This document shows positions 1 to 64,000 of a stretch of DNA of 64,000 nt, piece by piece (the first letter of the stretch is position 1; each line of letters begins with the position of its first letter). The position numbers and the translations under genes are program-made. A model generated the notes under the pieces. That model was not told the origin of the DNA. It was given only the letters and a program-made list of their open reading frames with translations, and searched no databases. This stretch comes from a virus: positions 1 to 64,000 of the IMG/VR virus record IMGVR_UViG_3300046522_000297; one strand, given 5' to 3'.

Positions 1-298
1 AATCCATCAAATTAAAATTCGTCTGCTTATCTATAACGTTACCAGTGGCGTTATCGGTAAGAGTGAGGGTGGCGGAGATTGGATAAGTCAAAGACTTACC
101 TTCTAGAATAGCTCTTTTCTCGTCCTCATGAGTATATTCAATGCGTTTAGCCTGAATATCGGAAACACTGAGCGTGTATTTTTTTGTTGTGATAGGGAAC
201 TGGGAAAGTAACCCGTTTATAAGAGCATGGTCTACTCTCTCATTAGTCTGCTTAGGGGAACTAAAAATTGGGGTTAATTCTTGAGCTGATACCGGCAT
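1..298 (-). CDS. RNA polymerase beta-subunit-like protein, N-terminal part (cut by window edge)
   Basis: This minus-strand gene starts at the ATG complementary to 296-298 and runs off the window at base 1, so about 99 N-terminal residues are visible. The segment with ILEGKSLTYPISATLTL followed by TGNVIDK aligns by eye with the bacterial RpoB stretch in which a basic segment, an 'apl.v.l.l' strand and 'tGkv.d..e..v.m.eiPlm' precede the fork region. I infer a phage-encoded multisubunit RNA polymerase beta homologue, as in several jumbo phages. It is immediately downstream of the 98-aa ORF and the portal gene on the same strand. Only the N terminus is visible, so the family call is moderate. Confidence 0.5.
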   Translation of the reverse strand, partial: MPVSAQELTPIFSSPKQTNERVDHALINGLLSQFPITTKKYTLSVSDIQAKRIEYTHEDEKRAILEGKSLTYPISATLTLTDNATGNVIDKQTNFNLMD

Positions 299-330
299 TA
301 TATCTTCCTTAAATCAATTACTGTGTTATT

Positions 331-627
331 TTAAACCTGTTGAATCTTCTCAAGATAGGTAACAATCATGAAGTACTTGTCCATGAATGTAAATTTATCT
401 TTTTGCAATACAACGACTTCCTCAGCTTTGAGGCCTTTAGTCTCGATGATCTCAAGCTCCGCCATTGCACCCATATCATCTAGGTCAAACTTGCCGTAGC
501 GGACTCTATAATCAACAGGGTTGAAGGCCGAAGCCCCTGGCCCAGGGCCGAAGCCCGGGAGAGAGAGAACTTCAGCCTTTACAGGAATCGAAGCAGCCAT
601 TGCTGCTGCGCTATTATTTTCTGCCAT
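331..627 (-). CDS. Hypothetical protein between portal and RNAP-like genes
   Basis: A 98-residue protein of unknown function. The N terminus is Ala/Ser-rich and followed by a Gly/Pro stretch (PGFGPGPG), then a mixed alpha/beta segment ending in hydrophobic YFMIVTYLEKIQQV. Its ATG overlaps the portal stop codon (TAATG), so the two are translationally coupled and it is probably a virion or assembly protein. I see no catalytic motif. Confidence 0.7.
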   Translation of the reverse strand: MAENNSAAAMAASIPVKAEVLSLPGFGPGPGASAFNPVDYRVRYGKFDLDDMGAMAELEIIETKGLKAEEVVVLQKDKFTFMDKYFMIVTYLEKIQQV

Positions 628-2453
628 TATTCTTTTTCGCTATTAGGTTTTTTAGGAGTTGCCGGATCCTGTTTGGCTCCAGCACCGTCTTTTTTAGGTT
701 TACCACCGGAAGGGCCTGAGCCCCCGGGTTCTCCGCCCGCTGCTTCCTGTTGCATCGAAGCCGTCTGGGCATTCATCTGGCTCTGCTCTGCGTATTCCGA
801 CAAGAGCTGAGAAACCATCAGGTACATTGAGTAGTCTTCTACTCTTAGTTGACCCATGACTGCCATTTGTTGTTTCTCATCCGTCATCGAGAACAACTCT
901 TGAGCAATCGCCTGACCTTTGGCAAGAACCGTACGGTAGTCCGAGTTATTATCGAATCTATCCACCACTTCCTTACCTGCCACAAACACTGCCTGATCAA
1001 CTGCAAACTTGGTACGGACATCCGAGGTGGCCTTGAGAATAGCAGCTTTCTCTTGAGATTTCAACTCGTCGTCGTATTTCATACCGAAAGCTTCGAACAA
1101 GGTCTCTGGGCTGCATTCCTGAGTAGTATGCAACTGCAGAAGCATCTGTCTAAGAGCATCGTCGTCCGTTAGTTTGAACGGGGTTAAAGTAACTTTGCAA
1201 GTTTCAATGCCTAGATACTTACTCACCCTGGTCATTACCCAATTCAGAAGACCTTCGATCTGGCTAGTATAGGTGTTCATGGTGTTCTGTAGAAGTCTCA
1301 GACCCACCGTAGAACTACTCCAGTTAGTAACACCTGACAGTAGTTCTTTACTTACACCTAGACTCAGTAGGATACTCTCTTCGGCTTGAGCAATTTCCTG
1401 ACTTACCAACAGATTTCTACCTTCTCCGCTAATAGCCTGGTATCCGATAGGTACTGGGGCTACTAGAACGTGATTCCTGTCTCGCTTATGTTTTATAAAA
1501 GCTTCGGTCATGTTAGACACAAAGTTTCTCATCGAGATGGAGACTACTGGATCACTGTTACCAGTCTGCGGAGTTGGGTACACAACCCTCATAGGATTCA
1601 TGAAATCCGTAGAAATGCTCTCGTTAGCCTTTCTCAGAGTAGCCTGATAAAACACTAGTCCAAACAAACTAATCAGAGGAGGGACCGCAATACCATTAAT
1701 CTGATGGCCAGCACTGATATTTTTCAGGTGGAAGATGTTACCCTTATCAAATTTGAAGTCCTGGTTGTTCTGAATCGCCTTAACCATGCTCCAGGGTATA
1801 CTATCTACAAACAATCGGTCACCGATCTGTACCCGTTTCTTTATATCGTTAGGGATTTTGTAGTAGTACTCGCTCTCCCCAGTAATCGGATTATGGTTGA
1901 CTGCGATATTTGTAGGATCCCATTTGATGAGATTCATATTCTCAATAGAAAGATCCTTTTTGTCGCTTACCTTCAGAGCCCCTTTATATTTACAAGCGGG
2001 GCATTCCCCCTGGAACTCATAATTTTTAAAGGTAACCCAGTTGCAGTTCTTAGCGAAGTATGAAGTATTGCAATGAGTACACTCTAAATTCCTGTGCACA
2101 GGGAAATAGATGCTTACAAAAACGTTACCTACTGTGTAATATTCGAATCCTACATCATGGAGAGCAGGCTTCAGTCTGAAACTTTCGAATACTTCTTCGT
2201 ATTTTTCTTTAATTTGTTGGCTAGTAGTGTCTACAACAAAGTCTGTAATCGGATAAGTGCTCAGTTTTCTGATAACTTCCGTTACTACCGGGCTCTGGGT
2301 AGTGATGTATCGGGACCAGCGGATGACATCATGGAGGTTGCGGGGTAAGAACTGGTTCGCAACCGTGAAATATGGATTAGTTGTAGCTGCATAGGAGCCT
2401 CCCGGTAAGGCAGAAGTGCCTGGAATTGGAGGAGGGTTAAAGCTATCGTACAT
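627..2453 (-). CDS. Portal protein
   Basis: A 608-residue protein read as the portal (head-tail connector) subunit, the dodecameric ring through which DNA is packaged. The central region has the portal-type pattern of a helix with TLRKANESISTDFMNP, then LLSLGVSKELLSG and NWSSSTVGLRLLQN, as in T4-like portal vertex proteins. An inserted zinc knuckle is formed by CTHC (about 125-128) and CPAC (about 151-154), known from portals of several large myoviruses. The C-terminal 45 residues are a disordered Gly/Pro/Lys tail. It is the first gene of the minus-strand group and overlaps the next gene by TAATG. Confidence 0.85.
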   Translation of the reverse strand: MYDSFNPPPIPGTSALPGGSYAATTNPYFTVANQFLPRNLHDVIRWSRYITTQSPVVTEVIRKLSTYPITDFVVDTTSQQIKEKYEEVFESFRLKPALHDVGFEYYTVGNVFVSIYFPVHRNLECTHCNTSYFAKNCNWVTFKNYEFQGECPACKYKGALKVSDKKDLSIENMNLIKWDPTNIAVNHNPITGESEYYYKIPNDIKKRVQIGDRLFVDSIPWSMVKAIQNNQDFKFDKGNIFHLKNISAGHQINGIAVPPLISLFGLVFYQATLRKANESISTDFMNPMRVVYPTPQTGNSDPVVSISMRNFVSNMTEAFIKHKRDRNHVLVAPVPIGYQAISGEGRNLLVSQEIAQAEESILLSLGVSKELLSGVTNWSSSTVGLRLLQNTMNTYTSQIEGLLNWVMTRVSKYLGIETCKVTLTPFKLTDDDALRQMLLQLHTTQECSPETLFEAFGMKYDDELKSQEKAAILKATSDVRTKFAVDQAVFVAGKEVVDRFDNNSDYRTVLAKGQAIAQELFSMTDEKQQMAVMGQLRVEDYSMYLMVSQLLSEYAEQSQMNAQTASMQQEAAGGEPGGSGPSGGKPKKDGAGAKQDPATPKKPNSEKE

Positions 2454-2530
2454 TTATATAGTCCTTACGTAGAATATCGTACCCTTATTTTAAGGGAAAG
2501 TGTGTAATTAGTCAATTTTTAACCTCCAAA

Positions 2531-2540
2531 TTTGGTATAA
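2531..2540 (+). promoter_or_regulatory. Phage promoter motif TTTGGTATAA
   Basis: Exact TTTGGTATAA (an extended -10 type element) followed by GTATAATATA. A short ATATA/TATAT hairpin sits at 2548-2561, just after the presumed start. It lies 50 bp upstream of the first small membrane-protein gene. Confidence 0.7.
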
Positions 2541-2591
2541 GTATAATATATAAAACTATATCTCTATAACATTTTCAAGAAGGAAAATATT

Positions 2592-2798
2592 ATGAGCACG
2601 CAACAGCAGAAAGATCCGCAAACGGAATCTCAACGTTTGGACAATATCGAGCAAAGACTCGAAAAGGTTGAAAAACTTGTCGGCAAAACCCGTACTTTAG
2701 TAGGGGTTGCCATCGTAGCATATTTTGCAGGTGCTGTTCTTACCAAAAGGACACCTCCCAAGTACCTGATCGTGGAGTCTCGGGGCTCTGAATTGTAA
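2592..2798 (+). CDS. Small tail-anchored-type membrane protein (coiled coil)
   Basis: A 68-residue protein preceded by AAGAAGGAAA. The N-terminal half is a polar heptad-like coiled coil (residues about 14-34, with RLDNIEQRLEKVEKLV). A single hydrophobic segment (about 36-52, LVGVAIVAYFAGAVL) is followed by a short basic and polar tail. The architecture of cytosolic coiled coil, one C-terminal membrane helix and short tail recurs in the next four genes. Function unknown. Confidence 0.75.
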   Translation: MSTQQQKDPQTESQRLDNIEQRLEKVEKLVGKTRTLVGVAIVAYFAGAVLTKRTPPKYLIVESRGSEL

Positions 2799-2841
2799 CA
2801 CAGGGCTTTAGCCCATAAGTCTTTTACAGGAATACGAAATT

Positions 2842-3105
2842 ATGCAAACCGTTCAATCTCAAAAGAAGACCGCAATTAAGGAATCTGAGGACCTTCTGAA
2901 TCGTCTGCGTTATGGAGGTACTCGTAACGGCTTCAAAAGAGATTTTCAAGATGAACCTTATGACGGCAAGGACCGTCGAGCAGATGCGGATCGTCGCAGG
3001 GCCGTCGCAACCTCTACGAATCCCAGTATCAGGACACTGATGATTGGGGTCTTGGGGGCCTTGGCTACCGGCGCAGGATGCGCTATGGTCCGGGATAAGC
3101 TGTAA
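2842..3105 (+). CDS. Small C-terminally membrane-anchored protein
   Basis: An 87-residue protein. The highly charged N-terminal 60 residues (many Arg, Asp and Lys, e.g. GKDRRADADRRR) are followed by one Gly/Ala-rich hydrophobic helix (about 66-81, LMIGVLGALATGAGCAM) and a short RDKL tail. It is second in the series of five similar small proteins and shares the leader of the 2531 promoter. Function unknown. Confidence 0.75.
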   Translation: MQTVQSQKKTAIKESEDLLNRLRYGGTRNGFKRDFQDEPYDGKDRRADADRRRAVATSTNPSIRTLMIGVLGALATGAGCAMVRDKL

Positions 3106-3127
3106 AAATTAAATATTGCTCAGTCAA

Positions 3128-3137
3128 TTTGGTATAA
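3128..3137 (+). promoter_or_regulatory. Phage promoter motif TTTGGTATAA
   Basis: Exact motif followed by AATAAAGTG. A weak hairpin, CTGT/ACAG, lies in the leader. It lies 70 bp upstream of the gene at 3208. Confidence 0.7.
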
Positions 3138-3207
3138 ATAAAGTGTAGAGAAAACTGTAACAAACAGAACTCGACATTTCAACCCACCTAAACTAGGAGA
3201 TTCAAAC

Positions 3208-3426
3208 ATGGACACCAACAACAACGGCGTGGCACAAGATCCGGCAGCAGTCGCAGCAGCTCGTATGGCCAAGATGGAAAAGATGAAGGGCATGGCCGTC
3301 AGCTCCGGCAAAGCCATCGGTTTCATGGCCATCGGCGCTGCCCTGACCGTCGGCATCGGCAAACTGCGCGGCGGCCGCAAGGATACGGTCACTGTCATGG
3401 AAGCGGCGCCGGCTGAAATGGCGTAA
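3208..3426 (+). CDS. Small C-terminally membrane-anchored protein, GC-rich codons
   Basis: A 72-residue protein preceded by AGGAG. The N terminus is Ala/Met/Lys-rich, followed by one hydrophobic Gly/Ala helix (about 36-52, AIGFMAIGAALTVGIG), a basic patch (KLRGGRK) and a short acidic tail. It has its own promoter at 3128 and a hairpin after its stop. Codons are strongly GC-biased, unlike the preceding two genes, which suggests high expression. Function unknown. Confidence 0.75.
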   Translation: MDTNNNGVAQDPAAVAAARMAKMEKMKGMAVSSGKAIGFMAIGAALTVGIGKLRGGRKDTVTVMEAAPAEMA

Positions 3427-3435
3427 CACGTAATA

Positions 3436-3467
3436 CTCGGAGCGGGTCCGCGCAGGTCCCCTCCGAG
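3436..3467 (+). terminator. Hairpin after the 3208 gene
   Basis: CTCGGAG (3436-3442) pairs with CTCCGAG (3461-3467). There is no U tract, so it may be an mRNA-stabilising or processing hairpin rather than an intrinsic terminator. Confidence 0.4.
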
Positions 3468-3487
3468 GTTAAATAAGTAGTGCCCCG

Positions 3488-3497
3488 TTTGGTATAA
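3488..3497 (+). promoter_or_regulatory. Phage promoter motif TTTGGTATAA with strong 5' hairpin
   Basis: Exact motif. The presumed transcript begins with a near-perfect hairpin: GTATAGAG (3503-3510) pairs with CTCTATAC (3530-3537), and inside it CATAC (3514-3518) pairs with GTATG (3525-3529). It is the best example of the promoter plus 5' hairpin arrangement seen across the window. Confidence 0.8.
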
Positions 3498-3579
3498 GTA
3501 TAGTATAGAGAAACATACCTCCCTGTATGCTCTATACGTGCAGGTATTTCCCAATTAACCCAGGATCAGGAGAACAAAA

Positions 3580-3924
3580 ATGTCGAACGCAAACCCCAAC
3601 AAATCCGAAAGCAGTTTGTCGTCCCTGTCGCAAGCAGACATCGACCGTATCGCAGGCGAGGCCGTGTCCGCAGCGAAGATCGCAGCGAAGTCCGCCGCAG
3701 CAGAAGAAGTTGCCAGCCGTATCGGCGATGTCGAAATGACTGCAGCGAGGGCAGCGGCGGCTGCAGCGAGCGAAGCAATCGCCCGGCAGCAGAAGGCAAA
3801 CAAGATGAAAGAATACGGCACGATCGCCGGCATCTCCCTCGGAACCTTCGCCCTCGGCACCCTGGGTATGGCCGGGTACGACAAATTCCGCAACCGCAAC
3901 AACCCCGGCAATCGCCACCAGTAA
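3580..3924 (+). CDS. Small C-terminally membrane-anchored protein, Ala-rich helix
   Basis: A 114-residue protein with RBS AGGAG. Residues about 15-75 form a long Ala/Glu/Arg amphipathic helix (AAKSAAAEEVASRI, AARAAAAAASEAIA). One hydrophobic segment follows (about 85-102, GISLGTFALGTLGMAGY), then a basic tail (KFRNRNNPGNRHQ). It belongs to the same architectural series as its neighbours and has its own promoter at 3488. Function unknown. Confidence 0.75.
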   Translation: MSNANPNKSESSLSSLSQADIDRIAGEAVSAAKIAAKSAAAEEVASRIGDVEMTAARAAAAAASEAIARQQKANKMKEYGTIAGISLGTFALGTLGMAGYDKFRNRNNPGNRHQ

Positions 3925-3932
3925 CACTAATA

Positions 3933-3977
3933 CTATCGGAGCACGTACAAGTTATAGGGGAACACGTGCTCCGGTAG
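3933..3977 (+). terminator. Long hairpin after the 3580 gene
   Basis: Fourteen bases at 3933-3946 pair with 3964-3977 with a single G-U. There is no U tract, so the role in termination or RNA stability is unclear. Confidence 0.45.
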
Positions 3978-4038
3978 TAAGAACTAAAGTTCTCCTAAAT
4001 CTGTTTTATCACAGAAAACCTGCGCAAACGGAAATACG

Positions 4039-4371
4039 ATGGTAGAAGAAAAAGTAAGAAACTACAGGTCCCACAAGGAGACCGTGGTCCAAAACCGGGA
4101 ACCTGAAAGTCTTGCGGAGCTGTTTAACGAGGGGAAGGAAGTCGAGGGCGACGAGAAGGAAGAGGTGGTACGTGCAGCGTTCCGTCGTCAACTCGATCAA
4201 CAAATTTCCCAAGCTGCAGAATCCCACAAGATGAGCATGAAGGAACGTCAGAGCGCAGTCATCGCAACGAAAGCAGCAACAGTGTTCTTCGGAACCTGGG
4301 CTACTATCGGGGTGGCGATGCTGGCGAGATCGTGCATCAACTTCGACAAAGGTCCGAAGTTCAAAGTATAG
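4039..4371 (+). CDS. Small C-terminally membrane-anchored protein, charged
   Basis: A 110-residue protein, the last of five consecutive genes with the same plan. The long charged helical N-terminal region (about 1-78) precedes one hydrophobic helix (about 80-96, KAATVFFGTWATIGVAML) and a short tail ending KGPKFKV. It terminates with TAG, one of few TAG stops in the window. Function unknown. Confidence 0.75.
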   Translation: MVEEKVRNYRSHKETVVQNREPESLAELFNEGKEVEGDEKEEVVRAAFRRQLDQQISQAAESHKMSMKERQSAVIATKAATVFFGTWATIGVAMLARSCINFDKGPKFKV

Positions 4372-4390
4372 TTAATATACTCAGTAGTCG

Positions 4391-4427
4391 GGGAATTCGA
4401 CAATGTCGATTCCCTGGCATTTTTTTA
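4391..4427 (+). terminator. Intrinsic terminator
   Basis: GGGAATTCGAC pairs with GTCGATTCCC (one bulge), followed 5 nt later by a run of T. It ends the plus-strand run of small membrane proteins. Confidence 0.6.
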
Positions 4428-4443
4428 GTTAAACGAGGCCATC

Positions 4444-4767
4444 TTGATAGACTTTACTTTTAATAACCCCTTAATTCGCAAGTACTTTGAAGGCGATGAT
4501 TCTTACGTACCAAGTGCAGAGCTTGTGTATCTACATGAACATCCACTTATAACTCAGTCTTTTTTAGTAGAGATGGAAGTTCTCATAAATAAAACTGCTC
4601 TGCATATACAAAAGAAAAACGTGGTAGGTAACCTTACCAATAAATTTATCAATGCTGCAATAAACTTAGGGGCAGAATTGCCGACTGTAAATCAGCAAAA
4701 CGCCCCTATTATATTGGCTGAACTTAGAACAGTGTATAAGCTCTGTAATTCGTTATTGAACCAGTGA
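4444..4767 (+). CDS. Hypothetical protein
   Basis: A 107-residue protein starting at TTG with GAGG six bases upstream; no ATG fits the N terminus. It begins MIDFTFNNPLIRKYF and looks largely helical and soluble. Its 3' end overlaps by 15 bp the 3' end of the convergent virion gene at 4753-5931. No recognisable motif. Confidence 0.6.
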   Translation: MIDFTFNNPLIRKYFEGDDSYVPSAELVYLHEHPLITQSFLVEMEVLINKTALHIQKKNVVGNLTNKFINAAINLGAELPTVNQQNAPIILAELRTVYKLCNSLLNQ

Positions 4768-5931
4768 AGCAGAAACGATCTGGAAAAGACCTCCGTTGGT
4801 ATCCGAAGCGTCACTACCCATTCTCTCAAGGATGATACTGAGGAATTCACGGTTTACTTTCCAAACACCATTTACGAAAGTAGCAAATTCCGTAACAGGT
4901 ACTGATAGTTGAGTCGTGTAAGTCTGTACGCTGTTAGGAGTACTCGACATGGGGACAGGTTCGGATCCAGCTACGATTTCGGTAGTAGTAATAAGGTCCG
5001 CTGCTGCGTATGCTTTGAATCGGAATCTCATCATTGCATTACCACCGCCAACGGAGTTAGTGTACGAAATCTTAACTTTGATAGGCAGATACGGATTCAC
5101 TAGAACTTCAGACAGCGATGAGGTCAGGGAAATACCAGAGATGGAATCCTGGTCCATACTGTAGACCGGAATATCATTAACGGTAGTCTTCGTAGCTCCA
5201 CCCGTAGTCAAGGTGTTTGGAGTAACCGATCTAAGCATACCACGTGCCTTAGGAGCATTGGCGTGCAGTTGTACTTTGAATGCAGTGCTTCCTTGAGTCA
5301 GGGTTATATTATAAATCGGGAATTTACCTGCAGAAGTAGCAGCAGGAACTTCAGAACCCGTAGCTGCAGCAACGCCTGCCAGCAACGACAGTTTGAGTTC
5401 GCCATTCAGGATAATCGAAGGCAGATACGTATTGGTAGCATCAACGTATGGCACCGTACTGGTCGTCATCGTGGTGTTGTTCAGTTCTACGAATTGACCT
5501 TCTATCGTATAAACAATAGATGTTCCTGCCGTAGTCGGAGAAGGCACGTTGAAATCAGACATCACAGTGATTAATGCTTGCTTTACGATACTATCCGTAA
5601 GGTTGGCATTGATTGCACGAGATTCATAATATGCTCCCGGGCCGATGCGAATAGCGTTGGAAGCGATTTTAGAAACTGACAGTCCGCTCAGGGCGATTGC
5701 AGTTCCCTGGCTGTTTGTCATTACTTCGGAAAGAAGACTCGATAGGTTTAGACCCAACATAGCAGCCGCACGACGAGACGAATCTCCCGCAACTCGGGAT
5801 GCTTTGATGTTAGTGTCTAGGTCGCCTAACGGGCGATTGTCCACCGTATAAAAGTACGGGTCCAGGGCCGTGTAGTATCTCACCTCGCCGTAGTTGGAGT
5901 CGTCTTGTGGTAGGAAAGCTGGAGTTGACAT
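4753..5931 (-). CDS. Virion structural protein (baseplate or tail fibre type)
   Basis: A 392-residue protein. The N-terminal YYTALDPYFYTVDNRPLGDL matches a motif I know from tail or baseplate-associated proteins of large myoviruses (variants of 'YYTavDPYyYTvDNRPL.DL'). The rest is Ser/Thr/Val-rich beta structure (long stretches like VPYVDATNTYLPSIILNG), as in fibres and baseplate wedges. It is on the minus strand like the portal. No enzymatic motif. The structural role is well supported, but the exact location in the virion is not. Confidence 0.65.
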   Translation of the reverse strand: MSTPAFLPQDDSNYGEVRYYTALDPYFYTVDNRPLGDLDTNIKASRVAGDSSRRAAAMLGLNLSSLLSEVMTNSQGTAIALSGLSVSKIASNAIRIGPGAYYESRAINANLTDSIVKQALITVMSDFNVPSPTTAGTSIVYTIEGQFVELNNTTMTTSTVPYVDATNTYLPSIILNGELKLSLLAGVAAATGSEVPAATSAGKFPIYNITLTQGSTAFKVQLHANAPKARGMLRSVTPNTLTTGGATKTTVNDIPVYSMDQDSISGISLTSSLSEVLVNPYLPIKVKISYTNSVGGGNAMMRFRFKAYAAADLITTTEIVAGSEPVPMSSTPNSVQTYTTQLSVPVTEFATFVNGVWKVNREFLSIILERMGSDASDTNGGLFQIVSASLVQ

Positions 5932-5959
5932 TATTTTTAGTTCCTGTATTTAAATGTTT

Positions 5960-5970
5960 GATGGTATAAT
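5960..5970 (+). promoter_or_regulatory. Variant promoter (ATGGTATAAT)
   Basis: GATGGTATAAT, a degenerate copy of the TTTGGTATAA motif, lies in the divergent space between the virion gene and the 6025 gene. ATGGTA pairs with TACCAT about 15 nt later, so part of the motif itself is in the hairpin. Confidence 0.4.
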
Positions 5971-6024
5971 GAACTTACCATAGTTTAATATATTAATCTT
6001 CTTTAAGTCAAGGAAACGGTCTAT

Positions 6025-6468
6025 ATGAATTTAGTCATAGATATCACTCTAAGGGGCATACTCATAGAGCTAAACGGGGAATGCACCTTCATCCCCTGGC
6101 TACTGTTTGTTCCTTTCAGCGGCATAGGGGTAATATCCTACTCCACCTCCAAAGATGTTAACGTACCTTATAACAGGTCTGACAAACTAACAGGATTTGA
6201 TGTAGGAGAGTTGATCCCGGAATGGGTCAAGTTCAAGTACCCCTCTGAACATTTAATAGTACTAACTGAAGTCAATGTGCAGGCCAAGAATATACAGTTT
6301 TGGGCAAAAGTGCCGAAGACTGAAAGTCAGTTCTTCCTCAAGGATTTAGTGGTACTTTTCTGTAAGGATAAAAGCGAAGTCATAAGATTAGTGGAGAACA
6401 TTCCCAGGGGCTTCGCAGATGCAAAAGGATTCTCTGCAGGAGAATTATTAATAGATAATAAGGATTGA
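6025..6468 (+). CDS. Hypothetical protein
   Basis: A 147-residue protein starting MNLVIDITLRGILIELNG, with alternating hydrophobic beta-like segments and no membrane helix. It is the first gene of a tightly packed operon with the 81-aa ORF and the SNF2-like helicase: there is 1 bp to the next start, and the next pair overlap. Function unknown; possibly an accessory of the helicase. Confidence 0.65.
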   Translation: MNLVIDITLRGILIELNGECTFIPWLLFVPFSGIGVISYSTSKDVNVPYNRSDKLTGFDVGELIPEWVKFKYPSEHLIVLTEVNVQAKNIQFWAKVPKTESQFFLKDLVVLFCKDKSEVIRLVENIPRGFADAKGFSAGELLIDNKD

Positions 6469-6469
6469 A

Positions 6470-6715
6470 ATGGTCGGATACTGTTATTTAGACCTCGACG
6501 GGCATGTAACTTATAAGACGGAAAACTATATATCAAGTATAGATCCCGGTTTCTTCAGTAACAATAGACACCTCATAGTCAAATATTGGAAGTTCGATAC
6601 TGACGATCGTTCCAGCATGGTTAGGCTCATGAGGGATTTTACGGACCTCAAGCTTCAGGTAACCTCCGTAGAGAACTTCTTCAGAAGCATTAACTTCGTT
6701 CCAAAGAAATCGTAA
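6470..6715 (+). CDS. Hypothetical protein upstream of helicase
   Basis: An 81-residue protein beginning MVGYCYLDLDGHVTY. It has mixed beta and alpha character and a basic C terminus (FVPKKS). The TAA overlaps the ATG of the helicase (TAATG), so the products are probably coupled. No known motif. Confidence 0.65.
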   Translation: MVGYCYLDLDGHVTYKTENYISSIDPGFFSNNRHLIVKYWKFDTDDRSSMVRLMRDFTDLKLQVTSVENFFRSINFVPKKS

Positions 6716-8457
6716 TGCAAATAAAATTTAATGTTTTAAAGGACCGCGTTCTTTTTATCAATGAGAACGCTACTGAATACAAGAACATGATGAAGTTCCC
6801 GGCCTTTCTTCGTGAAGGGCCGTACTTTTATGTGCCTGCGAAAATACACATCGTTTACAACGTAGTGTCTCGGTTACAAACTGCGTTCAAGAATATTTCC
6901 ATAGGTAAGGATGTCTTGGAATTCATGAACCAGCCTATGAAGCTTAAGACTCTACCTGAAGATTTCAAGTTCATGACGGAACCCATGAAAGCACAAGAGG
7001 TGGCTCTACGATACCTGTATACGGTTGGTAGCGGTGGCCTTCTCATGGATCCGGGTATGGGCAAATCCAAAGTAGCCCTAGACTATATTGCTTTGATGAA
7101 GTTTAGGCGGAGCATTATTGCCTGTCCCAAACCTTTATGTTTCGTGTGGGAAGATGAGGTTGCAAAACATAGACCTGACCTGACTATCCATGTATTTGAA
7201 ACCACTGACTGGGACAAAGAATGGGAAAAGGCTAAGGACAAGGACATTATCTGTATGAATTACTCAAAGATAAGTCTGTTAAAAGATCAACTGGCTAAAG
7301 TACCGTTTGATTTCATCCATCTTGATGAGTTCCTGATCAAAGATCCCAGCACTGAAAGAACCAAGGATATTACCGCACTGTCTAAACGTATCCCGTATCA
7401 TTGTGGCGGTTCCGGTACCCTTATCAATAATTCCATACTGGATGCATTTGCACCGATACGTTTCCTTGAACCCTCCTTGGTAGGTTATAACTTCACCCAT
7501 TTCAAGGATAGGCACACTATCAAGAATCCTAAAGATCCGAGAATGGTAGTCAACTATTACAAACAAGATGAAGTTCGTAGCACACTTGAAAGCTGCTGCA
7601 TTGTAATGACGAAAGAGGAGTGGCTCGAATTGCCACCGAAAAACTTCAAGGATGTATATGTAAATCTTGGAGACGATCAGAGAGATTTCTACTCCAGCCT
7701 TAGTCGTAACTACATCGCCAGTATCAACGGTAAGGACGTTGAGATTGATAATGCTTTGGTTATGATGTCTAAGCTTTACCAGGTCTCTAATGGCTTTATA
7801 TACGTGGGGGCAAAGACGGAGGAGGGATCTGACGAAGTCTTAGACCTCGTTGGAGAAGACGGGAAGAAGAAAAAGAAGGCGCCTCGCACTACCGAGTTCT
7901 TCCAAAACCAGCCCAAGCTGGATGCCCTTATGAAAATTCTAAAAGAAGATGCTAAGGGTAAGCGTGGAATTATCTGGTTCAACTTTGCTGCAGAATTAGA
8001 CCTCATCAGGGCGGCACTGGAGAAAGAAGGTATAACCTATAGCACTATCGTGGGTGGGACGAAGAACCTGGGCAGCGTAGTAAGAGACTTTAATAACAAT
8101 CCTAATACTCAATGGCTAGTAGCTCAAGCTAAAGCGGTTAATTATGGTATCACGGTGCTGGGTACTACTCTTGAAAAACTAGAAAATAGTGACATAGAGA
8201 TTTTCCCCGACATAGCTCCTGAAGTCCATACAGAGATCTTCTATTCTTGTAATTTTTCTTTGGAAGTTTATTTACAACAACAAGACCGTATTCACCGTAT
8301 CGGTCAAAAACATAACTGTGACTACTACCGGATATTCGCAAACACTAACGTTGAGCAACAGATTAGAAAAGCATTAGATGAGAAAATGACAATTAGAAAA
8401 GAGATGCTTATTGATATTGCGGAGAAACTTAAAGAAACTCCGGATTTTGCGGTATAA
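6715..8457 (+). CDS. SNF2/SF2-family DNA helicase or translocase
   Basis: A 580-residue two-lobed SF2 ATPase. Motif I is MDPGMGKSK (about 111-119), motif II is HLDEFL (a DEAH-box variant), motif III-like GGSGT follows, and the C-terminal lobe ends with QQQDRIHRIGQKH, the hallmark SNF2 motif VI. Such proteins translocate on duplex DNA and remodel replication forks or recombination intermediates (T4 UvsW is an analogue). A Lys-rich insertion (GKKKKKAP) lies near residue 385. It ends an operon with 6025 and 6470. Confidence 0.85.
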   Translation: MQIKFNVLKDRVLFINENATEYKNMMKFPAFLREGPYFYVPAKIHIVYNVVSRLQTAFKNISIGKDVLEFMNQPMKLKTLPEDFKFMTEPMKAQEVALRYLYTVGSGGLLMDPGMGKSKVALDYIALMKFRRSIIACPKPLCFVWEDEVAKHRPDLTIHVFETTDWDKEWEKAKDKDIICMNYSKISLLKDQLAKVPFDFIHLDEFLIKDPSTERTKDITALSKRIPYHCGGSGTLINNSILDAFAPIRFLEPSLVGYNFTHFKDRHTIKNPKDPRMVVNYYKQDEVRSTLESCCIVMTKEEWLELPPKNFKDVYVNLGDDQRDFYSSLSRNYIASINGKDVEIDNALVMMSKLYQVSNGFIYVGAKTEEGSDEVLDLVGEDGKKKKKAPRTTEFFQNQPKLDALMKILKEDAKGKRGIIWFNFAAELDLIRAALEKEGITYSTIVGGTKNLGSVVRDFNNNPNTQWLVAQAKAVNYGITVLGTTLEKLENSDIEIFPDIAPEVHTEIFYSCNFSLEVYLQQQDRIHRIGQKHNCDYYRIFANTNVEQQIRKALDEKMTIRKEMLIDIAEKLKETPDFAV

Positions 8458-8505
8458 GGTTTGTGTATAGAGATATACGCTTTTTTGTTAACTAAAGGAA
8501 ATTCA

Positions 8506-8697
8506 ATGTTTCGTAATCTTACCCCTCTCAGGATTCTGGTCCTGTTCGCACTCGCACTGTTGGCCTCACTCGGGGTCTTCGTGGTACTGAAGATCTTCCT
8601 GGCCCTCGGCATTGCCTTTATCATCGGTCTAACTACAGGCGTGTTCTTCACCACCGTGTTCTTCCTCCGTAAGAAGAAGAGTGGACGTTTCGGCTGA
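8506..8697 (+). CDS. Small membrane protein (two TM helices)
   Basis: A 63-residue protein; start at 8506 is chosen because AAAGGAAATTCA precedes it. Two long hydrophobic stretches (LRILVLFALALLASLGVFVV and IFLALGIAFIIGLTTGVFF) are followed by a basic RKKKSGRFG tail. It could be a holin-like or small inner-membrane accessory protein, but nothing beyond topology supports that. Confidence 0.65.
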   Translation: MFRNLTPLRILVLFALALLASLGVFVVLKIFLALGIAFIIGLTTGVFFTTVFFLRKKKSGRFG

Positions 8698-8821
8698 TGA
8701 TTTACTCGGGCTGCTATTCTGGATAGCGGCCTTTTTTATTGTTCTGTACGCTTTGGCAATCTGGGTAACATCTCAGAGAAAACAGATTGATAAGGAGACA
8801 TGTTGTACAGATATACAGTAA
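8681..8821 (+). CDS. Possible overlapping small membrane protein (GTG start)
   Basis: An open frame of 46 codons in a different frame starts at GTG 8681 inside the end of the 8506 gene and runs into the start of the 8800 gene. It encodes one clear membrane segment (LLGLLFWIAAFFIVLYALAIW) followed by a polar tail TSQRKQIDKE. AAGAAG precedes the GTG. The terminator-like hairpin 8709-8737 lies within this frame, so it is either a real overlapping gene or chance. Confidence 0.35.
   Translation: MDVSADDLLGLLFWIAAFFIVLYALAIWVTSQRKQIDKETCCTDIQ
8709..8737 (+). terminator. Intrinsic terminator
   Basis: GGCTGCTAT pairs with ATAGCGGCC, followed by TTTTTT. It lies just after the 8506 gene. Confidence 0.6.
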
Positions 8822-9051
8822 AACCCGAATTCATAGAGCCGGGAAATCCTGATAAGTACGTAAGCTATTCATGGTTTATTACTAAGATATCCTCCTATTT
8901 AAAAGAGCCTTTCGCAAACCCCTGCACTTGGTGGGCTTTTAAATTTTCTGATAAGTTTTGCTTTTATAGCAGAATAAAAATAACAGATTTTATCTATATG
9001 AATGGCAGATCCTTTCCAGTCTTGATGTTCGACGAAGTCGAGGTTAAATAA
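8800..9051 (+). CDS. Hypothetical protein
   Basis: An 83-residue aromatic-rich protein (MLYRYTVKPEFIEPGN) with RBS AAGGAGACA. It has several Trp, Tyr and Phe residues, one short Cys pair and an acidic C terminus (FDEVEVK). No motif recognised. Confidence 0.6.
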   Translation: MLYRYTVKPEFIEPGNPDKYVSYSWFITKISSYLKEPFANPCTWWAFKFSDKFCFYSRIKITDFIYMNGRSFPVLMFDEVEVK

Positions 9052-9062
9052 CTCTTCCGTAA

Positions 9063-9072
9063 TTTGGTATAA
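9063..9072 (+). promoter_or_regulatory. Phage promoter motif TTTGGTATAA with 5' hairpin
   Basis: Exact motif, then GAAAAGTG and a hairpin GCCTA (9080-9084) / TAGGC (9092-9096). It drives the 9146-10409 group. Confidence 0.75.
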
Positions 9073-9145
9073 GAAAAGTGCCTAGATAATATAGGCGTTA
9101 TTTTCTATAACTAAATACCCGCCCGGGAACTGAGGAAGTTTAACA

Positions 9146-9352
9146 ATGGCACTCGACTGCACTGATTGCAAGAACAAAATGAATTCCATGAGCCAAGGGT
9201 ACTGTACCCAATTCGCCATGGCACCCCAACTCGACTCGTGTGAATTACACAGCGAGAAACACGCAGCTGCAAACGCTGCTGAACCGTCGGGCTCGTACAT
9301 CTGGCTAGGAGAAGTACGTACGCTCGACAGCATCACCCATATGTCCGTTTAA
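9146..9352 (+). CDS. Small Cys/His protein, possible zinc binder
   Basis: A 68-residue protein with CTDC (residues 5-8), C20 and C32 followed by EKH, a spacing that could bind one zinc ion. It lies directly behind the promoter at 9063 and 17 bp before the 9370 gene, so the two are co-transcribed. Function unknown. Confidence 0.6.
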   Translation: MALDCTDCKNKMNSMSQGYCTQFAMAPQLDSCELHSEKHAAANAAEPSGSYIWLGEVRTLDSITHMSV

Positions 9353-9369
9353 TAAAAAGGAATCCACCC

Positions 9370-10029
9370 ATGACTACCGTCACCAATCTGACCGCAGACC
9401 AAGCATCCCGTATCGCCAAGCTGAGCACTGCGGCCCTAAACGGCTTCCAGGCGAAGTTCGAACGCATCAACAAGCGCCTGCCGGACGCCGAAGAGATCAA
9501 GCTCTTCACCGATGGTACTTTCGCCAAGATCATCGACTCGGTCACGTCGACCACGAAATCGGCTGACGACAAGGCCGAACGTGCCGTCCGTACCCAGAAC
9601 GTCCTGGCTGCTGCCAAGGCCGCTGGTGGCGTCAAGTTCTTCCATCGCCGGGAACAGGAAGCGATCGACCACGTCGTTGCAATCGACAAGATCACCGATC
9701 GCATCTACGAAGAGATCGTCAACGTCGAAATCGTCAACGCTACGCTGGGCGGTCAGACCTTCGCCTACAAATACGTCCTGGACGAGAATAACGACTTGTT
9801 CATGGTTTACACGACGGCCTTCTGCCGCAACGACGAACCGTTCGATCCGCTGATCGGCATGGAGATCGCTCTGGACAAGTTCCTGAAGAGCGAAGCCATC
9901 CGTACCCCGATTCAGCACGAACGCTTCGGCCAGGTCAAGCTGACCCAACTGGCGTCGAACTTCAAATACGTCGAAAACAAAACGGCTGAAGGCAACAAAC
10001 GTATTGTCGAGTCCGTCAACCCGGCGTAA
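9370..10029 (+). CDS. Hypothetical protein, highly codon-biased
   Basis: A 219-residue soluble protein of mostly helical character (N-terminal LTADQASRIAKLSTAALNG). It uses almost only GC-ending favoured codons, in sharp contrast to the AT-richer genes around it, which points to very high expression. RBS AAAAGGAAT. It has no catalytic motif I recognise; an abundant early host-takeover or DNA-associated protein is possible but unproven. Confidence 0.7.
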   Translation: MTTVTNLTADQASRIAKLSTAALNGFQAKFERINKRLPDAEEIKLFTDGTFAKIIDSVTSTTKSADDKAERAVRTQNVLAAAKAAGGVKFFHRREQEAIDHVVAIDKITDRIYEEIVNVEIVNATLGGQTFAYKYVLDENNDLFMVYTTAFCRNDEPFDPLIGMEIALDKFLKSEAIRTPIQHERFGQVKLTQLASNFKYVENKTAEGNKRIVESVNPA

Positions 10030-10058
10030 CCCACTCAACATAAGAAGGGAATAATAGT

Positions 10059-10409
10059 ATGAAACTCATCGAACAAATCTTCATGTTTTTCCTCAACAGC
10101 ATCAAGGCCTTCTGTGGCGTCAAGAGTGACTACGACCCCACCGTATCGGTACCTCCTGCTCGTGTCGTCGACAAGCAGGGAGTGGTTCCGATGGATCGTA
10201 CGAAGATTCCCTTCACGCTGACGGGCCACGACGAAGAGCTGATTAAGCGTGCTGAAAAGCTCTATCCTGATGACGTGAACCGTCTCAAATGGATTCTGGC
10301 GGTAAAGGAGGTACGCAAGACGCCGACGGGTTGGATCCTCGATCCCGCCCGTGCTAAGAACCCTCGTGCAAAATGGGGAGTCCCAGGCGCCTATGGTATT
10401 CCAGCATAA
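10059..10409 (+). CDS. Hypothetical protein
   Basis: A 116-residue protein with RBS AAGAAGGGA. The N terminus is hydrophobic (MKLIEQIFMFFLNSIKAF) and the rest soluble with a basic Pro-rich C terminus. It follows 9370 by 29 bp and shares its promoter. Function unknown. Confidence 0.65.
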   Translation: MKLIEQIFMFFLNSIKAFCGVKSDYDPTVSVPPARVVDKQGVVPMDRTKIPFTLTGHDEELIKRAEKLYPDDVNRLKWILAVKEVRKTPTGWILDPARAKNPRAKWGVPGAYGIPA

Positions 10410-10453
10410 AACTTGCTTTAATTAGTAGGTTGAGCTAAAATTAAAAGATGAAG

Positions 10454-10486
10454 GGCCAGGTAGTAATATCTGGCCTTTTATTTTTT
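10454..10486 (+). terminator. Intrinsic terminator
   Basis: GGCCAG pairs with CTGGCC, then TTTTATTTTTT. It ends the 9063 transcription unit. Confidence 0.7.
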
Positions 10487-10506
10487 AACCATATAAGGAG
10501 AATGAT

Positions 10507-11172
10507 ATGATCAGTTCATCGATCAAAAAGCTATTCCGACGATGTTTGTTAACAGTAGTGTGCAGCCTGGCAACTCTCACTGCGAATGCTCAACAAATGC
10601 CCTCGTTCCAAACTTCCCCGGAACGAAGCGTCCAAAATCAGTACGAGGTTCACCACGAATCTCTACCTCAAGTAGAACTCCCTCTGCTTCAAAGCCTTAA
10701 CTTAGAAGTAAGAGATAAGGACTCCGTTTCGGAAACCACCGAAGAGGAATTTCGTCTAGCTGTGTACATCGCAGAAAAGTTCGAGATTACTCTAAGGGCT
10801 GCTCTGGAAATCATCAAACTGGCTACGGAGCATGCCGACGAAGATTTTCCAAAACGTAACGATATCCTGGCACTCATCGCAGTAGAGTCTCGGTACAATG
10901 TCAGGGCCAAGTTTAAGGGATGTTTCGGGTTGATGCAGATTAACCTCAAAGCTCATTCGAAACTTCTTAAACGCCGAAGCCCGTTAAACCCTTCAGTCAA
11001 CATTGAAGTGGGTTCTACCACTCTTCGTGAATATTACGAATCTTTGGGTAAGAACTCTAAGGCAGCAATCCTTAGTTTTAACGCTGGCATCGGTAGTTAC
11101 TTGAAGCGGAGATACAACAAGGAGTACTACACCAAGTACAGAGAGGAACTTAAAAATCTCTCCCGCCTGTAA
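10507..11172 (+). CDS. Lytic transglycosylase (SLT family) with signal peptide
   Basis: A 221-residue secreted peptidoglycan lytic transglycosylase that cleaves the MurNAc-GlcNAc glycosidic bond. The signal peptide spans 1-28 (basic IKKLFRR, hydrophobic LLTVVCSLATL, AxA-type cleavage at ANA). The SLT fold is shown by the catalytic Glu127 in AVESRYN, then GLMQIN and a later SFNAGIGSY. RBS AAGGAG. It sits alone between two terminators. The signal peptide suggests periplasmic action at lysis, or local wall remodelling, rather than being a virion-borne lysin. Confidence 0.85.
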   Translation: MISSSIKKLFRRCLLTVVCSLATLTANAQQMPSFQTSPERSVQNQYEVHHESLPQVELPLLQSLNLEVRDKDSVSETTEEEFRLAVYIAEKFEITLRAALEIIKLATEHADEDFPKRNDILALIAVESRYNVRAKFKGCFGLMQINLKAHSKLLKRRSPLNPSVNIEVGSTTLREYYESLGKNSKAAILSFNAGIGSYLKRRYNKEYYTKYREELKNLSRL

Positions 11173-11179
11173 AGGCAGG

Positions 11180-11203
11180 GCCGGTCATGCACCGGCTTTT
11201 TTT
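11180..11203 (+). terminator. Intrinsic terminator
   Basis: GCCGGT/ACCGGC stem followed by seven T residues, just after the transglycosylase. Confidence 0.8.
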
Positions 11204-11224
11204 AGGTAAATTAAAGAGGTATCT

Positions 11225-11234
11225 TTTGGTATAA
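11225..11234 (+). promoter_or_regulatory. Phage promoter motif TTTGGTATAA with 5' hairpin
   Basis: Exact motif, then GAAAAGTAT and hairpin GGAACA (11244-11249) / TGTTCC (11259-11264). It is upstream of two small membrane proteins. Confidence 0.75.
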
Positions 11235-11295
11235 GAAAAGTATGGAACACAGTTATGATGTTCCTTTACTTATAATCAAAACTAAGGAAACTAAA

Positions 11296-11496
11296 ATGCA
11301 AACCTACACCCAGGGCAACTACTCCAACCACCGTATCAATAAATCGGATGTGGTCATCGCAGTCATTGCTGTAATCCTATTCGCCGTAGTGGCGACGATG
11401 GTAGTTAACCAGTTGACGCTGCCGGGTTCCTGTCTGGAATTCGGTGGCCTGTTCCACAAAGACCTGGGCAGCCTGGCTTGCTCAACTCCCCACTAA
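11296..11496 (+). CDS. Small membrane protein
   Basis: A 66-residue protein. The start at 11296 is chosen for the preceding AAGGAAACTAAA and because it lies after the promoter hairpin. One long membrane helix (residues about 21-40, VVIAVIAVILFAVVATMVV) is followed by a domain with two cysteines that could form a disulphide in the periplasm. Function unknown. Confidence 0.65.
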   Translation: MQTYTQGNYSNHRINKSDVVIAVIAVILFAVVATMVVNQLTLPGSCLEFGGLFHKDLGSLACSTPH

Positions 11497-11513
11497 TATT
11501 GAAAGGACGGTTC

Positions 11514-11645
11514 ATGGCCGGGGTAATACTTACTGCACTAGGCATTGGAGTAGGGGTTCTGCTCGGCGGAGTCGTTGCCGTCTGCGTAGTGATAGGAATT
11601 ATTAAAGGGATCGCTGAGATAGTTGTAGATCTCTTTACGGATTAA
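11514..11645 (+). CDS. Very small membrane protein
   Basis: A 43-residue ORF with RBS GAAAGG. It is almost entirely one hydrophobic Gly/Val segment (GVGVLLGGVVAVCVVIGIIKG) and ends acidic (DLFTD). It lies 17 bp after the 11296 gene and before a strong terminator. Membrane location is inferred from composition only. Confidence 0.55.
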   Translation: MAGVILTALGIGVGVLLGGVVAVCVVIGIIKGIAEIVVDLFTD

Positions 11646-11651
11646 CCGAAG

Positions 11652-11676
11652 GGCCTTGATTTTCAAGGCCTTTTTT
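11652..11676 (+). terminator. Intrinsic terminator
   Basis: GGCCTTGA/TCAAGGCC stem with a 3-nt loop, then TTTTTT. Confidence 0.8.
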
Positions 11677-11689
11677 ATTTAGATAAATC

Positions 11690-12415
11690 ATGGAATCTTC
11701 TACAGAAGAACTCGATCCAGTAATAGTAGAGCTTGTAAGAAGATGTTCGGTGGACTGGGGGGAGGCACCTCATTACACTAAAGAATATCGAGATATACGT
11801 TGGCCAGGTGTGAAGTTTAAAAATGAGGAGGGATCCCCCCGGGAAATATACGATAAAAGGCCAGTATGGTTACAAAGTATTATCGCTGATAAGAAAACTA
11901 AGAACCGGGGTGCCTGGGATAAGGACAGAATCTGGGGATCGCTCGTGGGAGATATTAAGTTCTGCATGCGAGAAAACATACCTATAAAGACTAATAGTTT
12001 CGAGTATCAACCAAGTACTCAATGGTTACTGCTCAAAGGCAAACGATTCTTGAAGTATGATATTCACTCGGGCTTCTTGACTCACTTTTCTTTAGGTGGA
12101 AGGTATGATAAGCTCACCTCATATATGCTTCGGAAGTTTAGTATCCGGGTAAAACTCCATGGCAAAACCGTCATGTGGGATCAAGCATTTCGTCTTGGAC
12201 GTGTGATGCCTGAGCAGTGGGTTCCCATAGATATCTACACGGAGTATGAACTATCTGTACTGTATGAAGCAAGAACTTATGAATTTCTTATAAGAAGGGA
12301 TCGGCAACCTATACGTAATAGACCTGGTGCCGCACCTAGAGCAAGACGTGTACAAGAGACTGCAGCTGTACCCCCTACTCTCATTGATGTAACCCAATTT
12401 ATGAATACCCGTTAA
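11690..12415 (+). CDS. Hypothetical protein
   Basis: A 241-residue soluble protein with many Trp and Tyr residues and a basic Arg/Pro-rich stretch near the C terminus (IRNRPGAAPRARR). No family recognised. Its stop is 2 bp before the next start, so it is probably in one unit with the 174-aa ORF. Confidence 0.6.
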   Translation: MESSTEELDPVIVELVRRCSVDWGEAPHYTKEYRDIRWPGVKFKNEEGSPREIYDKRPVWLQSIIADKKTKNRGAWDKDRIWGSLVGDIKFCMRENIPIKTNSFEYQPSTQWLLLKGKRFLKYDIHSGFLTHFSLGGRYDKLTSYMLRKFSIRVKLHGKTVMWDQAFRLGRVMPEQWVPIDIYTEYELSVLYEARTYEFLIRRDRQPIRNRPGAAPRARRVQETAAVPPTLIDVTQFMNTR

Positions 12416-12417
12416 TC

Positions 12418-12942
12418 ATGATTAAAAATATCGACTTAGAATTTCTTACCCAGTATCAACACACTAACAAGCTTCTGATCAAAGGTATCGAAAGTCACTT
12501 TGATGCCATCACAGCTCACACTGGTGTGATCAACTCTTATCTAACCAGTCTGATGGGTCCATTCATCATCCAGAGTGTCAACCCTAACCTTAAGGTAGAC
12601 CGTGAAGTAGTCATGTCAAAGTTGAGAGTGGTACTTGACCACGTCCTCGCTTTGTGCGAAGCTTGCTCCTATGATCTGCCTGACGCAGATGCCTTTGCAG
12701 AATTCGATGCAGAGGTTCCCCAGAACGTAAAGAAAGACTTGATACTTACGACATCAGACATGATCTGCTGCAATATGGATAATCTCCAGATCGTTCATGT
12801 AGATATGGAAGGTTCGGCCATCTGGTCGGAACAAGAGCCCCCCGAGGACTTCGTATCTAACATTATTTCGTTAATTAATGGTATAAAGAACATAGGCCTC
12901 AAGTATTCCTTCACTGTAGGAGATTTGTTGACCGAAGTCTAA
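12418..12942 (+). CDS. Hypothetical protein
   Basis: A 174-residue, mainly helical acidic protein (MIKNIDLEFLTQYQHT). Four cysteines lie in CEAC and MICC. It precedes a terminator and then the DinG-like helicase. Function unknown. Confidence 0.6.
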   Translation: MIKNIDLEFLTQYQHTNKLLIKGIESHFDAITAHTGVINSYLTSLMGPFIIQSVNPNLKVDREVVMSKLRVVLDHVLALCEACSYDLPDADAFAEFDAEVPQNVKKDLILTTSDMICCNMDNLQIVHVDMEGSAIWSEQEPPEDFVSNIISLINGIKNIGLKYSFTVGDLLTEV

Positions 12943-12945
12943 CGT

Positions 12946-12966
12946 AAGGGCGCAAGCCCTTTTTTA
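12946..12966 (+). terminator. Intrinsic terminator
   Basis: AGGGC-GCAA-GCCCT stem-loop followed by TTTTT. Confidence 0.7.
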
Positions 12967-12996
12967 ATTTGGTGAAACAGCCAGGAAAGGCAGTAA

Positions 12997-14628
12997 ATGT
13001 ATAAAGGTAATTTGATCGATTTCTTCCCAGTGACCGAGTATATCACTGGTCCCCGTTCTAATCAGACGGCGGTTATGAACGAAGTTGATAAGGTGATCAA
13101 AGAGGGTAAGAAGAAGATTATCCTCATCGAAGGCCCGGTTGGCTGCGGTAAAAGTGCAATGGCTATTACTTTAGCCCGAGCCTTCGAACAAGCCCACGTT
13201 ATCACTCCTCGTAAAAGTCTCCAGGACCAGTACTACGAGGATTTCAAAGACCACATCGTCCTCATGAAAGGTCGAGGTGCATATCCCTGCACTATCTCGG
13301 ATTCCAGGGCCAAGTATGTCAAGGTTGTTCGAGATATCAAGGATGGTCGTGTAAACGCTCCTAGAATCGACGAGATGAACTGTGGTAGCGCACCTTGTCG
13401 TAACTCCCCGGATACCTATAATGCCTGTGTGAATGACAAAGGCCCGTGCCCATATACGATCGCAATGGAGACGGCTCAGGACAACGGCATCGTTATCCAT
13501 AATCTTCACTCGTTCATCTTCCAGACCAACTTCGCCAATAAGTTCGAGCAGCGAAAGCTGTTGATCGTTGACGAAGCCCATGAGATTGAGGGTATCGTTC
13601 GAGAGTTCATCAGTAAGAAGATTACCATTAACCGTACGGTCTCTAAGGAAAAACAGCCTGAAGACAACGATGTTGAGAAGTGGTGTGACTTTCTGTTGAC
13701 CCCGGAATTCGTTCCGATGGAAACGATGGCGGATCAGATCAATAAACAGAAGGATAAAAACTACCAAAGCTCCCGAGATCAGTACATTGCTAAGATTCAA
13801 CTCCTCCGTGCACAGCAGGAGTTCTACAAGGATAAGTACATTATCCGTAGCACTTATAATCGTGTAGGCGAGAGAATCATCAGCACGAGCTTTGAGTTTA
13901 TCCCGGAGAAGCTCGGCAATGCTGCGACGGACCTAATCCTGAACAAGGGTGAATACGTTGTGCTTATGAGCGGAACGATTTATGGCAAGGACGTGTTCTG
14001 CAAGAACTTGGGTATCAACCCGGAAGAGGCGCACTATATCCGTATTCCCTCGACGTTTCCTGCAAAGAACCGTCCTATTATCGCTAAGCCAGAATACCAA
14101 GTCGATACCTCGTTTGCAAATTGGAACGAGAACTTCGAAGAGATGCTGGGTAAGATCGGTAAAGTCATGGACATCTTCCACGATGCTAAAGGCCTGATCC
14201 ATGCGCCCTCCTACGAGGCTGCCGAGCAGATCGTCAGCAGGATGGGTGGCCGACTCATGACTCACGGTAAGGGTGACATGCAGGAAAAGCTGCAGATGTT
14301 CTACGACAGCGATGAGCCTTTGGTTTTTGTCAGCCCGGTGTGTCAACAGGGCGTAGACTTTAAAGGTGACCGAGCCCGGTTCCAGATTATTCTCCGAGTC
14401 CCTTACGCTAACACCTCCGATGCCTTCGTAAACCATAAAGTCCAGACGGATTTCCAGTGGTATAATTACCAGGCATTAGTAGTATGGGGTCAGCAGATCG
14501 GTCGGGTTAATCGATCTGAAGATGATTACGGTGCCACGTTCCTGATGGATAGCAGGTTTAACAAGTTCATTCAGCGTAACTCTGGCAAAATCCCTAAGTG
14601 GGTTCAATCAGCTATTATTTGGAAATAA
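12997..14628 (+). CDS. DinG/XPD-family (SF2) helicase
   Basis: A 543-residue SF2 helicase of the Rad3/XPD/DinG type, expected to unwind DNA 5'-3'. Walker A is EGPVGCGKSA (about 45-54). Four cysteines between motifs Ia and II (YPC near 86, CGSAPC near 128-133 and GPCPY near 149) have the position of the Fe-S cluster. Motif II is VDEAHE (about 190). Motifs V-VI are present as QQGVDFKGD and WGQQIGRVNRSEDD. The Fe-S cysteines and DEAH box make the family call firm. A likely role is repair or recombination of phage DNA. Confidence 0.85.
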   Translation: MYKGNLIDFFPVTEYITGPRSNQTAVMNEVDKVIKEGKKKIILIEGPVGCGKSAMAITLARAFEQAHVITPRKSLQDQYYEDFKDHIVLMKGRGAYPCTISDSRAKYVKVVRDIKDGRVNAPRIDEMNCGSAPCRNSPDTYNACVNDKGPCPYTIAMETAQDNGIVIHNLHSFIFQTNFANKFEQRKLLIVDEAHEIEGIVREFISKKITINRTVSKEKQPEDNDVEKWCDFLLTPEFVPMETMADQINKQKDKNYQSSRDQYIAKIQLLRAQQEFYKDKYIIRSTYNRVGERIISTSFEFIPEKLGNAATDLILNKGEYVVLMSGTIYGKDVFCKNLGINPEEAHYIRIPSTFPAKNRPIIAKPEYQVDTSFANWNENFEEMLGKIGKVMDIFHDAKGLIHAPSYEAAEQIVSRMGGRLMTHGKGDMQEKLQMFYDSDEPLVFVSPVCQQGVDFKGDRARFQIILRVPYANTSDAFVNHKVQTDFQWYNYQALVVWGQQIGRVNRSEDDYGATFLMDSRFNKFIQRNSGKIPKWVQSAIIWK

Positions 14629-14630
14629 AC

Positions 14631-14945
14631 ATGGAAACAATCGTTTACTGGGCATCGATGCCTCTGTCTCTATTTTTCGTGCTCAAAGTCTTTTACACCA
14701 GTGACTTCTGGGGCAAACACATCCGGGTTCTTGATGTACTGCTAGGTTTAACCATTTCGGTACTCCCTATCATCAACACCATCTTCGTCATATTTTTCGT
14801 AATGGATATTGTCTCAGATGGGTTGGAAGCTTTCTTCGATTGGATCATGGATATCGAGAATAGTCGAGTAGCTAAATTCGTAATACGGGTAATCGACTGG
14901 ATAATCGATGCTCTCAACTATGTACTCGTGGAAAACAAGAAATGA
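14631..14945 (+). CDS. Membrane protein
   Basis: A 104-residue protein; ATG 14631 follows the helicase stop by 2 bp. Two or three hydrophobic helices (ASMPLSLFFVLKVFY, VLLGLTISVLPIINTIFVIFF) are followed by an amphipathic region. It overlaps the next gene by ATGA. Function unknown. Confidence 0.6.
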   Translation: METIVYWASMPLSLFFVLKVFYTSDFWGKHIRVLDVLLGLTISVLPIINTIFVIFFVMDIVSDGLEAFFDWIMDIENSRVAKFVIRVIDWIIDALNYVLVENKK

Positions 14946-15163
14946 GTTTTTTCTATTATCAAGCGGGGCCGCAAGGCCCCGAGCAACCTAAGGAGTCTTC
15001 TGTGAAATTTGAACGAGACGGGTTAACCATCAACGGCAACGATCTTATCAAAGTCGTAGCCGATAACCCTGAGATTAAAGACGGTCGAGTTGATAAAGGG
15101 TTCGGGCCTACTGGACACTGGATCCCTGTCAACTACGACCCTAGAACTGGGGAGATTGTATGA
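14942..15163 (+). CDS. Hypothetical protein
   Basis: A 73-residue soluble protein (MSFFYYQAGPQGPEQP). It overlaps both neighbours by ATGA-type junctions, indicating coupled translation in the 14631-15911 operon. No motif recognised. Confidence 0.55.
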   Translation: MSFFYYQAGPQGPEQPKESSVKFERDGLTINGNDLIKVVADNPEIKDGRVDKGFGPTGHWIPVNYDPRTGEIV

Positions 15164-15453
15164 GCAATTTCTGGGTAGTCTACATTGTATCGTTTCTACT
15201 ATCAGCTTTTGTAACCCCTAAGATTTGGGTTTACGAAAAGAACACCTACTGTCCAGTTACATGGAGGGTATTTCTTTCGTGCTCAGGTATTGGGCTGATA
15301 CCCTACGTTAATGTCATAGTAGTCGGTATTGCCCTTACATGTTTTTCCTGGGATCTATTTTTCGATTTTATGGGTAACGGTTGGCTGGATAAACCTATCT
15401 TCGAGAAAAAGAAGAAACATAGCTACGATGAGGACAATATTGGATATTCGTAA
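15160..15453 (+). CDS. Membrane protein
   Basis: A 97-residue protein with two hydrophobic helices (WVVYIVSFLLSAFV and VNVIVVGIALTCFSW) and a basic/acidic tail KKKKHSYDEDN. It is similar in plan to the 14631 product. It is coupled upstream by ATGA and downstream by TAATGG to the dCMP deaminase. Function unknown. Confidence 0.6.
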   Translation: MSNFWVVYIVSFLLSAFVTPKIWVYEKNTYCPVTWRVFLSCSGIGLIPYVNVIVVGIALTCFSWDLFFDFMGNGWLDKPIFEKKKKHSYDEDNIGYS

Positions 15454-15911
15454 TGGATAAAGAAAAACTCCGGAGAACTATGGACCATGCAAGGTTCATA
15501 GCTGACTATAGTAAAGATAGGAGCACTAAAGTCGGTGCTCTGATTCTAGGTCAAGACTGGGAACCGCTTTCTTGGGGATACAACGGTTTCCCCCGAGGGG
15601 CGAACGATGATAAACCTGAGAGGCACGAACGTCCTCTCAAATACTTATGGTCTGAACATGCGGAACGTAACGCCATCTTTAACGCTGCAAGATCTGGTCA
15701 CGAGCTTCGTGGCGCTTCCATTTTTGTTTATGGGTTGTGCCCTTGTACTGATTGTTCACGGGCTATTATCCAGTCTGGTATCAGCAGGGTGTACCTTGAT
15801 GCGAGTTCCTTTGACCCTGAAAACCCTCGTGTCAAAGCTTGGGAAGAATCCTGGAAAATAAGTAAGGAGATGTTAGATGAATGTGGTGTTGAAACGATCG
15901 TCGTCGAGTAA
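15453..15911 (+). CDS. Deoxycytidylate (dCMP) deaminase
   Basis: A 152-residue zinc-dependent cytidine deaminase-fold enzyme converting dCMP to dUMP for thymidylate synthesis. The zinc site is HAERNAI (His-Ala-Glu, about 69-71) with CPCTDC (about 96-101). The N-terminal DRSTKVGALIL and NGFPRGAND are typical of phage dCMP deaminases. With guanylate kinase and ribonucleotide reductase elsewhere in the window, it forms the phage's nucleotide pathway. Confidence 0.9.
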   Translation: MDKEKLRRTMDHARFIADYSKDRSTKVGALILGQDWEPLSWGYNGFPRGANDDKPERHERPLKYLWSEHAERNAIFNAARSGHELRGASIFVYGLCPCTDCSRAIIQSGISRVYLDASSFDPENPRVKAWEESWKISKEMLDECGVETIVVE

Positions 15912-16065
15912 GCCTCATATCAGGTTGATTACTAGGAATTACATGAATGGCAAAGGGATGTGGGTGTGTGGTATTAAGGGTACTGTTGGATTTGGTTTGA
16001 CGCCGGGCAGTGCCTTTTTGGATTACCGTGCTATGGAAACTTTGAAATTCAAAAAGACCACCTGA
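15877..16065 (+). CDS. Small hypothetical protein overlapping dCMP deaminase gene
   Basis: A 62-residue frame overlapping the end of the deaminase gene by 35 bp; AAGGAG lies about 11 nt upstream. An internal ATG at 15943 would give a 40-residue product. It contains GKGMWVCGIKGTVGFG. Reading frame and start are uncertain. Confidence 0.45.
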   Translation: MNVVLKRSSSSKPHIRLITRNYMNGKGMWVCGIKGTVGFGLTPGSAFLDYRAMETLKFKKTT

Positions 16066-16066
16066 T

Positions 16067-16076
16067 TTTGGTATAA
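16067..16076 (+). promoter_or_regulatory. Phage promoter motif TTTGGTATAA with 5' hairpin
   Basis: Exact motif followed by hairpin TAGATC (16083-16088) / GATCTA (16094-16099). A terminator lies 20 nt further on, before the 16217 gene, so the leader may attenuate. Confidence 0.75.
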
Positions 16077-16119
16077 GAGAAATAGATCGATAAGATCTAC
16101 CTTTTCATCGCTAATCAAG

Positions 16120-16139
16120 CCCGACTTCGGTCGGGTTTT
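16120..16139 (+). terminator. Leader terminator/attenuator
   Basis: CCCGAC-TTCG-GTCGGG followed by TTTT. It lies between the 16067 promoter and its gene, so it must be read through or regulated for expression. Confidence 0.6.
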
Positions 16140-16216
16140 GTATTTCTGCTGCCGGGCTTTTAGCTCAGCGGGAGAAAAGGTTTAACCCTATAACTTGAGT
16201 AAGAACAGGAGTAGTA

Positions 16217-16693
16217 ATGACCCACCCGCACAAAGAACAGATCCGTACTGTGACGCCGAAAGCACAGCAAGAACCGGTAGTAGAAAAGAAGGCCGACACG
16301 AAACCGCGCACTCTGCGTGAACGTCGTAAAGCCAAGCGAGAAGGTATCAAAGTCGCCAAGTCGACTGCATTTCTCCGTCGCCGTAAGGTAGCGGAGCAGG
16401 AACAGCAGAAGGCAGAGGGCATTTACGTTCAGCGTGAACAGAACCCCGAGCTGAGGGTGTTTGAAGATCCGCCCGTCATGAGTCTCAGTCAGTTGATGGA
16501 AGAGATCTCGGACGAAGAAGCGGCTGCAGGACTTACCGCACTCGAAATGCATAACTTCGAGCGTTCACAGAGTCCCGAGGGAGATGAGAATCTCACCCTG
16601 GAATTCTGGGCCAACCAAGGTCTTTCCCAGAACTCATTCAGTAACAGTCTGGGTTACACCCGTCGTTCGACCGTCGACTCGGTCTCCCTGTAA
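16217..16693 (+). CDS. Hypothetical basic protein
   Basis: A 158-residue protein with RBS AGGAG. The N-terminal 65 residues are highly basic (TLRERRKAKREG, FLRRRKVAEQEQQ), suggesting nucleic-acid binding, and the C-terminal half is acidic and polar. No fold recognised. Confidence 0.6.
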   Translation: MTHPHKEQIRTVTPKAQQEPVVEKKADTKPRTLRERRKAKREGIKVAKSTAFLRRRKVAEQEQQKAEGIYVQREQNPELRVFEDPPVMSLSQLMEEISDEEAAAGLTALEMHNFERSQSPEGDENLTLEFWANQGLSQNSFSNSLGYTRRSTVDSVSL

Positions 16694-16718
16694 CAAAGTA
16701 TCAACAGGTATTTACAAA

Positions 16719-16802
16719 ATGTTTAAAAGTTCACTGGATATGTGGAATTGGGATTATTGGCCAGGCACCAGCCGCCCGACGACCCCACCCACGTCCAAGT
16801 AA
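16719..16802 (+). CDS. Possible 27-residue peptide
   Basis: A short frame directly behind the 16217 gene, rich in Trp and Pro (MFKSSLDMWNWDYWPG). No good RBS is seen. It could be a real peptide or chance. Confidence 0.3.
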   Translation: MFKSSLDMWNWDYWPGTSRPTTPPTSK

Positions 16803-16847
16803 AGTAAACACTACTCTACAGTGAACAATTCGTTGCAGTAAAAGGTC

Positions 16848-17280
16848 TTACAGAGATCCCCCTAGCTGTTGTCTAAGAATATTAAGAGCTTCTTTCTTGC
16901 ATTCACGGAATTGCTCTTTAGAAAGATTTAGCTGCTTTGCTACATTAGTATTGGTCATTTCTTCGCCATCATTAATACCATAGGTAAGTTCGATTATCTC
17001 TCGGTGTGGTGATGGTAGTTTTGAAATGATATTGTGGATTTTATCTCGATCCATCCTGACTTCGACTTCTGTACCAATAGGGTCGATCTCGAAGCTCGGA
17101 TCGTCAGTAATATCATCCAGGTAATACGTCAAGTATTTGGTACTGTATAGTTCTCTGAGATCCTTTTCACGGATTTCAGGGAACTCTTTTTTTAGTTCAT
17201 CGAAAGTAACGTCTTCTTCTTTAGATTCGGTAAACTTCTGAATCCTTGCTATCAATTGCTGTTTCCATATCATTCTGTTA
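16848..17280 (-). CDS. Sigma factor, exon 2 (regions 3-4)
   Basis: The second exon of the split sigma gene. In the spliced product it begins NRMIWKQQLIARIQKF and supplies the region 4 helix-turn-helix (PHREIIELTYG, TNVAKQLNLSKEQFRE). An ATG at 17273 is present but lies inside the exon and is unlikely to be a separate start. Exons of 362 and 433 nt sum to 795 nt, giving a 264-residue protein in frame. Confidence 0.7.
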
Positions 17281-17492
17281 CTTGTTGACCTACCTAAGTA
17301 GGCGGTAGCTCATTTCTGGCTACTCTCGACTTTCTTTTGTTATGGTCGAGTTCAGACTATCGCATCACCTATTTCTAGGGCCATCTCACTTAGTCGTTCA
17401 CGGTGCTTTCGCTTCCGCCCTGTCACCCTCTGCAGGGTTTCCAAGTCAATCAGAGTTGGTTTTCTTACACTGTCACCAGGGTAAGCCCCATA
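17281..17492 (-). other. Group I intron without ORF, in the sigma gene
   Basis: A 212-nt insertion separates two frames that join perfectly into one sigma factor. Read on the minus strand it contains ACTTGGAAACCCTGCAGAG (P4-type core), a later GCGATAGTCTGAAC (P7-type core) and ends AACAAG, with the G at 17281 as terminal omega-G. The upstream exon ends in T. Splicing gives PKL-NRM in frame. The boundaries are inferred from the joined reading frame and group I rules. Confidence 0.75.
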
Positions 17493-17854
17493 AGTTTAGG
17501 GAGGGAAACAATACGCATTTTGCTCATTTCCTTGAGTATACGTTGCTGAATCCACCAACCGCCGTAGCTGAGGAATCTTACGTTCATAGCGGGTTTAAAT
17601 TTCTCCAACCCTACTAGAAGCCCATCGTTACCAGCACAAATGAGTTCCTCGAAAACGTCAGGATCGTTCTTTGAATATTTCTTAGCGGTCTTAAAGACGA
17701 ATCTCAAATTCGCTTTAACTATTCGGTCTTTAATTCTATTTTTCTCTTTTTCTGAGAGAGCGGGATCCCCGAGTTCCATAAAGAGATCGAATTCTTCCTC
17801 CTTAGTTAGGAGGGGTGTTTTACAGATCTCAGCGTAGTACTTGCTTAAGTCCAT
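17493..17854 (-). CDS. RNA polymerase sigma-70-family factor, exon 1 (regions 1.2-2)
   Basis: The N-terminal exon (120 full codons). It begins MDLSKYYAEI and contains region 1.2 (LLTKEEEFDLF), 2.1 (IVKANLRFVFKTAKKY), 2.2 (ELICAGNDGLLVGLEKF) and 2.3-2.4 (FLSYGGWWIQQRI, MRIVSLPK). These regions bind core polymerase and the -10 element. Without splicing the frame stops after LTLVTV inside the intron. Together with an RpoB-like gene in the window, it is the natural candidate to read the TTTGGTATAA promoters, an inference from gene content. Confidence 0.75.
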
Positions 17855-17934
17855 TAGTTTTTAGCCTTTAGTTAATGTCCCTTCCTATTGATAAGGAGAC
17901 ACTCGTAGTGTAAACTTTAAGTTTACAAAAGTCA

Positions 17935-18378
17935 ATGCATAGTATGGAACTGATAAGTAAAAAAGAAGCCTTAAGTAAAGGGTTCAAGAGGTATTTCACA
18001 GGTGTGCCTTGCAAACACGGGCACCTTTCAGAGAGGTTGGTGAGCGATAGGAACTGTATATCCTGCTCCTATATTAAAGCTGCCCTTGCAGAAAAACGAA
18101 ACCCTAACAGAAAGGGTGATAGGCACAGTCCAGATTATTTATCTAAAAAACGTGCCCTTAAGAAAAAATGTATCCCTCCATGGTCAGATTTGATCGTAAT
18201 AAAGGGGATATACGAAGAATGTCGAAGGGTTACCAAAATTTCAGGAATAGAGCATCATGTCGACCATATTGTTCCCTTACAGAACCGCTTAGTTTGTGGG
18301 CTGCATGTTCCTCAAAACCTAAGGATAATAACCGCTGAAGAAAACCATAAGAAAAGTAACAAATTTGAAATAGTTTGA
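17935..18378 (+). CDS. HNH homing endonuclease
   Basis: A 147-residue HNH nuclease. The N-terminal part has a zinc-binding GVPCKHGH ... CISC module, and the C-terminal HNH core contains HHVDHIVPLQNR followed by GLHVPQNLRII and HKKSN. It is closely similar in layout to the gene at 25207. It stands divergent from, and 80 bp away from, the intron-containing sigma gene whose intron has no ORF, so it may be the endonuclease that mobilises that intron. Confidence 0.8.
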   Translation: MHSMELISKKEALSKGFKRYFTGVPCKHGHLSERLVSDRNCISCSYIKAALAEKRNPNRKGDRHSPDYLSKKRALKKKCIPPWSDLIVIKGIYEECRRVTKISGIEHHVDHIVPLQNRLVCGLHVPQNLRIITAEENHKKSNKFEIV

Positions 18379-18410
18379 TCTTATAAACCCTTAATGATAT
18401 AATAGAACAT

Positions 18411-19055
18411 ATGAAAATTCTAACTTTGACTGGTCCGAGCTGCTCGGGCAAAACGACACTCTTAAACGAGCTTGTCGACAAACACGGTTATCAGAACATA
18501 GTTAGCCATACCACCAGACCGCCTCGCCCAGGTGAAGTGAACGGACGGGATTACCACTTCATCGATAACCAGACTTTCGTAGAAGATGCATACGAAGGCG
18601 AATTCCTGGAAAACGTTATGTTCAACGGGTTCAGATATGGCGTTAGCCGTGAAGAGATTTACAAAGCTAATAAGTCTGGTAAAATTGCTGCACTGATCGT
18701 TGAACCCGGCGGTCTGGTACAGATAATGAAATATGCACAGGATCGGGGCGATGTCGAGATGAAGAAAGTGTTCATAGGGGGTGATACTCATGAACTTATG
18801 ACTCGCTACCTTCAACGTATGCACGGTGAGAATCTTAACGAACGTGGAGTTGCTGAACGTCATGCAAGACGTCTCGATTCCCTGATCATGGAATCTGCTA
18901 CCTGGACCCCGTGCCCGTTCGAATCCAAAAGTGATTACTCGCTGGATTACCTGAAAATGCAACCCAGCTATATCCCGTACGACCTAGTAATACCGGAGTC
19001 AAACGACGAGAATTTCGAAGAAATAGTACAACAAATAAAAGGACTATATAAATGA
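18411..19055 (+). CDS. gmk: Guanylate kinase
   Basis: A 214-residue GMP kinase-like enzyme producing (d)GDP from (d)GMP. The P-loop is GPSCSGKTT (8-16), and the GMP-binding segment SHTTRPPRPGE with GRDYHF is the family signature. Later HARRL supplies the lid arginines. A promoter-like GATATAAT lies 20 bp upstream. It overlaps the next gene by ATGA. With dCMP deaminase and NrdAB it serves dNTP supply. Confidence 0.85.
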   Translation: MKILTLTGPSCSGKTTLLNELVDKHGYQNIVSHTTRPPRPGEVNGRDYHFIDNQTFVEDAYEGEFLENVMFNGFRYGVSREEIYKANKSGKIAALIVEPGGLVQIMKYAQDRGDVEMKKVFIGGDTHELMTRYLQRMHGENLNERGVAERHARRLDSLIMESATWTPCPFESKSDYSLDYLKMQPSYIPYDLVIPESNDENFEEIVQQIKGLYK

Positions 19056-19249
19056 TTAAAGTAGAAGTTGAAACAAACAAAGAGACGGGCGTCTCGACTT
19101 TCGTCTTTGAGACCAACAATCAAGACGATTTGACTAACCTGGATCTCCTGAAGGTAGCATTCCTGGGGACGCACCCTAAGCGTGGCATGTTCCCGGTAAG
19201 TAATAAACTGGTAATCGAAGCAAAAGTACCGGTCGTGGAATTGTCATGA
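19052..19249 (+). CDS. Hypothetical protein
   Basis: A 65-residue beta-rich protein (MIKVEVETNKETGVSTFVFE), translationally coupled to guanylate kinase by an ATGA overlap. No motif recognised. Confidence 0.55.
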   Translation: MIKVEVETNKETGVSTFVFETNNQDDLTNLDLLKVAFLGTHPKRGMFPVSNKLVIEAKVPVVELS

Positions 19250-19260
19250 AATCGAAAATT

Positions 19261-19270
19261 TTTGGTATAA
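19261..19270 (+). promoter_or_regulatory. Phage promoter motif TTTGGTATAA
   Basis: Exact motif. The leader is very short (ATG only 20 bp downstream) and has no clear hairpin, unlike most other copies. Confidence 0.65.
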
Positions 19271-19290
19271 CACTAATGTAAGGATAGTAT

Positions 19291-19455
19291 ATGCTTGAGA
19301 AATCTGGTACAATTGTCCTTACGGATGGGGACCTACATGAGTTTTCTTTAGGTAGAGTCTCTGATAGAGTTAAGTCCAATTGGGGACTTACCTTACAAGA
19401 ACTTAAAGATGTTCTGGAAAGTAAAAACTACGTTCACTCTCCAAATCAGCAATAA
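19291..19455 (+). CDS. Hypothetical small protein
   Basis: A 54-residue ORF directly behind the promoter at 19261 (MLEKSGTIVLTDGDLHEFS), soluble and mixed in charge. Start by ATG; the RBS is weak (AAGGATAG). Confidence 0.5.
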   Translation: MLEKSGTIVLTDGDLHEFSLGRVSDRVKSNWGLTLQELKDVLESKNYVHSPNQQ

Positions 19456-19491
19456 GTATTATTACTTCACAACATTATAACTTAGAATAAT

Positions 19492-20364
19492 ATGAATCTC
19501 GAAAAACTGAATACCCTCGCTCAGAACCTGCCGGAAGATGTACGTCAAAATGCTGTCGATCTCGTAACCCGTATGGGTGAAGTCATCGAAGGTATCGGTG
19601 ACCGTCCGGTGACCTGGCGTCCGCAGACCCTGAAGCTGATTCAGGCTATGAGTGATCGTTCGAAACTGCCGAAAGGTACCAACATCGGCGATCTGCTGCT
19701 GGGTGAAGAAAAGATCGAACAACCCCTGGACGTCATCGTTCTGCGTTCGTGGGACGGCCGTCAGTACTGGAGCCCGGACAAAGACGAAGCCAAGATGCTA
19801 TGCTCTTCGCCGGACGCGGTCCTCGGTTACATCGGCCAGGAATGCAAAACCTGCCCGCACAGCAAGTTCACCGACGACGGCAAGCCGCAGTGCAACAAAG
19901 TCAAGTTCTTCATGGTCGTCAAACGTGACCTGAGTGATGTGTTCATGGTCCAATTCGCAAAGACCGGTTTCAAAGCTGGTAACGAATGGCAGCAACTGAT
20001 GAAGAAAGCTGGCGTTGCTCCGTATCGTCGTGTCTACGGTGTCAAGAGCGTTGACAGCAAAGAATACAAAAATGTCGTTAACATCGGCGTTGAAACGTAC
20101 GAAGGTGACAAGCGTGACACTCCGAAGGATTACCTGGAGTTCGTCACTGAACTGTTCACACAAGTTGGTGCAGACCGTAAGGAATCGGTGGACGAGTTCC
20201 ACAAGATCATCCTGTCCCGTAAGCAGGATCCGGCGATGCTGGCAAATGATTCCGGCGCTGATAGCGAAGTCCAATTGCTGGAAGCCCCTGCAGAGACTGT
20301 CGCCGGTGGTGACGAAACTAAGGAGGCTAAAGTCAGCTCCAAAGCTAAGAACTACGTCATCTAA
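19492..20364 (+). CDS. Abundant zinc-binding protein, possible ssDNA-binding protein
   Basis: A 290-residue protein with strongly GC-biased, high-expression codons. Residues about 119-134 contain CKTCPHSKF, then GKPQCNK, a probable zinc knuckle. The C terminus is acidic and disordered (AGGDETKEAKVSSKAKN). This layout of an OB-like middle with a Cys cluster and acidic tail resembles phage single-strand DNA-binding or replication accessory proteins, and it lies just upstream of a nuclease and the primase-helicase. The assignment is an inference from layout and context, not from a decisive motif. Confidence 0.5.
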   Translation: MNLEKLNTLAQNLPEDVRQNAVDLVTRMGEVIEGIGDRPVTWRPQTLKLIQAMSDRSKLPKGTNIGDLLLGEEKIEQPLDVIVLRSWDGRQYWSPDKDEAKMLCSSPDAVLGYIGQECKTCPHSKFTDDGKPQCNKVKFFMVVKRDLSDVFMVQFAKTGFKAGNEWQQLMKKAGVAPYRRVYGVKSVDSKEYKNVVNIGVETYEGDKRDTPKDYLEFVTELFTQVGADRKESVDEFHKIILSRKQDPAMLANDSGADSEVQLLEAPAETVAGGDETKEAKVSSKAKNYVI

Positions 20365-20429
20365 GCTTTTAGCTTCTGAGTAACTCGGTGGGGTGGGAAA
20401 CTACCCTGCCTTTTAAGGCGGTTAGTCGT

Positions 20430-21002
20430 ATGAGCAAACAACTAGAGCAATCAAGCGTGGAATGCGCTGAAGAATCGTTGCCTGTAAAACCTCGCTATCA
20501 GGAACTCTGTGAAATCCTGAAGCAAGGTGATTTGATCAAGGAAAATCTTTCCTCTATTCCCGTAAGAGGTTTTTATGGGCATGACGGATCGGTGTTCTTT
20601 GGAGTTATTCTTCAAGAACTTAAGGACTCTTTTTTAGTTGGATCTCCTGCAAAACTGATGATGACCAAGGATCGTCAGGTAGTAATTGATGCTGTGAGTG
20701 CTGAACCCGTTATACGTGTTTTCAAAGCGGCGACTCGTTATGTAGTAACCCCTATTGAGTTCACACAGTTTCATTACTATACACATTTGGAGAATTTCGG
20801 GTATAAGTTCATGAGTGAATACTTTAGTGAGGAAATGCGGGAGCATATCACTGCAGTTCTTTCCAACCCAAAATTTACTAACTCTACTGTGCCTAAAGTA
20901 GATAAGGTCGAAGAGACCTCCGAAGAAGAAGATGTACTGCATTCGGCTGGAGCGAGCTATGGATCATTCCTGGTTTCGAACAATAGCGATTGCATTCACT
21001 AA
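20430..21002 (+). CDS. Hypothetical protein
   Basis: About 190 residues from ATG 20430 (the frame extends upstream to a GTG at 20388). The middle contains GFYGHDGSVFFGVILQ, and the C-terminal third is acidic (VEETSEEEDVLH). It overlaps the start of the RecB-type nuclease region. No family recognised. Confidence 0.55.
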   Translation: MSKQLEQSSVECAEESLPVKPRYQELCEILKQGDLIKENLSSIPVRGFYGHDGSVFFGVILQELKDSFLVGSPAKLMMTKDRQVVIDAVSAEPVIRVFKAATRYVVTPIEFTQFHYYTHLENFGYKFMSEYFSEEMREHITAVLSNPKFTNSTVPKVDKVEETSEEEDVLHSAGASYGSFLVSNNSDCIH

Positions 21003-21010
21003 TAACAATA

Positions 21011-21976
21011 ATGACATCCACAGCTATACTAACAAGAATAAACGATGCTGAAGAGAGGCTAGAAGAATCCGGCGGTCTTGACTATAACAAGTACACTCTG
21101 GGCCCCTGGAGTCCTAGTAAGGTCAAGATGCTGGAGAAGTGTCCTTATCAGTTCTACCTGAAGTATCTACTGAAGGTTAAACCTGATGATGACTACGTTC
21201 AAGACACTGCGATGGCAGATGTTGGTACTATCGCCCACCGTATCTTGGAATATGTCGTTCTAGGTAAAAGCGTGGGTGATGCCTACAGACTTGCCAAAGT
21301 AGAGCATTGTGAAGTACCGCCAGAACTTCAAAAGAAGGGCGTGGCGAATATCACATCTGCCAAGTGGACCGAGAGCATCGAACCACTTGAGGCTAACATC
21401 ATCACCTTTGCGGAGAAGATGGACGCATTTAAGCGTAATAACAAGGTTATTGCGTACCACACCGAGCTGAGGCTAGGAGTAACGAAGGATTGGAAGAAAA
21501 CTACTTTCTTTGGAAAGGACGTCTACTTCCGAGGTATCGTTGACTTGGCCATTGAACTTGATACAGGTCCAGGTAATAAGCCTGATTTTTTAGTACTTGA
21601 TCATAAGCACGGTGGGGGGGAGTTTGGTACCCCTAGCACGAGAAACTACCAGCAACAGCTTGATTCGTACCGACCAATGATCCATTATGGATTCAAGTCG
21701 TCGTCAGGTATTCAGGCAGGTATTCACTTTATCAAGGCGGGTACCTCGGCCTACGATAAATACACTCCTGCTGAAGAAATAGAAACATCTATACGCAAGA
21801 ATGTAGAGTGGGTAATCGGTGGTGCAGTTGACCGAGTTCAAGAGCTTGGATTCTTCAAGCACATCCGTGGCTCCCACTGCCAGTATTGTGAGTATAATGA
21901 CCAATGTAAACCTGGGCTCCTAAAAGATAACGAGCTCTCCACTAAGAAATACTTCGAGATTAAGGAAATAAAATGA
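21011..21976 (+). CDS. PD-(D/E)XK nuclease, RecB/Cas4-like with Fe-S cysteines
   Basis: About 321 residues. The N terminus has WSPSKVKMLEKCPYQFYLKY (a first Cys in a RecB/AddB-type arrangement) and GTIAHRILE. The nuclease core shows RGIVDLAIE and FLVLDHKHG (D...DxK) followed by QQQLDSYRP. The C-terminal CQYCEYNDQC completes a four-cysteine cluster. Such enzymes process DNA ends in recombination. TTG 20990 is an alternative start. It is co-directional with the primase-helicase and presumably part of the replication and recombination module. Confidence 0.8.
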   Translation: MTSTAILTRINDAEERLEESGGLDYNKYTLGPWSPSKVKMLEKCPYQFYLKYLLKVKPDDDYVQDTAMADVGTIAHRILEYVVLGKSVGDAYRLAKVEHCEVPPELQKKGVANITSAKWTESIEPLEANIITFAEKMDAFKRNNKVIAYHTELRLGVTKDWKKTTFFGKDVYFRGIVDLAIELDTGPGNKPDFLVLDHKHGGGEFGTPSTRNYQQQLDSYRPMIHYGFKSSSGIQAGIHFIKAGTSAYDKYTPAEEIETSIRKNVEWVIGGAVDRVQELGFFKHIRGSHCQYCEYNDQCKPGLLKDNELSTKKYFEIKEIK

Positions 21977-22272
21977 CTACGATCGCTCAAAACCAAAACG
22001 ATACCCTGTTCCAATCCGGCAAAACTGATGTAGCTGCAGCCGCTGGTATGAACGCAGAGAAGTATGGTATGGAAGCGCTTGAAGCGAAAGTCGCAGCCAA
22101 GGTTCTGGATAAGATGGCAGTGTACTCGGAAGGTATCGCTGACATTCTGTCGAATCTGAATCTGGATGCCGGCGCAGATGCCATTTACGAGATTCTGTTC
22201 ACGAGGATGTTCGACCATGCAGTCATGGTGCATGGCGAAGAACTTCTCCTGGCTCGATCTATGCCTGCCTAA
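21973..22272 (+). CDS. Hypothetical protein
   Basis: A 99-residue, Ala/Met-rich helical protein coupled by ATGA to the nuclease gene. It ends just before a terminator. No motif seen. Confidence 0.6.
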   Translation: MTTIAQNQNDTLFQSGKTDVAAAAGMNAEKYGMEALEAKVAAKVLDKMAVYSEGIADILSNLNLDAGADAIYEILFTRMFDHAVMVHGEELLLARSMPA

Positions 22273-22292
22273 TAAATACTGAAGTAGTAACC

Positions 22293-22325
22293 CTAAGCCT
22301 TGCCTTCGAGCAGGGCTTAGTTTAT
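22293..22325 (+). terminator. Intrinsic terminator
   Basis: CTAAGCC pairs with GGCTTAG, followed by TTTATT. Confidence 0.6.
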
Positions 22326-22360
22326 TATGGAGGGCACTTCTGATAAGAATAAGGATATAA

Positions 22361-25204
22361 ATGTTTCAAATATGTAAAGAAAGTATCGACCTAGTAGCCC
22401 ACATCGCCAAAGAAACGGAGATGGAGATTGGTGAATGCGGTACTGATACGTATGAAATCAAGGGTGATGACGCTAACGGTTATTGCCCATTCTGTGAACA
22501 TAAAGGTTGTTTCAAGATCAAGCAGAATCCTGAAGAACTCGTCAATGCCTTCTATCACTGTTTCAGCTGCGAACAGCATGGATCGATCATTGACTGGGTA
22601 GCAGAACGAGAAAAACTCTCGCCAGTAGACGCCGCTAGGAAATTGGCTAAAGAGTACAATATCGAATTGCCTAAGGATTTCAACCCGATCCAGGAGATCT
22701 TCGATGTAACTGCGAAGTACTACCATAACTGCTTTATCGATGCAAAGCCGAGTTCCAAGTTAGCACGCATGACCCCGGTTGAGTATCAACTGAAGGTACG
22801 TCGTCACGAAGAATCTACGCTGGCAAAAGCCCAGATCGGTTGGGGCGATGGCGGTCTTGTAGAGTTCCTGGAAAGCTTGGGATTTGAGCCCGATCTCTTA
22901 ATTGAGAGTGGACTTAAAAACAAGAAGACTGGTAAAGACTTCTTGCCAAGCGACTGCTTTCTTTACCCTCACTATGTGAACGGTAGAGTTTCGCATTTCA
23001 CGATCAAGGATCCGATCAAGAAGATTGCGTATCAACTTCCTAATAAGTACTCCCTTAACGGTCATCAGTTCTACGGACAGGACAGTATAAAAGGGAAAGA
23101 CGCCGTTATCGTTGTAGAGGGTGAAAACGATCGCCTCAGTATCATCGAGAGGTCGGAGAAATACGGAGTGCTTGCTACTATTGGTCAAATCTCCGGGGCA
23201 CAGCTTGACTGGATGAGAGAACACCTCAACGGTAAACACGTAATCACGTTGTTCGATCCGGATGAAGCTGGTGATAAATACCGTGTAAAGGTGGAGAAAA
23301 TCCGGTCAGCGTTTAAAAGCCTGACCCAGGTTAAACCGCCGGAAGAGAAAGATATCGATGACCATTTATCTAAGGGTGCGGACCTTGATGGCATCATCTC
23401 TTCTAACGTTGTCAAAGTTGAGTTGGAGGATCGGTTTGTACCTCCTGCGGGACTCACTGTTAATACCACTGTAGTAAAAGAGGACGGCACCACTGAGGAA
23501 ACCCAGGAAACCGTAGAAAACAATAGTGTCATTGAAAAACATGGCTCTTACTGGAGGGTTAAGTTTAAAGATGGAGAACCTCAATATACGAAGATCTCCA
23601 ACTTTACTATTAAGTTAAAGAATGTATATGTTACGGAAGAGGGCGATAGACTTCGAGAAATTGTGGTGGTTAGAGAAGATGGTTTTGTATCTGATCCTGT
23701 TACAACGAATAGTGAGACCAAGGTATCTCTTAAGAGCTTTAGAGTCTTGCTGGCAAGATCTGCTGACGCGGATTTTAGGGGTAACGAACAGGATCTGATC
23801 GGAATGTGGGATCTGATTTATTCGACTAATACGGAAACGCTTGTTAAGGTTACTCGTGTGGTCGGACGTCACGAACAATCTCGTGGTTGGTTGACCCGTA
23901 CCAAATTCATTTCTGATACTGGTGTAGTTATAGAACCTGATGAAAGTGGTATTTTCTGGTCCAACGGAAGAAGCGTAGGGATTCGACCGGAGTCGTTAGA
24001 TAAAAGTGGTAATGGGGATAATACTGATATCCCTCACTTAGTTACTGACACGACTCCCGATGAACGTGAGGAGTTACTCAGAGGGTTGGTTACCAACCTG
24101 GCGAAGAACTTGGGTGACCCCGGCACCGCTTTACTGATGTTGGCCTGGTTCCAATCGTGTGCGTATTCAAATAGTATCTTTAGGCTTAACAAAAGTTTCC
24201 CTATGTTGTTCGTATGGGGAAGCAACGGTGAGGGTAAGGGCACTATCTGTGAATGGCTGATGTCTTTGTACGACTTACATGATAAAGGACGTACAGCCGT
24301 TTCACAGTTAAAGAGTGGTGTTGGTTTTGGTAGAAAGGCGGAGTACTATGCTAGTCTCCCGCTTTGGATTGACGAGATTCGTGCTGACGCGGAATGCGCA
24401 ACGTATAACTCGACTTTCCGTAGCTACTATGACCGCACTCCTCGTACTATGGGTGCTAAGGATGGATTCGGTGTTAAGGTCCAGCATGTACGTAGTTGTT
24501 TCCTGTTTGCAGGTGAGGATCTGTTTGAAGACCCGGCAACTAAAGAACGCTGTATCGTTGCCCGTATCCCTCGTATTGGCAGGGAGAAGGTGGAGAGTTA
24601 CCAGTGGATCGATGCACGTAAGAGTGACCTGAGCAGCATCGGTTACATGTGGATTCTCCAGAGTGTTAATAGAGATCACGGAAAACTCCTGGATCAGATC
24701 CGTAAGTTGGACAAAGAACTGATCCTTGAGGCGAAGTGTTCTTCACGTAAAAGTAAGAACTGGAGTGTTGTAGGTTTATTTGCTATGGAGCTGGCTGAGA
24801 AATATATGCCAGAGTTCGATATGCGTAAGTTCTTGTATGAAATCAGTACGAAGGATAGTATTCAACAGAAAAGCGAGACGACGGTTTCACAGTTCTTTGA
24901 GACGGTTGAATCTATTATGAGTCAAGAAGGCATCCAAAAACTGACAGTGAACCATATTATGAGAGAAGACCATCTTCTCCACGTATGGTTCCCTCACGTA
25001 TATCGGGTAGTGAACGAGGCTTATCATAACAGATTTGCATTTACGAAAAACGCTGTCTTGGCGGCACTTAGGGAAGAACCCTATTTTGTATCAGATGACC
25101 GTAAAATCACTATGGGTATAAACGGGGTGAGGAGGGTAGTTGTAACTCTTGACTTAAATAAAGCCCCAGATTCTATTAAGAACATAGCAAATATCAATAT
25201 CTAG
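22361..25204 (+). CDS. Primase-helicase
   Basis: A 947-residue multidomain replication protein. The N-terminal CHC2-type zinc ribbon has YCPFCEHKG and YHCFSCEQHG. A Toprim domain follows (VVEGENDR near 250, DPDEAGDKY near 301). The C-terminal half carries a Walker A, WGSNGEGKGT (about 618), in a DUF927/D5-like helicase context, with PLWIDEIR as Walker B. It would lay primers and unwind DNA at phage forks. It ends with TAG; an HNH gene begins 3 bp later. Confidence 0.85.
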   Translation: MFQICKESIDLVAHIAKETEMEIGECGTDTYEIKGDDANGYCPFCEHKGCFKIKQNPEELVNAFYHCFSCEQHGSIIDWVAEREKLSPVDAARKLAKEYNIELPKDFNPIQEIFDVTAKYYHNCFIDAKPSSKLARMTPVEYQLKVRRHEESTLAKAQIGWGDGGLVEFLESLGFEPDLLIESGLKNKKTGKDFLPSDCFLYPHYVNGRVSHFTIKDPIKKIAYQLPNKYSLNGHQFYGQDSIKGKDAVIVVEGENDRLSIIERSEKYGVLATIGQISGAQLDWMREHLNGKHVITLFDPDEAGDKYRVKVEKIRSAFKSLTQVKPPEEKDIDDHLSKGADLDGIISSNVVKVELEDRFVPPAGLTVNTTVVKEDGTTEETQETVENNSVIEKHGSYWRVKFKDGEPQYTKISNFTIKLKNVYVTEEGDRLREIVVVREDGFVSDPVTTNSETKVSLKSFRVLLARSADADFRGNEQDLIGMWDLIYSTNTETLVKVTRVVGRHEQSRGWLTRTKFISDTGVVIEPDESGIFWSNGRSVGIRPESLDKSGNGDNTDIPHLVTDTTPDEREELLRGLVTNLAKNLGDPGTALLMLAWFQSCAYSNSIFRLNKSFPMLFVWGSNGEGKGTICEWLMSLYDLHDKGRTAVSQLKSGVGFGRKAEYYASLPLWIDEIRADAECATYNSTFRSYYDRTPRTMGAKDGFGVKVQHVRSCFLFAGEDLFEDPATKERCIVARIPRIGREKVESYQWIDARKSDLSSIGYMWILQSVNRDHGKLLDQIRKLDKELILEAKCSSRKSKNWSVVGLFAMELAEKYMPEFDMRKFLYEISTKDSIQQKSETTVSQFFETVESIMSQEGIQKLTVNHIMREDHLLHVWFPHVYRVVNEAYHNRFAFTKNAVLAALREEPYFVSDDRKITMGINGVRRVVVTLDLNKAPDSIKNIANINI

Positions 25205-25206
25205 GT

Positions 25207-25743
25207 ATGACTCTATGTGTACTTTGTAATCTTGATAAGGAAAGGGACAAGTTCTATAAAACCTCCGTTAATCCCCACGGGTTAACGGGGAGATGTAAGA
25301 TGTGCCTAGAAGAACGTAGAAAAGTATACTATGCAAAAAACCGAGAGAAATTAAAAGAAAAATCTAAAGCTAGATACTATAAAAACCCTAAGAAAATATC
25401 CTCTAAGAATAACGCTAGAAGAAAACAAAACTTAGATAAGGATAGAATTTATAGTAAAACCTGGTCTCGAAAACACCCTGATAAAAAGTTGGCCAAGTAT
25501 AGCAGGCACCGCGCTAACAAAAATAGAGCAATCCCTCTATGGGCCGATCTGAGGTTGATAGAGGAATTCTATACCGAAGCCAAACGATTGAATGATATTA
25601 ACGAACAAAAGTATCATGTAGACCATATCGTTCCTTTAAATAGTGATATAGTATGTGGACTTCACAATCAATTCAACTTACAAATCATACCTGCACTCGA
25701 AAATATAAAGAAAAGTAACAAATACTGGCCGGATATGCCGTAA
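25207..25743 (+). CDS. HNH homing endonuclease
   Basis: A 178-residue HNH protein. An N-terminal zinc module (CVLCNLDKE, CKMC) precedes a long Lys/Arg DNA-binding region and the HNH core YHVDHIVPLNSD ... GLHNQFNLQII ... KKSNK. The core closely matches the one at 17935, so the two are paralogues. Insertion immediately after the primase-helicase gene is typical of free-standing homing endonucleases next to conserved replication genes. Confidence 0.8.
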   Translation: MTLCVLCNLDKERDKFYKTSVNPHGLTGRCKMCLEERRKVYYAKNREKLKEKSKARYYKNPKKISSKNNARRKQNLDKDRIYSKTWSRKHPDKKLAKYSRHRANKNRAIPLWADLRLIEEFYTEAKRLNDINEQKYHVDHIVPLNSDIVCGLHNQFNLQIIPALENIKKSNKYWPDMP

Positions 25744-25779
25744 TGGCCTGTGGGATTACATACGTAATGGCTAACATAA

Positions 25780-26118
25780 ATGTCTAAAGAACTTGAAGTT
25801 AAACCATTTCCGGGAAAGGGGTTTGAACCTGCCCCGGAAGATCGGGGATGGATTCCCCTTACAGTTCCTACTGAGCTGAACGTTAATACTGTAAAGCTGG
25901 TCAGGGACTTTTCCGAAGCCTTGATGCAGAAATTGCTTAAGGCCCAAACCAAGTATGGTCACCAAGACGGTTGGATGGATGGTGGCTGGATGGATAAATG
26001 CAGAATGGATATGATGGAGCACATCGAAAAGGGAGATCCGTTGGATGTTGCTGCATACACTGCGTTTTTGTGGTTCCATGGTGAACCGACTGTTCAAAAG
26101 AATGAGAATACAAAATGA
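25780..26118 (+). CDS. MazG-like nucleotide pyrophosphohydrolase-type protein
   Basis: A 112-residue protein. The C-terminal region KAQTKYGHQDGWMDGGW ... HIEKGDPLDVAAY ... FLWFHG matches a family of small phage proteins related to dATP/dGTP (MazG-type) pyrophosphohydrolases, in which KYG..DGW and KGDP.DVAAY recur. It could alter dNTP or alarmone pools. It overlaps the next gene by ATGA. The call is by remembered motif, not alignment. Confidence 0.5.
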   Translation: MSKELEVKPFPGKGFEPAPEDRGWIPLTVPTELNVNTVKLVRDFSEALMQKLLKAQTKYGHQDGWMDGGWMDKCRMDMMEHIEKGDPLDVAAYTAFLWFHGEPTVQKNENTK

Positions 26119-26351
26119 TTGATATTGCTAAGAAAATCTGGAATAAATATAAAGAACTGGGTAACCGTAAATATACTGCTTTCGGAATTACAGGGTTCTT
26201 AATTCTGGATTGGTTTTTCTTCATGGGGGCAATCCTGAAAGCGTGTTTCGGTGAAGTCGACAAGTATTGGTTGGTATTGGGGGCGGTATTTGTGGTTTAC
26301 GCCTACCTCGTAGAAAAATCTCGTGATAATCATCACTTTTACCCAGATTAA
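26115..26351 (+). CDS. Membrane protein
   Basis: A 78-residue protein with two hydrophobic helices (FGITGFLILDWFFFMGAILK and YWLVLGAVFVVYAYLV), a basic N terminus and a His-rich tail (SRDNHHFYPD). It is coupled to the upstream gene. Function unknown. Confidence 0.6.
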   Translation: MIDIAKKIWNKYKELGNRKYTAFGITGFLILDWFFFMGAILKACFGEVDKYWLVLGAVFVVYAYLVEKSRDNHHFYPD

Positions 26352-26419
26352 GTGTTGACACAGGTGTAGTAGTCAGGGTAAGATTACTACATCTCAACAA
26401 CTTCTATAATAAAAACAAA

Positions 26420-26719
26420 ATGAGTAATATCTTTGTAGCACGTAACCAAGGTAAATCCGGTGAAGCCCCGAAACCCTACCTGGGATACCGAAACTTCTAC
26501 GGTCCGGGTAAATTCAAATACTTCGTATACCCAGATGGTGGATGGGATCCAAAATGGGGCCGTAAACCCCTGCTCGGTACGGTGTACGCTGATGAACCTT
26601 TCTATGCAGTACGAGAGGCCTACACCAAAGGACTTGCTCCGGTGAACGGAACTTTCGGACTGATTGCTTTGAAAGAGAAACTGGATGAAAACCAATATGT
26701 TTCTCGTCGTTTTAACTAA
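26420..26719 (+). CDS. Hypothetical protein
   Basis: A 99-residue Gly/Tyr/Pro-rich soluble protein (YRNFYGPGKFKYFVYPDGG). A CTATAATAAA promoter-like element lies 15-20 bp upstream. No family recognised. Confidence 0.6.
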   Translation: MSNIFVARNQGKSGEAPKPYLGYRNFYGPGKFKYFVYPDGGWDPKWGRKPLLGTVYADEPFYAVREAYTKGLAPVNGTFGLIALKEKLDENQYVSRRFN

Positions 26720-26754
26720 TAAATATACTACTATCAATAAAAGGAAATAAGAAA

Positions 26755-27033
26755 ATGAATAAAGGCGAACTGATACAAGCTTACGCAACCGCTGCTAACG
26801 TGAAAGCCGCTGAGGCTAAAGCAGCTGTAGAAACTCTTGCGGATATTTTCGAGAGCACTCTACTGACCGGCGAAGAAGTTACCATTCCTGGCGTAGGTAA
26901 GCTGAAGGTCGTGACCAAAGCTGCACGCAACGGTCGCAATCCAAAGACTGGTGAAGCAATCCAGATCCCAGCAAAGCGCGTCGTTGAATTTACCCCGTCG
27001 GCGGAATTCAAAGCAAGTGTCAGCCCGGTGTAA
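26755..27033 (+). CDS. HU/IHF-family DNA-binding protein
   Basis: A 92-residue histone-like protein. It begins MNKGELIQAYATAANVK, and the arm region has EEVTIPGVGKLKVV, AARNGRNPKTGE and VVEFTPSAEFK, the family consensus with the DNA-intercalating NPxTG proline. It bends and compacts DNA and may organise the phage genome or assist replication or transcription complexes. RBS AAAAGGAAA. It is followed by a strong terminator. Confidence 0.9.
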   Translation: MNKGELIQAYATAANVKAAEAKAAVETLADIFESTLLTGEEVTIPGVGKLKVVTKAARNGRNPKTGEAIQIPAKRVVEFTPSAEFKASVSPV

Positions 27034-27051
27034 TTAACACCTAGCTCAATA

Positions 27052-27080
27052 AAGGCTCAACTTCGGTTGGGCCTTTTTTT
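27052..27080 (+). terminator. Intrinsic terminator
   Basis: AAGGCTCAAC-TTCG-GTTGGGCCTT followed by a T run, ending the HU gene. Confidence 0.8.
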
Positions 27081-27111
27081 TAGTTCATTTAAGTCAACCT
27101 ATTGATGAAGT

Positions 27112-27121
27112 TTTGGTATAA
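27112..27121 (+). promoter_or_regulatory. Phage promoter motif TTTGGTATAA with 5' hairpin
   Basis: Exact motif followed by GTCTCAG (27135-27141) / CTGAGAC (27147-27153), then a second terminator-like hairpin before the gene. Confidence 0.75.
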
Positions 27122-27161
27122 GTAAGATACACAGGTCTCAGAATCACTGAGACTCCCTTTT

Positions 27162-27182
27162 CCCGGTACTTCCGGGTTTTTT
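27162..27182 (+). terminator. Leader terminator/attenuator
   Basis: CCCGG-TACTT-CCGGG followed by TTTTTT, between the promoter and the ATG at 27195. Confidence 0.6.
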
Positions 27183-27194
27183 GTTAGGTGAACT

Positions 27195-27911
27195 ATGACT
27201 CCCCTGAACCAAGTTAATGCTCCCCCTCTTACCTCCTCTAAAACGACATCAGGCTCAGGCGCGTTGCCTCGTATTACTTCTGGTGACAATTCACTGTTCA
27301 CTCCGAAAGAAGCTGCACCTCCCCTCACCCCGGTCATCAAGCCTGCGGTAAAGCAGCCGGTCGAAGGTATCATGGAAGCCACTAAAACGACCGTAGAGGC
27401 GTCGAAGACCTTAGTTGGTAGTACGACGCCTCCTCCGCTGCAAAAGGTCCACAGGAGCTCTTCTAAGGCTTCTACGACCCCGTCTCAGTATCGCCCCACG
27501 TGGAACGGTGCCGAAACCCCCGCTTTGCAGAACACGGGGATCCAGGCCAAGGACGAGGCTAGCATGTATGTCATCACCTGCCGATCCAACATCTGTGAAG
27601 TTCCGAAGATCGAAGGCAACACCTTCTTTGGTGTCTATACCTATGACGAGGCCATGCGTCTTAAAGGTAAGGATCTCCGTGATAAGCTGATTCGGCTCAT
27701 CACTGATAATATCTCAGATCTGGTACCTACTCTGGTCAACGCCGCAATCAACATGGGTACGATGAAAGTCGACGTTCTGTACTCGGCTGCCGGGGTCGGC
27801 AATACCATTGCCACCATCAATCTCCGCAACGTAAGTGACGATGACAAAGTCACACGATCGTATATCATCAGCCGGGTTAATCCTAACCGGCTCGAAGGTC
27901 TGCGATTTTAA
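27195..27911 (+). CDS. Hypothetical protein
   Basis: A 238-residue protein. The N-terminal half (about 1-115) is Pro/Thr/Ser-rich and disordered; the C-terminal half is folded (SMYVITCRSNICEVPKI) with helices and strands. Expression comes through an attenuator-like leader. No function recognised. Confidence 0.6.
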   Translation: MTPLNQVNAPPLTSSKTTSGSGALPRITSGDNSLFTPKEAAPPLTPVIKPAVKQPVEGIMEATKTTVEASKTLVGSTTPPPLQKVHRSSSKASTTPSQYRPTWNGAETPALQNTGIQAKDEASMYVITCRSNICEVPKIEGNTFFGVYTYDEAMRLKGKDLRDKLIRLITDNISDLVPTLVNAAINMGTMKVDVLYSAAGVGNTIATINLRNVSDDDKVTRSYIISRVNPNRLEGLRF

Positions 27912-27916
27912 GAACT

Positions 27917-27944
27917 GAGGGGCCGTTTCTGGCCTCTCTTTTTT
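27917..27944 (+). terminator. Intrinsic terminator
   Basis: GAGGGGCC/GGCCTCTC stem followed by TTTTTT. Confidence 0.8.
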
Positions 27945-27945
27945 A

Positions 27946-28596
27946 GATGTCCAGAATTTTTGGGCACTGTCCAGTTTTGTCCTAAAACCTTGAACTGAAA
28001 TAATCGTTTAAAAACAACGACTTACAATCAAAGTGTCCAAGTGTCCGAAATACGTATACAAATATCGGACACCTTAAGTATTTGATTTGAAAGAATAAAA
28101 TGGCAAAGTGTCCAGTTTTTCCCGATTTTTCGAAAAACATACACCTACCTTTACAAAAAACTGCGCTGAAAATCGTTGAGCCTGACACTGACTTGAAGAA
28201 TGTGCTTTTCTGAGATTCTCTCAAACCCTTGTAGATACTACCTCTCTATATATATAATATATAATATATAAATAATAATAATATATATATATAAGAGAAT
28301 AGGTCGCAGTTTTTAGACTTGTAACAGCGTGTTACAAAACCAGTTTTTCTACTTTTCTTTCTCAGTTTTTATAAAGGTGGGTGTATGTTTTTCGAAAAAC
28401 GGCGAAAAACTGGACACTTTGCCCTTTTCCCCTTTTAAATCAAACACTTAAGGTGTCCAGTTTTATTTTCCTATTTTTGGACACTTGGACACTTGCCCCT
28501 ATTTACCTAGTGAACACTAGTGATTTGAGAATCGAACATGTCCTGGATTTTTGGACAGGTGTCCAGTTTTTTGGACACTTCAAGATTCGAACCTAT
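27946..28596. repeat. Large imperfect inverted repeat around an A/T core; candidate replication origin
   Basis: About 650 bp with no credible gene. Blocks on the left are exact reverse complements of blocks on the right, in mirrored order: 28031-28046 with 28479-28494, 28067-28078 with 28447-28458, 28103-28121 with 28404-28422, and 28126-28145 with 28380-28399. The centre (28247-28294) is 48 bp of only A and T. GTGTCCA/TGGACAC words occur more than ten times, iteron-like. It lies directly upstream of the UDG-exonuclease-polymerase genes. The origin role is inferred. Confidence 0.6.
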
Positions 28597-28606
28597 TTTG
28601 GTATAA
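28597..28606 (+). promoter_or_regulatory. Phage promoter motif TTTGGTATAA with 5' hairpin
   Basis: Exact motif followed by GTAAGG (28614-28619) / CCTTAC (28627-28632) and TTTTTT. It is upstream of the DNA polymerase gene set. Confidence 0.75.
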
Positions 28607-28669
28607 TCACTATGTAAGGACTTATGCCTTACTTTTTTATCCACCTATAACAAGAAAGAGACTAACTAA

Positions 28670-29938
28670 ATGGCATCACCCATTAGTAAGCTCCCGCTGA
28701 ACGAGTTGTATTTAAAGAAAATTACACCTTCCGTAGAAGCGGCTATCCACAAACTAGAAGATTTCTCCAGGATCAGCCCCGACTACTGCAAGAACGTATG
28801 TAGACTTAAGTGCAAGAACCCCCGGGGAGCATCCCTACTTCCGAGCCAAGAGCTCGATATCTTAATCATTCAAGACCACGCAGCGCCGAAAGGTAAGTAC
28901 GACCGAGTTGATAACGCCCAAGAACTCATACAGAAGAACATCATTGAGTTCATCTGTCAAAAGGCTGGGTTCCAAGGCCTTCAGTATCGAATCACTAATT
29001 TGCTGAAGTGTGCTCCGAATGACCTTGATTTCCCTAAGGGTAAGAGTCCGACAGTCACCGTACTATCGAAGTGCAAACCTTATCTTTTAGCTGAGATCGA
29101 AAGAACTAAACCCAAGGTCATCATCAGCCTTAGTACTGCAGTAACCAAGGCCCTGGGTTTTAAGAAACATTCTAACACTGGTAACCGGGGTGAATTCGTA
29201 GGTAACGTACTGATCACCTTGCACCCTAGAGTGTTGACGATGATCCGTCAAAATGCTAGTGGCAAGTTGTGGGGTAACGACTACTTCAATGTCATCAAGC
29301 GTGACTTTGAAAAGGCTGCAAACATGGCCCGGGGTAAGTTGATAATTCCTCCGGTAGCAGAAGGGGTTGAACGCCAACGTAAGAACATCCGTATTACTCG
29401 TACTATTGACGATGTTCGCCGTGTTGTAGAGACTATCGCTAACCTCCCTGAGAGAACGATGATAAGCCTCGACACGGAAACGAACAGTCTCGACGGTTTG
29501 AGCGAAGGTGCGAAGCTGTTGACCATACAGTTTGGCTGGAGAGATCCCGAGACTAAGCAGTACGTAGCAGCGGTGATACCGTTGTGGCACAGAGCCAATG
29601 ATATGTATAGCGCCGATCTGGCGTGGAAATTGATTGTACCGTTGTTGGTCAATCCTAGAATCCCTAAAGTTCTGCACAACGCAAAATTCGACATCTTGTT
29701 CATTTATCATACAACCGGTGTCCGGGTTGAGGGCTTTGAATTCGATACCATGTTGATGTTACATGCCTTGGACTCGGGTATTCAGGGTTGCTATGGTTTG
29801 AAGGCTGCCGTATGGGATCACATGCCAGAATTAGGACTGGGCGGTTACGAAGAATTGTTGCCAAAATTGACTAAAGTTAAGAAACCTAAAGAAGATGGCT
29901 CGGCAGAATGGGAAGATGATGAAGAGGCAGCAGAATGA
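28670..29938 (+). CDS. DNA polymerase part 1: uracil-DNA glycosylase domain plus start of 3'-5' exonuclease domain
   Basis: A 422-residue protein. The N terminus has C40, C44 and C48 and later LLKCAPND, CKPYLLAEIE and KPKVIISLS, the pattern of family 4-type UDGs; ITLHPR is the glycosylase C-terminal motif. From about 255 a DnaQ-like exonuclease begins: Exo I SLDTETNS (about 266) and Exo II HNAKFDIL (about 336). The Exo III motif is not here but in the ORF starting at 30602. SPO1-type phage polymerases carry UDG, exonuclease and Pol A in one chain, so this is the front part of a split polymerase. Confidence 0.75.
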   Translation: MASPISKLPLNELYLKKITPSVEAAIHKLEDFSRISPDYCKNVCRLKCKNPRGASLLPSQELDILIIQDHAAPKGKYDRVDNAQELIQKNIIEFICQKAGFQGLQYRITNLLKCAPNDLDFPKGKSPTVTVLSKCKPYLLAEIERTKPKVIISLSTAVTKALGFKKHSNTGNRGEFVGNVLITLHPRVLTMIRQNASGKLWGNDYFNVIKRDFEKAANMARGKLIIPPVAEGVERQRKNIRITRTIDDVRRVVETIANLPERTMISLDTETNSLDGLSEGAKLLTIQFGWRDPETKQYVAAVIPLWHRANDMYSADLAWKLIVPLLVNPRIPKVLHNAKFDILFIYHTTGVRVEGFEFDTMLMLHALDSGIQGCYGLKAAVWDHMPELGLGGYEELLPKLTKVKKPKEDGSAEWEDDEEAAE

Positions 29939-30135
29939 CTGCGATGACCCAAGAACTTGTAGATAAGGTGGTAGAACTCAGACGACGGACCGGCCAGCCT
30001 GCAATGCATTGTCGCAGAGCTTTGGCTCGGAACGAATGGGACTTGGAAAGATCAGTCGAGTTCCTTGAACAGTTCGGCTGGGATAGCCACGGGTTTCAAC
30101 GAGATAGAAAGTGGTTAGATAATGGCGGATATTAA
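29935..30135 (+). CDS. EF-Ts N-terminal (UBA/TS-N)-like small protein
   Basis: A 66-residue protein. LVDKVVELRRRTGQPAMHC followed by RRALARNEWDLERSVEFL matches the EF-Ts N-terminal consensus 'vkeLRerTGagmmdCkkAL.ea.gdie.Ai..l'. In EF-Ts this small domain contacts EF-Tu; UBA-like domains also bind other partners. It is coupled by overlap to the polymerase part 1 gene and is the first of three small ORFs lying between the polymerase halves. The homology is read by eye but the match is good. Confidence 0.6.
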   Translation: MTAMTQELVDKVVELRRRTGQPAMHCRRALARNEWDLERSVEFLEQFGWDSHGFQRDRKWLDNGGY

Positions 30136-30349
30136 ACGGTATCAACTGGTCTTGGTCAGAGGAAGCATCCCTGAACTGAGGGAAAGTCCTAAGGGCAGTT
30201 ACGTCGACTATCTTGAATATGAAAGATTGGAAGACGTCAGCAACGCCAAAAGTGTAATGATTGAAATTCTCCGTAGGGAACTTGATCAGATGCGTCGTAT
30301 GGCGAAAACCCGTGGATGGAAAGACTTCACGGAGGCACCCAATGACTAG
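30122..30349 (+). CDS. Hypothetical protein between polymerase halves
   Basis: A 75-residue charged protein (MADIKRYQLVLVRGSIPEL; helical C-terminal half). It overlaps both neighbours (14 bp upstream and 8 bp downstream) and ends with TAG. No motif recognised. Confidence 0.55.
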   Translation: MADIKRYQLVLVRGSIPELRESPKGSYVDYLEYERLEDVSNAKSVMIEILRRELDQMRRMAKTRGWKDFTEAPND

Positions 30350-30602
30350 CGGTCTTTTAAAGCGGATTCATGTTAATCAACATAACATCCGTGCCAATAA
30401 GAAAAACAATAACACCGAGTTACCGGTGTTTACTGTTAAGACGTACAAAGAGAACCTCATTGCTAACGCAGTGAGCATAGATGGGCCTAGTGTTATGGTA
30501 TATCGGCCTGGCGATCCTTTGAGTTGTGGTGCACATTGCTGGCTCGAAACCCGGGCACCGGTTCAGGTTCATAACAACGACGGTTCTACAAAGGAAGTAT
30601 AA
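30342..30602 (+). CDS. Hypothetical protein between polymerase halves
   Basis: An 86-residue protein; ATG 30342 follows GGAGGCACCC, a strong RBS. It begins MTSGLLKRIHVNQHNIRANK and contains CGAHCW. Its stop overlaps the start of the polymerase ORF (TAATG), so translation is coupled to the polymerase. Function unknown. Confidence 0.6.
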   Translation: MTSGLLKRIHVNQHNIRANKKNNNTELPVFTVKTYKENLIANAVSIDGPSVMVYRPGDPLSCGAHCWLETRAPVQVHNNDGSTKEV

Positions 30603-31626
30603 TGGCAGTCAAAACAACTAAAACAGCACCGACTGAACCTGTAAAAGCAGTATATAAGACATACGAGGATTTCAATGCAGAAGAGTTGTACCTGTACGCA
30701 GGGCTCGACTGTATCGTAACCTCGACTCTACTGGAACGTATCTTCCCGTTCCTCGCTGAGGAACCAGTGTACTTTATGCCAGGTAAGGACGGCCGTCCAG
30801 TGCCGACTCACTCCAAGAGTATTCTAGAAACAAACGAAGAGATTACGAAGCTGGCCTTTGAGTACATCCTTGACATGGAGATCAACGGCCTGAAGTACGA
30901 CGTGGCTAAAAACCGTGAGATCAAAGCACAGATGGAAGCTGAGATCGCCGATCTCGAACGTAAGATTTTCGACAGCGGTAAAGTCCCCCTGAACATCAAC
31001 TTCGACTCTGGTAAAGAGATGGTTGAGCTGCTGTACAATCAGCTAGGGTTTACTCCACCGTCTTTCACGGCTTCCGGTGAGCCAAGTACCGACGGTGAAG
31101 CTTTGTTGACCCTGGCAGGGCTTAATCCTCTAAATCCACCAAAAGATTATAAGACCCCGGATCCAGAGTTGCAGTTCTTGGCGTACCTTGCAAAGCGTAA
31201 GGACATTAATTCAACCTGTAACACTTTTATAAGAACATATGTCGAAGACTTCGTCAAAAGGGATGGACGTATTCATCCGTCGTATAACCTTCATGGGACC
31301 AGTGGTTTCAGGATTAGTGGCGATAGTCCTAATCTCACTCAACTCCCTCGGCCTAAGCACGGATATAATATCAGGGAGTGCTATGGGGTCGACGACGGTA
31401 ATGTGTTCATCGCATTTGACTTCAGCTCCGCAGAAGTAAAGATCGTTGCAGCGCTGTGCAAAGACCCGGCAATGTTGAAGGCCGTGGAAGAAGGTCGAGA
31501 TTTCCACTCGTCTTCTGCATCTCTTATGATAGGTGTGCCCTATGAAGAAGTGGTGGCGGTACTAGAAGATAAGAAGCATCCGAAGTTTGCTGAGTATAAA
31601 CATTGGCGGCAAGTAGCGAAAATCCT
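30602..31626 (+). CDS. DNA polymerase part 2 (Exo III and Pol A domain), exon 1
   Basis: The first 341 codons and 2 nt. Exo III LYAGLD (Tyr32-x3-Asp36) lies at the very N terminus, completing the exonuclease begun in the 28670 gene. Pol A motif A is AFDFSSAEVK (about 274), and motif B starts with RQVAKIL. Without splicing the frame runs on to a stop at 31660. Joining 31626 to 32326 restores RQVAKILTFSLIYG, an exact RxxxKxxxFxxxYG motif B. The spliced protein is 537 residues. Confidence 0.8.
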
Positions 31627-32325
31627 TAAATCGGTAGGGGCACTATACGGCAACGTATAATGTTAACGGTGTGAATTCAGGGGAAGTCTAAACATTTGAC
31701 ATTCTGTGGTATAACCCTTAAAATCAAATGCATGATAATCCTGAGCGAAGCCGAATGAAAACTTATAGAGATAAAACTTGTTTAATTTGTAATATAGTAT
31801 TTACACCTACAGGGCAGAATAATAAATACTGTAAACCCTGTGCAGAACAAAAGTGGAAGAATAAAGCTGCAGAGTATCAACAGTCTTATCGCATACGAAA
31901 TGGGATTATTAAAAACCCCGGAGTCGGAAGTGGTAACGGAGTTCCTGCAGGAAAGGAACATCATTCTTATAAGACTGGTATCGGCTACTTCCATAAAAAT
32001 GCTAAGCGCATTAAAGAAGAAAGACGTTATTGCAATAGATGTAACAAGGATCTTATCGATGCAACTAGATACCACTGGTGCATACAGCACATCGATCATG
32101 ATCGTACTAATAACGTAGATTCTAACTTTGAGCTTCTGTGTAAACGCTGTCATCAAATAGAGCATGAATGTCATAAGGCATTCGGAACGTCCAACGACTA
32201 GTCCTAGAGACGTAGGGCCCAAGAGGGTTCGAAGCGCACCGGATCCCACGTGGATCATGATATAGTCTGACCTGCATGGAAACATGCAGAGGGTTAGCGG
32301 AATCGGCTAATCCGTAACATAAGTG
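31627..32325 (+). other. Group I intron in DNA polymerase motif B
   Basis: A 699-nt intron. Its removal restores the polymerase frame and motif B. Core elements visible are GAATTCAGGGGAAGTCTAA (P4 region, near 31674), AATCCTGAGCGAAGCC (core, near 31737), GATATAGTCTGACC (P7 region, near 32259) and a terminal AAGTG with the last G at 32325 as omega-G. The last exon base before the intron is T. It carries an HNH ORF in a peripheral loop. Confidence 0.85.
31755..32201 (+). CDS. Intron-encoded HNH homing endonuclease
   Basis: 148 residues from ATG 31755 (an in-frame ATG at 31728 overlaps the conserved intron core and is less likely). Two zinc pairs (CLICNIVF, YCKPC) precede the core with CNRCNKDL, CIQHIDHDRTNN and LLCKRCHQIEHE. 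It would cut intronless polymerase alleles to spread the intron. It ends in TAG. Confidence 0.8.
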   Translation: MKTYRDKTCLICNIVFTPTGQNNKYCKPCAEQKWKNKAAEYQQSYRIRNGIIKNPGVGSGNGVPAGKEHHSYKTGIGYFHKNAKRIKEERRYCNRCNKDLIDATRYHWCIQHIDHDRTNNVDSNFELLCKRCHQIEHECHKAFGTSND

Positions 32326-32914
32326 AACATTTTCGCTAATTTATGGCTCGTCCGCTGGTGGTATTGCAATGCAGTTGAACGTAAGTAAAGATGAAGCTCA
32401 GCGTCTGATGGACCTGTTCTTCAAGGCTTACCCGAAAATGCTTGAGTTCATCGATAACGCACACAAGATGGCTACCTGGAATCAGCGAGTTGTTACCGAG
32501 TTCGGTCAACGTCGTCAAGAATACGGTACCTATAAGTGCTTCGACCGTACGGCTGCTAAGAATGCAGCTCTGCGTAACTCGGCGAACGTTCTGGTTCAAT
32601 CTGCGACCTCGACCCTCGGCCTTATTGTGTTTGCTCATCTAAACAGAGCTATCAAGAAAATCGGTGGCAAGGCTATTTGTACCGTGTATGACTCTTGTGA
32701 GTTTGAAGTACCGCAGGAGAGAGCAGCAGAGGCAATTGAGCTGTGCTTCTATTACCTCAACGATTTCCCGCAGACCATCTTCCCGTGGCTGACGTTGCCA
32801 ATCGGCTGTGATGGTGAGTTGGGCCTCAACTGGGGTGAGTGTGAACACGTTAAGCGTGGCATCACTCAAGAAGCATGTAACGATATTATCTATGAATTGA
32901 GAGGTGCTGCGTAA
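32326..32914 (+). CDS. DNA polymerase part 2, exon 2 (fingers and palm C-terminal part)
   Basis: The second exon supplies TFSLIYGSSAGGIA of motif B and motif C as VYDSCEFEV, with the catalytic Asp. An internal ATG at 32369 opens the visible unspliced frame but would lack motif B. The stop overlaps the ATG of the next small gene (TAATG). Confidence 0.8.
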
Positions 32915-33069
32915 TGACTGACAACGAGGTAATAGCGAAGGAATTGAAAAGTGCCTTCATGGAAGGTGCAAGTCTTACCCTATATCAAGGGTACAACACT
33001 ATGGAAGACGCTTGGAATGCGAGTAGTACCAAGCATTTTCACGATTCACTGACACAAGAAGACGAGTGA
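32914..33069 (+). CDS. Hypothetical small protein after polymerase
   Basis: A 51-residue acidic protein (MTDNEVIAKELKSAFMEG), coupled to the polymerase by TAATG and followed by a terminator. It could be a small polymerase accessory; no motif supports that. Confidence 0.55.
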   Translation: MTDNEVIAKELKSAFMEGASLTLYQGYNTMEDAWNASSTKHFHDSLTQEDE

Positions 33070-33074
33070 TACGA

Positions 33075-33096
33075 AGCCCCTTAACCGGGGCTTTTT
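33075..33096 (+). terminator. Intrinsic terminator
   Basis: AGCCCC-TTAACC-GGGGCT followed by TTTT, ending the polymerase unit. Confidence 0.8.
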
Positions 33097-33130
33097 GTTT
33101 TATAAACCATAACTAATACAATAGAGTAAT

Positions 33131-33655
33131 ATGAATCAACAACAGCGTAAATACGTAACCCAACGTATGCATCAAATCGTCGCTCAACGTAGGGCTACTA
33201 TCGAAGAACAATTCAGAAATGAAGAGCAGCAAGTGCAGTCCTATGTTACCCCTCGATACCCTACTCAGGCTGAGATTCTTCTCAAACTGGCAGGGTTCGA
33301 CTCTCCGGCGGTTCTCAGGTATCAAGGAGAAGAACTCAGGGAAGCAATCGTGGCATCTCAACAAAATACCCCTCGACAGAACTCCTATCGTCCAGATCCT
33401 CTTAACCCCGGTGCGTCTATTTTCTATCCTGTTGCTGCAGGTCTCCAGACCATGGTTTTTCCATTGAATCAAGAAGAGCTTGCTGCTAATGAAGAACTCA
33501 TTGCTCAAGCCGTGGAACGTCGTAAAGTCCGTCTGACGGACCGTATCGACGCGCTGACCCATGCTTATAACCAGTGCATGGACGAAATTATCCTTGGAGA
33601 AAACGCTCATATGATCCAACGAGCCATCGAGGCATTCGAAACTATGGAAGTATAA
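33131..33655 (+). CDS. Hypothetical protein
   Basis: A 174-residue Gln/Arg-rich, mainly helical protein (MNQQQRKYVTQRMHQIVAQR). The composition and charged N terminus fit a scaffold or nucleic-acid-associated role, but no motif is visible. The stop overlaps the next ATG (TAATGG). Confidence 0.6.
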   Translation: MNQQQRKYVTQRMHQIVAQRRATIEEQFRNEEQQVQSYVTPRYPTQAEILLKLAGFDSPAVLRYQGEELREAIVASQQNTPRQNSYRPDPLNPGASIFYPVAAGLQTMVFPLNQEELAANEELIAQAVERRKVRLTDRIDALTHAYNQCMDEIILGENAHMIQRAIEAFETMEV

Positions 33656-33945
33656 TGGAACTTAAGAAATTTCAAGAAAAACCCCGGGAACCTATCCCCG
33701 GTGTAATATGGGATCCCGAGGCTTACGAAAAGGATCCGGAATGGACTAAGACGGGTTTGTTCAAACCTATTGTCGAAAAGAGAAACGGCGAGTATTACCT
33801 TGTCGAAGGACTAGACGGAGTGGGTGAAGAATTCGTAACTCCCCTCAAGCCGGGGTACGTCATCATCCATAGTAACATTTTTGGGTACGAAGCCTTCACA
33901 CCCAGAGAGTTCGAAGCTTCTTATATATATTTGAGAGAAGCATAA
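33655..33945 (+). CDS. Hypothetical protein
   Basis: ATG 33655 opens a frame of about 96 codons (MELKKFQEKPREPIPGVIW) that continues to the stop at 33943-33945; an upstream extension to 33574 lies inside the previous gene. It is Pro/Glu-rich at the N terminus with a beta-rich middle. It is coupled by TAATGG to the gene before it. Function unknown. Confidence 0.55.
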   Translation: MELKKFQEKPREPIPGVIWDPEAYEKDPEWTKTGLFKPIVEKRNGEYYLVEGLDGVGEEFVTPLKPGYVIIHSNIFGYEAFTPREFEASYIYLREA

Positions 33946-33963
33946 TTCAACAAAGTCGTAATC

Positions 33964-33973
33964 TTTGGTATAA
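33964..33973 (+). promoter_or_regulatory. Phage promoter motif TTTGGTATAA for ncRNA
   Basis: Exact motif, followed not by a short hairpin but by about 330 nt of structured non-coding sequence. Confidence 0.7.
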
Positions 33974-33984
33974 TTAATATAGAA

Positions 33985-34320
33985 ACAGAAATGTGCTTCC
34001 GCTTAGTTCTCAATGAGTCTATCTATGATAGCGGGATTGAAAACTAGTATCGCAATTTCTTCGTTTTCAGTTTTGGCACGAGAGATTGTTTACCCTACAG
34101 ATTAGTGTTGCGGCTCCTATTGGTGGAGTGCAGGGCACTTTGACGTAGAATCGCAATCTTTCACGCCGGTGTTTTAATGTATCTAGTAGTAGAAACTACG
34201 GGGAGGATGCTACATCCTCCTATCGTATTTCGGTCGCAATGTACCCTTCGCTGCGCTCAGGTACTGCGAGACCGAGACCCCTGAGGTCCAACGAGATTAA
34301 AACACCACCCACCTTTTTTT
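33985..34320 (+). ncRNA. Structured non-coding RNA candidate
   Basis: About 330 nt without a gene behind a phage promoter. A long-range helix joins GGTGTTTTAAT (34168-34178) to ATTAAAACACC (34296-34306). Inside it GGAGGATG/CATCCTCC forms a hairpin with a 3-nt loop, and a TCGGTCGCA/TGCGAGACCGA helix encloses GTACC/GGTAC. The 5' half has GAAAAC/GTTTTC and CCGC/GCGG pairings. A T tract follows at 34313. I know no RNA family with this layout. Confidence 0.6.
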
Positions 34321-34341
34321 AACCAACGACAGAGAATAAGA

Positions 34342-34632
34342 ATGTCAGATATCCTTACTTCAGGTCAAAAACTTGTCGCAGACAATACTCCAACTGCGGA
34401 AGAGTCTACGAACAGTGACCAGTGGATCAAAAGCCGTCTGTGCTTCTGCAACGACGACGCACCTACGGACTGCCGTTTTCACAGCCCCAAAGAACAGGGA
34501 TGGGAACAATGCCCTAACACCGAAGCCGGCCGAGCTGGTAAAGCCAAAGGCCGATGGTTGTGGATGAGAAATCCTAACTTTGGTAAGATCAGCGAAGCAG
34601 CTGAAGAATCTCTCCTCGTCGATCCCGACTGA
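34342..34632 (+). CDS. Small cysteine-rich protein
   Basis: A 96-residue protein with CFCNDD, DCRFHSP and EQCPN (four or five Cys and one His, residues about 34-60), a likely zinc site. It follows the ncRNA at 33985 and may be translated from the same transcript. Function unknown. Confidence 0.6.
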   Translation: MSDILTSGQKLVADNTPTAEESTNSDQWIKSRLCFCNDDAPTDCRFHSPKEQGWEQCPNTEAGRAGKAKGRWLWMRNPNFGKISEAAEESLLVDPD

Positions 34633-34650
34633 TCAATAACCCTAGTAATT

Positions 34651-34660
34651 TTTGGTATAA
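34651..34660 (+). promoter_or_regulatory. Phage promoter motif TTTGGTATAA with 5' hairpin
   Basis: Exact motif followed by GCCGA (34670-34674) / TCGGC (34680-34684). It drives the lipoprotein gene. Confidence 0.75.
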
Positions 34661-34714
34661 ATATAGTAAGCCGAAAATATCGGCCTATTTTATAACTTAA
34701 CTTGAAAGAGAATT

Positions 34715-35230
34715 ATGCGCAAAATGAAATCCGCTCTCCTGAGCTCGGCCCTCCTCATGGTCGTTGCCGCTGCTCTGGCTCCGGTCGCCATGGTCGGCTG
34801 CTCCAAGCAGGAACCCGAGAAGGAGAAAAACCCGGTCGTGCCGGAAGGCCAACGCATCAGCTTCCAGGTTCTGGAAGACGCACGTTCGACCTCGTACGCC
34901 AACGGCGTCATCGTCGCCAAGACCTACGTCCGTGACAACCCGCGTCTGGACGGCATGAACGTCGTCGGCCACCCGGACCAGGTGCAATCGGATACCTGCC
35001 CCCAGGGTTCCGGCTGGACCAACGTCTCGGCCATGAAAACCGACACCGAAGTCCTGGACGCCAAAGGCAAACCGACCATCCACAAGGAAAAGCTGATCTG
35101 CAGCACTGTGTCGGCCAGCATCGGCTGTTTCCGTGAAGAAGACTTCAAGAAGTCGAAGTACTCGGGCCAGGAAGATCAGTGCAACGTTCACCTGCCGTTC
35201 CCGCTGCCGAAGCTGGTCGGCCGTGGCTAA
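34715..35230 (+). CDS. Lipoprotein, GC-rich codons
   Basis: A 171-residue protein with a type II signal peptide: basic MRKMK, hydrophobic LLSSALLMVVAAALAP and lipobox MVGC with Cys about 29, then a charged linker KQEPEKEK. The mature part has four further cysteines. Codons are strongly GC-biased. Lipidated phage proteins often act in superinfection exclusion or envelope modification; that role is only a possibility here. Confidence 0.75.
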   Translation: MRKMKSALLSSALLMVVAAALAPVAMVGCSKQEPEKEKNPVVPEGQRISFQVLEDARSTSYANGVIVAKTYVRDNPRLDGMNVVGHPDQVQSDTCPQGSGWTNVSAMKTDTEVLDAKGKPTIHKEKLICSTVSASIGCFREEDFKKSKYSGQEDQCNVHLPFPLPKLVGRG

Positions 35231-35253
35231 AAGAGCTTAGGCTCTACACTAGA

Positions 35254-35278
35254 AGGTGCCCTAGAGGCACCTTTTTTT
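35254..35278 (+). terminator. Intrinsic terminator
   Basis: AGGTGCC-CTAGA-GGCACCT followed by TTTTTT, after the lipoprotein gene. Confidence 0.85.
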
Positions 35279-35292
35279 ACCCTCAAATTAAG

Positions 35293-35326
35293 CTATAATA
35301 ATTACCCGCGTCGATAAAATCGACCG
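35293..35326 (+). promoter_or_regulatory. Promoter-like element with hairpin before nrdB
   Basis: AAGCTATAATAATT followed by CGTCGAT/ATCGAC hairpin. It repeats the promoter-hairpin layout but with CTATAAT instead of GGTATAA. Confidence 0.45.
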
Positions 35327-35381
35327 ATAGAATTCTAGCAACACCATAATAAATACTATAAAAATAAGAGAATAAGAACTG

Positions 35382-36437
35382 ATGGAACCGAAACTGAATC
35401 AGACGGCTGCAGCCGTTGAAGACGCACTGATCCCGAACATTCTTAAACCCACAGAGAGTCTCAAGGTGGTATATCCTGAGGCAATCGACTTTACCGAAAA
35501 GCAGCTAAAAGTGTTCTGGCTGCCCGGCGAAGTCAAGGTGGAAAAAGACATCCAGGATATCCGTGTTAATATGACTCCAGCCGAGAGACACGGCACCCTG
35601 ACTACCCTGAAGTTGTTTACTCTGTACGAGCTAAAAGCTGGCGCAGAATACTGGGGCGGTCGATTTAAACAGAGGTTCCCGACGCATGAACTTCAGCGTA
35701 TGGCCGCTACGTTCGCAATGTTCGAACTAGCAGTGCACAAGCCGTTTTATGCAAAGATCAATGAACTTCTGTTTTTAGATAACGATGATTTCTACGCAGC
35801 TTACAAACAGGATCCGGTCCTGAAAGCTCGTATGGACTTTATCGATCAGATCATCGATCATCAAGACGATCTGGTTTCGCTGGGTGGATTTTCCCTTATC
35901 GAGGGCGGTATCCTGTATAGTGCATTCGGATTCCTCAAGCACTTCCAATCGAGGGGTAAGAACAAAGCCCTAAACGTTGTACGTGGCATTAACTTCTCGG
36001 TACGTGATGAAAACCTGCACTCCATTGCCGGGGCTTGGACTTTCAGAAAACTACTGGCTGAGAAGAAGGAGTTGATGAGTGCTGAAGACTTTGCTGTGTA
36101 TTCGGCAGAGATCAAACAACTGGTCCTCCGAGCTGCAGAGCAGATTCTTCTGCATGAAAGCTACATTGTTGATGAGATCTTCTCCCAAGGGGAGATTGAA
36201 GGCATCACGTCTTTGCAACTGAAGAACTTTGTTAAGTCTCGTATTAACCTGGTTCTTGTCGAGCTCGGTTATGAAAAGCTGTATGAAGTTACTTATAACC
36301 CGATTGCTGAATGGTTTTACGATTCGATTAATTCGTTTACGTTTAATGATACTTTCAGCGGTGTTGGAAATAGCTATCACAGAGACTGGGATGAAACCAG
36401 CTTTGCCTGGACCCCCAAGAATAAGAAACAACAATAA
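35382..36437 (+). CDS. nrdB: Ribonucleotide reductase class I beta subunit
   Basis: A 351-residue ferritin-like subunit that houses the diiron-tyrosyl radical site. The ligand pattern ELAVHKPFY (Glu...His) and RDENLHSIAG (Glu-x2-His) is visible, with the helix IIDHQDDLVSLGGF between. It delivers the radical to NrdA to make dNTPs from NDPs. It lies 28 bp upstream of nrdA, the reverse of the common nrdA-nrdB order. Confidence 0.9.
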   Translation: MEPKLNQTAAAVEDALIPNILKPTESLKVVYPEAIDFTEKQLKVFWLPGEVKVEKDIQDIRVNMTPAERHGTLTTLKLFTLYELKAGAEYWGGRFKQRFPTHELQRMAATFAMFELAVHKPFYAKINELLFLDNDDFYAAYKQDPVLKARMDFIDQIIDHQDDLVSLGGFSLIEGGILYSAFGFLKHFQSRGKNKALNVVRGINFSVRDENLHSIAGAWTFRKLLAEKKELMSAEDFAVYSAEIKQLVLRAAEQILLHESYIVDEIFSQGEIEGITSLQLKNFVKSRINLVLVELGYEKLYEVTYNPIAEWFYDSINSFTFNDTFSGVGNSYHRDWDETSFAWTPKNKKQQ

Positions 36438-36465
36438 TACAATAACAAATAAATAGAATAAGAAT

Positions 36466-38163
36466 ATGGGTAAAACTGTTTACGATAAGCTTTCCGAAGA
36501 ACGCAAGAATCTCCAAGCAGCAGGACTAGTGCCTGAGTGGTACACCACCGCAGGGTGGCAGATGTTCAAAGAGAAGTACATGTACGAGACGTCGAATGTT
36601 AAGGAGCAGTTCGAACGAATCGCTAATACTGCTGCTAAGCATCTTCGGAAGATTGGCAAAGAAGAACTGGGTCGTGAGAAGTTCTTTGAACTTTTCTGGA
36701 AAGGTTGGCTCTCCCCAAGCACGCCGGTGCTGGGTAACATGGGTACTGACAGAGGTCTGCCTATCGCTTGCTCCGGAGGCAAGATTGGTGATTCCGTCTA
36801 TGATTTCTACGCAGCTCGATTGGAGACCGCAATCCTTACCAAAATGGGCTTCGGCACTTCCGGTTACTTCGGCGATGTTCGTCCTCGTGGCAGCTCGATC
36901 TCGGTAGGCGGTAAAGCTTCGGGTATGGTTCCGGTGTGGCAAGGGTTCATTGACGATATGCGCAAGATTACTCAAGGCCAGGCCCGTCGTGGCAGCTTTG
37001 CAGCATATCTGCCTATCGATCACGGAGACTTTGACGAAGCCGCAGACTATACCATGGCTGAGACTGACGATGCCAATATTGGTTGGGTGATTAAGAAGAG
37101 TTTCATCGAAGACCTGAACGATGGTCTGCCTGAAGCAACTCGACGCTTTCAGAAGTCTCTGAAGCTCAAGATGACGATGGGTAAGGGTTACTACTGCTTC
37201 ATCGACAAGATCAATGACAAACGTCCTCCGATGTATGTCAAGCATGGCCTGTATGTGAACGCTAGTAATCTTTGTGATGAGATCACCCTGTTCTCGGATA
37301 CCGACCATACTTTTACCTGCGTTCTGTCGTCCATGAACGTATCGAAGTGGGAAGAGTGGAAGGATACCGATGCCGTATATTGGGCTACCGTGTTCCTGGA
37401 TTGCGTGGTTGAAGAGTTCTTAGAGAAGGCTCGTAATATCCCGGGTCTGGAAAAGGCAGTTCGATTTACCGAGAAGGGTCGTGCATTAGGCCTGGGTCAG
37501 TGCGGTTATCATACCCTTCTGCAGAAGAAGCGTATCCCGTTCGAAGATATGCGTGCATATTTTCTGAACCGGGAAATTGCAAAGCACATTAACGCAGAGT
37601 CCCTGAAGGCCTCCCAGGATATGGCAGTATGGCTCGGTGAGCCGTTCTGGTGTGAAGGCTTCGGTGTTCGTAACACCCACCGTATTGCCATTGCACCTAC
37701 CAAGAGTACTGCACTGCTGATGGGCGGAGTTTCCGAGGGTATCAACCTCGACCCAGCAGTGATTTACACCCAGACTACTGCAGCGGGTGAAGTTGCCCGT
37801 ATCGTACCTGAATTCCTGGAGTACATGAAGGAAAAGGGTATGTACAACAAGGTTGTTATCAAACGCATCCTTGAAGCACGAGGTTCCGTACAGAGCGAAG
37901 ATTGGATCCCCGATGAAGATAAGAGGGTATTCAAGACGGCGTTCGAGATCAACCAAGAAGCCCATATCCGTCAAGCTTCCCAAAGAGCACCTGAGATTTG
38001 CCAGTGGCAATCTTTCAACCTGTCGTTCTCGGCAGAAGAGGATCCAGTTTGGATTGGTCATTGTCATCAGATGATCTTTGAAGATCCTAACATGCTTGGA
38101 GCTTATTACATTACGACTCAGTCGGGGGTAAGCGGCTCGAAGGAATGTGAGTCCTGTCAGTAA
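36466..38163 (+). CDS. nrdA: Ribonucleotide reductase class I alpha subunit
   Basis: A 565-residue catalytic subunit. It contains SPSTPVLGNMG (substrate-binding start with LPIACSGG, the first catalytic Cys), NLCDEITL (active-site Asn/Cys/Glu loop), GLGQCGYHTLLQ and the C-terminal redox tail ECESCQ. The ATP-cone N-terminal domain seems absent because the protein starts close to the catalytic barrel, so it may escape dATP inhibition. It is followed by a terminator. Confidence 0.9.
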   Translation: MGKTVYDKLSEERKNLQAAGLVPEWYTTAGWQMFKEKYMYETSNVKEQFERIANTAAKHLRKIGKEELGREKFFELFWKGWLSPSTPVLGNMGTDRGLPIACSGGKIGDSVYDFYAARLETAILTKMGFGTSGYFGDVRPRGSSISVGGKASGMVPVWQGFIDDMRKITQGQARRGSFAAYLPIDHGDFDEAADYTMAETDDANIGWVIKKSFIEDLNDGLPEATRRFQKSLKLKMTMGKGYYCFIDKINDKRPPMYVKHGLYVNASNLCDEITLFSDTDHTFTCVLSSMNVSKWEEWKDTDAVYWATVFLDCVVEEFLEKARNIPGLEKAVRFTEKGRALGLGQCGYHTLLQKKRIPFEDMRAYFLNREIAKHINAESLKASQDMAVWLGEPFWCEGFGVRNTHRIAIAPTKSTALLMGGVSEGINLDPAVIYTQTTAAGEVARIVPEFLEYMKEKGMYNKVVIKRILEARGSVQSEDWIPDEDKRVFKTAFEINQEAHIRQASQRAPEICQWQSFNLSFSAEEDPVWIGHCHQMIFEDPNMLGAYYITTQSGVSGSKECESCQ

Positions 38164-38167
38164 ACAC

Positions 38168-38190
38168 AGCCCTCTTCGGAGGGCTTTTTA
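38168..38190 (+). terminator. Intrinsic terminator
   Basis: AGCCCTC-TTCG-GAGGGCT followed by TTTTA, after nrdA. Confidence 0.8.
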
Positions 38191-38202
38191 TTTAGGTGTA
38201 TA

Positions 38203-38466
38203 ATGTCAAAAAGCAGATATGAGCAGCTAGTTGAAAGCTCATGGAAGTATACTTTTAGGCTACCCTTTCCACACAATCTTTGTTCTGATGTGATTTTAAG
38301 AGGGGATGAGAAAGTTAAATCCGTAGTAAGGTCTTATGCGGAGCTTGATATAAAGTTCGGCAATCTCGTAAGCATGTATTTGAATCTCGCCAAGGAAATT
38401 TCTACCTTGGAATCCGAGAATAAACTCTTAAAACAAATGCTATTAGAAAAGGAAAACAAAGAATGA
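38203..38466 (+). CDS. Hypothetical protein with coiled coil
   Basis: An 87-residue protein whose C-terminal third is a Leu/Glu/Lys coiled coil (LAKEISTLESENKLLKQM). It overlaps the next gene by ATGA. Function unknown. Confidence 0.6.
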   Translation: MSKSRYEQLVESSWKYTFRLPFPHNLCSDVILRGDEKVKSVVRSYAELDIKFGNLVSMYLNLAKEISTLESENKLLKQMLLEKENKE

Positions 38467-38753
38467 ACGCAGAACAATTCGCATACTGGGTCCAAGGTAA
38501 ATTTGAGGATCGTGAAATCGGCAACATCAGCCATGACGAAGCCTTGAAAATCATGAAGAGCATCAAGGAACATGTGGCTACGGTGTTTAAGAAGGTTACT
38601 CCTGAAGTGACCCAAGATCCTAACCGAAAGATCGATTTCGATGAATTGATTAAAAATGCGTTCCCTAAGGAAAAACCTCACAATCCCTTCGATTACGATA
38701 AAAGGGATTACTGGCTTAAACCCAAAGGCCCGCTTCCGGAGCTTACCTGCTAA
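38463..38753 (+). CDS. Hypothetical protein
   Basis: A 96-residue helical protein (MNAEQFAYWVQGKFEDREIG). It resembles small conserved phage proteins that begin with a 'eqfayWLqGf.E' type motif, but the function of those is unknown to me. It is coupled to the RuvC-like gene by TAATG. Confidence 0.6.
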   Translation: MNAEQFAYWVQGKFEDREIGNISHDEALKIMKSIKEHVATVFKKVTPEVTQDPNRKIDFDELIKNAFPKEKPHNPFDYDKRDYWLKPKGPLPELTC

Positions 38754-39289
38754 TGAGTGGCCCGACCTACGTATACCGGGTCGGAATTGATCCGGCCTGG
38801 AAAAACCTTGGTGTAGCTTTGGTTAAGGAGAATTTGGAAACCCACGAAATTACGTTGGTGAAATCCTGGGTTATGAATCCGTCTACCTTCAAATCCATTC
38901 CAGACTTCGTAGACGCTCTATGGAAAGAGGTGGTTGAAGCTTTTGATAAAGACGAAGGTGAGATACTGGCATCTGCTAATATCGAACGTTTCGTTGCCTA
39001 TGCCGGTGTTTCTACCGCAGAGACTGAAAACATCTGTATGATCATAGGTGCTTTGCAGTATCTATTCAAAGACAACGAGACGGGGCTCCACCGCGCTATC
39101 GACTGGAAGATGGATCTGGTAAAGGCGCTTCACAAGAAGAAGAAATTCGAGAACCCTAGCTCCAAGCTTGACAAGAAGTTCTCCATCGCTGCAGCTAAGG
39201 CGTGCTTGGATCACGAACACACGTTCTCCACTGACCATGAAGCCGATGCTACCTGCTTGGCTTGTTACCCAGTTATAATGAGAAAATGA
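38753..39289 (+). CDS. RuvC-like Holliday junction resolvase
   Basis: A 178-residue RNase H-fold nuclease. Acidic residues of the fold are visible: GIDPAWKNLG (first Asp), NIERFVAYAG (Glu) and TDHEADATCLA (the C-terminal DxxD-type pair). RuvC-type enzymes resolve branched DNA before packaging, so a role in phage DNA maturation is expected. It overlaps the next gene by ATGA. Confidence 0.75.
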   Translation: MSGPTYVYRVGIDPAWKNLGVALVKENLETHEITLVKSWVMNPSTFKSIPDFVDALWKEVVEAFDKDEGEILASANIERFVAYAGVSTAETENICMIIGALQYLFKDNETGLHRAIDWKMDLVKALHKKKKFENPSSKLDKKFSIAAAKACLDHEHTFSTDHEADATCLACYPVIMRK

Positions 39290-39555
39290 CCCCTGAAGAA
39301 GCAGAGCTAGCTAGAGGTGCTCACGAAACCCTGGCCAGAATACTTAAGAGTAACAAAGAAGCTGCCTGGCAGCGTCACTGTGACATCGCTCATGCCAACA
39401 TGGAGGGAGGACTCCTAAAATGGAAAGAAGCTAACGAGGCAGCTTGTAGAGTCATGATGAGCCTGTTCGGGGTAGATACTTCACCTCAATTTATAGAAGT
39501 CCTTAAACAAAGAGCACCTATTCCAAAGGCAATAGTTGAAACTCCGAAACAGTAA
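39286..39555 (+). CDS. Hypothetical protein
   Basis: An 89-residue helical protein (MTPEEAELARGAHETLARIL). ATG 39286 overlaps the resolvase stop codon (ATGA) and is preferred over an upstream TTG. No motif recognised. Confidence 0.6.
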   Translation: MTPEEAELARGAHETLARILKSNKEAAWQRHCDIAHANMEGGLLKWKEANEAACRVMMSLFGVDTSPQFIEVLKQRAPIPKAIVETPKQ

Positions 39556-39591
39556 TGATACAATTGCCTGATAATAATAAAGGATCTTAAT

Positions 39592-39948
39592 ATGTTTGAT
39601 TTTCTTAGCGGTATGTTAGGTGTGGTTTTCGGAAGAGTGAAATCGCCCCTGCCTACGCTGAAGCCCGAGCCTCCTAAATTCCAGGAAGTGTATCCTAATG
39701 GCGACGGAGAGTTTTCCGCAGTAGAAGTGAAAACCCCGTCTGTTTACACGGCTCCTAAGAAAGAGCCCACGGAAATAGAAAAAATGATTCAGCAATTTAA
39801 TCCCCGTCGTGATATGATTGTCATGAGCTACGCAAGACGTGATAAGCTTACTCCAGGCGAAAAGGATTGGCTGGATTCATTGGGTAACCGTGTACATTAC
39901 TTTACAGGCAACACATTGGTGAATTCGGCCATTGTAAGTTGCATGTAA
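39592..39948 (+). CDS. Hypothetical protein
   Basis: A 118-residue protein. A hydrophobic N terminus (MFDFLSGMLGVVFG) is followed by a Pro/Lys-rich linker and a helical C terminus (FNPRRDMIVMSYARRDKL). RBS AAAGGAT. Function unknown. Confidence 0.55.
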   Translation: MFDFLSGMLGVVFGRVKSPLPTLKPEPPKFQEVYPNGDGEFSAVEVKTPSVYTAPKKEPTEIEKMIQQFNPRRDMIVMSYARRDKLTPGEKDWLDSLGNRVHYFTGNTLVNSAIVSCM

Positions 39949-40003
39949 AATATTGTTACAAAATCTCTTCACAAATATAAAAGTAGTGCTATAATAAATG
40001 TAT

Positions 40004-40126
40004 ATGAACACTTTCAACACTAACCCCCATTTCTCAGCAATTAAAGCTTCCTTCAAGGCGGCCAATATTGTTGCGCCCGTGGTTTTTGTAAATTCGTATA
40101 ATAGTGAGGGGATCGGCGGAGCTTAA
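40004..40126 (+). CDS. Possible 40-residue protein
   Basis: A short ORF behind a GCTATAATAAATG promoter-like element, with no strong RBS. The middle is hydrophobic (NIVAPVVFVNSYN). A terminator follows at 40157, which supports a small independent transcription unit. Confidence 0.4.
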   Translation: MNTFNTNPHFSAIKASFKAANIVAPVVFVNSYNSEGIGGA

Positions 40127-40156
40127 TGTAACTCTACATTAGTTAGCTTTAACCGA

Positions 40157-40190
40157 ACCCACTCTCCCACAAGGTTAGTGGGTTTTTTGT
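40157..40190 (+). terminator. Intrinsic terminator
   Basis: ACCCACT/AGTGGGT stem followed by TTTTTTG. Confidence 0.7.
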
Positions 40191-40201
40191 TTTATAACTA
40201 T

Positions 40202-40276
40202 CGGAGTGTAGTCCAGTGGTAGGTCGCCTGCTTTGGGAGCAGGAACTCGAAGGTTCGATTCCTTCCACTCCGACCA
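40202..40276 (+). tRNA. tRNA-Pro (TGG)
   Basis: Acceptor CGGAGTG/CACTCCG, anticodon stem CCTGC/GCAGG with loop TTTGGGA, T-loop TTCGATT, CCA encoded. Confidence 0.9.
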
Positions 40277-40291
40277 AATTTAAGGGCAGCT

Positions 40292-40522
40292 ATGTTTTAT
40301 AGCGTAGTTGGTTTCGCAGTAATGATGTTAGCCATGTTGTACGTTACCATAGTATATGCCGTAGTGGCATTAAATACGCTAGGTGAATACAACATTGGCG
40401 GCGTACCTAATACCCTCCGTGCAAAAATCGGAGTTCTGGTAATAGGACTCGTAATAGGTGCGCTTTGGTGGAAGCTGATTCATAATCTTCCGTTTACAAT
40501 CCATATGTCTGTTAGCACATGA
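40292..40522 (+). CDS. Membrane protein
   Basis: A 76-residue protein with two hydrophobic helices (VGFAVMMLAMLYVTIVYAVV and KIGVLVIGLVIGALWW). It overlaps the next ORF by ATGA. Function unknown. Confidence 0.6.
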   Translation: MFYSVVGFAVMMLAMLYVTIVYAVVALNTLGEYNIGGVPNTLRAKIGVLVIGLVIGALWWKLIHNLPFTIHMSVST

Positions 40523-40644
40523 TTACTAAAATCGAGTTAGATAAAGATAACCGAATGCTTCGCATAGGCTTCGGTAAGAATGAAGGTAAATGGTTTATCC
40601 GTGTTGATCTTTGGACACACGGATATCGACTTACCGAGAAGTAA
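40519..40644 (+). CDS. Small hypothetical protein
   Basis: A 41-residue beta-rich ORF (MITKIELDKDNRMLRIGFG) coupled by ATGA to the membrane protein gene. A hairpin follows. Confidence 0.5.
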   Translation: MITKIELDKDNRMLRIGFGKNEGKWFIRVDLWTHGYRLTEK

Positions 40645-40650
40645 AATAAC

Positions 40651-40674
40651 TCCGGCATTTAAATAGATGCCGGA
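40651..40674 (+). terminator. Hairpin, possible terminator
   Basis: TCCGGCAT pairs with ATGCCGGA, followed by TATTAATA. It is a weak U tract, just before tRNA-Asn. Confidence 0.5.
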
Positions 40675-40693
40675 TATTAATAGAATACTAAGC

Positions 40694-40780
40694 TGTCCAG
40701 TGACCGGAACTGGCATCGGCCCCGGCTGTTAACCGGGTATGGAGTGAAATCCTTTGCAGGTTCGAAGCCTGCCTGGACAG
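40694..40780 (+). tRNA. tRNA-Asn (GTT) with long variable region, CCA not encoded
   Basis: Acceptor TGTCCAG/CTGGACA, anticodon arm CCCGG-CTGTTAA-CCGGG, T-arm GCAGG-TTCGAAG-CCTGC, discriminator G as in Asn tRNAs. The variable region is about 18 nt (TATGGAGTGAAATCCTTT), unusual for Asn. Confidence 0.75.
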
Positions 40781-40789
40781 CTTAGTGTT

Positions 40790-41356
40790 CTAACGTTTAA
40801 GTTTTAAATACTGTTTCCTGACAGCGTTGTCTGAAACCCCAAATTTAGTACCGAGAGTTGTCATAGGGATTTTCTGCACTTCAATAAGATCAATCAGGTC
40901 AACCGAATTCCAGTCCACCCTTCTACGCATAATAGCCGCACATTTGTTAGAGCAATACGAAAGGGTGCTAGATTTTTCTGAACCACATACCGGGCAACTA
41001 TCACGGATAGGGATAATGGAAACAGACCTACCGTTAGAGTTGAAATTAAAAAAGGACCTATCTAATCTGGAATAAGTTTCAGGAAGATCTGAAATGCCTG
41101 CGTGTACTTCTCGGTGGCAATTTGCACATAGGAGTATGCATTTATCAAGTTCATTCAGAATGGAGTCTAATTTAATTGGGTTAGCTACTATTTTACCGAA
41201 CGAGAATTCCTTCTGAGAAGGATCTATATGATGGAACTCTAAAGCCGAGTTACATTTATCGTAAAAACAGATTTGACATCTGTTACCCATAGCTTCGACT
41301 ATACGGGTTTTAGTTGATTGTCTCCAGTTTTTTACACGTTGTGACGAAGTTAGCAT
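40790..41356 (-). CDS. HNH homing endonuclease
   Basis: A 188-residue protein. Its HNH core has CQICFYDK, LEFHHIDPSQKE and LLCANCHREVHAG, followed by CPVCGSEKS and a C-terminal helix-turn-helix-like segment (IPMTTLGTKFGVSDNAVRKQYL) of the kind that reads DNA in GIY/HNH homing enzymes. It lies antisense between tRNA-Asn and tRNA-Ile and ends with TAG. Confidence 0.85.
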   Translation of the reverse strand: MLTSSQRVKNWRQSTKTRIVEAMGNRCQICFYDKCNSALEFHHIDPSQKEFSFGKIVANPIKLDSILNELDKCILLCANCHREVHAGISDLPETYSRLDRSFFNFNSNGRSVSIIPIRDSCPVCGSEKSSTLSYCSNKCAAIMRRRVDWNSVDLIDLIEVQKIPMTTLGTKFGVSDNAVRKQYLKLKR

Positions 41357-41438
41357 TTTATTGTTTTTGTAGTATTTCGAACCTTGAGTTGTATTTTAAC
41401 ATTTTATGTAATATAATTCAAGGTTCGAAAATAATAAG

Positions 41439-41515
41439 CCTGGAGTAGCTCAGCTGGTCAGAGCATTCGCTTGATAAGCGAAGGGTCAGTGGTTCAAGTC
41501 CACTCTCTAGGACCA
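41439..41515 (+). tRNA. tRNA-Ile (GAT)
   Basis: Acceptor CCTGGAG/CTCTAGG, anticodon arm TTCGC-TTGATAA-GCGAA, T-loop TTCAAGT, CCA encoded. Confidence 0.9.
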
Positions 41516-41541
41516 GATTAACCATAACTAGAGAGGTCAAA

Positions 41542-41793
41542 TTGAGATTGACGCCTAGAGGTATTGAACGAGGTCTCCCTCCTCGTTTTAAAGTAAAAAG
41601 TGATAAGTGGTATCCTTGCCCTGGATTTATAAAAGATCCTGTTCCCGGATCCCAAGAACGTAAAAGATTTGATAAGTGGCACAAGCGTTTAACTAAGGTT
41701 AGATCTCTAGGCAGGCCAGATCCTTCGAGGATATTTTGGAGAATGCATCCGGAAGCTTACGCAAAGATGACTGACGGGAAAACGCCGTGGTAA
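41542..41793 (+). CDS. Hypothetical basic protein
   Basis: An 83-residue basic protein with a TTG start behind GAGAGG (MRLTPRGIERGLPPRFK). It is rich in Arg, Lys, Pro and Trp and may bind nucleic acid. The next gene starts with GTG overlapping its stop. Confidence 0.5.
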   Translation: MRLTPRGIERGLPPRFKVKSDKWYPCPGFIKDPVPGSQERKRFDKWHKRLTKVRSLGRPDPSRIFWRMHPEAYAKMTDGKTPW

Positions 41794-42041
41794 AGAAGCC
41801 TGAATTTGGACCGGGTAAGAGAAGAGTGGATGTAGTTGATGCGTTTATAGAAAACCAGGGATCATATGATGTTCTTGTGAGTAGACCTAAAAATCTCCCA
41901 ATGGAATGGCTCAACGGAACCCTCGTTACCACTGGTAAAATTCTAGCGATGAGAGGAAACCTTGTGGAAACCAACCAGTACGTGTACAATGTACTCAGTT
42001 GGGACCTTAGTAACATCTCCCGACAAATGGAACTGTTTTAA
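41787..42041 (+). CDS. Hypothetical protein
   Basis: An 84-residue protein from GTG 41787, overlapping the previous stop. Basic N terminus (MVKKPEFGPGKRRVDVVDAF) and a beta-rich centre. No motif recognised. Confidence 0.5.
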   Translation: MVKKPEFGPGKRRVDVVDAFIENQGSYDVLVSRPKNLPMEWLNGTLVTTGKILAMRGNLVETNQYVYNVLSWDLSNISRQMELF

Positions 42042-42052
42042 TCGATTAACTC

Positions 42053-42147
42053 GGAAACGTTAGCCGAATCGGCATAGCGGCAGCTGCCTTGAAAGCAGAA
42101 GGCTCACGGGAGTGGGTGTGTGAGTTCGAGTCTCACCGTTTCCGCCA
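42053..42147 (+). tRNA. tRNA-Ser (TGA)
   Basis: Acceptor GGAAACG/CGTTTCC, anticodon loop CTTGAAA, long class II variable arm (GGCTCACGGGAGTGGGTG), discriminator G, CCA encoded. Confidence 0.9.
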
Positions 42148-42160
42148 TATAACTATAACA

Positions 42161-42259
42161 ATGACTAAACAAGTAAAACAACCAGCAGTACCTCAGATGA
42201 AACCTCTCGTATATGCAGTGAAGTGGATCTGTGAAAACTGGAAATATTTAGCGCGCTAA
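42161..42259 (+). CDS. Possible 32-residue peptide
   Basis: A short ORF between tRNA-Ser and tRNA-Tyr (MTKQVKQPAVPQMKPLVYA, ending WICENWKYLAR). No convincing RBS. It could be a real small protein. Confidence 0.35.
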   Translation: MTKQVKQPAVPQMKPLVYAVKWICENWKYLAR

Positions 42260-42322
42260 GCCGATAACGCAGCAATTGCGTTGATCTAAAACCGCACCCG
42301 ATCCGGCAGGGTGTAGAGTTCG

Positions 42323-42376
42323 TTAGTAGGGAAGGTCTTACTTCTAGTGGTGGAATCTGCTAGGAGGTTCTACTAA
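42323..42376 (+). ncRNA. Structured tRNA-like or hairpin element
   Basis: In the 140 nt before tRNA-Tyr with no gene, TTAGTAG (42323-42329) pairs exactly with CTACTAA (42370-42376), enclosing GAAG/CTTC and GAAT/GTTC hairpins. An upstream AACGCA/TGCGTT hairpin lies near 42265. The 7-bp closing helix resembles an acceptor stem, but no anticodon arm is identifiable. Confidence 0.35.
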
Positions 42377-42400
42377 GCGACTCATTCTTTTAACCTATAT

Positions 42401-42486
42401 GGGCGACGTGATAGCATGGCCACTATCCCGAGGCTGTAACCCTCGTGTCTCCGACTTTCTTCGTTCGAATCGAAGGTCGCTCACCA
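42401..42486 (+). tRNA. tRNA-Tyr (GTA)
   Basis: Acceptor GGGCGAC/GTCGCTC, anticodon arm CGAGG-CTGTAAC-CCTCG, long class II variable arm as in bacterial Tyr tRNAs, T-loop TTCGAAT, CCA encoded. Confidence 0.9.
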
Positions 42487-42503
42487 AACACTAAAGGATT
42501 GCT

Positions 42504-42884
42504 ATGAGGAAAATAGCGATTTTGCAAGATTGTTGGAATTACGATAGCTATAGTAACGCAGAACGAATAATCGAAAAGATTACAGATTTCGTAGAAGTAA
42601 GTGATGAGGATTACAACCTCCTAGTGAATGCTTCACATCAACAAGGCTTTACCGTAATCCAAATGCCTTCAAATACTCAAGAGTTTGTAGAGAATACTGT
42701 ACAAGCGTATCTTGAGAGTATCAAGGCTAAAGAAGAGAAGCGTAGAAAAGCCGAACAAGAACGCAAAAGACTACGTGAAGAAAACAAGCGTAGGCAAAAA
42801 GAGAAAGAGGAAGAAGCCGAACGTAAGAAGTTAGAAGAACTTATACGTAAGCACGGTATTCCTAAATTAGACATTGCATCCTAA
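42504..42884 (+). CDS. Coiled-coil protein whose end overlaps tRNA-Phe
   Basis: A 126-residue protein. The N-terminal 75 residues are a small alpha/beta domain (MRKIAILQDCWNYDSYSNAE), followed by about 45 residues of unbroken Lys/Arg/Glu helix (KAEQERKRLREENKRRQKEK), probably a single long coiled coil. RBS AAAGGAT. The last two codons and stop (GCATCCTAA) are also the first nine bases of tRNA-Phe. Confidence 0.65.
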   Translation: MRKIAILQDCWNYDSYSNAERIIEKITDFVEVSDEDYNLLVNASHQQGFTVIQMPSNTQEFVENTVQAYLESIKAKEEKRRKAEQERKRLREENKRRQKEKEEEAERKKLEELIRKHGIPKLDIAS

Positions 42885-42951
42885 GCTAATCTGGTGAAAG
42901 CGACGGCCTGAAAAGTCGTAGAGCGTGGCTCGAAACCACGAGGGTGCACCA
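42876..42951 (+). tRNA. tRNA-Phe (GAA), overlapping the upstream CDS
   Basis: Acceptor GCATCCT/AGGGTGC, D-stem GCT/AGC, anticodon arm ACGGC-CTGAAAA-GTCGT, T-arm CGTGG-CTCGAAA-CCACG, CCA encoded. Its 5' half of the acceptor stem is inside the 42504 gene. Confidence 0.85.
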
Positions 42952-42970
42952 CTCAACAAAAGCACTATTC

Positions 42971-42979
42971 TTGGTATAA
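42971..42979 (+). promoter_or_regulatory. Phage promoter motif (TTGGTATAA) with hairpin
   Basis: CTTGGTATAA followed by ATAGT (42982-42986) / ACTAT (42993-42997). It lies upstream of the tRNA-His to tRNA-Sup run and probably drives it and the recoded genes beyond. Confidence 0.65.
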
Positions 42980-43014
42980 GGATAGTGCATAAACTATAAC
43001 CAGAGTTTTTTGAT

Positions 43015-43088
43015 TTGGGCGTAGCTTAGTGGTAAAGCCGGGGATTGTGACTCCCCTCACACGAGTTCGATCCTCGTCGCTCAACCCA
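43015..43088 (+). tRNA. tRNA-His (GTG)
   Basis: Acceptor TTGGGCG/CGCTCAA, anticodon loop TTGTGAC in stem GGGGA/TCCCC, T-arm ACGAG-TTCGATC-CTCGT, CCA encoded. Confidence 0.85.
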
Positions 43089-43227
43089 AATTAAAGGACT
43101 TTGTCCCTAGAGCATGGTAAATTCGGCACGCTCTCTAAAGTACCAGACCCGACCTCGTATGCGCCCATCATGGCCTTGTCGTAAAGACAGAGTAGTGGTA
43201 GACTAGGCAGAGGCTAGTCAGATTTAT
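43089..43227 (+). other. Gene-free spacer with hairpins between tRNA-His and tRNA-Val
   Basis: About 140 nt. ACTTT...AGAGC can pair with GCTCT...AAAGT (near 43095-43143), and GACTAG pairs with CTAGTC (near 43200-43219). The stretch CATGGTAAATTCGGCACGCT resembles a Leu-tRNA D-arm, but no complete cloverleaf can be drawn. Possibly a decayed tRNA. Confidence 0.35.
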
Positions 43228-43303
43228 GGTTCCTTAGCTCAGCTGGTAGAGCAAGATCCTTACAAGATCGAGGTCGGCGGTTCGATCCCGTCAGGAACCA
43301 CCA
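43228..43303 (+). tRNA. tRNA-Val (TAC)
   Basis: Acceptor GGTTCCT/AGGAACC, anticodon loop CTTACAA in stem GATC/GATC, T-loop TTCGATC, CCA encoded. It is followed by the spacer AGTTTCAAA shared with the next elements. Confidence 0.9.
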
Positions 43304-43312
43304 AGTTTCAAA

Positions 43313-43388
43313 GGGGGTATAGCTCAGTGGTCAGAGCAGAGGCTTCTAAACCCTTGTGTCCGGAGTTCGAATCTCCGTGCCCCCACCA
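43313..43388 (+). tRNA. Probable amber-suppressor tRNA (CTA)
   Basis: Full cloverleaf: acceptor GGGGGTA/TGCCCCC, TA, D-stem GCTC/GAGC, A26, anticodon stem GAGG(C)/(C)CCTT, T-arm CGGAG-TTCGAAT-CTCCG, CCA encoded. Standard numbering puts loop 32-38 at TTCTAAA with U33 and anticodon CTA, which reads UAG. Pair 31-39 is C-C. The alternative Arg (TCT) register lacks position 26 and has two stem mismatches. Downstream genes at 43730 and 44059 contain in-frame TAG, supporting CTA. Confidence 0.7.
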
Positions 43389-43397
43389 AATTTCAAA

Positions 43398-43499
43398 CAT
43401 AAAATAGCTCAGAGTCCCGAATTGACAGAGCATTCCCCGTGAGGCTGAATCAGACGGGAGAGGTCGTTGAGAGACATCAGGGGTTCTCAACTTTTATGA
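43398..43499 (+). tRNA. tRNA-like element 1 (abnormal anticodon region)
   Basis: Acceptor CATAAAA/TTTTATG is perfect and the D-stem GCTC/GAGC is present, but the D-loop lacks GG. The central region has CCCGT/ACGGG with a 13-nt loop, the T-arm position forms GTTGAGA/TCTCAAC with an oversized loop, and no CCA follows. It is preceded by the same TTTCAAA spacer as its neighbours. Not a standard tRNA. Confidence 0.45.
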
Positions 43500-43510
43500 T
43501 TGGTTTCAAA

Positions 43511-43594
43511 CTCGAAGAAGCTCAAGCACTCCACAAGTGAGCAAGTCCGGTGTAGGACATAAGGTTGGTGGTTGGAATCCATCCTTCGAGGCCA
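43511..43594 (+). tRNA. tRNA-like element 2 (abnormal anticodon loop)
   Basis: Acceptor CTCGAAG/CTTCGAG, D-stem GCTC/GAGC, T-arm GGTGG-TTGGAAT-CCATC and encoded GCCA. The anticodon position has GTCC/GGAC closing a 6-nt loop GGTGTA, so no normal 7-nt anticodon loop forms. The tRNA ends are intact, so processing seems possible, while decoding is doubtful. Confidence 0.5.
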
Positions 43595-43603
43595 AGTTTC
43601 AAA

Positions 43604-43688
43604 CACGAGATAGCTCAAAGTCCCTTAACAGAGCAGTCCAATTACTGAAAACAGGTTGCTGGGCTCGGGTCCCCAGCTCTCGTGACCA
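43604..43688 (+). tRNA. tRNA-like element 3 (abnormal anticodon loop)
   Basis: Acceptor CACGAGA/TCTCGTG, D-stem GCTC/GAGC, a T-arm-like GCTGG/CCAGC with CTCGGGT, and encoded ACCA. The anticodon position is CAGT/ACTG with a 6-nt loop CCAATT. The D-loop (AAGTCCCTTAACA) matches element 1 rather than normal tRNAs. Confidence 0.5.
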
Positions 43689-43729
43689 TTTCGTAACACC
43701 TTTTTTTAACCTTAAATAGAAAGCTAAAA

Positions 43730-44062
43730 ATGACGTAGATTTCCGAACACACCTACAATTACGTTTTTGTCAGAACTGATTTACCCATCCCTCAACAGCT
43801 AGTCCAAGCTGGACACGCTGCCTTAGAAGCTGGAGCAACTTTCGGTCGCATATCGAAAGACCCTGCTTCCCTCATCATACTTCAAGTAAAGAACAAAGCT
43901 AAGCTTGAAGAAGCAATGGCCAAGATCCAAGAGGCCGGAATCCGAATAGAAGCATTTTACGAGCCCGACTGGGACTATGGTTTAACTGCGTTTGCAACTG
44001 AACCCGTGACTCAAGAGAAGCGTAGTATTTTCCGAAAATTCAGACTCTGGAGCCAGGCATGA
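43730..44062 (+). CDS. PTH2-like peptidyl-tRNA hydrolase with in-frame TAG at codon 3
   Basis: Reading ATG ACG TAG ATT TCC and onward gives a 110-residue protein if TAG is translated. YNYVFVRTDLPIPQQLVQAG, then HAALEAGATFG, SLIILQVKNKAKLEEAM and YEPDWDYGLTAFAT follow the PTH2 fold (compare the canonical PTH2 at 50017). There is no other ATG until about codon 60, so the conserved N terminus needs UAG read-through or a rare AUU start at codon 4. It lies 42 bp after the last tRNA-like element and overlaps the next gene by ATGA. Confidence 0.65.
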
Positions 44063-44625
44063 TTTCCGAAACCTTTGCAGATATGATGCATAACATGAGG
44101 CACTGTTATCAGTTCGAGAACGTGAACATGTATGAACATGGTTCAATGGTGCATGAATCCTTTAAACAACTTATAGCCCAGCTTGAGGGCGGAGAACAGA
44201 TCGTCGATCTTCCTCCGTAGATTTACGAGATTTATGAAGAAACTAAGCACCTACTGGTCAGCGACAAAGACCTGTTTATGTACCATGTGTTTCATGATTG
44301 TGGTAAGCCTGCTTGTCAGACCATAGACGAGCAAGGTAGGAAACACTTCCCGGACCATGCCAAGTGGTCTAAGGAGCAATACGTAAGGATCTTTGGTGAG
44401 AATGGGACTGTACCTGAGTTAATCGGGTCAGATATGGATTTCCATACAAAGTCAGGCGAAGACCTGGCCCACCTGTGGAATTCCCCCTTAGCTCTTACGT
44501 TGTATTTCACGGCCTGGGCTGAGATTATCGCTAACAGTCAAATGTTCGGCGGATTCGACAGTACCAGTTTTAAAATCAAAAAGAAGAAATTGATTCAAGC
44601 AGGTAAAAAATGGAAGAAGAGTTAA
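44059..44625 (+). CDS. HD-domain phosphohydrolase-like protein with in-frame TAG at codon 54
   Basis: From ATG 44059 the frame runs 53 codons to TAG (44218-44220) and then 134 more codons. Read through, it is 188 residues: HGSMVHESFKQL precedes the amber codon, and YHVFHDCGKPACQ, GRKHFPDHAKWS and LIGSDMDFH follow it, an HD-type metal-site pattern (HD...H...D). The first conserved His region is upstream of the TAG, so the full active site needs read-through; ATG 44278 could give a truncated product. It is coupled by ATGA to the PTH2-like gene and overlaps the next gene. Confidence 0.6.
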
Positions 44626-44873
44626 TTCTCCCTGATCCCGACTACGTAAAAAGTTACGATTACGGGACTGGAGAAAATCTGGATCTAGGGAGTTTGGTCC
44701 ATCATCTCAAGTCTTTAAACGATATCGTTCTTCAACAAAACGAACGCATAAAAACTCTGGAAGAGATTGTAAAAACGAACCAACCGATCGTTGATGCAAG
44801 TGAAACCCTGGTTCGTAAAACTAACAAACTCGCAGCCGGCGCATGGCCGTTCCCTTCACAAAGGAAATCATAA
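44610..44873 (+). CDS. Hypothetical coiled-coil protein
   Basis: An 87-residue protein. The acidic N terminus (MEEELILPDPDYVKSYD) is followed by a heptad-like helix (HHLKSLNDIVLQQNERIKTL). It overlaps the HD gene by 16 bp. Function unknown. A further short frame (44873-44989) overlaps its stop and the next gene but is not convincing. Confidence 0.55.
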   Translation: MEEELILPDPDYVKSYDYGTGENLDLGSLVHHLKSLNDIVLQQNERIKTLEEIVKTNQPIVDASETLVRKTNKLAAGAWPFPSQRKS

Positions 44874-44930
44874 TGTTCATCACCCATCACTACAAGGCAT
44901 CTCACTTGTGTAATTTAACCACACAAGGAG

Positions 44931-45230
44931 ATGAAATTGAGCAATACCATCCGTCGCAAGACCCTCGCACTGCCGTACCACTTCCGTAACAAGTATATCC
45001 TTCTCGAAGGCTATAAGCCTCTTGAGGAGGGCGAACTGAAGAAAGCCGACCAACACTTCCGCCGTGACGGCCGTCGTTTCTTCCCAAGCTTCTCCGCACC
45101 GAAATGGTACCGTAAAGAACAACAGGGTCAGTTCAAAGTAAAAATCAAACACGAACTCAGCAAGTTCCAAAAGAACTCTGAGTATGAAGTCCAAATCGAC
45201 CGTAAATACCAACACGGTTATTGGGACTAA
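44931..45230 (+). CDS. Hypothetical basic protein
   Basis: A 99-residue strongly basic protein with RBS AAGGAG (MKLSNTIRRKTLALPYHFRN; C-terminal VKIKHELSKFQKNSEYEVQI). Possibly RNA or DNA binding by charge. No family recognised. Confidence 0.6.
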   Translation: MKLSNTIRRKTLALPYHFRNKYILLEGYKPLEEGELKKADQHFRRDGRRFFPSFSAPKWYRKEQQGQFKVKIKHELSKFQKNSEYEVQIDRKYQHGYWD

Positions 45231-45279
45231 TCAACATGGGCTTGAGCGTAGGTTACGTCGTCCTCCTTTGCACGGAGTG

Positions 45280-45366
45280 ATGCTGGGTTTCGATTACCCA
45301 CAGGTCCACCAAAATTACAGGATCGCAACCTGGAAGAAAAACGGTTACTACGATGGCAGGGCGTAG
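45280..45366 (+). CDS. Possible 28-residue peptide ending in TAG
   Basis: A short frame MLGFDYPQVHQNYRIATWK to YDGRA, closed by TAG TGA. GGAG lies only 3 nt before the ATG, so initiation is doubtful. Kept because it looks protein-like. Confidence 0.25.
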   Translation: MLGFDYPQVHQNYRIATWKKNGYYDGRA

Positions 45367-45412
45367 TGAGACATCAAACTGGCGGTAAAATTCCGTAGTC
45401 CTGGCGTGTATT

Positions 45413-45486
45413 GCGTCGCAAACTTTAAGGTGAAGTAACGGACTTTTAATCCGTAAAACTGGGGTCAGTACCCAGGCGACGTACCA
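45413..45486 (+). tRNA. tRNA-Lys (TTT)
   Basis: Acceptor GCGTCGC/GCGACGT, anticodon arm ACGGA-CTTTTAA-TCCGT, T-arm CTGGG-GTCAGTA-CCCAG (loop differs from TTCRA), CCA encoded. Confidence 0.8.
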
Positions 45487-45512
45487 GAATTCATCCATTA
45501 AGATTTCCCGTA

Positions 45513-45522
45513 TTTGGTATAA
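45513..45522 (+). promoter_or_regulatory. Phage promoter motif TTTGGTATAA with 5' hairpin
   Basis: Exact motif followed by GAGTA (45526-45530) / TACTC (45535-45539). Upstream of the 45569 gene. Confidence 0.75.
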
Positions 45523-45568
45523 GTAGAGTAATAATACTCATCAATAACTTACTGTCCGAAGGGGTCTC

Positions 45569-45928
45569 ATGGAGTCAATCATCAACTGGCTGTTAGTGGC
45601 AGTCTTCAGCCTAACTTGCTTATCAGTATTCGCCAACGCCCTGTATGTAAAGACGGGATGGTCTGGCATAATAATACTTAAAGAGCGAGACCGTAGAATC
45701 AACTGGTATAAGAAGGTGTGCATTAAACACCGCCCCTTCTCCATATTATTCTCTCTGATGACGATAGCAGTAATCATAGTGTTATTTTCCATAGCCATGG
45801 GATACCTAGGTTCTCCTGACCGGTGCTGGGTCTGGATTATCTGGGGATGCATACAAGCTGGGTGGTTTCTAATCTTGAACTGGCTCTATTTAATAGCTGC
45901 CTGTGAAGAGATTGCGATCACCGGTTAA
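45569..45928 (+). CDS. Membrane protein (three to four TM helices)
   Basis: A 119-residue protein with hydrophobic helices at about 5-26, 50-70 and 85-110 (WLLVAVFSLTCLSVFANALY, LMTIAVIIVLFSIAMGYLG, GWFLILNWLYLIAAC) separated by a basic loop KERDRRINWYKK. A terminator follows. Function unknown. Confidence 0.65.
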   Translation: MESIINWLLVAVFSLTCLSVFANALYVKTGWSGIIILKERDRRINWYKKVCIKHRPFSILFSLMTIAVIIVLFSIAMGYLGSPDRCWVWIIWGCIQAGWFLILNWLYLIAACEEIAITG

Positions 45929-45936
45929 CCACCGAG

Positions 45937-45963
45937 AACCCTGCTAGTCAGGGTTTCTTTTTA
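45937..45963 (+). terminator. Intrinsic terminator
   Basis: AACCCT/AGGGTT stem followed by TCTTTTT. Confidence 0.65.
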
Positions 45964-45978
45964 CCTAAGCGAGGATTT

Positions 45979-46443
45979 ATGACTCGTATCAATCTAGTCC
46001 ACCCTTCCAGACTTGCAGATCAACATCTGTTCGCTGAATGGCGTGAGATTAAACACATCCCGGCTTTTCTTAATCAGCTTTTAGCCAAAGGTAAAAGCAT
46101 TGAAGAGATCAAAGCCAAGATCCCTGAAAAGTTCTGTCTTAACACTGGGCACAAGTACTTCTTTGTGGATAAACTCAAATTCCTGAGTGGTAGGTTCTGG
46201 AAGATTCTAGCAGAGCTAGATGCCAGAGAATACAAGACGTTCAGCGGAGCGCCTTGGGAATGGGAGTACTCCCTGGAGAAAATTCCAGATGAGTACTTCA
46301 ATGACTACGTCCCTGATTATATCGCCCTCGAACTCTCTGAACAACGCCTCCTGGAACGAATAGATCAACGTCCGAACTGGTATCGCTATAAGGGCGAGAT
46401 CAAGGACTTGCAATTCTTCAAGGATCTGCTATACTCTAAATAA
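45979..46443 (+). CDS. denV: Pyrimidine-dimer DNA glycosylase (T4 endonuclease V / DenV type)
   Basis: A 154-residue base-excision enzyme for UV-induced pyrimidine dimers. The N terminus MTRINLVHPSRLADQHLFAE WREI matches T4 DenV position for position: Thr2 (nucleophile), His16, Arg22 and Glu23. Downstream TGHKYFFVDKLKFL and QRPNWYRYKG also match. It excises the 5' base of the dimer and nicks the abasic site. RBS is weak (GCGAGGATTT). tRNA-Ser begins 10 bp after the stop. Confidence 0.9.
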   Translation: MTRINLVHPSRLADQHLFAEWREIKHIPAFLNQLLAKGKSIEEIKAKIPEKFCLNTGHKYFFVDKLKFLSGRFWKILAELDAREYKTFSGAPWEWEYSLEKIPDEYFNDYVPDYIALELSEQRLLERIDQRPNWYRYKGEIKDLQFFKDLLYSK

Positions 46444-46453
46444 CCCTTCAACT

Positions 46454-46545
46454 GGTGATGTGGCTGAGAGGCTTAAGGCAGCGGTTTGCTAAACCGTCGA
46501 ATCTCTTACGAGGTTCCGTGGGTTCGACTCCCACCATCACCGCCA
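46454..46545 (+). tRNA. tRNA-Ser (GCT)
   Basis: Acceptor GGTGATG/CATCACC, anticodon loop TTGCTAA in stem CGGT/ACCG, class II variable arm, discriminator G, CCA encoded. Confidence 0.9.
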
Positions 46546-46560
46546 ACATTCCCTAAACCC

Positions 46561-46743
46561 ATGAAAACCCGAGTCTATATTATAGAATCAGAAGCAGGAT
46601 GGGGCTCTAAAGTCGACGAAGTAAAAGAGTTCGACACTCGTGAAGAAGCTGAGAAATTCACGAAAGAGTACAACGACAAATATAATCCTCCAGGACCTAC
46701 TCCAAGCTGGTATATGATTGCCAGAATTGAGGGTACGTTTTAA
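46561..46743 (+). CDS. Hypothetical protein
   Basis: 60 residues from ATG 46561; the frame extends upstream into tRNA-Ser, so this ATG is preferred. It is charged (MKTRVYIIESEAGWGSK, KEFDTREEAEKFTKEY). No motif recognised. Confidence 0.55.
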   Translation: MKTRVYIIESEAGWGSKVDEVKEFDTREEAEKFTKEYNDKYNPPGPTPSWYMIARIEGTF

Positions 46744-46762
46744 TCAACAATAACCATGCATC

Positions 46763-46771
46763 TTGGTATAA
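46763..46771 (+). promoter_or_regulatory. Phage promoter motif (TTGGTATAA) with RBS-embedding hairpin
   Basis: CTTGGTATAA. The transcript would start with GTATAAT (46777-46783) pairing with ATTATAC (46797-46803). The ATG at 46805 follows immediately and the RBS AAGGA lies in the loop. Confidence 0.75.
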
Positions 46772-46804
46772 GACTAGTATAATAAACCACCCAAGGATTA
46801 TACT

Positions 46805-47254
46805 ATGTCCATCGTTTCCCATAAGTCTTTTGACGGATCCCTCGGTCAGGATGCAGTTCCTGCTATGGTGCTCTTCCACGAAGGCGCAGAATACATCGTA
46901 GTAAAAGGTTCCGATATCGAAACCCTCAAAGGTCTTGTAAACGATTACCACAAGGCCATGCTCGAATTCGGCACCCCAGTGCCTAGCAGCGGCTACACTG
47001 TGCCCGGAAGAGTATACCCTGCGGTGGTGTTGATCCCGGGGTCTGGTAAGGATATTGAAGGTCCTGCTGGATATTCCAAGGCAGAGTCTGAACTCGTAGA
47101 TATGATTGATGGTAAAGGCACTTTACTAACTTTCCGAATTGACGGTAAAACGGTAGACGCAGCACGTCTGAAAGGTAACCTCACCCTCCACACTGCTGCC
47201 ACCGAAGACTGGAGCGAAAAACACCACAGCGCCTTCTATTCGAGATTCGAATGA
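46805..47254 (+). CDS. Hypothetical protein
   Basis: A 149-residue soluble protein (MSIVSHKSFDGSLGQDAVPA) with a Pro/Gly-rich middle. Its RBS sits in the loop of a 7-bp hairpin formed from the transcript's 5' end. A terminator follows. No family recognised. Confidence 0.6.
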   Translation: MSIVSHKSFDGSLGQDAVPAMVLFHEGAEYIVVKGSDIETLKGLVNDYHKAMLEFGTPVPSSGYTVPGRVYPAVVLIPGSGKDIEGPAGYSKAESELVDMIDGKGTLLTFRIDGKTVDAARLKGNLTLHTAATEDWSEKHHSAFYSRFE

Positions 47255-47261
47255 AGGTAAC

Positions 47262-47290
47262 AAAGACCGAGCAGTTAGCGGTCTTTTTTT
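47262..47290 (+). terminator. Intrinsic terminator
   Basis: AAAGACCG pairs with CGGTCTTT, continuing into a T run. Confidence 0.75.
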
Positions 47291-47303
47291 GTTTAGGTAA
47301 ATA

Positions 47304-47771
47304 ATGGCCAAGAAAGACAAAGAAATATGGGATCAAATCTACCCGAAGTATATACCGGTTGGTAAGATGTGGTCCCGAGTAGAATGGCTCGGAGATAAGC
47401 CTTTATATGGAACGAGGGAAGATTTTGAAGGCTGGGAGGCCCGTGTAGCGGAACTTAATTCCTTGCTGCCTTTAGTAGAGGCCGAATACGGAGCCCGGGC
47501 TGAAGTTAAGAGCACTTCAGTTGAGCATGGATACAGCGGTCGTGATGGGGGCGTTTCCAATCCGATCAATCATCATGATGTTTACATAGAAATAGACAAT
47601 TACTCTAGCAAAGATTATGCGAAGATGTTAGCGGAATACTTTGCTAAGAAATATCCCGGTCTTGGGTTTAAAAAACCTCCACCTGCTCCTGCAATTAAAC
47701 GTAGGGAATATTCAATCGAGAAGAAGTTTAACGATCTTCTCAAATCCAAACGTAACAAGGACTCAGAATGA
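47304..47771 (+). CDS. Hypothetical protein upstream of RtcB
   Basis: A 155-residue charged protein (MAKKDKEIWDQIYPKYI; C-terminal basic IKRREYSIEKKFNDLL). It overlaps the rtcB start by ATGA, suggesting the two are made together. No family recognised. Confidence 0.6.
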   Translation: MAKKDKEIWDQIYPKYIPVGKMWSRVEWLGDKPLYGTREDFEGWEARVAELNSLLPLVEAEYGARAEVKSTSVEHGYSGRDGGVSNPINHHDVYIEIDNYSSKDYAKMLAEYFAKKYPGLGFKKPPPAPAIKRREYSIEKKFNDLLKSKRNKDSE

Positions 47772-48973
47772 GCTTAAACATTGAAAACGTAAAAGACTGG
47801 ACCGAAGGTGTGCCAGTTGAGCAACAAGCAATTCAGCAACTGCGTAATATCGCAAGACTGCCGATTTTAGCCGGACACGTCGCTGTTATGCCGGACGTTC
47901 ATCTGGGTAAAGGTGCAACTGTTGGATCTGTGATTCCGACCGTGGGGGCTATCGTCCCTTCGGCCGTTGGGGTGGACATCGGCTGTGGCATGGTCGCAGT
48001 TAAAACCACGCTGAAAGCAACGGACCTTCCGGAGTCCCTGTCGGGTATTCGCTCAGCGATCGAGGCGGTGGTACCGGTAGGTTTTAACTACCACCAGAAG
48101 CATCTGAGCTTCAAGTCCAAAGGTCTTCGTGGCCTGGCTATCGATCGTAAGTTGAAAGCCTTGGACGAACGCTTTGACAAGCTGCCAATCCTGAAGCGTT
48201 ACAAGAACTTCGATTACCGTCGGGCCTGGAACCAACTCGGCACTCTCGGGGGCGGCAATCACTTCATCGAGATCTGCCTGGACGAAGACAACAACGTCTG
48301 GGTAATGCTTCACTCCGGATCTCGTAACGTTGGCAAAACCATCGGCGAGATCGCAATCAACATGGCTAAAGAGATCGCTGCGAAAGCTGAGATCGGCCTG
48401 GTTGACAAAGAACTGGCCTGGCTTAACGAAGGCACTACCGAGTTCAACGAGTACGTAGAGGGACTGCAATGGGCTCAGGACTACGCTGCTCTGAACCGGG
48501 ACATCATGTTGTTCCATGTCATGGAAGTGTTGGAGAAAGAATTCAAACGTGACATCTGGACCAACGACCACGCAATTAACTGTCATCACAACTATGCAAA
48601 CATCGAAGAATACGGCGGAAGAAAAGTCTGGGTTACCCGCAAAGGAGCTGTTAGTGCAAGACTTGGACAGCTTGGTATCATACCTGGGAGTATGGGTGCA
48701 AGGAGCTACATCACCCGAGGAAAAGGAAACACGGATTCGTATTGCAGTTGCTCTCACGGAGCTGGGCGCGTCCTCTCTAGAACCGCCGCTGCCAAAGTCT
48801 TCACCGTCGAGGATCTGAAGAAACAAACCGAAGGCGTTGAATGTCGTAAAGACGTTGATGTCCTCGACGAGATTCCCGGTGCTTACAAAGACATCGACCT
48901 GGTAATGGAAGCCCAGAAAGATCTCGTGGACAAAGTTCACACCCTGAAACAAGTAATGTGCATTAAAGGTTAA
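47768..48973 (+). CDS. rtcB: RtcB-type RNA ligase
   Basis: A 401-residue GTP-dependent RNA ligase joining 3'-phosphate (or 2',3'-cyclic phosphate) and 5'-OH ends. Family motifs are visible: AVMPDVHLGKGATVG, GVDIGCGM (metal Asp and Cys), GTLGGGNHFIEI, HSGSRNVGK, and near the C terminus SYCSCSHGAGRVLSR with the guanylated His. In a phage full of tRNAs it can repair tRNAs cut by host anticodon nucleases. Confidence 0.9.
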   Translation: MSLNIENVKDWTEGVPVEQQAIQQLRNIARLPILAGHVAVMPDVHLGKGATVGSVIPTVGAIVPSAVGVDIGCGMVAVKTTLKATDLPESLSGIRSAIEAVVPVGFNYHQKHLSFKSKGLRGLAIDRKLKALDERFDKLPILKRYKNFDYRRAWNQLGTLGGGNHFIEICLDEDNNVWVMLHSGSRNVGKTIGEIAINMAKEIAAKAEIGLVDKELAWLNEGTTEFNEYVEGLQWAQDYAALNRDIMLFHVMEVLEKEFKRDIWTNDHAINCHHNYANIEEYGGRKVWVTRKGAVSARLGQLGIIPGSMGARSYITRGKGNTDSYCSCSHGAGRVLSRTAAAKVFTVEDLKKQTEGVECRKDVDVLDEIPGAYKDIDLVMEAQKDLVDKVHTLKQVMCIKG

Positions 48974-48975
48974 TT

Positions 48976-49242
48976 ATGAAAACCGTTTGGAAATTCCCGC
49001 TCACTATCACCGACAAACAAACCGTAGAAATCCCGGAACACTTCACACCGCTGAGCGTACACGTTCAAGAAGACGGGATCTTTATGTGGGCGGAAGTCTT
49101 CACGACTAACCCTAAAGTCCAAGCCGTAATTAACATGTACGGCACCGGTCATGAACTTCCTGAATATCCAGGTCGCTTCCTCGGCACTGTTCAGACTCAC
49201 GGAGGTAAGCTGGTATGGCACGTCTATAGTGAGAGAGGTTGA
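48976..49242 (+). CDS. Small conserved phage protein (paralogue of 49242)
   Basis: An 88-residue beta-rich protein that begins MKTVWKFPLTITDKQTVEI and ends GRFLGTVQTHGGKLVWHVYS. This 'kfPL...d...ip......v..q.g...lw..v...GTv..hgG..vwHvy' layout is common in phages and of unknown function. The next gene has the same plan. Confidence 0.65.
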   Translation: MKTVWKFPLTITDKQTVEIPEHFTPLSVHVQEDGIFMWAEVFTTNPKVQAVINMYGTGHELPEYPGRFLGTVQTHGGKLVWHVYSERG

Positions 49243-49499
49243 TGGAACGGGTACAAAGTAATAACATTTATTATGGGGCGGTTATTCCGCTAACTGACGG
49301 TTTTCGAACACTTTCGGTTAAAGAGGTTAATGGAGTCCCTGCACTTTTCAGTCTCGTAAACCCGAACAACCCACCGGTTATGATACAGGTTTTCACTACT
49401 TATGGTGATCAGGTTCTCCCCGGTGGGTGTGATCACTACATAGATACGATTATTCAACATGGGTCTCCAATGCATATTTTTTATACAGTTCTAACATGA
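49242..49499 (+). CDS. Small conserved phage protein (paralogue of 48976)
   Basis: An 85-residue protein. Its layout (YGAVIPLTDGFRTLSV ... GVPALFSLVNP ... YIDTIIQHGSPMHIFYTV) parallels the preceding gene, suggesting tandem duplication and divergence. ATG 49242 overlaps the upstream stop; the stop overlaps the phosphoesterase start (ATGA). Confidence 0.6.
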   Translation: MERVQSNNIYYGAVIPLTDGFRTLSVKEVNGVPALFSLVNPNNPPVMIQVFTTYGDQVLPGGCDHYIDTIIQHGSPMHIFYTVLT

Positions 49500-50011
49500 C
49501 TAACGTATTTTTAACGGCCGATCTTCACCTCGGCCATAAAGGCATCGTTACCTTCGATGGGGTTCACGGGACTAAACTCCGCCCATGGACCGACGTTGAA
49601 GAAATGAACGAAGCTTTGGTGGAGCGTTGGAACGCTAAGGTGGGACTTAATGACAAGACTTACGTCCTCGGGGATGTCAGTCTCAGTAAAAATGCTCTGC
49701 CTTTGCTTTTACGTATGAACGGTAAGAAGATCCTGGTGAAAGGAAATCACGACCAAGAGGATCTTAAAGAATACGTCAAATATTTCAGCGACGTTCGGGC
49801 TATCTGTAAAAAGGGTGAATATCTTCTTAGCCACGTTCCTATTCATCCTATGAGTTTGACTCGTTGGAGCAAGGGGAACGTGCACGGGCATTTACACGAT
49901 GGTCGTGTACTGTTGCCAGATGGCAGCATCGATAGGCGATATATCTGTGTTTCCGTTGAACACACTGATTTCGCCCCGATTTCCCTTGATGAAGTTGAGA
50001 AATTGAGGTAA
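49496..50011 (+). CDS. Calcineurin-like metallophosphoesterase
   Basis: A 171-residue enzyme. Motifs in order: TADLHLGHKG (DxH), LGDVS (GD), VKGNHDQED (GNHD), SHVPIHP and NVHGHLHDG (GHxH), the full metal-binding set. Phage relatives act as 2',3'-cyclic phosphodiesterases or nucleases; beside rtcB it may work in RNA repair, an inference from proximity. Confidence 0.85.
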   Translation: MTNVFLTADLHLGHKGIVTFDGVHGTKLRPWTDVEEMNEALVERWNAKVGLNDKTYVLGDVSLSKNALPLLLRMNGKKILVKGNHDQEDLKEYVKYFSDVRAICKKGEYLLSHVPIHPMSLTRWSKGNVHGHLHDGRVLLPDGSIDRRYICVSVEHTDFAPISLDEVEKLR

Positions 50012-50016
50012 GATAA

Positions 50017-50379
50017 ATGTCGTATAAACAGGTCATTGTCCTCCGCAAGGATTTGAACATGCGGAAGGGCAAAATGGTGGCTCAAGGCAGCCATGCAGTA
50101 GAAATGGTCATCGACATAGCTCTGGGTAATACAACCTTCAAAACCTACCGAGATAACTGGAAGGCTGAAGGTAGGACCAAGATCTGCGTCAGTGTAGACT
50201 CCGAAGCTGAACTCGTTGAAATTTACCGCAAGGCAAGGGACGCAAAGCTTCCATGTTCCATAGTAACGGACGCTGGTAAAACTGAGTTCGGCGGAGTTCC
50301 TACTAAAACAGCAGTCGCTATTGGGCCCGCACCATTGAGCGACGTCGATAAAATCACTAGTCATTTAAAGCTGCTATAA
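50017..50379 (+). CDS. Peptidyl-tRNA hydrolase 2 (PTH2) family
   Basis: A 120-residue canonical PTH2: YKQVIVLRKDLNMRKGKMVA, QGSHAVEM, KICVSVDSEAELVE, TDAGKTEFGG, VPTKTAVAIGPAP. PTH2 releases tRNA from peptidyl-tRNA that dropped off ribosomes. It is the second PTH2-type gene in the window; the other, with an amber codon, is at 43730. It overlaps the next gene (TAATG). Confidence 0.85.
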   Translation: MSYKQVIVLRKDLNMRKGKMVAQGSHAVEMVIDIALGNTTFKTYRDNWKAEGRTKICVSVDSEAELVEIYRKARDAKLPCSIVTDAGKTEFGGVPTKTAVAIGPAPLSDVDKITSHLKLL

Positions 50380-50798
50380 TGTACGGAAAAGATACCCTGA
50401 CATTGCGAGATCGGTTTGAGATCTTCAAGCAACATAAAGATCAGATCAAGGCAGACTTCGAGGAATTCATCACCTCATCGGCGCACCCCTTGGAGATTCG
50501 CTGGCAGATGTTTAAGGACGCACCGGCTGATCTGAGTAATCACTTAGAATCTATTTACGGTGGGCTGGATGAGATCCTGGTGCCAGGACTTGGCAGTAGG
50601 GACATTAACTGGCCCGATGAGATAATTAACGCAGAGAGACACCAGCGCATTAATCTAATAGGTGAAGTCGAAGAGATTTTCTCCAAACCTAAGGCATACA
50701 GGGTCAAATACCCCACAGCTTATGAAGAAGGTTTCCTAGACAAAATAAAAGAACAGATTTTGAAAGATAACATTAAGTCGTTTATCTACGACTGGTAA
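50379..50798 (+). CDS. Hypothetical protein
   Basis: A 139-residue helical protein (MYGKDTLTLRDRFEIFKQHK), coupled by TAATG to the PTH2 gene and followed by tRNA-Thr 8 bp later. No motif recognised. Confidence 0.6.
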   Translation: MYGKDTLTLRDRFEIFKQHKDQIKADFEEFITSSAHPLEIRWQMFKDAPADLSNHLESIYGGLDEILVPGLGSRDINWPDEIINAERHQRINLIGEVEEIFSKPKAYRVKYPTAYEEGFLDKIKEQILKDNIKSFIYDW

Positions 50799-50806
50799 AG
50801 AAATAC

Positions 50807-50881
50807 GCCCGCTTATCCTTAGTGGTAAAGGTCCGGCTTTGTAACCCGGGTTCAGAAGTTCGATTCTTCTAGTGGGCACCA
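50807..50881 (+). tRNA. tRNA-Thr (TGT)
   Basis: Acceptor GCCCGCT/AGTGGGC, anticodon loop TTTGTAA in stem CGG/CCG, T-arm AGAAG-TTCGATT-CTTCT, CCA encoded. Confidence 0.9.
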
Positions 50882-50898
50882 AACACTATAACAATAAA

Positions 50899-51117
50899 AT
50901 GCATATCGAAATTAGAGACAATGGAAGCTTGAGTGCGGACACCGTGCAGATTGCTCTGCCTAACGGTGAGATCTTCACTGCAAGCATGAACGAGCTATGC
51001 ACTTTCCGTTTGGAAGAGCTTTTGCCTAAGCTCGGCCATACAATAAAAGTCGTTGATTGGGCTTTTGAGCACGATGTCGCTGAGTTCGATAATATCAAAC
51101 TAGGACGGCAACGATGA
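50899..51117 (+). CDS. Hypothetical protein
   Basis: 72 residues from ATG 50899 (the frame extends into the tRNA, so this ATG is preferred). Beta-rich (MHIEIRDNGSLSADTVQIAL). It overlaps the next gene by ATGA. No motif recognised. Confidence 0.55.
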   Translation: MHIEIRDNGSLSADTVQIALPNGEIFTASMNELCTFRLEELLPKLGHTIKVVDWAFEHDVAEFDNIKLGRQR

Positions 51118-51326
51118 ATGACTTTACATGGCGCCCGATTACTATCGGAGACACTGTAGCAACAGCTAAAACTGGATACAACGATCTTATCCGTGGGAAA
51201 GTCGTTGAGTTTGGTGAGAAGATGATTGTTATAGAAAGAGTAGGGCCTGGGTATCCTCGTAAATTCCGTAGGTACCCGGAACAAGTAATTGTAGTAGAAC
51301 CTTCTTTTAACCCAGTAAATACATAA
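51114..51326 (+). CDS. SH3/KOW-like small protein A
   Basis: A 70-residue all-beta protein: ITIGDTVATAK, LIRGKVVEFGEKMIVIERVG, RRYPEQVIVVE. The pattern and size are those of SH3-like/KOW barrels and parallel the gene at 51944; the pair flanks the VWA gene. Function unknown. Confidence 0.6.
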   Translation: MNDFTWRPITIGDTVATAKTGYNDLIRGKVVEFGEKMIVIERVGPGYPRKFRRYPEQVIVVEPSFNPVNT

Positions 51327-51332
51327 AATTAA

Positions 51333-51941
51333 ATGGTAGACCTCGCTAAGGTAGCACAGTATGACTTCGTAGTTCTCGTTGATAAATCCGGTTCCATGGC
51401 AACTAAAGACGTTAAGTCAGGTTGGTTTGGATCCAAATCCCGTTGGGAAGCGATCGAGAAAACCGCCATCGTCTTTGCTCAGGACCTGGAGAAGATTGAT
51501 AAGGATGGTATTGGTTTGGTTCTATTCGGAGGAGATGTCAAAGCCTATCCGAATAGCAACGCAGATCAGGTAGCAAAGGCGTTCTCCTATAACTCCCCTG
51601 GTGGTGGAACTCCCCTTGCAGAAGCCCTGCAGACCGCGTTGGATCTATTGAAGGATTCCAAGAAGAAGAAATTCATCATGGTATTCACTGATGGCGCGCC
51701 TAATAATCGCCAGGCTGTGAAAAACCTCATCATCAATCAGGCTAATGGCCAATCCACGGACGACGAGTGTACCATCCTATTCGTACAGGTAGGCAACGAC
51801 ACCGGGGCTACCAAGTTCCTTACGGAGCTGGATGATGATCTCAAGGGAGCGAAATTCGATATCGTAGACGCCAAGACTGCGGCTGAAGCCGAGAAGTTCT
51901 CGTCGACTCTGGAGCTGGTTGTCCACGCTATCGGAGATTGA
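51333..51941 (+). CDS. VWA-domain protein
   Basis: A 202-residue von Willebrand factor A domain. The MIDAS metal site is complete: DKSGSMAT (DxSxS), GGGTPLAEAL (Thr) and FTDGAPNN (Asp). It resembles TerY-type stand-alone VWA proteins. It is flanked by two similar SH3-like proteins, suggesting a three-gene module that assembles through metal-mediated contact. Function in phage unknown. Confidence 0.85.
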   Translation: MVDLAKVAQYDFVVLVDKSGSMATKDVKSGWFGSKSRWEAIEKTAIVFAQDLEKIDKDGIGLVLFGGDVKAYPNSNADQVAKAFSYNSPGGGTPLAEALQTALDLLKDSKKKKFIMVFTDGAPNNRQAVKNLIINQANGQSTDDECTILFVQVGNDTGATKFLTELDDDLKGAKFDIVDAKTAAEAEKFSSTLELVVHAIGD

Positions 51942-51943
51942 GA

Positions 51944-52141
51944 GTGGCAGAAGTCAAAAGAGACGCAGCAGGGTGTGACATCCGGGTAGGGGACATTGTT
52001 CTCTACTCAAAAAGCGAAGGCACCGATCTTTACAGAGGTAGAATCCTCCGGCTGACCGAGCTCCAGGTTCACATCGATAATGCTGGTCGATGGCCTGCTG
52101 TAGTAAAACGTTATCCGGGTCAAGTTGTTGTTATAGGGTAA
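51944..52141 (+). CDS. SH3/KOW-like small protein B
   Basis: 65 residues from GTG 51944 with GGAG seven bases upstream. DIRVGDIVLYSK, YRGRILRLTELQVHID and KRYPGQVVVIG parallel the gene at 51114 on the other side of the VWA gene. Confidence 0.6.
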   Translation: MAEVKRDAAGCDIRVGDIVLYSKSEGTDLYRGRILRLTELQVHIDNAGRWPAVVKRYPGQVVVIG

Positions 52142-52148
52142 CAGTGTA

Positions 52149-52610
52149 TTGGTTAAAAGAACAAAAATATCGGACGAAGATATAGCCGAAGCAGTAAAAC
52201 ACTCCCGGAGCTATTTTCAAGTACTAGACCGCTTAGGGAGAAAACGAGCCGGGGGTTCCCATTCTCATATAAAACTAAGAATAGAGCGGGCTGGTATAGA
52301 TACCTCCCATTTTACCGGGCAGGGATGGAATAAAGGTGGTCATTCCAGGAACCGGAAAAGTATTGAGGAAATACTTGTTTTAAGAGAGAGTGGGGTCAGA
52401 TCTAAGCCCCATCAATTAACTAGAGCACTTATATCTCTTGGTATAAAACATGAGTGCCAGAAATGTGGTCAGGGTCCTGAGTGGATGGGTAACCCTCTTA
52501 CTCTAGACGTAGATCACATAAACCAAAATTGGCTGGATGATAGGGCTGAAAATTTAAGGTTTTTATGTCCAAATTGTCATAGCCAATTTTCTAGAAACCT
52601 GATACAATAA
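52149..52610 (+). CDS. HNH homing endonuclease
   Basis: A 153-residue protein starting at TTG. The HNH core is CQKCGQGPEW, LDVDHINQNWLDD and LRFLCPNCHSQF, and the N-terminal part is a helix-turn-helix-like basic region (SRSYFQVLDRLGRKRAGGSH). It sits next to tRNA-Leu, like several other HNH genes that border tRNAs here. Confidence 0.8.
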   Translation: MVKRTKISDEDIAEAVKHSRSYFQVLDRLGRKRAGGSHSHIKLRIERAGIDTSHFTGQGWNKGGHSRNRKSIEEILVLRESGVRSKPHQLTRALISLGIKHECQKCGQGPEWMGNPLTLDVDHINQNWLDDRAENLRFLCPNCHSQFSRNLIQ

Positions 52611-52619
52611 CATTTCAAT

Positions 52620-52702
52620 GGGGATGTGGCTAATGGAAATTGGTACACCTAACACTCTTAGAAAGTGTGCTTTTACGAGTTCGAGTCTCGTCGTCCCTAC
52701 CA
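52620..52702 (+). tRNA. tRNA-Leu (TAG)
   Basis: Acceptor GGGGATG/CGTCCCT, anticodon arm ACACT-CTTAGAA-AGTGT, T-arm ACGAG-TTCGAGT-CTCGT, CCA encoded. The variable region is short for Leu (GCTTTT). Confidence 0.8.
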
Positions 52703-52722
52703 ACAAAACAGAGTAAAACAAA

Positions 52723-52923
52723 ATGACAACCAAAGTTACTATTAGTCTTGACACACCGAATCACCAGGATGCACTGGTTGAGCAAGTAAACCCTGCTGAT
52801 GGTAAGGTATGGCACGGAGCTAGACGTCTCAAAGCAGGCGAATCTGCTGAGTTCTATGTCCACTCCAGTGTGTCTCTCCGCATCACTGAGATTCCTTCAA
52901 TCACGGAACCTCAATCCAACTAA
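52723..52923 (+). CDS. Hypothetical protein
   Basis: A 66-residue beta-rich protein (MTTKVTISLDTPNHQDALVE, GESAEFYVHSSVSLRITEI). It lies between tRNA-Leu and tRNA-Glu. No motif recognised. Confidence 0.55.
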   Translation: MTTKVTISLDTPNHQDALVEQVNPADGKVWHGARRLKAGESAEFYVHSSVSLRITEIPSITEPQSN

Positions 52924-52936
52924 TCCCCTCAACAAT

Positions 52937-53011
52937 ATCGCTATCGTCTAATGGTTAGGACTACAGGTTTTCAACCTGTCAATCGGAGTTCAATTCTCCG
53001 TAGCGATGCCA
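52937..53011 (+). tRNA. tRNA-Glu (TTC)
   Basis: Acceptor ATCGCTA/TAGCGAT, anticodon arm ACAGG-TTTTCAA-CCTGT, T-arm CGGAG-TTCAATT-CTCCG, CCA encoded. Confidence 0.9.
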
Positions 53012-53027
53012 AAACATAGGAGTCCCT

Positions 53028-53441
53028 ATGCTTTTCGTAGAAGTAAATCCTCGTAAGTACAAAGCAGTTCAATTCAATAAATTTGGTGATGTGACAGGCG
53101 TATATCGTGGTTACATCGAAACCAAGGGTAGCACGGTGCAGTATTTCGTCTCGGACGTATGTCCTCGTAGAATGGACTGCAGATTCGCTTACCTGACGCG
53201 AACTCAAGACGGGTTTCAGGAAGTTAAAGAAGGTGATTGGATTCTTACCAATACTAAAAACGGTAAGATTAAGATCCTCCCTAACAAGAAATTCCTGAAA
53301 GACTACGTCGGTTACCATGAGCCTGCACAGTCACCTGAGCCGGTCAGTCAAGTAGTAACCCTACCTCATCGCATCAGCGTAGCTCAACAGGCTGCGTGTA
53401 TCAAACAATACGAGACCGAAAATGCGGCACCGCCGTTATAA
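53028..53441 (+). CDS. Conserved phage-type hypothetical protein
   Basis: A 137-residue protein. PRKYKAVQFNKFG, VKEGDWILTNTKNGKIKILP and NKKFLKDY recall small phage proteins of the '...yka.q...GdwIv.....G....ps..eF...Y' type, of unknown role. The C-terminal tail is Pro/Ala-rich. It overlaps the next gene by 20 bp. Confidence 0.6.
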   Translation: MLFVEVNPRKYKAVQFNKFGDVTGVYRGYIETKGSTVQYFVSDVCPRRMDCRFAYLTRTQDGFQEVKEGDWILTNTKNGKIKILPNKKFLKDYVGYHEPAQSPEPVSQVVTLPHRISVAQQAACIKQYETENAAPPL

Positions 53442-53640
53442 AGACACTTTGGTTGCACCTAGCTCACTCCTTGGCCAGCTTATGGCTAATAAAGCCGGAG
53501 CATCTGCAATCGAGAAACATTATGACGAAACCACTAAAGCCTGCAAGAAACTGTATGGCGAAGAGAACTATAAGTGGTTCGTTGAAATGCATAGAACCTT
53601 TCCTCCTGAAAACCGTAAACCTGTAGAAAGTACCCAATGA
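53422..53640 (+). CDS. Hypothetical protein
   Basis: A 72-residue basic protein (MRHRRYKDTLVAPSSLLGQL), overlapping the preceding gene by 20 bp and the next by ATGA. Function unknown. Confidence 0.55.
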   Translation: MRHRRYKDTLVAPSSLLGQLMANKAGASAIEKHYDETTKACKKLYGEENYKWFVEMHRTFPPENRKPVESTQ

Positions 53641-54032
53641 TCAATATGCACCGTCACTCCGTCAATGTCTCCCGTAAAGAACTCCTTACCAAACTGAAGG
53701 AGAACCTGGCAATCCATCAGAAAGATTACCGCGAAGCCTGTATCGGTTATAAAACCATTTTGGAACATGCCCTTGTGGAGTTTCTTACCAAGTGTAAGAG
53801 CCTTAACGAAGATGGTGTTTTGAAGCTGCAAATCCCTAACCCTTCCAAGCCCGTCAGCCACGAAAAGGAATATCGAGAAATTATCGACATGATGGAAGTG
53901 TCAGTCGACGACGTCATCAATCTTGACGCAGAAAGCTTCAAAGCGTATTTCAAGAACGAGTGGTCCTGGTCCAGTGGCTTTAACGCTACTGCAACCATGT
54001 ACAAGTCTGCTCTCGGCGGCGCTGTCAACTAA
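53637..54032 (+). CDS. Hypothetical protein
   Basis: A 131-residue helical protein (MINMHRHSVNVSRKELLTKL); a second ATG at 53646 is possible. It is coupled by ATGA upstream. No motif recognised. Confidence 0.6.
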   Translation: MINMHRHSVNVSRKELLTKLKENLAIHQKDYREACIGYKTILEHALVEFLTKCKSLNEDGVLKLQIPNPSKPVSHEKEYREIIDMMEVSVDDVINLDAESFKAYFKNEWSWSSGFNATATMYKSALGGAVN

Positions 54033-54042
54033 ACCTCATCAA

Positions 54043-54052
54043 TTTGGTATAA
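54043..54052 (+). promoter_or_regulatory. Phage promoter motif TTTGGTATAA with 5' hairpin
   Basis: Exact motif followed by GCAGAG (54060-54065) / CTCTGC (54071-54076). It drives the secreted-protein gene at 54103. Confidence 0.8.
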
Positions 54053-54102
54053 GAGAAGTGCAGAGAAATCCTCTGCATTTCTTTATGCAAAGGACGACTC
54101 AA

Positions 54103-54315
54103 ATGAAAAAAGCAATCGTAGCACTTCTGATCAGTATGTTGATGATCGCACCGGTCAACGCCATGGTGTGGCTCCATCCCAGCGGCGTTTGGGTTAGTGA
54201 CACTTGTGTGACCCCGACTGGTCAATGGTTCACCTTTATTAACACCTTTGGGCCTGTCGGTGCAAACTGCTGGTTCAATATCAATGGTGTAACTTTTTAT
54301 GGCAAATTTTCATAA
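54103..54315 (+). CDS. Small secreted (periplasmic) protein
   Basis: A 70-residue protein from ATG 54103 with RBS AAAGGACG. The signal peptide MKKAIVALLISMLMIAPVNA is clear, with cleavage after Ala20. The mature part (about 50 residues) is rich in Trp, Phe and Gly with two cysteines (DTCVTPTGQW, VGANCWFNING) that may form a disulphide. A longer frame from 53923 is a shadow of the upstream gene. Function unknown; an envelope target is likely. Confidence 0.7.
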   Translation: MKKAIVALLISMLMIAPVNAMVWLHPSGVWVSDTCVTPTGQWFTFINTFGPVGANCWFNINGVTFYGKFS

Positions 54316-54326
54316 GGACTGATATA

Positions 54327-54473
54327 ATGGGATTATTCCTCTGGTGCTTAGCGATCATCTTCGCAGTATGGGTTCTATGGATGATTATTAAACCTCGTCG
54401 TCCCAGTCATTCCTCAGACGGGGCTGAAGTTATCGCAGCCATTATTAGTGTCGTCGCTGACATAGTCGATTAA
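54327..54473 (+). CDS. Small membrane protein
   Basis: A 48-residue ORF. An N-terminal membrane helix (LFLWCLAIIFAVWVLWMIIK) is followed by a basic stretch and an amphipathic C terminus. It is in one unit with 54103 and 54485. Confidence 0.55.
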   Translation: MGLFLWCLAIIFAVWVLWMIIKPRRPSHSSDGAEVIAAIISVVADIVD

Positions 54474-54484
54474 CAGGAGTTATA

Positions 54485-54673
54485 ATGAGTATCTCTGTCG
54501 TTGTAGTATTGGTAGCAATCGTAGTTTTGGCGTGGGTCATTTACAAAAATGCATATCGTTCCAAGTTACCGTTCGCAACGCCTAAGGTGACTCTTGAAAC
54601 TCCACGCAATAACGACGCTGTAAATTATTACGTTCCCCCGGATATGGCCTATTGGCATAAACCCGGGAAGTAA
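54485..54673 (+). CDS. Small membrane protein
   Basis: A 62-residue protein with RBS AGGAG. An N-terminal helix (MSISVVVVLVAIVVLAWVIY) is followed by a basic, Pro-rich soluble part. Function unknown. Confidence 0.6.
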   Translation: MSISVVVVLVAIVVLAWVIYKNAYRSKLPFATPKVTLETPRNNDAVNYYVPPDMAYWHKPGK

Positions 54674-54682
54674 TGCATCAAG

Positions 54683-54760
54683 GGCGGTTTAGCCAAGTTG
54701 GTCTAAGGCATCTGATTTTGATTCAGACATTCCTAGGTTCGAATCCTGGAACCGCTTCCA
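54683..54760 (+). tRNA. tRNA-Gln (TTG)
   Basis: Acceptor GGCGGTT/AACCGCT, anticodon loop TTTTGAT in stem CTGA/TCAG, T-arm CTAGG-TTCGAAT-CCTGG, CCA encoded. Confidence 0.85.
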
Positions 54761-54764
54761 CAAA

Positions 54765-54840
54765 GGGTCTGTAGTTGTAATAGGCAAAACCCTGGGCTCC
54801 AAACCCAGAGACGACGGTTCGAATCCGTACGGGCCCGCCA
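54765..54840 (+). tRNA. tRNA-Trp (CCA)
   Basis: Acceptor GGGTCTG/CGGGCCC, anticodon arm CTGGG-CTCCAAA-CCCAG, T-loop TTCGAAT, discriminator G, CCA encoded. Confidence 0.9.
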
Positions 54841-54878
54841 TTCCACCCCTCCCTCAACGTTCAATTAAGGAACATAAA

Positions 54879-55235
54879 ATGGAAGCTAAAACCTTCTCCC
54901 GTGATTCATTCGTCTATCGTTTCCTGGCATGGCCTACCGGTAACCTGTGGTTTTCCGTGCCATACGATATCTGCCAGCTCCGCCGGGACGTTATCTTGAA
55001 GATTTTTCTGCTGCTCACCATCGTTTCGGCGACGTTCGGGTACGCTTACAGCGTCACATCTTACGTGCTGTACGAGATGAGTCAACTGTTCGGCGGCGTC
55101 TTCGGCACCCGTGGATTAACAGAGATCGTAAAATTCGGGGGTGCCCTCACCTACATCACCTTGCTGTTTGCAGCTTTGGCAGGGATTTTCTGGGCTCTCG
55201 ATAAGGCTCAGAAGTACTTCAGCCGCCGTAAATGA
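54879..55235 (+). CDS. Membrane protein (two TM helices)
   Basis: A 118-residue protein. Helices lie at about 42-66 (ILKIFLLLTIVSATFGYAYS) and 88-110 (LTYITLLFAALAGIFWAL), with a basic C terminus KYFSRRK. After its TGA the same frame stays open for 32 codons (…DGLPPKPNGPVKEMYLSWKN…) up to TAA near 55330. Function unknown. Confidence 0.65.
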   Translation: MEAKTFSRDSFVYRFLAWPTGNLWFSVPYDICQLRRDVILKIFLLLTIVSATFGYAYSVTSYVLYEMSQLFGGVFGTRGLTEIVKFGGALTYITLLFAALAGIFWALDKAQKYFSRRK

Positions 55236-55343
55236 GAACGTGATGGTCTTCCCCCGAAACCCAACGGCCCGGTCAAGGAAATGTACCTGAGCTGGAAGAA
55301 CAAACTCTGCTATCGAATTGACTTTCAATAATTAGCGGATCTC

Positions 55344-55351
55344 TGGTATAA
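55344..55351 (+). promoter_or_regulatory. Phage promoter motif (CTCTGGTATAAT) with 5' hairpin
   Basis: TGGTATAA with upstream CTC instead of TTT. The leader has GGAAC (55363-55367) / GTTCC (55374-55378), with flanking GTG/CAC pairing. Confidence 0.7.
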
Positions 55352-55418
55352 TAACAGTGTGAGGAACTTTAATGTTCCTTGCACTGTTCAAATATAAACC
55401 TCAAATTTTAGGATTAAC

Positions 55419-56081
55419 ATGGCGAAAGTAAAAAAATCAATCACCCGTCTGTTGGCAGAACGTAAAGCCCTGGAAGATCGTATCAACAAGGCTACTTCGG
55501 TGCCCTTCATCGGTACCATGAAAGGTACCCGCACTCCGACTGTGGTTGGCTACACCGGCCATGGCGTTGAGCAAATCTCCAATCTTTTCAAGGGAAACCT
55601 GGACAAAGTGCGGGGTCTGATCAGTTATCACAACCGTATCACTGCGGCTCTGGTGGAATCGAACGCTACCACCAAGGTCAAGATTGGTGAAGAAGAGCTG
55701 ACCGTCGCTGCAGCTATCGAGCGCAAGAAGTCGATTCAATTCGACAAGCGCCTCCTGGCTACACTGATCAATCAGTCTTCGCAAGTTCAAGGTCAACTCG
55801 ATCTGGCAAACCGTCAGGTTGAAGAAATGATCGAACGCCAGCTGATCAACATCTATGGTTCTGGTGACAAGGCAAAGCTGACTGCGGACCAACGCAAAGA
55901 AACCGAAGATGCGATCCGCGCCCAGCATCAACAGGCCCCGATCGATCCGAACAAGATCGCTGACCTGGCTCGTGCTGAAATGGAGCGCATCAGTAAGTTC
56001 GAAACCGAAATCGACTTTGTCCTGTCGGAAAGTAACGCCAAGACGGAAATCGAGCTCGACGACGAGACTCCCGTAGCCTAA
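55419..56081 (+). CDS. Hypothetical helical protein, GC-rich codons
   Basis: A 220-residue protein with long charged helices (SITRLLAERKALEDRINKAT; VQGQLDLANRQVEEMIERQL) and an acidic C terminus. Codons are strongly biased, so it is probably abundant. Possibly a structural or tail-associated coiled-coil protein; no diagnostic motif. The ncRNA at 56086 follows on the same transcript. Confidence 0.65.
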   Translation: MAKVKKSITRLLAERKALEDRINKATSVPFIGTMKGTRTPTVVGYTGHGVEQISNLFKGNLDKVRGLISYHNRITAALVESNATTKVKIGEEELTVAAAIERKKSIQFDKRLLATLINQSSQVQGQLDLANRQVEEMIERQLINIYGSGDKAKLTADQRKETEDAIRAQHQQAPIDPNKIADLARAEMERISKFETEIDFVLSESNAKTEIELDDETPVA

Positions 56082-56085
56082 AGAC

Positions 56086-56488
56086 TTCTGCCACACCACA
56101 TTAGTTGAACCATAACCTGACGAACAGGTGATCATCCGGTTCAGGGCCGAGAACTAAAAACGGCCAACCTAAGCCCCCTAAGAAGGGCTGCCTAAAGATA
56201 ATGGAGCTCTTCACTGAGCAATCGACTTCTAATCGATCCGTATATAATGCATATACTTTAAATTAAAGTCAACGTTCATTACCTCAAAGGTCAAAGGTTA
56301 AAGCTCAAACTTCAAGCTATCATAAGTTTAAAGTTAAAAGCTCAAGTATTACAACGCTCTTTCAAACCCATGGTTAACGTTTATGAGGGTTCAGGAATAG
56401 CCTCTACTTGTACGCATGGCTGTCAGCGTTGTGGTTCAACTAATGTGGTGTGGCACAGATCCCTAGTTTCGACTGGGGATTTTTTTTA
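56086..56488 (+). ncRNA. Large structured RNA closed by a 24-bp helix
   Basis: About 400 nt without a gene. 56089-56112 is the exact reverse complement of 56432-56455 (24 bp), closing a multi-branched domain that contains CCTG/CAGG, GGCC/GGCC, AGCCC/GGGCT and ATCGA/TCGAT hairpins and an A/T-rich middle with repeats of AAGTTTAAAG type. It ends in an intrinsic terminator (56459-56488). No family recognised. Confidence 0.65.
56459..56488 (+). terminator. Intrinsic terminator of ncRNA
   Basis: ATCCC/GGGAT stem followed by TTTTTTTT. Confidence 0.75.
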
Positions 56489-56508
56489 GCTCAATTAAGC
56501 TCATCCGT

Positions 56509-56518
56509 TTTGGTATAA
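56509..56518 (+). promoter_or_regulatory. Phage promoter motif TTTGGTATAA
   Basis: Exact motif. The presumed start falls at the first bases of a tRNA-like structure instead of a plain hairpin. Confidence 0.75.
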
Positions 56519-56524
56519 GATTAG

Positions 56525-56594
56525 TGTCATGTAACTCAGCGGTAGAGTGCTAGAACCTTTCTAGAAGTCGCCAGTTCGATTCTGGTCACGGCCT
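56525..56594 (+). tRNA. tRNA-like structure at the start of the 56631 leader
   Basis: D-stem ACTC/GAGT with AGCGGTA loop, CTAG/CTAG stem with 7-nt loop AACCTTT (A instead of U33), and a T-arm CCAG-TTCGATT-CTGG. The acceptor TGTCATG/CACGGCC has two mismatches and no CCA. Nominal anticodon CCT. Probably not a working tRNA; more likely a leader element or decayed gene. Confidence 0.45.
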
Positions 56595-56614
56595 CCCCGA
56601 AAGGGGAGTTTATT
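56593..56614 (+). terminator. Leader hairpin/attenuator
   Basis: CTCCCC-GAAA-GGGGAG followed by TTTATTT, between the promoter and the ATG at 56631. Confidence 0.55.
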
Positions 56615-56630
56615 TAGTCAAACAGGAGAT

Positions 56631-56936
56631 ATGTCAGTGCCTATTTCATTTCAAGAAATTCAAAATAACATTGATCAAAGCATCGTGTCTAGAGTGATCC
56701 GAACCATTGACGGTAAGTTGTCGGATCCCACTTACGCAAGGGAATGGATGTGTAATTCGGATACTAACCCAACTTATCGATTTGCAATCCCCGGCTCGGT
56801 GACCGACTACGAAAAGAAGGCTATTATTAACACGTATATGAACGTGGGATGGGGCACCGTGGAGGTTAAAAACTCCTCTGAAAACGGTGAGCGTCCCGGT
56901 ATGGTCGGTGTTGTATTGAAACAGCACGCTGAATAA
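56631..56936 (+). CDS. Hypothetical protein
   Basis: A 101-residue protein with RBS AGGAG (MSVPISFQEIQNNIDQSIVS), mixed alpha/beta, no motif recognised. It is expressed through an unusual leader with a tRNA-like structure and a hairpin. A terminator follows. Confidence 0.6.
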   Translation: MSVPISFQEIQNNIDQSIVSRVIRTIDGKLSDPTYAREWMCNSDTNPTYRFAIPGSVTDYEKKAIINTYMNVGWGTVEVKNSSENGERPGMVGVVLKQHAE

Positions 56937-56942
56937 GTTCTT

Positions 56943-56968
56943 CCCGGTCTAAGGCCGGGCTTTTTTTT
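56943..56968 (+). terminator. Intrinsic terminator
   Basis: CCCGG/CCGGG stem followed by a run of eight T. Confidence 0.75.
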
Positions 56969-56988
56969 AGCTCAATATATTTGTGTTA

Positions 56989-56998
56989 TTTGGTATAA
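56989..56998 (+). promoter_or_regulatory. Phage promoter motif TTTGGTATAA with 5' hairpin
   Basis: Exact motif followed by GTAAC (57006-57010) / GTTAC (57019-57023) and a T run. Confidence 0.75.
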
Positions 56999-57061
56999 GC
57001 TAAATGTAACAAAGTATCGTTACCTTTTTTTTGGCCAACCGAGCTTATATGGAGACATTAA

Positions 57062-57637
57062 ATGTCTGCAGTAACCAAACGTAATATCAGTGCATTGAAG
57101 GGCATGAAGCAGTTCGCTGTTCGTAGCCTGGAGCAACGCCAGCTCCGTCACCCCGACCACCGCTTCCTCTCGGTGGACGCCAAGCCTTTCCCCTGTCCTG
57201 TCAACGCAGTTATCAAAGCTGCTTCGGATATCGATTTCCGAGCGACCAAACCCAAGGATCTCCCCGAGGGTATGAACGCTCCTCGCAAGCGTGCAACTCC
57301 GGCAACGTACACTCCTCGTACTAACCTCGGCAAGTCCAAGTGGGATTTCCAGTATATGGAATCGGGTAACAGCATTGCCATCCCGGTCCAGGTATCGGAA
57401 AGCAATGATTTCCAGTTCCGCCGTGAAGTGGCTCGTATCAAGGGTTGCGGTCGCGGAGTTCTCCGCTACCAAAAGAACCGTGGTTACGTCGACCCCGGTT
57501 TCCTGATTCAGACTTCTGTCGAAGACATCGTCATCAAGACTTTACCTAACGGAGATCCAGTCACGAAACCCCATGTTGTCTTCTGGCGTATCGACGGCAC
57601 TCCGATCGACCCTGCGTATCTCGCAGGTTCAATTTAA
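57062..57637 (+). CDS. Hypothetical basic protein
   Basis: A 191-residue basic protein (MSAVTKRNISALKGMKQFAV; ARIKGCGRGVLRYQKNRGYV) with biased codons and its own promoter-hairpin leader. Possibly nucleic-acid binding. No family recognised. Confidence 0.6.
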   Translation: MSAVTKRNISALKGMKQFAVRSLEQRQLRHPDHRFLSVDAKPFPCPVNAVIKAASDIDFRATKPKDLPEGMNAPRKRATPATYTPRTNLGKSKWDFQYMESGNSIAIPVQVSESNDFQFRREVARIKGCGRGVLRYQKNRGYVDPGFLIQTSVEDIVIKTLPNGDPVTKPHVVFWRIDGTPIDPAYLAGSI

Positions 57638-57652
57638 ATAACCGCATATCTT

Positions 57653-57662
57653 TTTGGTATAA
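57653..57662 (+). promoter_or_regulatory. Phage promoter motif TTTGGTATAA with 5' hairpin
   Basis: Exact motif followed by GAGAAGA (57671-57677) / TCTTCTC (57683-57689) and TTTTT. Confidence 0.8.
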
Positions 57663-57718
57663 GGAAAGTAGAGAAGAGCATATCTTCTCTTTTTGCGCTT
57701 AACTAGCCATCTCCTTTT

Positions 57719-58069
57719 ATGGAAATCCCAACCAAGATCCTCGAAGCTTTGGGTTTCTCAAAGCCTAGAGAGGTTCTGAAGATTCACACTGATACTATCA
57801 ATACTTCCCAGGTCAACATGATCGAGGAGTATTGCCCACCCGGTTGTGATCCTAAGAGAACCAAGCTGGCAATCAGCAAACGCGGTCGTAAGGACAGAGG
57901 TAACTTTGTTCAAGTCTACTACCGTGCAGGTAACAAACTCGCCCCTCAGCCAACGGCCGAGGACAAATCGAATCAATTCTGGAGAGAACTTAATGAGCTC
58001 GTCGAACGAAACCAAAGCCGTGGTGAACGTCCACGCAGTCAAGAAAACCGAAACGGAAGCCGCCGCTGA
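57719..58069 (+). CDS. Hypothetical protein
   Basis: A 116-residue protein (MEIPTKILEALGFSKPREVL) with a pair of cysteines (EYCPPGCDPKR) and an Arg-rich C terminus. It overlaps the next gene by 77 bp. Function unknown. Confidence 0.55.
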   Translation: MEIPTKILEALGFSKPREVLKIHTDTINTSQVNMIEEYCPPGCDPKRTKLAISKRGRKDRGNFVQVYYRAGNKLAPQPTAEDKSNQFWRELNELVERNQSRGERPRSQENRNGSRR

Positions 58070-58154
58070 CAAAGCGTACTACGCTGCCAAGCGCGTCCGT
58101 AAGGGCAAAACCGCCAAGAAGCGCGCCGGCAGTGGCCGTGGTCACGCAGCATAA
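57993..58154 (+). CDS. Small Lys/Arg-rich protein
   Basis: 53 residues from ATG 57993 preceded by GGAGAG. The C-terminal half is extremely basic (AAKRVRKGKTAKKRAGSGRG), suggesting nucleic-acid binding. It overlaps the upstream gene in another frame. Confidence 0.55.
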   Translation: MSSSNETKAVVNVHAVKKTETEAAADKAYYAAKRVRKGKTAKKRAGSGRGHAA

Positions 58155-58167
58155 CTAAGGAAATACA

Positions 58168-58359
58168 ATGGAAATCCTGCACAAGCTGTTCCCGTTCCTG
58201 GGCCAGGTCAAATCCCCGGCCGATAAAAAGGCCCCGAAGGTCTACCCGTTCTCGTCGACGCGTCAACACACCCGTGCAATCTGTCAAGGTTTGCACAACG
58301 TCCGGGTCAACGTCGCCGGCAAGCACAACACCGTGCTGCAAACGGGGGATGCCAAGTAA
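58168..58359 (+). CDS. Hypothetical protein
   Basis: A 63-residue basic protein (MEILHKLFPFLGQVKSPADK), with RBS AAGGAAATAC. No motif recognised. Confidence 0.55.
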   Translation: MEILHKLFPFLGQVKSPADKKAPKVYPFSSTRQHTRAICQGLHNVRVNVAGKHNTVLQTGDAK

Positions 58360-58413
58360 GTAGCGCCGGACTTGCAGTATAGTGACTACGTTGCTATAAT
58401 GTAAGTCTTCTGT

Positions 58414-58501
58414 GCGCCGGAAGCCCTATTGGTCGGAGGCCCTCGACTCATAATCGAGCTGCGAAAGCACGTTGCGGGTTCAAAGCCCGCCCGGCGCACC
58501 A
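58414..58501 (+). tRNA. tRNA-Met/Ile-type (CAT) with long variable region
   Basis: Acceptor GCGCCGG/CCGGCGC, anticodon arm CTCGA-CTCATAA-TCGAG, variable region of about 15 nt, T-arm GCGGG-TTCAAAG-CCCGC, CCA encoded. TTGCTATAAT lies 20 bp upstream. Whether it is charged with Met or becomes an Ile (lysidine) tRNA cannot be decided from sequence. Confidence 0.8.
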
Positions 58502-58519
58502 ATAAATAGTTGTTAAGAT

Positions 58520-58607
58520 GGACCGGAAGCCCTACTGGTCGGAGGCCCTCGACTAATAATCGAGCTTCGAAATCACATTGCGGGTTCAAAGACCGCCCGG
58601 TCCACCA
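58520..58607 (+). tRNA. tRNA with AAT anticodon, duplicate of the CAT tRNA
   Basis: About 85% identical to the upstream tRNA. Acceptor changed in concert to GGACCGG/CCGGTCC, anticodon loop CTAATAA (AAT), T-stem with one mismatch (GCGGG/ACCGC), CCA encoded. Nominal Ile, but an unmodified A34 would be unusual. Confidence 0.65.
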
Positions 58608-58626
58608 ACTCCGTAATTATAATAAG

Positions 58627-59049
58627 ATGCCTCAAGAAGCACAGTTTCCATTCGAAGGATATAGACTTTACATAGTACTTCACAAAAAAGAAGGCCGACG
58701 TATGGCTAACTTAGTGAAGAAAGACACGGGTAGTCAAGTAAGAACTACCATGTCGTACGCCCGTTATCTCATGTCAGTTCATTTAGGTAGAGTTTTGACC
58801 GAAGATGAGCATGTCGATCATAAAAATGACGATAAGTTGGATGATAGAATCGATAATTATCAGATTTTAACCCCAGCACAAAACCTTGAAAAGTATAATC
58901 GGTCACACCCTAAAAAAGTCGTAGATGTAAGATGTTTTTGGTGTGGCACTACTTTTCAAATGGACAAAAGAAACGTCCCATTTAGGCCCAATGCTTGTTG
59001 CAGTAGAAAGTGCGCTAGAGCTAAGCAGTTTAACAGAGACAAAAGTTAG
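58627..59049 (+). CDS. HNH homing endonuclease
   Basis: 140 residues from ATG 58627. EGYRLYIVLHKKEGRRMANL and MSYARYLMSVHLGR precede the core EHVDHKNDDKLDD...NYQILT, followed by a C-terminal zinc module (CFWCGTTFQ, CCSRKC). This is the HNH type found as 'AP2/NUMOD-like' phage homing enzymes. It lies right after the duplicated tRNA pair. Confidence 0.75.
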   Translation: MPQEAQFPFEGYRLYIVLHKKEGRRMANLVKKDTGSQVRTTMSYARYLMSVHLGRVLTEDEHVDHKNDDKLDDRIDNYQILTPAQNLEKYNRSHPKKVVDVRCFWCGTTFQMDKRNVPFRPNACCSRKCARAKQFNRDKS

Positions 59050-59084
59050 TAGTCCTCTCACACAATCCGTTTTAGGAGTTTCGC

Positions 59085-59507
59085 TTGGAAACGTCCAATT
59101 CCCCAACGGTTCTTACCGTTCCAGAGATCGAAGCAATGCTTCGTATCACCACCGCACAAGTAACAATTACGAAAGAGGTCGAAGGTGTAAACCTCGATGA
59201 CCTCTGCCGTAAACTGTTGCAAATGCATGAAGAGGCGGCAAACGATCCGAACATCGCAGCTCGTTTCCCTCCCAGAACCATTGATGTCAAGGTGCAGTTC
59301 AGCAACAACAAGATCGGCGCAATCAAAATTGTCCGTATGCTTACGGGTCAGGGTTTGAAAGAGTCGAAAGATCTCTGTGATTATGCGGCCCGTGATTTCG
59401 GAGGACGTAGCTCCGTAGTTTTACGTGGAATCCGCCCCGAGGCCTTTACGGCAGTCCAGCGAGAAACCCCTTTCATGGGTGATGTCTCGGTATCTGAACA
59501 CAACTAA
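59085..59507 (+). CDS. Ribosomal protein L7/L12 C-terminal-domain-like protein
   Basis: 140 residues from TTG with AGGAG upstream. Residues about 80-115 read IDVKVQFSNNKIGAIKIVRM then LTGQGLKESKDLCDYA, closely matching the L7/L12 C-terminal consensus 'kI.viK.vRe.tgLgLkeAKdlve'. In ribosomes that domain recruits EF-Tu, EF-G and IF2. The N-terminal 70 residues are unrelated helices. It may divert or recruit translation GTPases. Confidence 0.65.
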   Translation: METSNSPTVLTVPEIEAMLRITTAQVTITKEVEGVNLDDLCRKLLQMHEEAANDPNIAARFPPRTIDVKVQFSNNKIGAIKIVRMLTGQGLKESKDLCDYAARDFGGRSSVVLRGIRPEAFTAVQRETPFMGDVSVSEHN

Positions 59508-59521
59508 GTTTCACCCCGCCG

Positions 59522-59553
59522 AGGGCTAAGAGAAATCTTGGCCCTTTCTTCTT
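59522..59553 (+). terminator. Intrinsic terminator
   Basis: AGGGCTAAG pairs with CTTGGCCCT (one bulge), then TTCTTCTTTT. Confidence 0.55.
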
Positions 59554-59577
59554 TTCGTCCAACCAAATAGGACTCAT

Positions 59578-61692
59578 ATGAATCACTCCGTAGCAACTAT
59601 CCCGCGTCGTCCGCTCGCTACCGCCGTCACTCAAGCTCTGTCGGCTCTCAAGACGGTACGTGCTGCTGCAGCTGAGGATGAGTCGAATTCGGTCAACACC
59701 GAACTCGCCATTTCCCCGGAACTCGACGCTGCAGTCGAAGACGTCATCGCCCAAGCCAAGGCCCTGGAACTCCTGGAGCCGGTCAAGGCAGAACTGCCGA
59801 AAGTCGACCTGAGCACGGTCGTCGAATTCGTCCCGGTCAAGAACAAGATCGGCCGCTACCGCATCGTCTCGACGAAGCTGCGCCAGTTTATCCACGATTC
59901 CACCGATACCGGCTTCATGTCGGAAAAGATGCTGGAATCGATCCACGACAGCGAAGAGCAGAAAGCAGCCCGTCTGCGTATCTCGCTTATCGATCTGGAA
60001 GCGATGTTCCGCAGCTTCCACGACTTCGCCTCGATCGATGAAGACGACGTCAAGTCCTCGGCTTCCGGCCTGACCTGGCCCGAATACAAGACGATGTTCG
60101 ACGACCTGAACCAGCGTTATAGCACCTGGCTGGAAATGCGTCGTGCTGCTGCACAAGCCAAACATGACGCACACATGGCTCAGTTCAACAGCGGCGTGGC
60201 GGACTACGAAAGCACGCTCGTCGGCCTGAAGGGTGAATCGATCAAGCGTCTGAACGGCACGGCGATTCCGTACGTGTTCGATATGGGTGGCCAGAAGATC
60301 GTCGGCAAGATCACCAATGCCCGTGAACAAGAACACCCGATGATGGGTAAGTGGATAGAAGTCCGTTACGAAATCCACACCCACAACGGCATCGGCCTGT
60401 CGAGCACCAACCACAAGCTGGATATCCCGATCTACGAAGGCGTAGCTTCGCTGGAATCGCTCGGCCTGACCCGCCTGGACAAGTGCTCGGAAAGCGTGAA
60501 AGCTGCCCTGATCGCCCGTGGCGAGAAGTACCTGAAGTTGCACGAGAAGCCGGCGTACGTCATGTCGACGGGCAATATCACCCGCAAGGAAGGCCGCAAC
60601 ACGTACCAATTCAACGCCAAGGGTCGCGCCATGGTCGATATCCTCGGCCATCGTCAGATGGATACGAACTACTACGCACACTTCCACGTGGCGGATCCGG
60701 ACGGCATGGAACCGGACGACTACATCCCGATGTCGAAGGTCGACGACTACATCAAGATGAGCTGCAGCCCGTACCTGTACGGCTTCTCGTTCAAGGCCAA
60801 ACTCTGGGGCGAAATGCTCGTCGACCAAATCACGGAAATCCAGTTCCGTGACGACGTCTACGACAAGCTGGTCCTGGACGATGCCACCAAGCGCATGATC
60901 TTCGCTCAAGTCACCGATACCGGCGACGCTGACACAGATCTGATCGCTGGTAAAGGCGTCGGCTGCATCGCCCTGCTGGAAGGTCCTCCGGGTGTCGGTA
61001 AAACCCTGACGGCGGAAGCTGTCTCGGAAACCCTGAAGCGTCCGATTTACTATGTGTCGGTCGGCGAACTGGGTACCAGTGCTCGTTCGCTGGAAACCAA
61101 CCTGAAGGAAATTCTGGAAATCGCAGCTTCCTGGAATGCCATTCTGCTGCTGGACGAAGGTGACGTGTTCCTGGAACGCCGTGACAGCCACGATCTGGAG
61201 CGTAACGCCATGGTTGCCGTGTTCCTGCGTCTGCTGGAGTATTTCCCGGGCATCATGTTCCTGACGACCAACCGTGCCGACAACATCGACCCGGCCTTCG
61301 AGTCCCGCATCACGCTTTGCATCCACTACAAGGATCTGGACGCAAGCAGCCGCTTCAAGATCTGGACGAACCTGCTGAATGCTGCTAAAATCAAGAGCAT
61401 CAATACGGAAGCCATCGATCGTCTGTCGCACTTCAAGCTGAACGGTCGTCAGATCAAGCAGGTGATCAAGTCGGCGGGTGCACTGGCTCGTTTCGAGAAG
61501 CGCAACCTGGAATACGACGACTTCATGACCGTCATCCAGCAGAAGGAAGACTTCAAGAAGGCCACCGTCTACCAGCTCGGCAAGGGTCTGTCTGACGACA
61601 AGGCAGCAGCACCGGTGAAGGAAGTGGGCCTGGTCCGCCGTGTGTGGAACGCCCTGGTCAACAACGGCCAGAGCCTGGGTCAAGGCCAGTAA
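59578..61692 (+). CDS. Large AAA+ ATPase
   Basis: A 704-residue protein with GC-rich high-expression codons. The AAA+ core is C-terminal: Walker A EGPPGVGKTLTAEA (about 468), Walker B ILLLDEGDVFLER (about 525), sensor 1 MFLTTNRAD and arginine-finger region FESRITLCI. The N-terminal 400 residues are a separate helical and beta region of unknown fold. Its Cdc48/BCS1-like core suggests a remodelling ATPase acting on protein complexes. Partner unknown. Confidence 0.85.
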   Translation: MNHSVATIPRRPLATAVTQALSALKTVRAAAAEDESNSVNTELAISPELDAAVEDVIAQAKALELLEPVKAELPKVDLSTVVEFVPVKNKIGRYRIVSTKLRQFIHDSTDTGFMSEKMLESIHDSEEQKAARLRISLIDLEAMFRSFHDFASIDEDDVKSSASGLTWPEYKTMFDDLNQRYSTWLEMRRAAAQAKHDAHMAQFNSGVADYESTLVGLKGESIKRLNGTAIPYVFDMGGQKIVGKITNAREQEHPMMGKWIEVRYEIHTHNGIGLSSTNHKLDIPIYEGVASLESLGLTRLDKCSESVKAALIARGEKYLKLHEKPAYVMSTGNITRKEGRNTYQFNAKGRAMVDILGHRQMDTNYYAHFHVADPDGMEPDDYIPMSKVDDYIKMSCSPYLYGFSFKAKLWGEMLVDQITEIQFRDDVYDKLVLDDATKRMIFAQVTDTGDADTDLIAGKGVGCIALLEGPPGVGKTLTAEAVSETLKRPIYYVSVGELGTSARSLETNLKEILEIAASWNAILLLDEGDVFLERRDSHDLERNAMVAVFLRLLEYFPGIMFLTTNRADNIDPAFESRITLCIHYKDLDASSRFKIWTNLLNAAKIKSINTEAIDRLSHFKLNGRQIKQVIKSAGALARFEKRNLEYDDFMTVIQQKEDFKKATVYQLGKGLSDDKAAAPVKEVGLVRRVWNALVNNGQSLGQGQ

Positions 61693-61702
61693 CAAGTATT
61701 AC

Positions 61703-61787
61703 GGGAGCATGGTGGAACTGGGATACACTACAGTCTTAAACACTGTCGCCTTCGGGATTGCGGGTTCGACTCCCGCTGCTCCCACCA
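61703..61787 (+). tRNA. tRNA-Leu (TAA)
   Basis: Acceptor GGGAGCA/TGCTCCC, anticodon arm ACAGT-CTTAAAC-ACTGT, class II-type variable arm, T-loop TTCGACT, CCA encoded. Confidence 0.9.
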
Positions 61788-61848
61788 AAACAACGGCCGG
61801 CTAGGTTAACTCTTAGTCGGTCTTTTAATTTGTGAAGTTCTTTTAAGA

Positions 61849-62214
61849 ATGGATATTAGTATGTCGAAGCAAGAAAAAATCGCAGCAGCAAAAGCAACGA
61901 AGACCTCCAAGCCGACCGTGGCCCAATTCACGGGTTCGCTCGACACGACGGCGTTCGAAAAGGACTCTGTCTCCCCGGCGGATCGTTTCTGGAACATCAA
62001 GGGCACGAGCTACTATAGCCGTGACAAGGGCCTGCTGAAGGGTCTGCGTCGTGTCCTGAACCTGAAGGCAGGCGTGAACGAAGACGTGGCTGACGTCATC
62101 GAACACGACAAGAACGACAAGGAAATCATCGTCGACAAAATCGCTGCTGTCCCGGCGAAAGACTGGCCGTTCAAGATCACCAAGGGCCCGGCTCATCCGC
62201 GCCTGAACGGCTAA
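61849..62214 (+). CDS. Hypothetical basic protein, GC-rich codons
   Basis: A 121-residue protein; ATG 61861 is an equally possible start. Lys/Ala-rich N terminus (KIAAAKATKTSKPTVAQF) and soluble middle (WNIKGTSYYSRDKGLLKGL). Probably well expressed. No family recognised. Confidence 0.6.
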   Translation: MDISMSKQEKIAAAKATKTSKPTVAQFTGSLDTTAFEKDSVSPADRFWNIKGTSYYSRDKGLLKGLRRVLNLKAGVNEDVADVIEHDKNDKEIIVDKIAAVPAKDWPFKITKGPAHPRLNG

Positions 62215-62243
62215 GCTCAGCAGTTTCAATAATCACTCTAGGT

Positions 62244-62253
62244 ATTGGTATAA
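62244..62253 (+). promoter_or_regulatory. Phage promoter motif (ATTGGTATAA) with 5' hairpin
   Basis: ATTGGTATAAT followed by ACATA (62262-62266) / TATGT (62271-62275). Confidence 0.7.
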
Positions 62254-62319
62254 TATAAGTAACATAGAAATATGTATCTTTTCTTATGCTTACCTAGGGT
62301 TAAGCTGAAAGGAATTGAG

Positions 62320-62496
62320 ATGTTCAACATCCTCAACAATCTGGCGAAAGCTGCTGTCGGTATCGTGGTGGAAACTCCGCTGGCCATCGCAGCTGATGTC
62401 GTAACCCTCGGTGGCACCTTGACCGACAAGGACAAGACCTACACCGAGACCGCTGTCGAAAACGTTTACAAGAACGTCGAGAAAGCAACGAAGTAA
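62320..62496 (+). CDS. Small hypothetical protein
   Basis: 58 residues from ATG 62320 with RBS GAAAGGAA. Hydrophobic, Ala/Val-rich centre (AAVGIVVETPLAIAADVVTL) and a charged C terminus. It resembles small bacterial proteins of the 'tplaia.D..t.g...d...y' type. Function unknown. Confidence 0.6.
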   Translation: MFNILNNLAKAAVGIVVETPLAIAADVVTLGGTLTDKDKTYTETAVENVYKNVEKATK

Positions 62497-62526
62497 CAAC
62501 CTTCCATAACTTCAAAGGGAAATCCT

Positions 62527-62772
62527 GTGTCTGCAAAGAAAGAAGCTAAAGGCGGCAAGCCCGCACCCGTCGCACCGGCCAAGAAAGCCAAAGTCGATCC
62601 GGCAACCAAGATCAAGCGCAATGCTGACGGTACCAAGGCCATGAAAGTGGCACGTGGCACCGAGCGTCGTCGCCGTCGTGAAGGTCTGCGTCAGGACTGG
62701 AAAACCCATCCGAACGCAAAGCAAATGCTGAAGCCGGGTCAACAGACCGTGGCAGAAGCACAAGCAGCGTAA
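62527..62772 (+). CDS. Small Lys/Arg-rich protein (GTG start)
   Basis: An 81-residue, very basic protein starting at GTG behind AAAGGGAAA (MSAKKEAKGGKPAPVAPAKK; RGTERRRRREGLRQDWK). Composition suggests DNA or RNA binding. Biased codons. Co-transcribed with the 62320 gene. Confidence 0.6.
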   Translation: MSAKKEAKGGKPAPVAPAKKAKVDPATKIKRNADGTKAMKVARGTERRRRREGLRQDWKTHPNAKQMLKPGQQTVAEAQAA

Positions 62773-62781
62773 AAGCAGTAC

Positions 62782-62815
62782 CCACCGCTCCGGCTGAATC
62801 AGTGCGGGGCGGTGG
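62782..62815 (+). terminator. Strong hairpin before tRNA
   Basis: CCACCGC pairs with GCGGTGG, with no T run. It may mark tRNA processing or stabilise the upstream mRNA. Confidence 0.4.
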
Positions 62816-62821
62816 TCCAGA

Positions 62822-62898
62822 CGGGAAGATAGCTTAGTTGGTAGAGCGCCGTATCTGAGGTACGCATGTCAGAGGTTCAAATCCTCTCTTTCCGACCA
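62822..62898 (+). tRNA. tRNA with non-canonical anticodon loop (TCTGAGG)
   Basis: Acceptor CGGGAAG/CTTTCCG, T-arm AGAGG-TTCAAAT-CCTCT, CCA encoded. The anticodon stem CGTA/TACG holds loop TCTGAGG, giving nominal anticodon TGA but C at position 33. The class I variable region does not fit Ser, so the amino acid is uncertain. Confidence 0.6.
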
Positions 62899-62920
62899 AA
62901 ATTCAATCAACGAAATTATC

Positions 62921-63109
62921 ATGTACATTACCTGGACTCTCCTATTTATTGTATCTGCAATCCTCGGAGGGCTCTTCGGTGATTGTGGTATGACTGCAAC
63001 AGCGGGTGGATTGTTTTCCATCGCTCTAGTTGCAGCAATTGCATTATTCGTAACGTGGATAGATGACGTAGAAACTAAAACCGTTGACGACTCGGTACGT
63101 AAGCGTTAA
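62921..63109 (+). CDS. Membrane protein (two TM helices)
   Basis: A 62-residue protein with helices MYITWTLLFIVSAILGGLFG and AGGLFSIALVAAIALFVTWI, and a charged C terminus (VRKR). It lies between two tRNAs. Function unknown. Confidence 0.6.
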   Translation: MYITWTLLFIVSAILGGLFGDCGMTATAGGLFSIALVAAIALFVTWIDDVETKTVDDSVRKR

Positions 63110-63124
63110 AATAGTATCTCAAAT

Positions 63125-63200
63125 GCGGGGTTAGCTCAGTTGGTAGAGCGCTTTCCTTCCAAGTAAGAGGTCGCCGATTCGAATTCGGCATCCCGCTCCA
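63125..63200 (+). tRNA. tRNA-Gly (TCC)
   Basis: Acceptor GCGGGGT/ATCCCGC, anticodon loop CTTCCAA, T-arm GCCGA-TTCGAAT-TCGGC, discriminator T, CCA encoded. Confidence 0.85.
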
Positions 63201-63212
63201 GGTTTCCTTCTT

Positions 63213-63255
63213 ATCGCCGAGGTAGATCACAACGATCCCTCGGCGATTCTTTTTC
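63213..63255 (+). terminator. Intrinsic terminator
   Basis: ATCGCCGAGG pairs with CCTCGGCGAT, followed by TCTTTTT, after tRNA-Gly. Confidence 0.8.
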
Positions 63256-63261
63256 GTACCT

Positions 63262-63355
63262 ACACCGATTCCCCATCTTCAAAATTACTCTAAAGGCAAT
63301 CTCGCCATTATACGTTGTTGACACTGCGTAAGGGTCGAGGATGAGGAATCGGTGT
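63262..63355 (+). promoter_or_regulatory. Long-range hairpin leader of the 63411 gene
   Basis: ACACCGATTCC (63262-63272) is the exact reverse complement of GGAATCGGTGT (63345-63355), with further CATC/GATG pairing inside. The loop (about 70 nt) has no ORF. It lies 55 bp upstream of the last gene. Confidence 0.5.
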
Positions 63356-63410
63356 GGGCACGTGTCCACTAGACCAATGTTGGTCATAACTCCAAATAAA
63401 TAGGAAAAAC

Positions 63411-64000
63411 ATGTTCAATCTGAATACCACCGGCTTCTCCGCTAAAGTCCTGAACCGCATGTTCCGTCAGGTCGATGGCCTGAAATGGGATCTGCAAACC
63501 GGTTCGCTGGGCGTCGTCGGCAAGGATGGTTCGATTGCCACCCTGATCAAAACCGAAGTTCCGGCCGTCGCAGCCGTCGAAGCAACCGCAGTGACCCCGG
63601 CCGTCGCCGCTCAACCGGCATCGGTCGAGTACAATATCTCGGTCAACCCGTTCGACATGTTCTCGGTCGCAATCCCGGCCTTCGCTACCCAGACCCGTCT
63701 GGAAAACGTCAAGGAAGGCGACCTGGTCGTCGGCGCCGAGAAGATCCTGGGCTTCGTCATCGGCAAGACCGCTGCTTCGCTGAAGCTGCGTGACTTCGAT
63801 GGCTTCACCAAGAACTACACCCCGCCGAAAGTCCAGATCCTGGGCAACGATGGCGTCCTGGTCGTCCAGTCGCTGGGTTCGCTGTTCGGTGGCCAGACCG
63901 GCGTCGGCGGCTTCCAATCGCTGCTGATGCCCCTGCTGCTGGCAAACGGCAACAGCACCGAAGGCCTGGACTCGATCCTGCCGCTGATCCTGTTCAGCCA
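63411..64000 (+). CDS. Hypothetical abundant protein (cut by window end)
   Basis: At least 196 residues, open at the window edge. Extremely biased GC-ending codons imply very high expression. An Ala/Val/Pro-rich linker (TEVPAVAAVEATAVTPAVAA) separates a short N-terminal part from a beta-rich domain (FDMFSVAIPAFATQ, VKEGDLVVGAEKILGFVIG) and a Leu/Gly-rich stretch. No family recognised. A long structured leader precedes it. Confidence 0.7.
   Translation, partial: MFNLNTTGFSAKVLNRMFRQVDGLKWDLQTGSLGVVGKDGSIATLIKTEVPAVAAVEATAVTPAVAAQPASVEYNISVNPFDMFSVAIPAFATQTRLENVKEGDLVVGAEKILGFVIGKTAASLKLRDFDGFTKNYTPPKVQILGNDGVLVVQSLGSLFGGQTGVGGFQSLLMPLLLANGNSTEGLDSILPLILFS

Follow-up and report, generated by a model that had tools for sequence, protein, structure and literature searches.

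Autoregulation of the release factor RF2 (prfB) relies on an in-frame UGA near the start of the gene, which senses the level of the release factor. Phage suppressor tRNAs that decode in-frame stops are described in code 15 and code 4 phages (Borges 2022; PMC9523058; PMC11210395; PMC10879173), in which, it has been proposed, recoding holds late genes back while the tRNA builds up (PMC9523058; PMC11210395; PMC10879173). A phage process that needs a specific phage tRNA is also found in tRNA-dependent lysogeny, in which the tRNA substitutes for a host tRNA lost at integration (PMC10865867), while engineered feed-forward switches in which a suppressor tRNA precedes translation of an amber gene are described in PMC7969014. 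Suppressor tRNAs of phages that are not recoded have previously lacked a known target. The CUA tRNA of the jumbo phage RsoM2USA stands without explanation (PMC8504454), and the authors of the XacN1 genome found no target for its CUA tRNAs on reading through 18 amber stops (PMC5852040). Here we propose a widely conserved, specific target: in sequence comparisons, many large phages of ordinary genetic code carry a stop at the start of a tRNA-related gene, or of its partner, together with a tRNA that decodes this very stop, and translation of the gene would seem to need the phage's own tRNA.

The PTH2-like/HD locus

The stretch of DNA analysed (64,000 nucleotides, hereafter the window) is part of a 114,007-bp viral record, IMGVR_UViG_3300046522_000297. 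Within a tRNA cluster on the plus strand lies a suppressor tRNA gene with anticodon CUA, which reads UAG (43313-43388; ARAGORN, Rfam tRNA 63 bits), and which is the sole tRNA with a stop anticodon across the 114-kb record. A PTH2-like cistron (43730-44062, plus strand) follows 341 bp downstream, opening ATG ACG TAG ATT TCC GAA, with the ATG at 43730, the ACG at 43733 and the conserved early amber codon at codon 3 (43736-43738, plus strand); 107 sense codons then lead to a TGA at 44060-44062. As a preliminary description of the locus had noted, no alternative ATG is met until about codon 60, and codon 60 is indeed the first in-frame ATG, GTG or TTG after the TAG. In the predicted fold, strand 1, helix 1 and strand 2 all precede this ATG; strand 1 begins 6 residues past the TAG, so that a start at codon 60 would lose about half of the fold.

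The PTH2-like domain of the window scores 22.6 bits against the Pfam PTH2 model (cut-off 23), which is matched by 32 of 41 family members. Its AlphaFold model has a pLDDT of 92.8 and retrieves only Pth2-type structures from the PDB below E=1e-3, and the family profile matches the Pth2 structure 2zv3 (E=6e-7). Coordinates, Pfam and AlphaFold agree with the initial reading of a PTH2-like domain with an amber at codon 3, downstream of a suppressor tRNA. The relationship to the Pth2 family (PF01981) is one of fold and distant sequence similarity, but the stretch around the usual catalytic lysine is shorter and differs in sequence, and the lysine of the Pth2 GKGK segment is unconserved, its position being occupied by Q, Y, L or others. 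Moreover, the same genome encodes a separate, canonical PTH2 (50017-50376, plus strand; Pfam PTH2 119 bits) with an ordinary ATG start, an internal control that is not gated. On both counts, there is reason to doubt that the gated product recycles peptidyl-tRNA, as was first proposed.

An HD-domain cistron (44059-44625, plus strand), whose first 4 bp are shared with the PTH2-like gene, itself contains an amber at codon 54 (44218-44220, plus strand). The HD protein keeps the H...HD...D metal-binding residues (H27, H79-D80, H100 and D125 are invariant), and its profile matches 3wfo with E=0.0017. Foldseek assigns the confident model a probability of 1.0 but an E-value of only 0.08, and Pfam HD is matched by 3 of 14 HD members; by these weak E-values the closest relative is the HD domain of the Aquifex tRNA A-adding enzyme. 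The combination of a Pth2 fold with a tRNA-enzyme-like HD domain suggests that the putative function of the operon is probably tRNA-related. A PADLOC search for known defence proteins gave no match.

Overlapping PTH2-like and HD genes are seen in the group to which the window belongs, and also in those of BF/GAP32/CBB, of the Arash-like phages and of ME3. An amber at the HD site of the window recurs in two other homologues, L005 (DLPP*IxEIYE) and L171 (DLPP*MYELF), while the HD gene of BF, GAP32 and CBB has an independent amber at codon 47. XacN1, RAS14 and CM1 encode an HD-PTH2 fusion that opens ATG AAG TAG, and Tenacibaculum phage pT24 the reverse, PTH2-HD, with the opening ATG AAA TAG; fusions in both orders therefore keep ATG-Lys-TAG on the leading domain. 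In L198, where the HD gene comes first, that gene carries an amber at codon 6 and the following PTH2-like gene has no early stop. The HD gene of L211 is interrupted by an amber at codon 3, and LR745206 carries an early TAG on both genes. Judged by these arrangements, the stop tracks the operon rather than a single domain. An HD gene was not detectable near the PTH2-like gene in many other phages.

Other features of the window include an RtcB RNA ligase gene (47768-48973, Pfam 418 bits) near the tRNA cluster and the canonical PTH2, which together suggest a tRNA-maintenance neighbourhood. Rfam finds tRNAs at 45413-45483 (42.5 bits) and 56525-56594 (38.5 bits) that are absent from the ARAGORN list. 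A family A DNA polymerase is seemingly split over 28670-32914 into pieces at 28670-29938, 30602-31660 and 32369-32914; the first is an exonuclease with a uracil-DNA glycosylase domain, and a possible HNH endonuclease ORF (31728-32270) lies between the second and third. The split region gave no match to an Rfam intron family.

Conservation of the stop and matching suppressor tRNAs

Ninety homologues from metagenomes and from phages of Enterobacterales, Acinetobacter, Xanthomonas, Stenotrophomonas, Tenacibaculum and Mycobacterium were grouped into 57 clusters, with less than 80% identity between clusters. An early in-frame stop, at codon 2-9 after an ATG or GTG, is present in 43 of these (TAG in 41, TGA in L185 and L188), which answers affirmatively the question of whether relatives conserve the TAG and in general excludes the objection that they have a sense codon there. 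In five further clusters a TAG is located at another position of the PTH2-like or HD gene (L171, L198, L206, L210 and L211), and L222 has an internal TGA, bringing suppressible stops outside the early position to six clusters. A start, a short run of codons, a TAG and the domain thus recur in most of these divergent clusters, and with almost no comparable TAG outside the operon in ten scanned genomes the arrangement exceeds chance. IMG/VR homologues of 53-64% identity begin with ATG, one or two codons and an in-frame TAG. Among isolates the opening is ATG ACG CAC TAG in Serratia phage BF and the Erwinia SNUABM phages, ATG GCA CAA TAG in Cronobacter GAP32 and Pectobacterium CBB, ATG ACT TAG in Acinetobacter ME3 and ATG CTG TAG in Salmonella Arash, and an early in-frame TAG is also present in Kaldavass, XbC2 and the huge metagenomic phages LR756511, LR756500 and LR756501. 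Mycobacteriophages Astraea and IkeLoa open ATG TAG GTG, and Myrna, Phabba and ScoobyDoobyDoo GTG TAG GTG, with a CUA tRNA near the gene in Astraea, IkeLoa, Myrna and ScoobyDoobyDoo. The position of the stop varies, from codon 2 in the mycobacteriophages to codon 8-9 in others, and about ten state changes are needed on the protein tree, which is poorly resolved with 57 short sequences. A search of genome contigs returned a single contig, from an Anaerolineae bin.

In one isolated genome a nonsense mutation, a decaying gene or an assembly error would look just like this opening. The recurrence of the same stop in independent assemblies and isolate genomes, each time with an intact, conserved protein downstream, indicates that the amber is genuine and not a sequencing error, and leaves such explanations with almost no credibility. 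A gated stop would also account for systematic misannotation of the family in GenBank and PHROGs, where the gene is unannotated, started late or split. In BF and the SNUABM phages the PTH2-like gene has no GenBank annotation, and in other relatives the GenBank start is too late. The PHROG families phrog_34073 (77 aa) and phrog_26054 (46 aa) resemble fragments cut at the ambers, one lacking the N-terminus and the other stopping at the HD-gene amber. As the annotated start in XacN1 is five codons past the TAG, its authors may have overlooked the gene, and the PTH2-like/HD gene is a strong candidate for the target of the XacN1 CUA tRNAs.

The type of stop follows the anticodon of the suppressor. 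A matching suppressor is present in 42 of 49 clusters with a stop versus 2 of 8 without (p=0.001), and UCA tRNAs are found in all three opal clusters (L185, L188 and L222) but in none of the 54 others (Fisher p=3e-5), both p-values being approximate because the phages share ancestry yet are treated as independent. Pattern scans followed by ARAGORN detected no CUA tRNA in the three opal records. Homologues without a stop mostly lack a suppressor as well: Hallingskeid has seven tRNAs with no suppressor among them and a PTH2-like gene without a stop, and neither suppressor nor stop was found in RaK2, L168 and L212. In ME3 the CUA suppressor is one of only five tRNAs. Counting against a gate are seven stop-bearing clusters without a confirmed suppressor, some of them contig fragments or with unusual tRNA candidates, and two clusters (L205 and L220) that carry a CUA tRNA and a gene free of stops. 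RsoM2USA, which has a CUA tRNA, is not among the homologue matches, so the rule may miss some suppressor-carrying jumbo phages.

In L249 (LR756504), from a phage whose PTH2-like gene opens ATG ACA TAG, the tRNA at 1488-1563 of L249 has an anticodon loop of increased size, called by ARAGORN with the four-base anticodon 'tcta', and is possibly an unusual suppressor, and RAS14 (piece L098) and L173 have candidate ochre (UUA) suppressor tRNAs next to the CUA tRNA. A single amino-acid identity for the suppressors was rejected, as their nearest isoacceptors differ. Their extreme diversity, with no one amino acid, suggests that the reading of the stop itself matters. Nor was faster evolution of the suppressor than of other phage tRNAs supported, since turnover is rapid in all tRNAs of these phages: G000 and G002 encode an identical PTH2-like protein, yet share only 60-89% tRNA identity for most anticodons, and tRNA turnover is therefore much faster than that of this gene.

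Both the unconserved amino-acid type of the suppressor and the fast turnover of all phage tRNAs speak for a stop with no regulatory role, the suppressor being kept for other reasons or as an addiction module and the stop being tolerated owing to efficient readthrough. Neutral stops should, however, be spread across many genes, whereas the stop stays in one operon, near its start, through fusions and re-ordering. We regard the absence of a regulatory role as improbable, though it is the least improbable of the rival explanations.

Genetic code and initiation around the stop

Were TAG a sense codon genome-wide, as in code 15, its presence near the start of a gene would be ordinary, and the CUA tRNA and the in-frame TAG of the adjacent HD gene would be accommodated. 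In ten genomes, however, TAG terminates 1.5-10% of predicted genes, and treating it as sense raises the coding score by no more than 3% in each of 46 loci; in the three opal loci the score falls when TGA is treated as sense. Ten genomes were scanned for a start codon followed by up to six codons, a stop and a coding frame, or for coding-stop-coding arrangements, at thresholds that missed the gene in XacN1, G002 and G000. TAG matches were almost confined to the PTH2-like/HD operon: BF has exactly two, one in each operon gene, and GAP32 and Hallingskeid each have one additional weak match. Seven other PTH2-type genes in the scanned genomes have normal starts. The other in-frame TAGs of the window (4369/4426, 25202, 32199/32205 and 52134) were rejected as readthrough sites, since they resemble gene ends or chance occurrences. 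Of the two hallmarks of recoded phages, the window has the suppressor tRNA for the stop (the CUA tRNA at 43313-43388), but the stop is neither found in many genes nor lost as a terminator. The phages tested use the standard code and the suppressor does not serve a recoded genome; genome-wide recoding is accordingly a very remote explanation of the early TAG.

A purine following UAG favours suppression. Among 41 cluster representatives the base 3' of the early stop is A in 28, G in 12, C in one and T in none, so that a purine follows in 40 of 41 versus 63% expected (p=1.5e-7), while T is the commonest base after natural terminators. The window, with A as its next base, has this permissive context. 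From these counts, the sequence context after the stop bears signs of selection for readthrough.

Translation could instead begin downstream of the stop, at AUU, GUG or another codon, with ATG-x-TAG being a leader ORF involved in re-initiation or attenuation. Initiation at AUU has a precedent in IF3, and AUU follows directly on the stop in 10 of the 41 representatives; in the mycobacteriophages the GTG directly past the TAG could initiate translation, which counts against a gate. Elsewhere this codon is frequently AAC, ACT, GAA or similar, often unable to initiate, and BF has no possible start codon among the 108 codons past its TAG. Initiation solely at AUU codon 4, the case that the preliminary description had regarded as fatal to a gate, is thereby excluded in general. 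Where phages rely on ribosome-binding sites, one stands ahead of the upstream ATG at a distance that suits it (mean -3.8 versus -1.8 kcal/mol in shuffles), although a clear site is missing in the window and in AT-rich phages. The codons ahead of the stop are unconserved, which argues against a leader peptide, and a leader ORF would need no matching anticodon, yet TGA pairs with UCA. A downstream start is therefore an unlikely account of the family.

The short ORF might also be a minigene for sensing peptidyl-tRNA drop-off, the gene being controlled by short peptidyl-tRNAs that build up under a shortage of hydrolase. The Pth2 fold of the gated domain lends this some appeal, as does the ready drop-off of short peptidyl-tRNAs in E. 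coli (PMC10192219). Such a minigene sits poorly with unconserved pre-stop codons and a stop that moves from codon 2 in mycobacteriophages to codon 8-9 elsewhere, and also with the absent Pth2 catalytic lysine and the phages that have the stop on the HD gene instead, and we give it as little weight as a downstream start.

Putative gating mechanism and known systems

We consider it very probable that a dedicated suppressor tRNA licenses the PTH2-like/HD operon in these standard-code phages. The original suggestion that the early amber acts as an on/off gate dependent on the suppressor is strongly supported by the conservation of the stop, its match to the anticodon, the joint loss of both and the readthrough-friendly next base. 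In the window, ribosomes would initiate at the ATG at 43730 and meet UAG at codon 3. When the phage tRNA is missing, host RF1 would terminate after two amino acids; once present and charged, the CUA tRNA would compete with RF1 and decode the UAG to give the PTH2-like protein, and the overlapping HD protein would require a second amber readthrough. With UAG at codon 2-9, synthesis would be set by charged suppressor against RF1 with no sizeable truncated product, suggesting that the stop of the operon most likely works cleanly as a licence, a timer or a sensor. As the products have tRNA-handling folds, the stop most likely ties their synthesis to the ratio of charged phage tRNA to release factor. 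Readthrough in cells, a regulatory purpose and enzyme activity are what we infer from the sequences.

A feedback loop tied to translational stress, as first suggested, is plausible. More speculatively, the operon could be a natural sensor of the tRNA pool, its proteins acting on tRNA while the suppressor to release factor ratio sets their synthesis, a reading that we hold only tentatively. Possible targets would be the suppressor itself, or damaged or peptidyl phage tRNAs, and the phage would gauge how much tRNA it has and adjust the amount, for instance when host defences cut tRNAs. The candidate target is present in well-studied isolates, including cluster C mycobacteriophages, GAP32, CBB, BF and ME3.

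We found no report of this arrangement in the literature searched, which covered few subscription papers or preprints, so its novelty is provisional. The locus shares with code 15 and code 4 phages a phage suppressor tRNA for an in-frame stop, but those phages read TAG or TGA as sense throughout many genes, whereas here the code is standard and the stop is confined to one operon, mostly at codon 2-9. Like prfB, the operon would use an early in-frame stop to sense decoding against termination; prfB, however, does so by a frameshift and senses RF2, while in the phage operon a dedicated phage tRNA would decode the in-frame UAG or UGA, and neither product is a release factor. In tRNA-dependent lysogeny a specific phage tRNA is likewise needed, but no stop is read (PMC10865867). 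The synthetic amber switches of PMC7969014 are engineered; the phage operon, if the model is correct, would be their natural counterpart, an instance of one operon placed under one dedicated tRNA.
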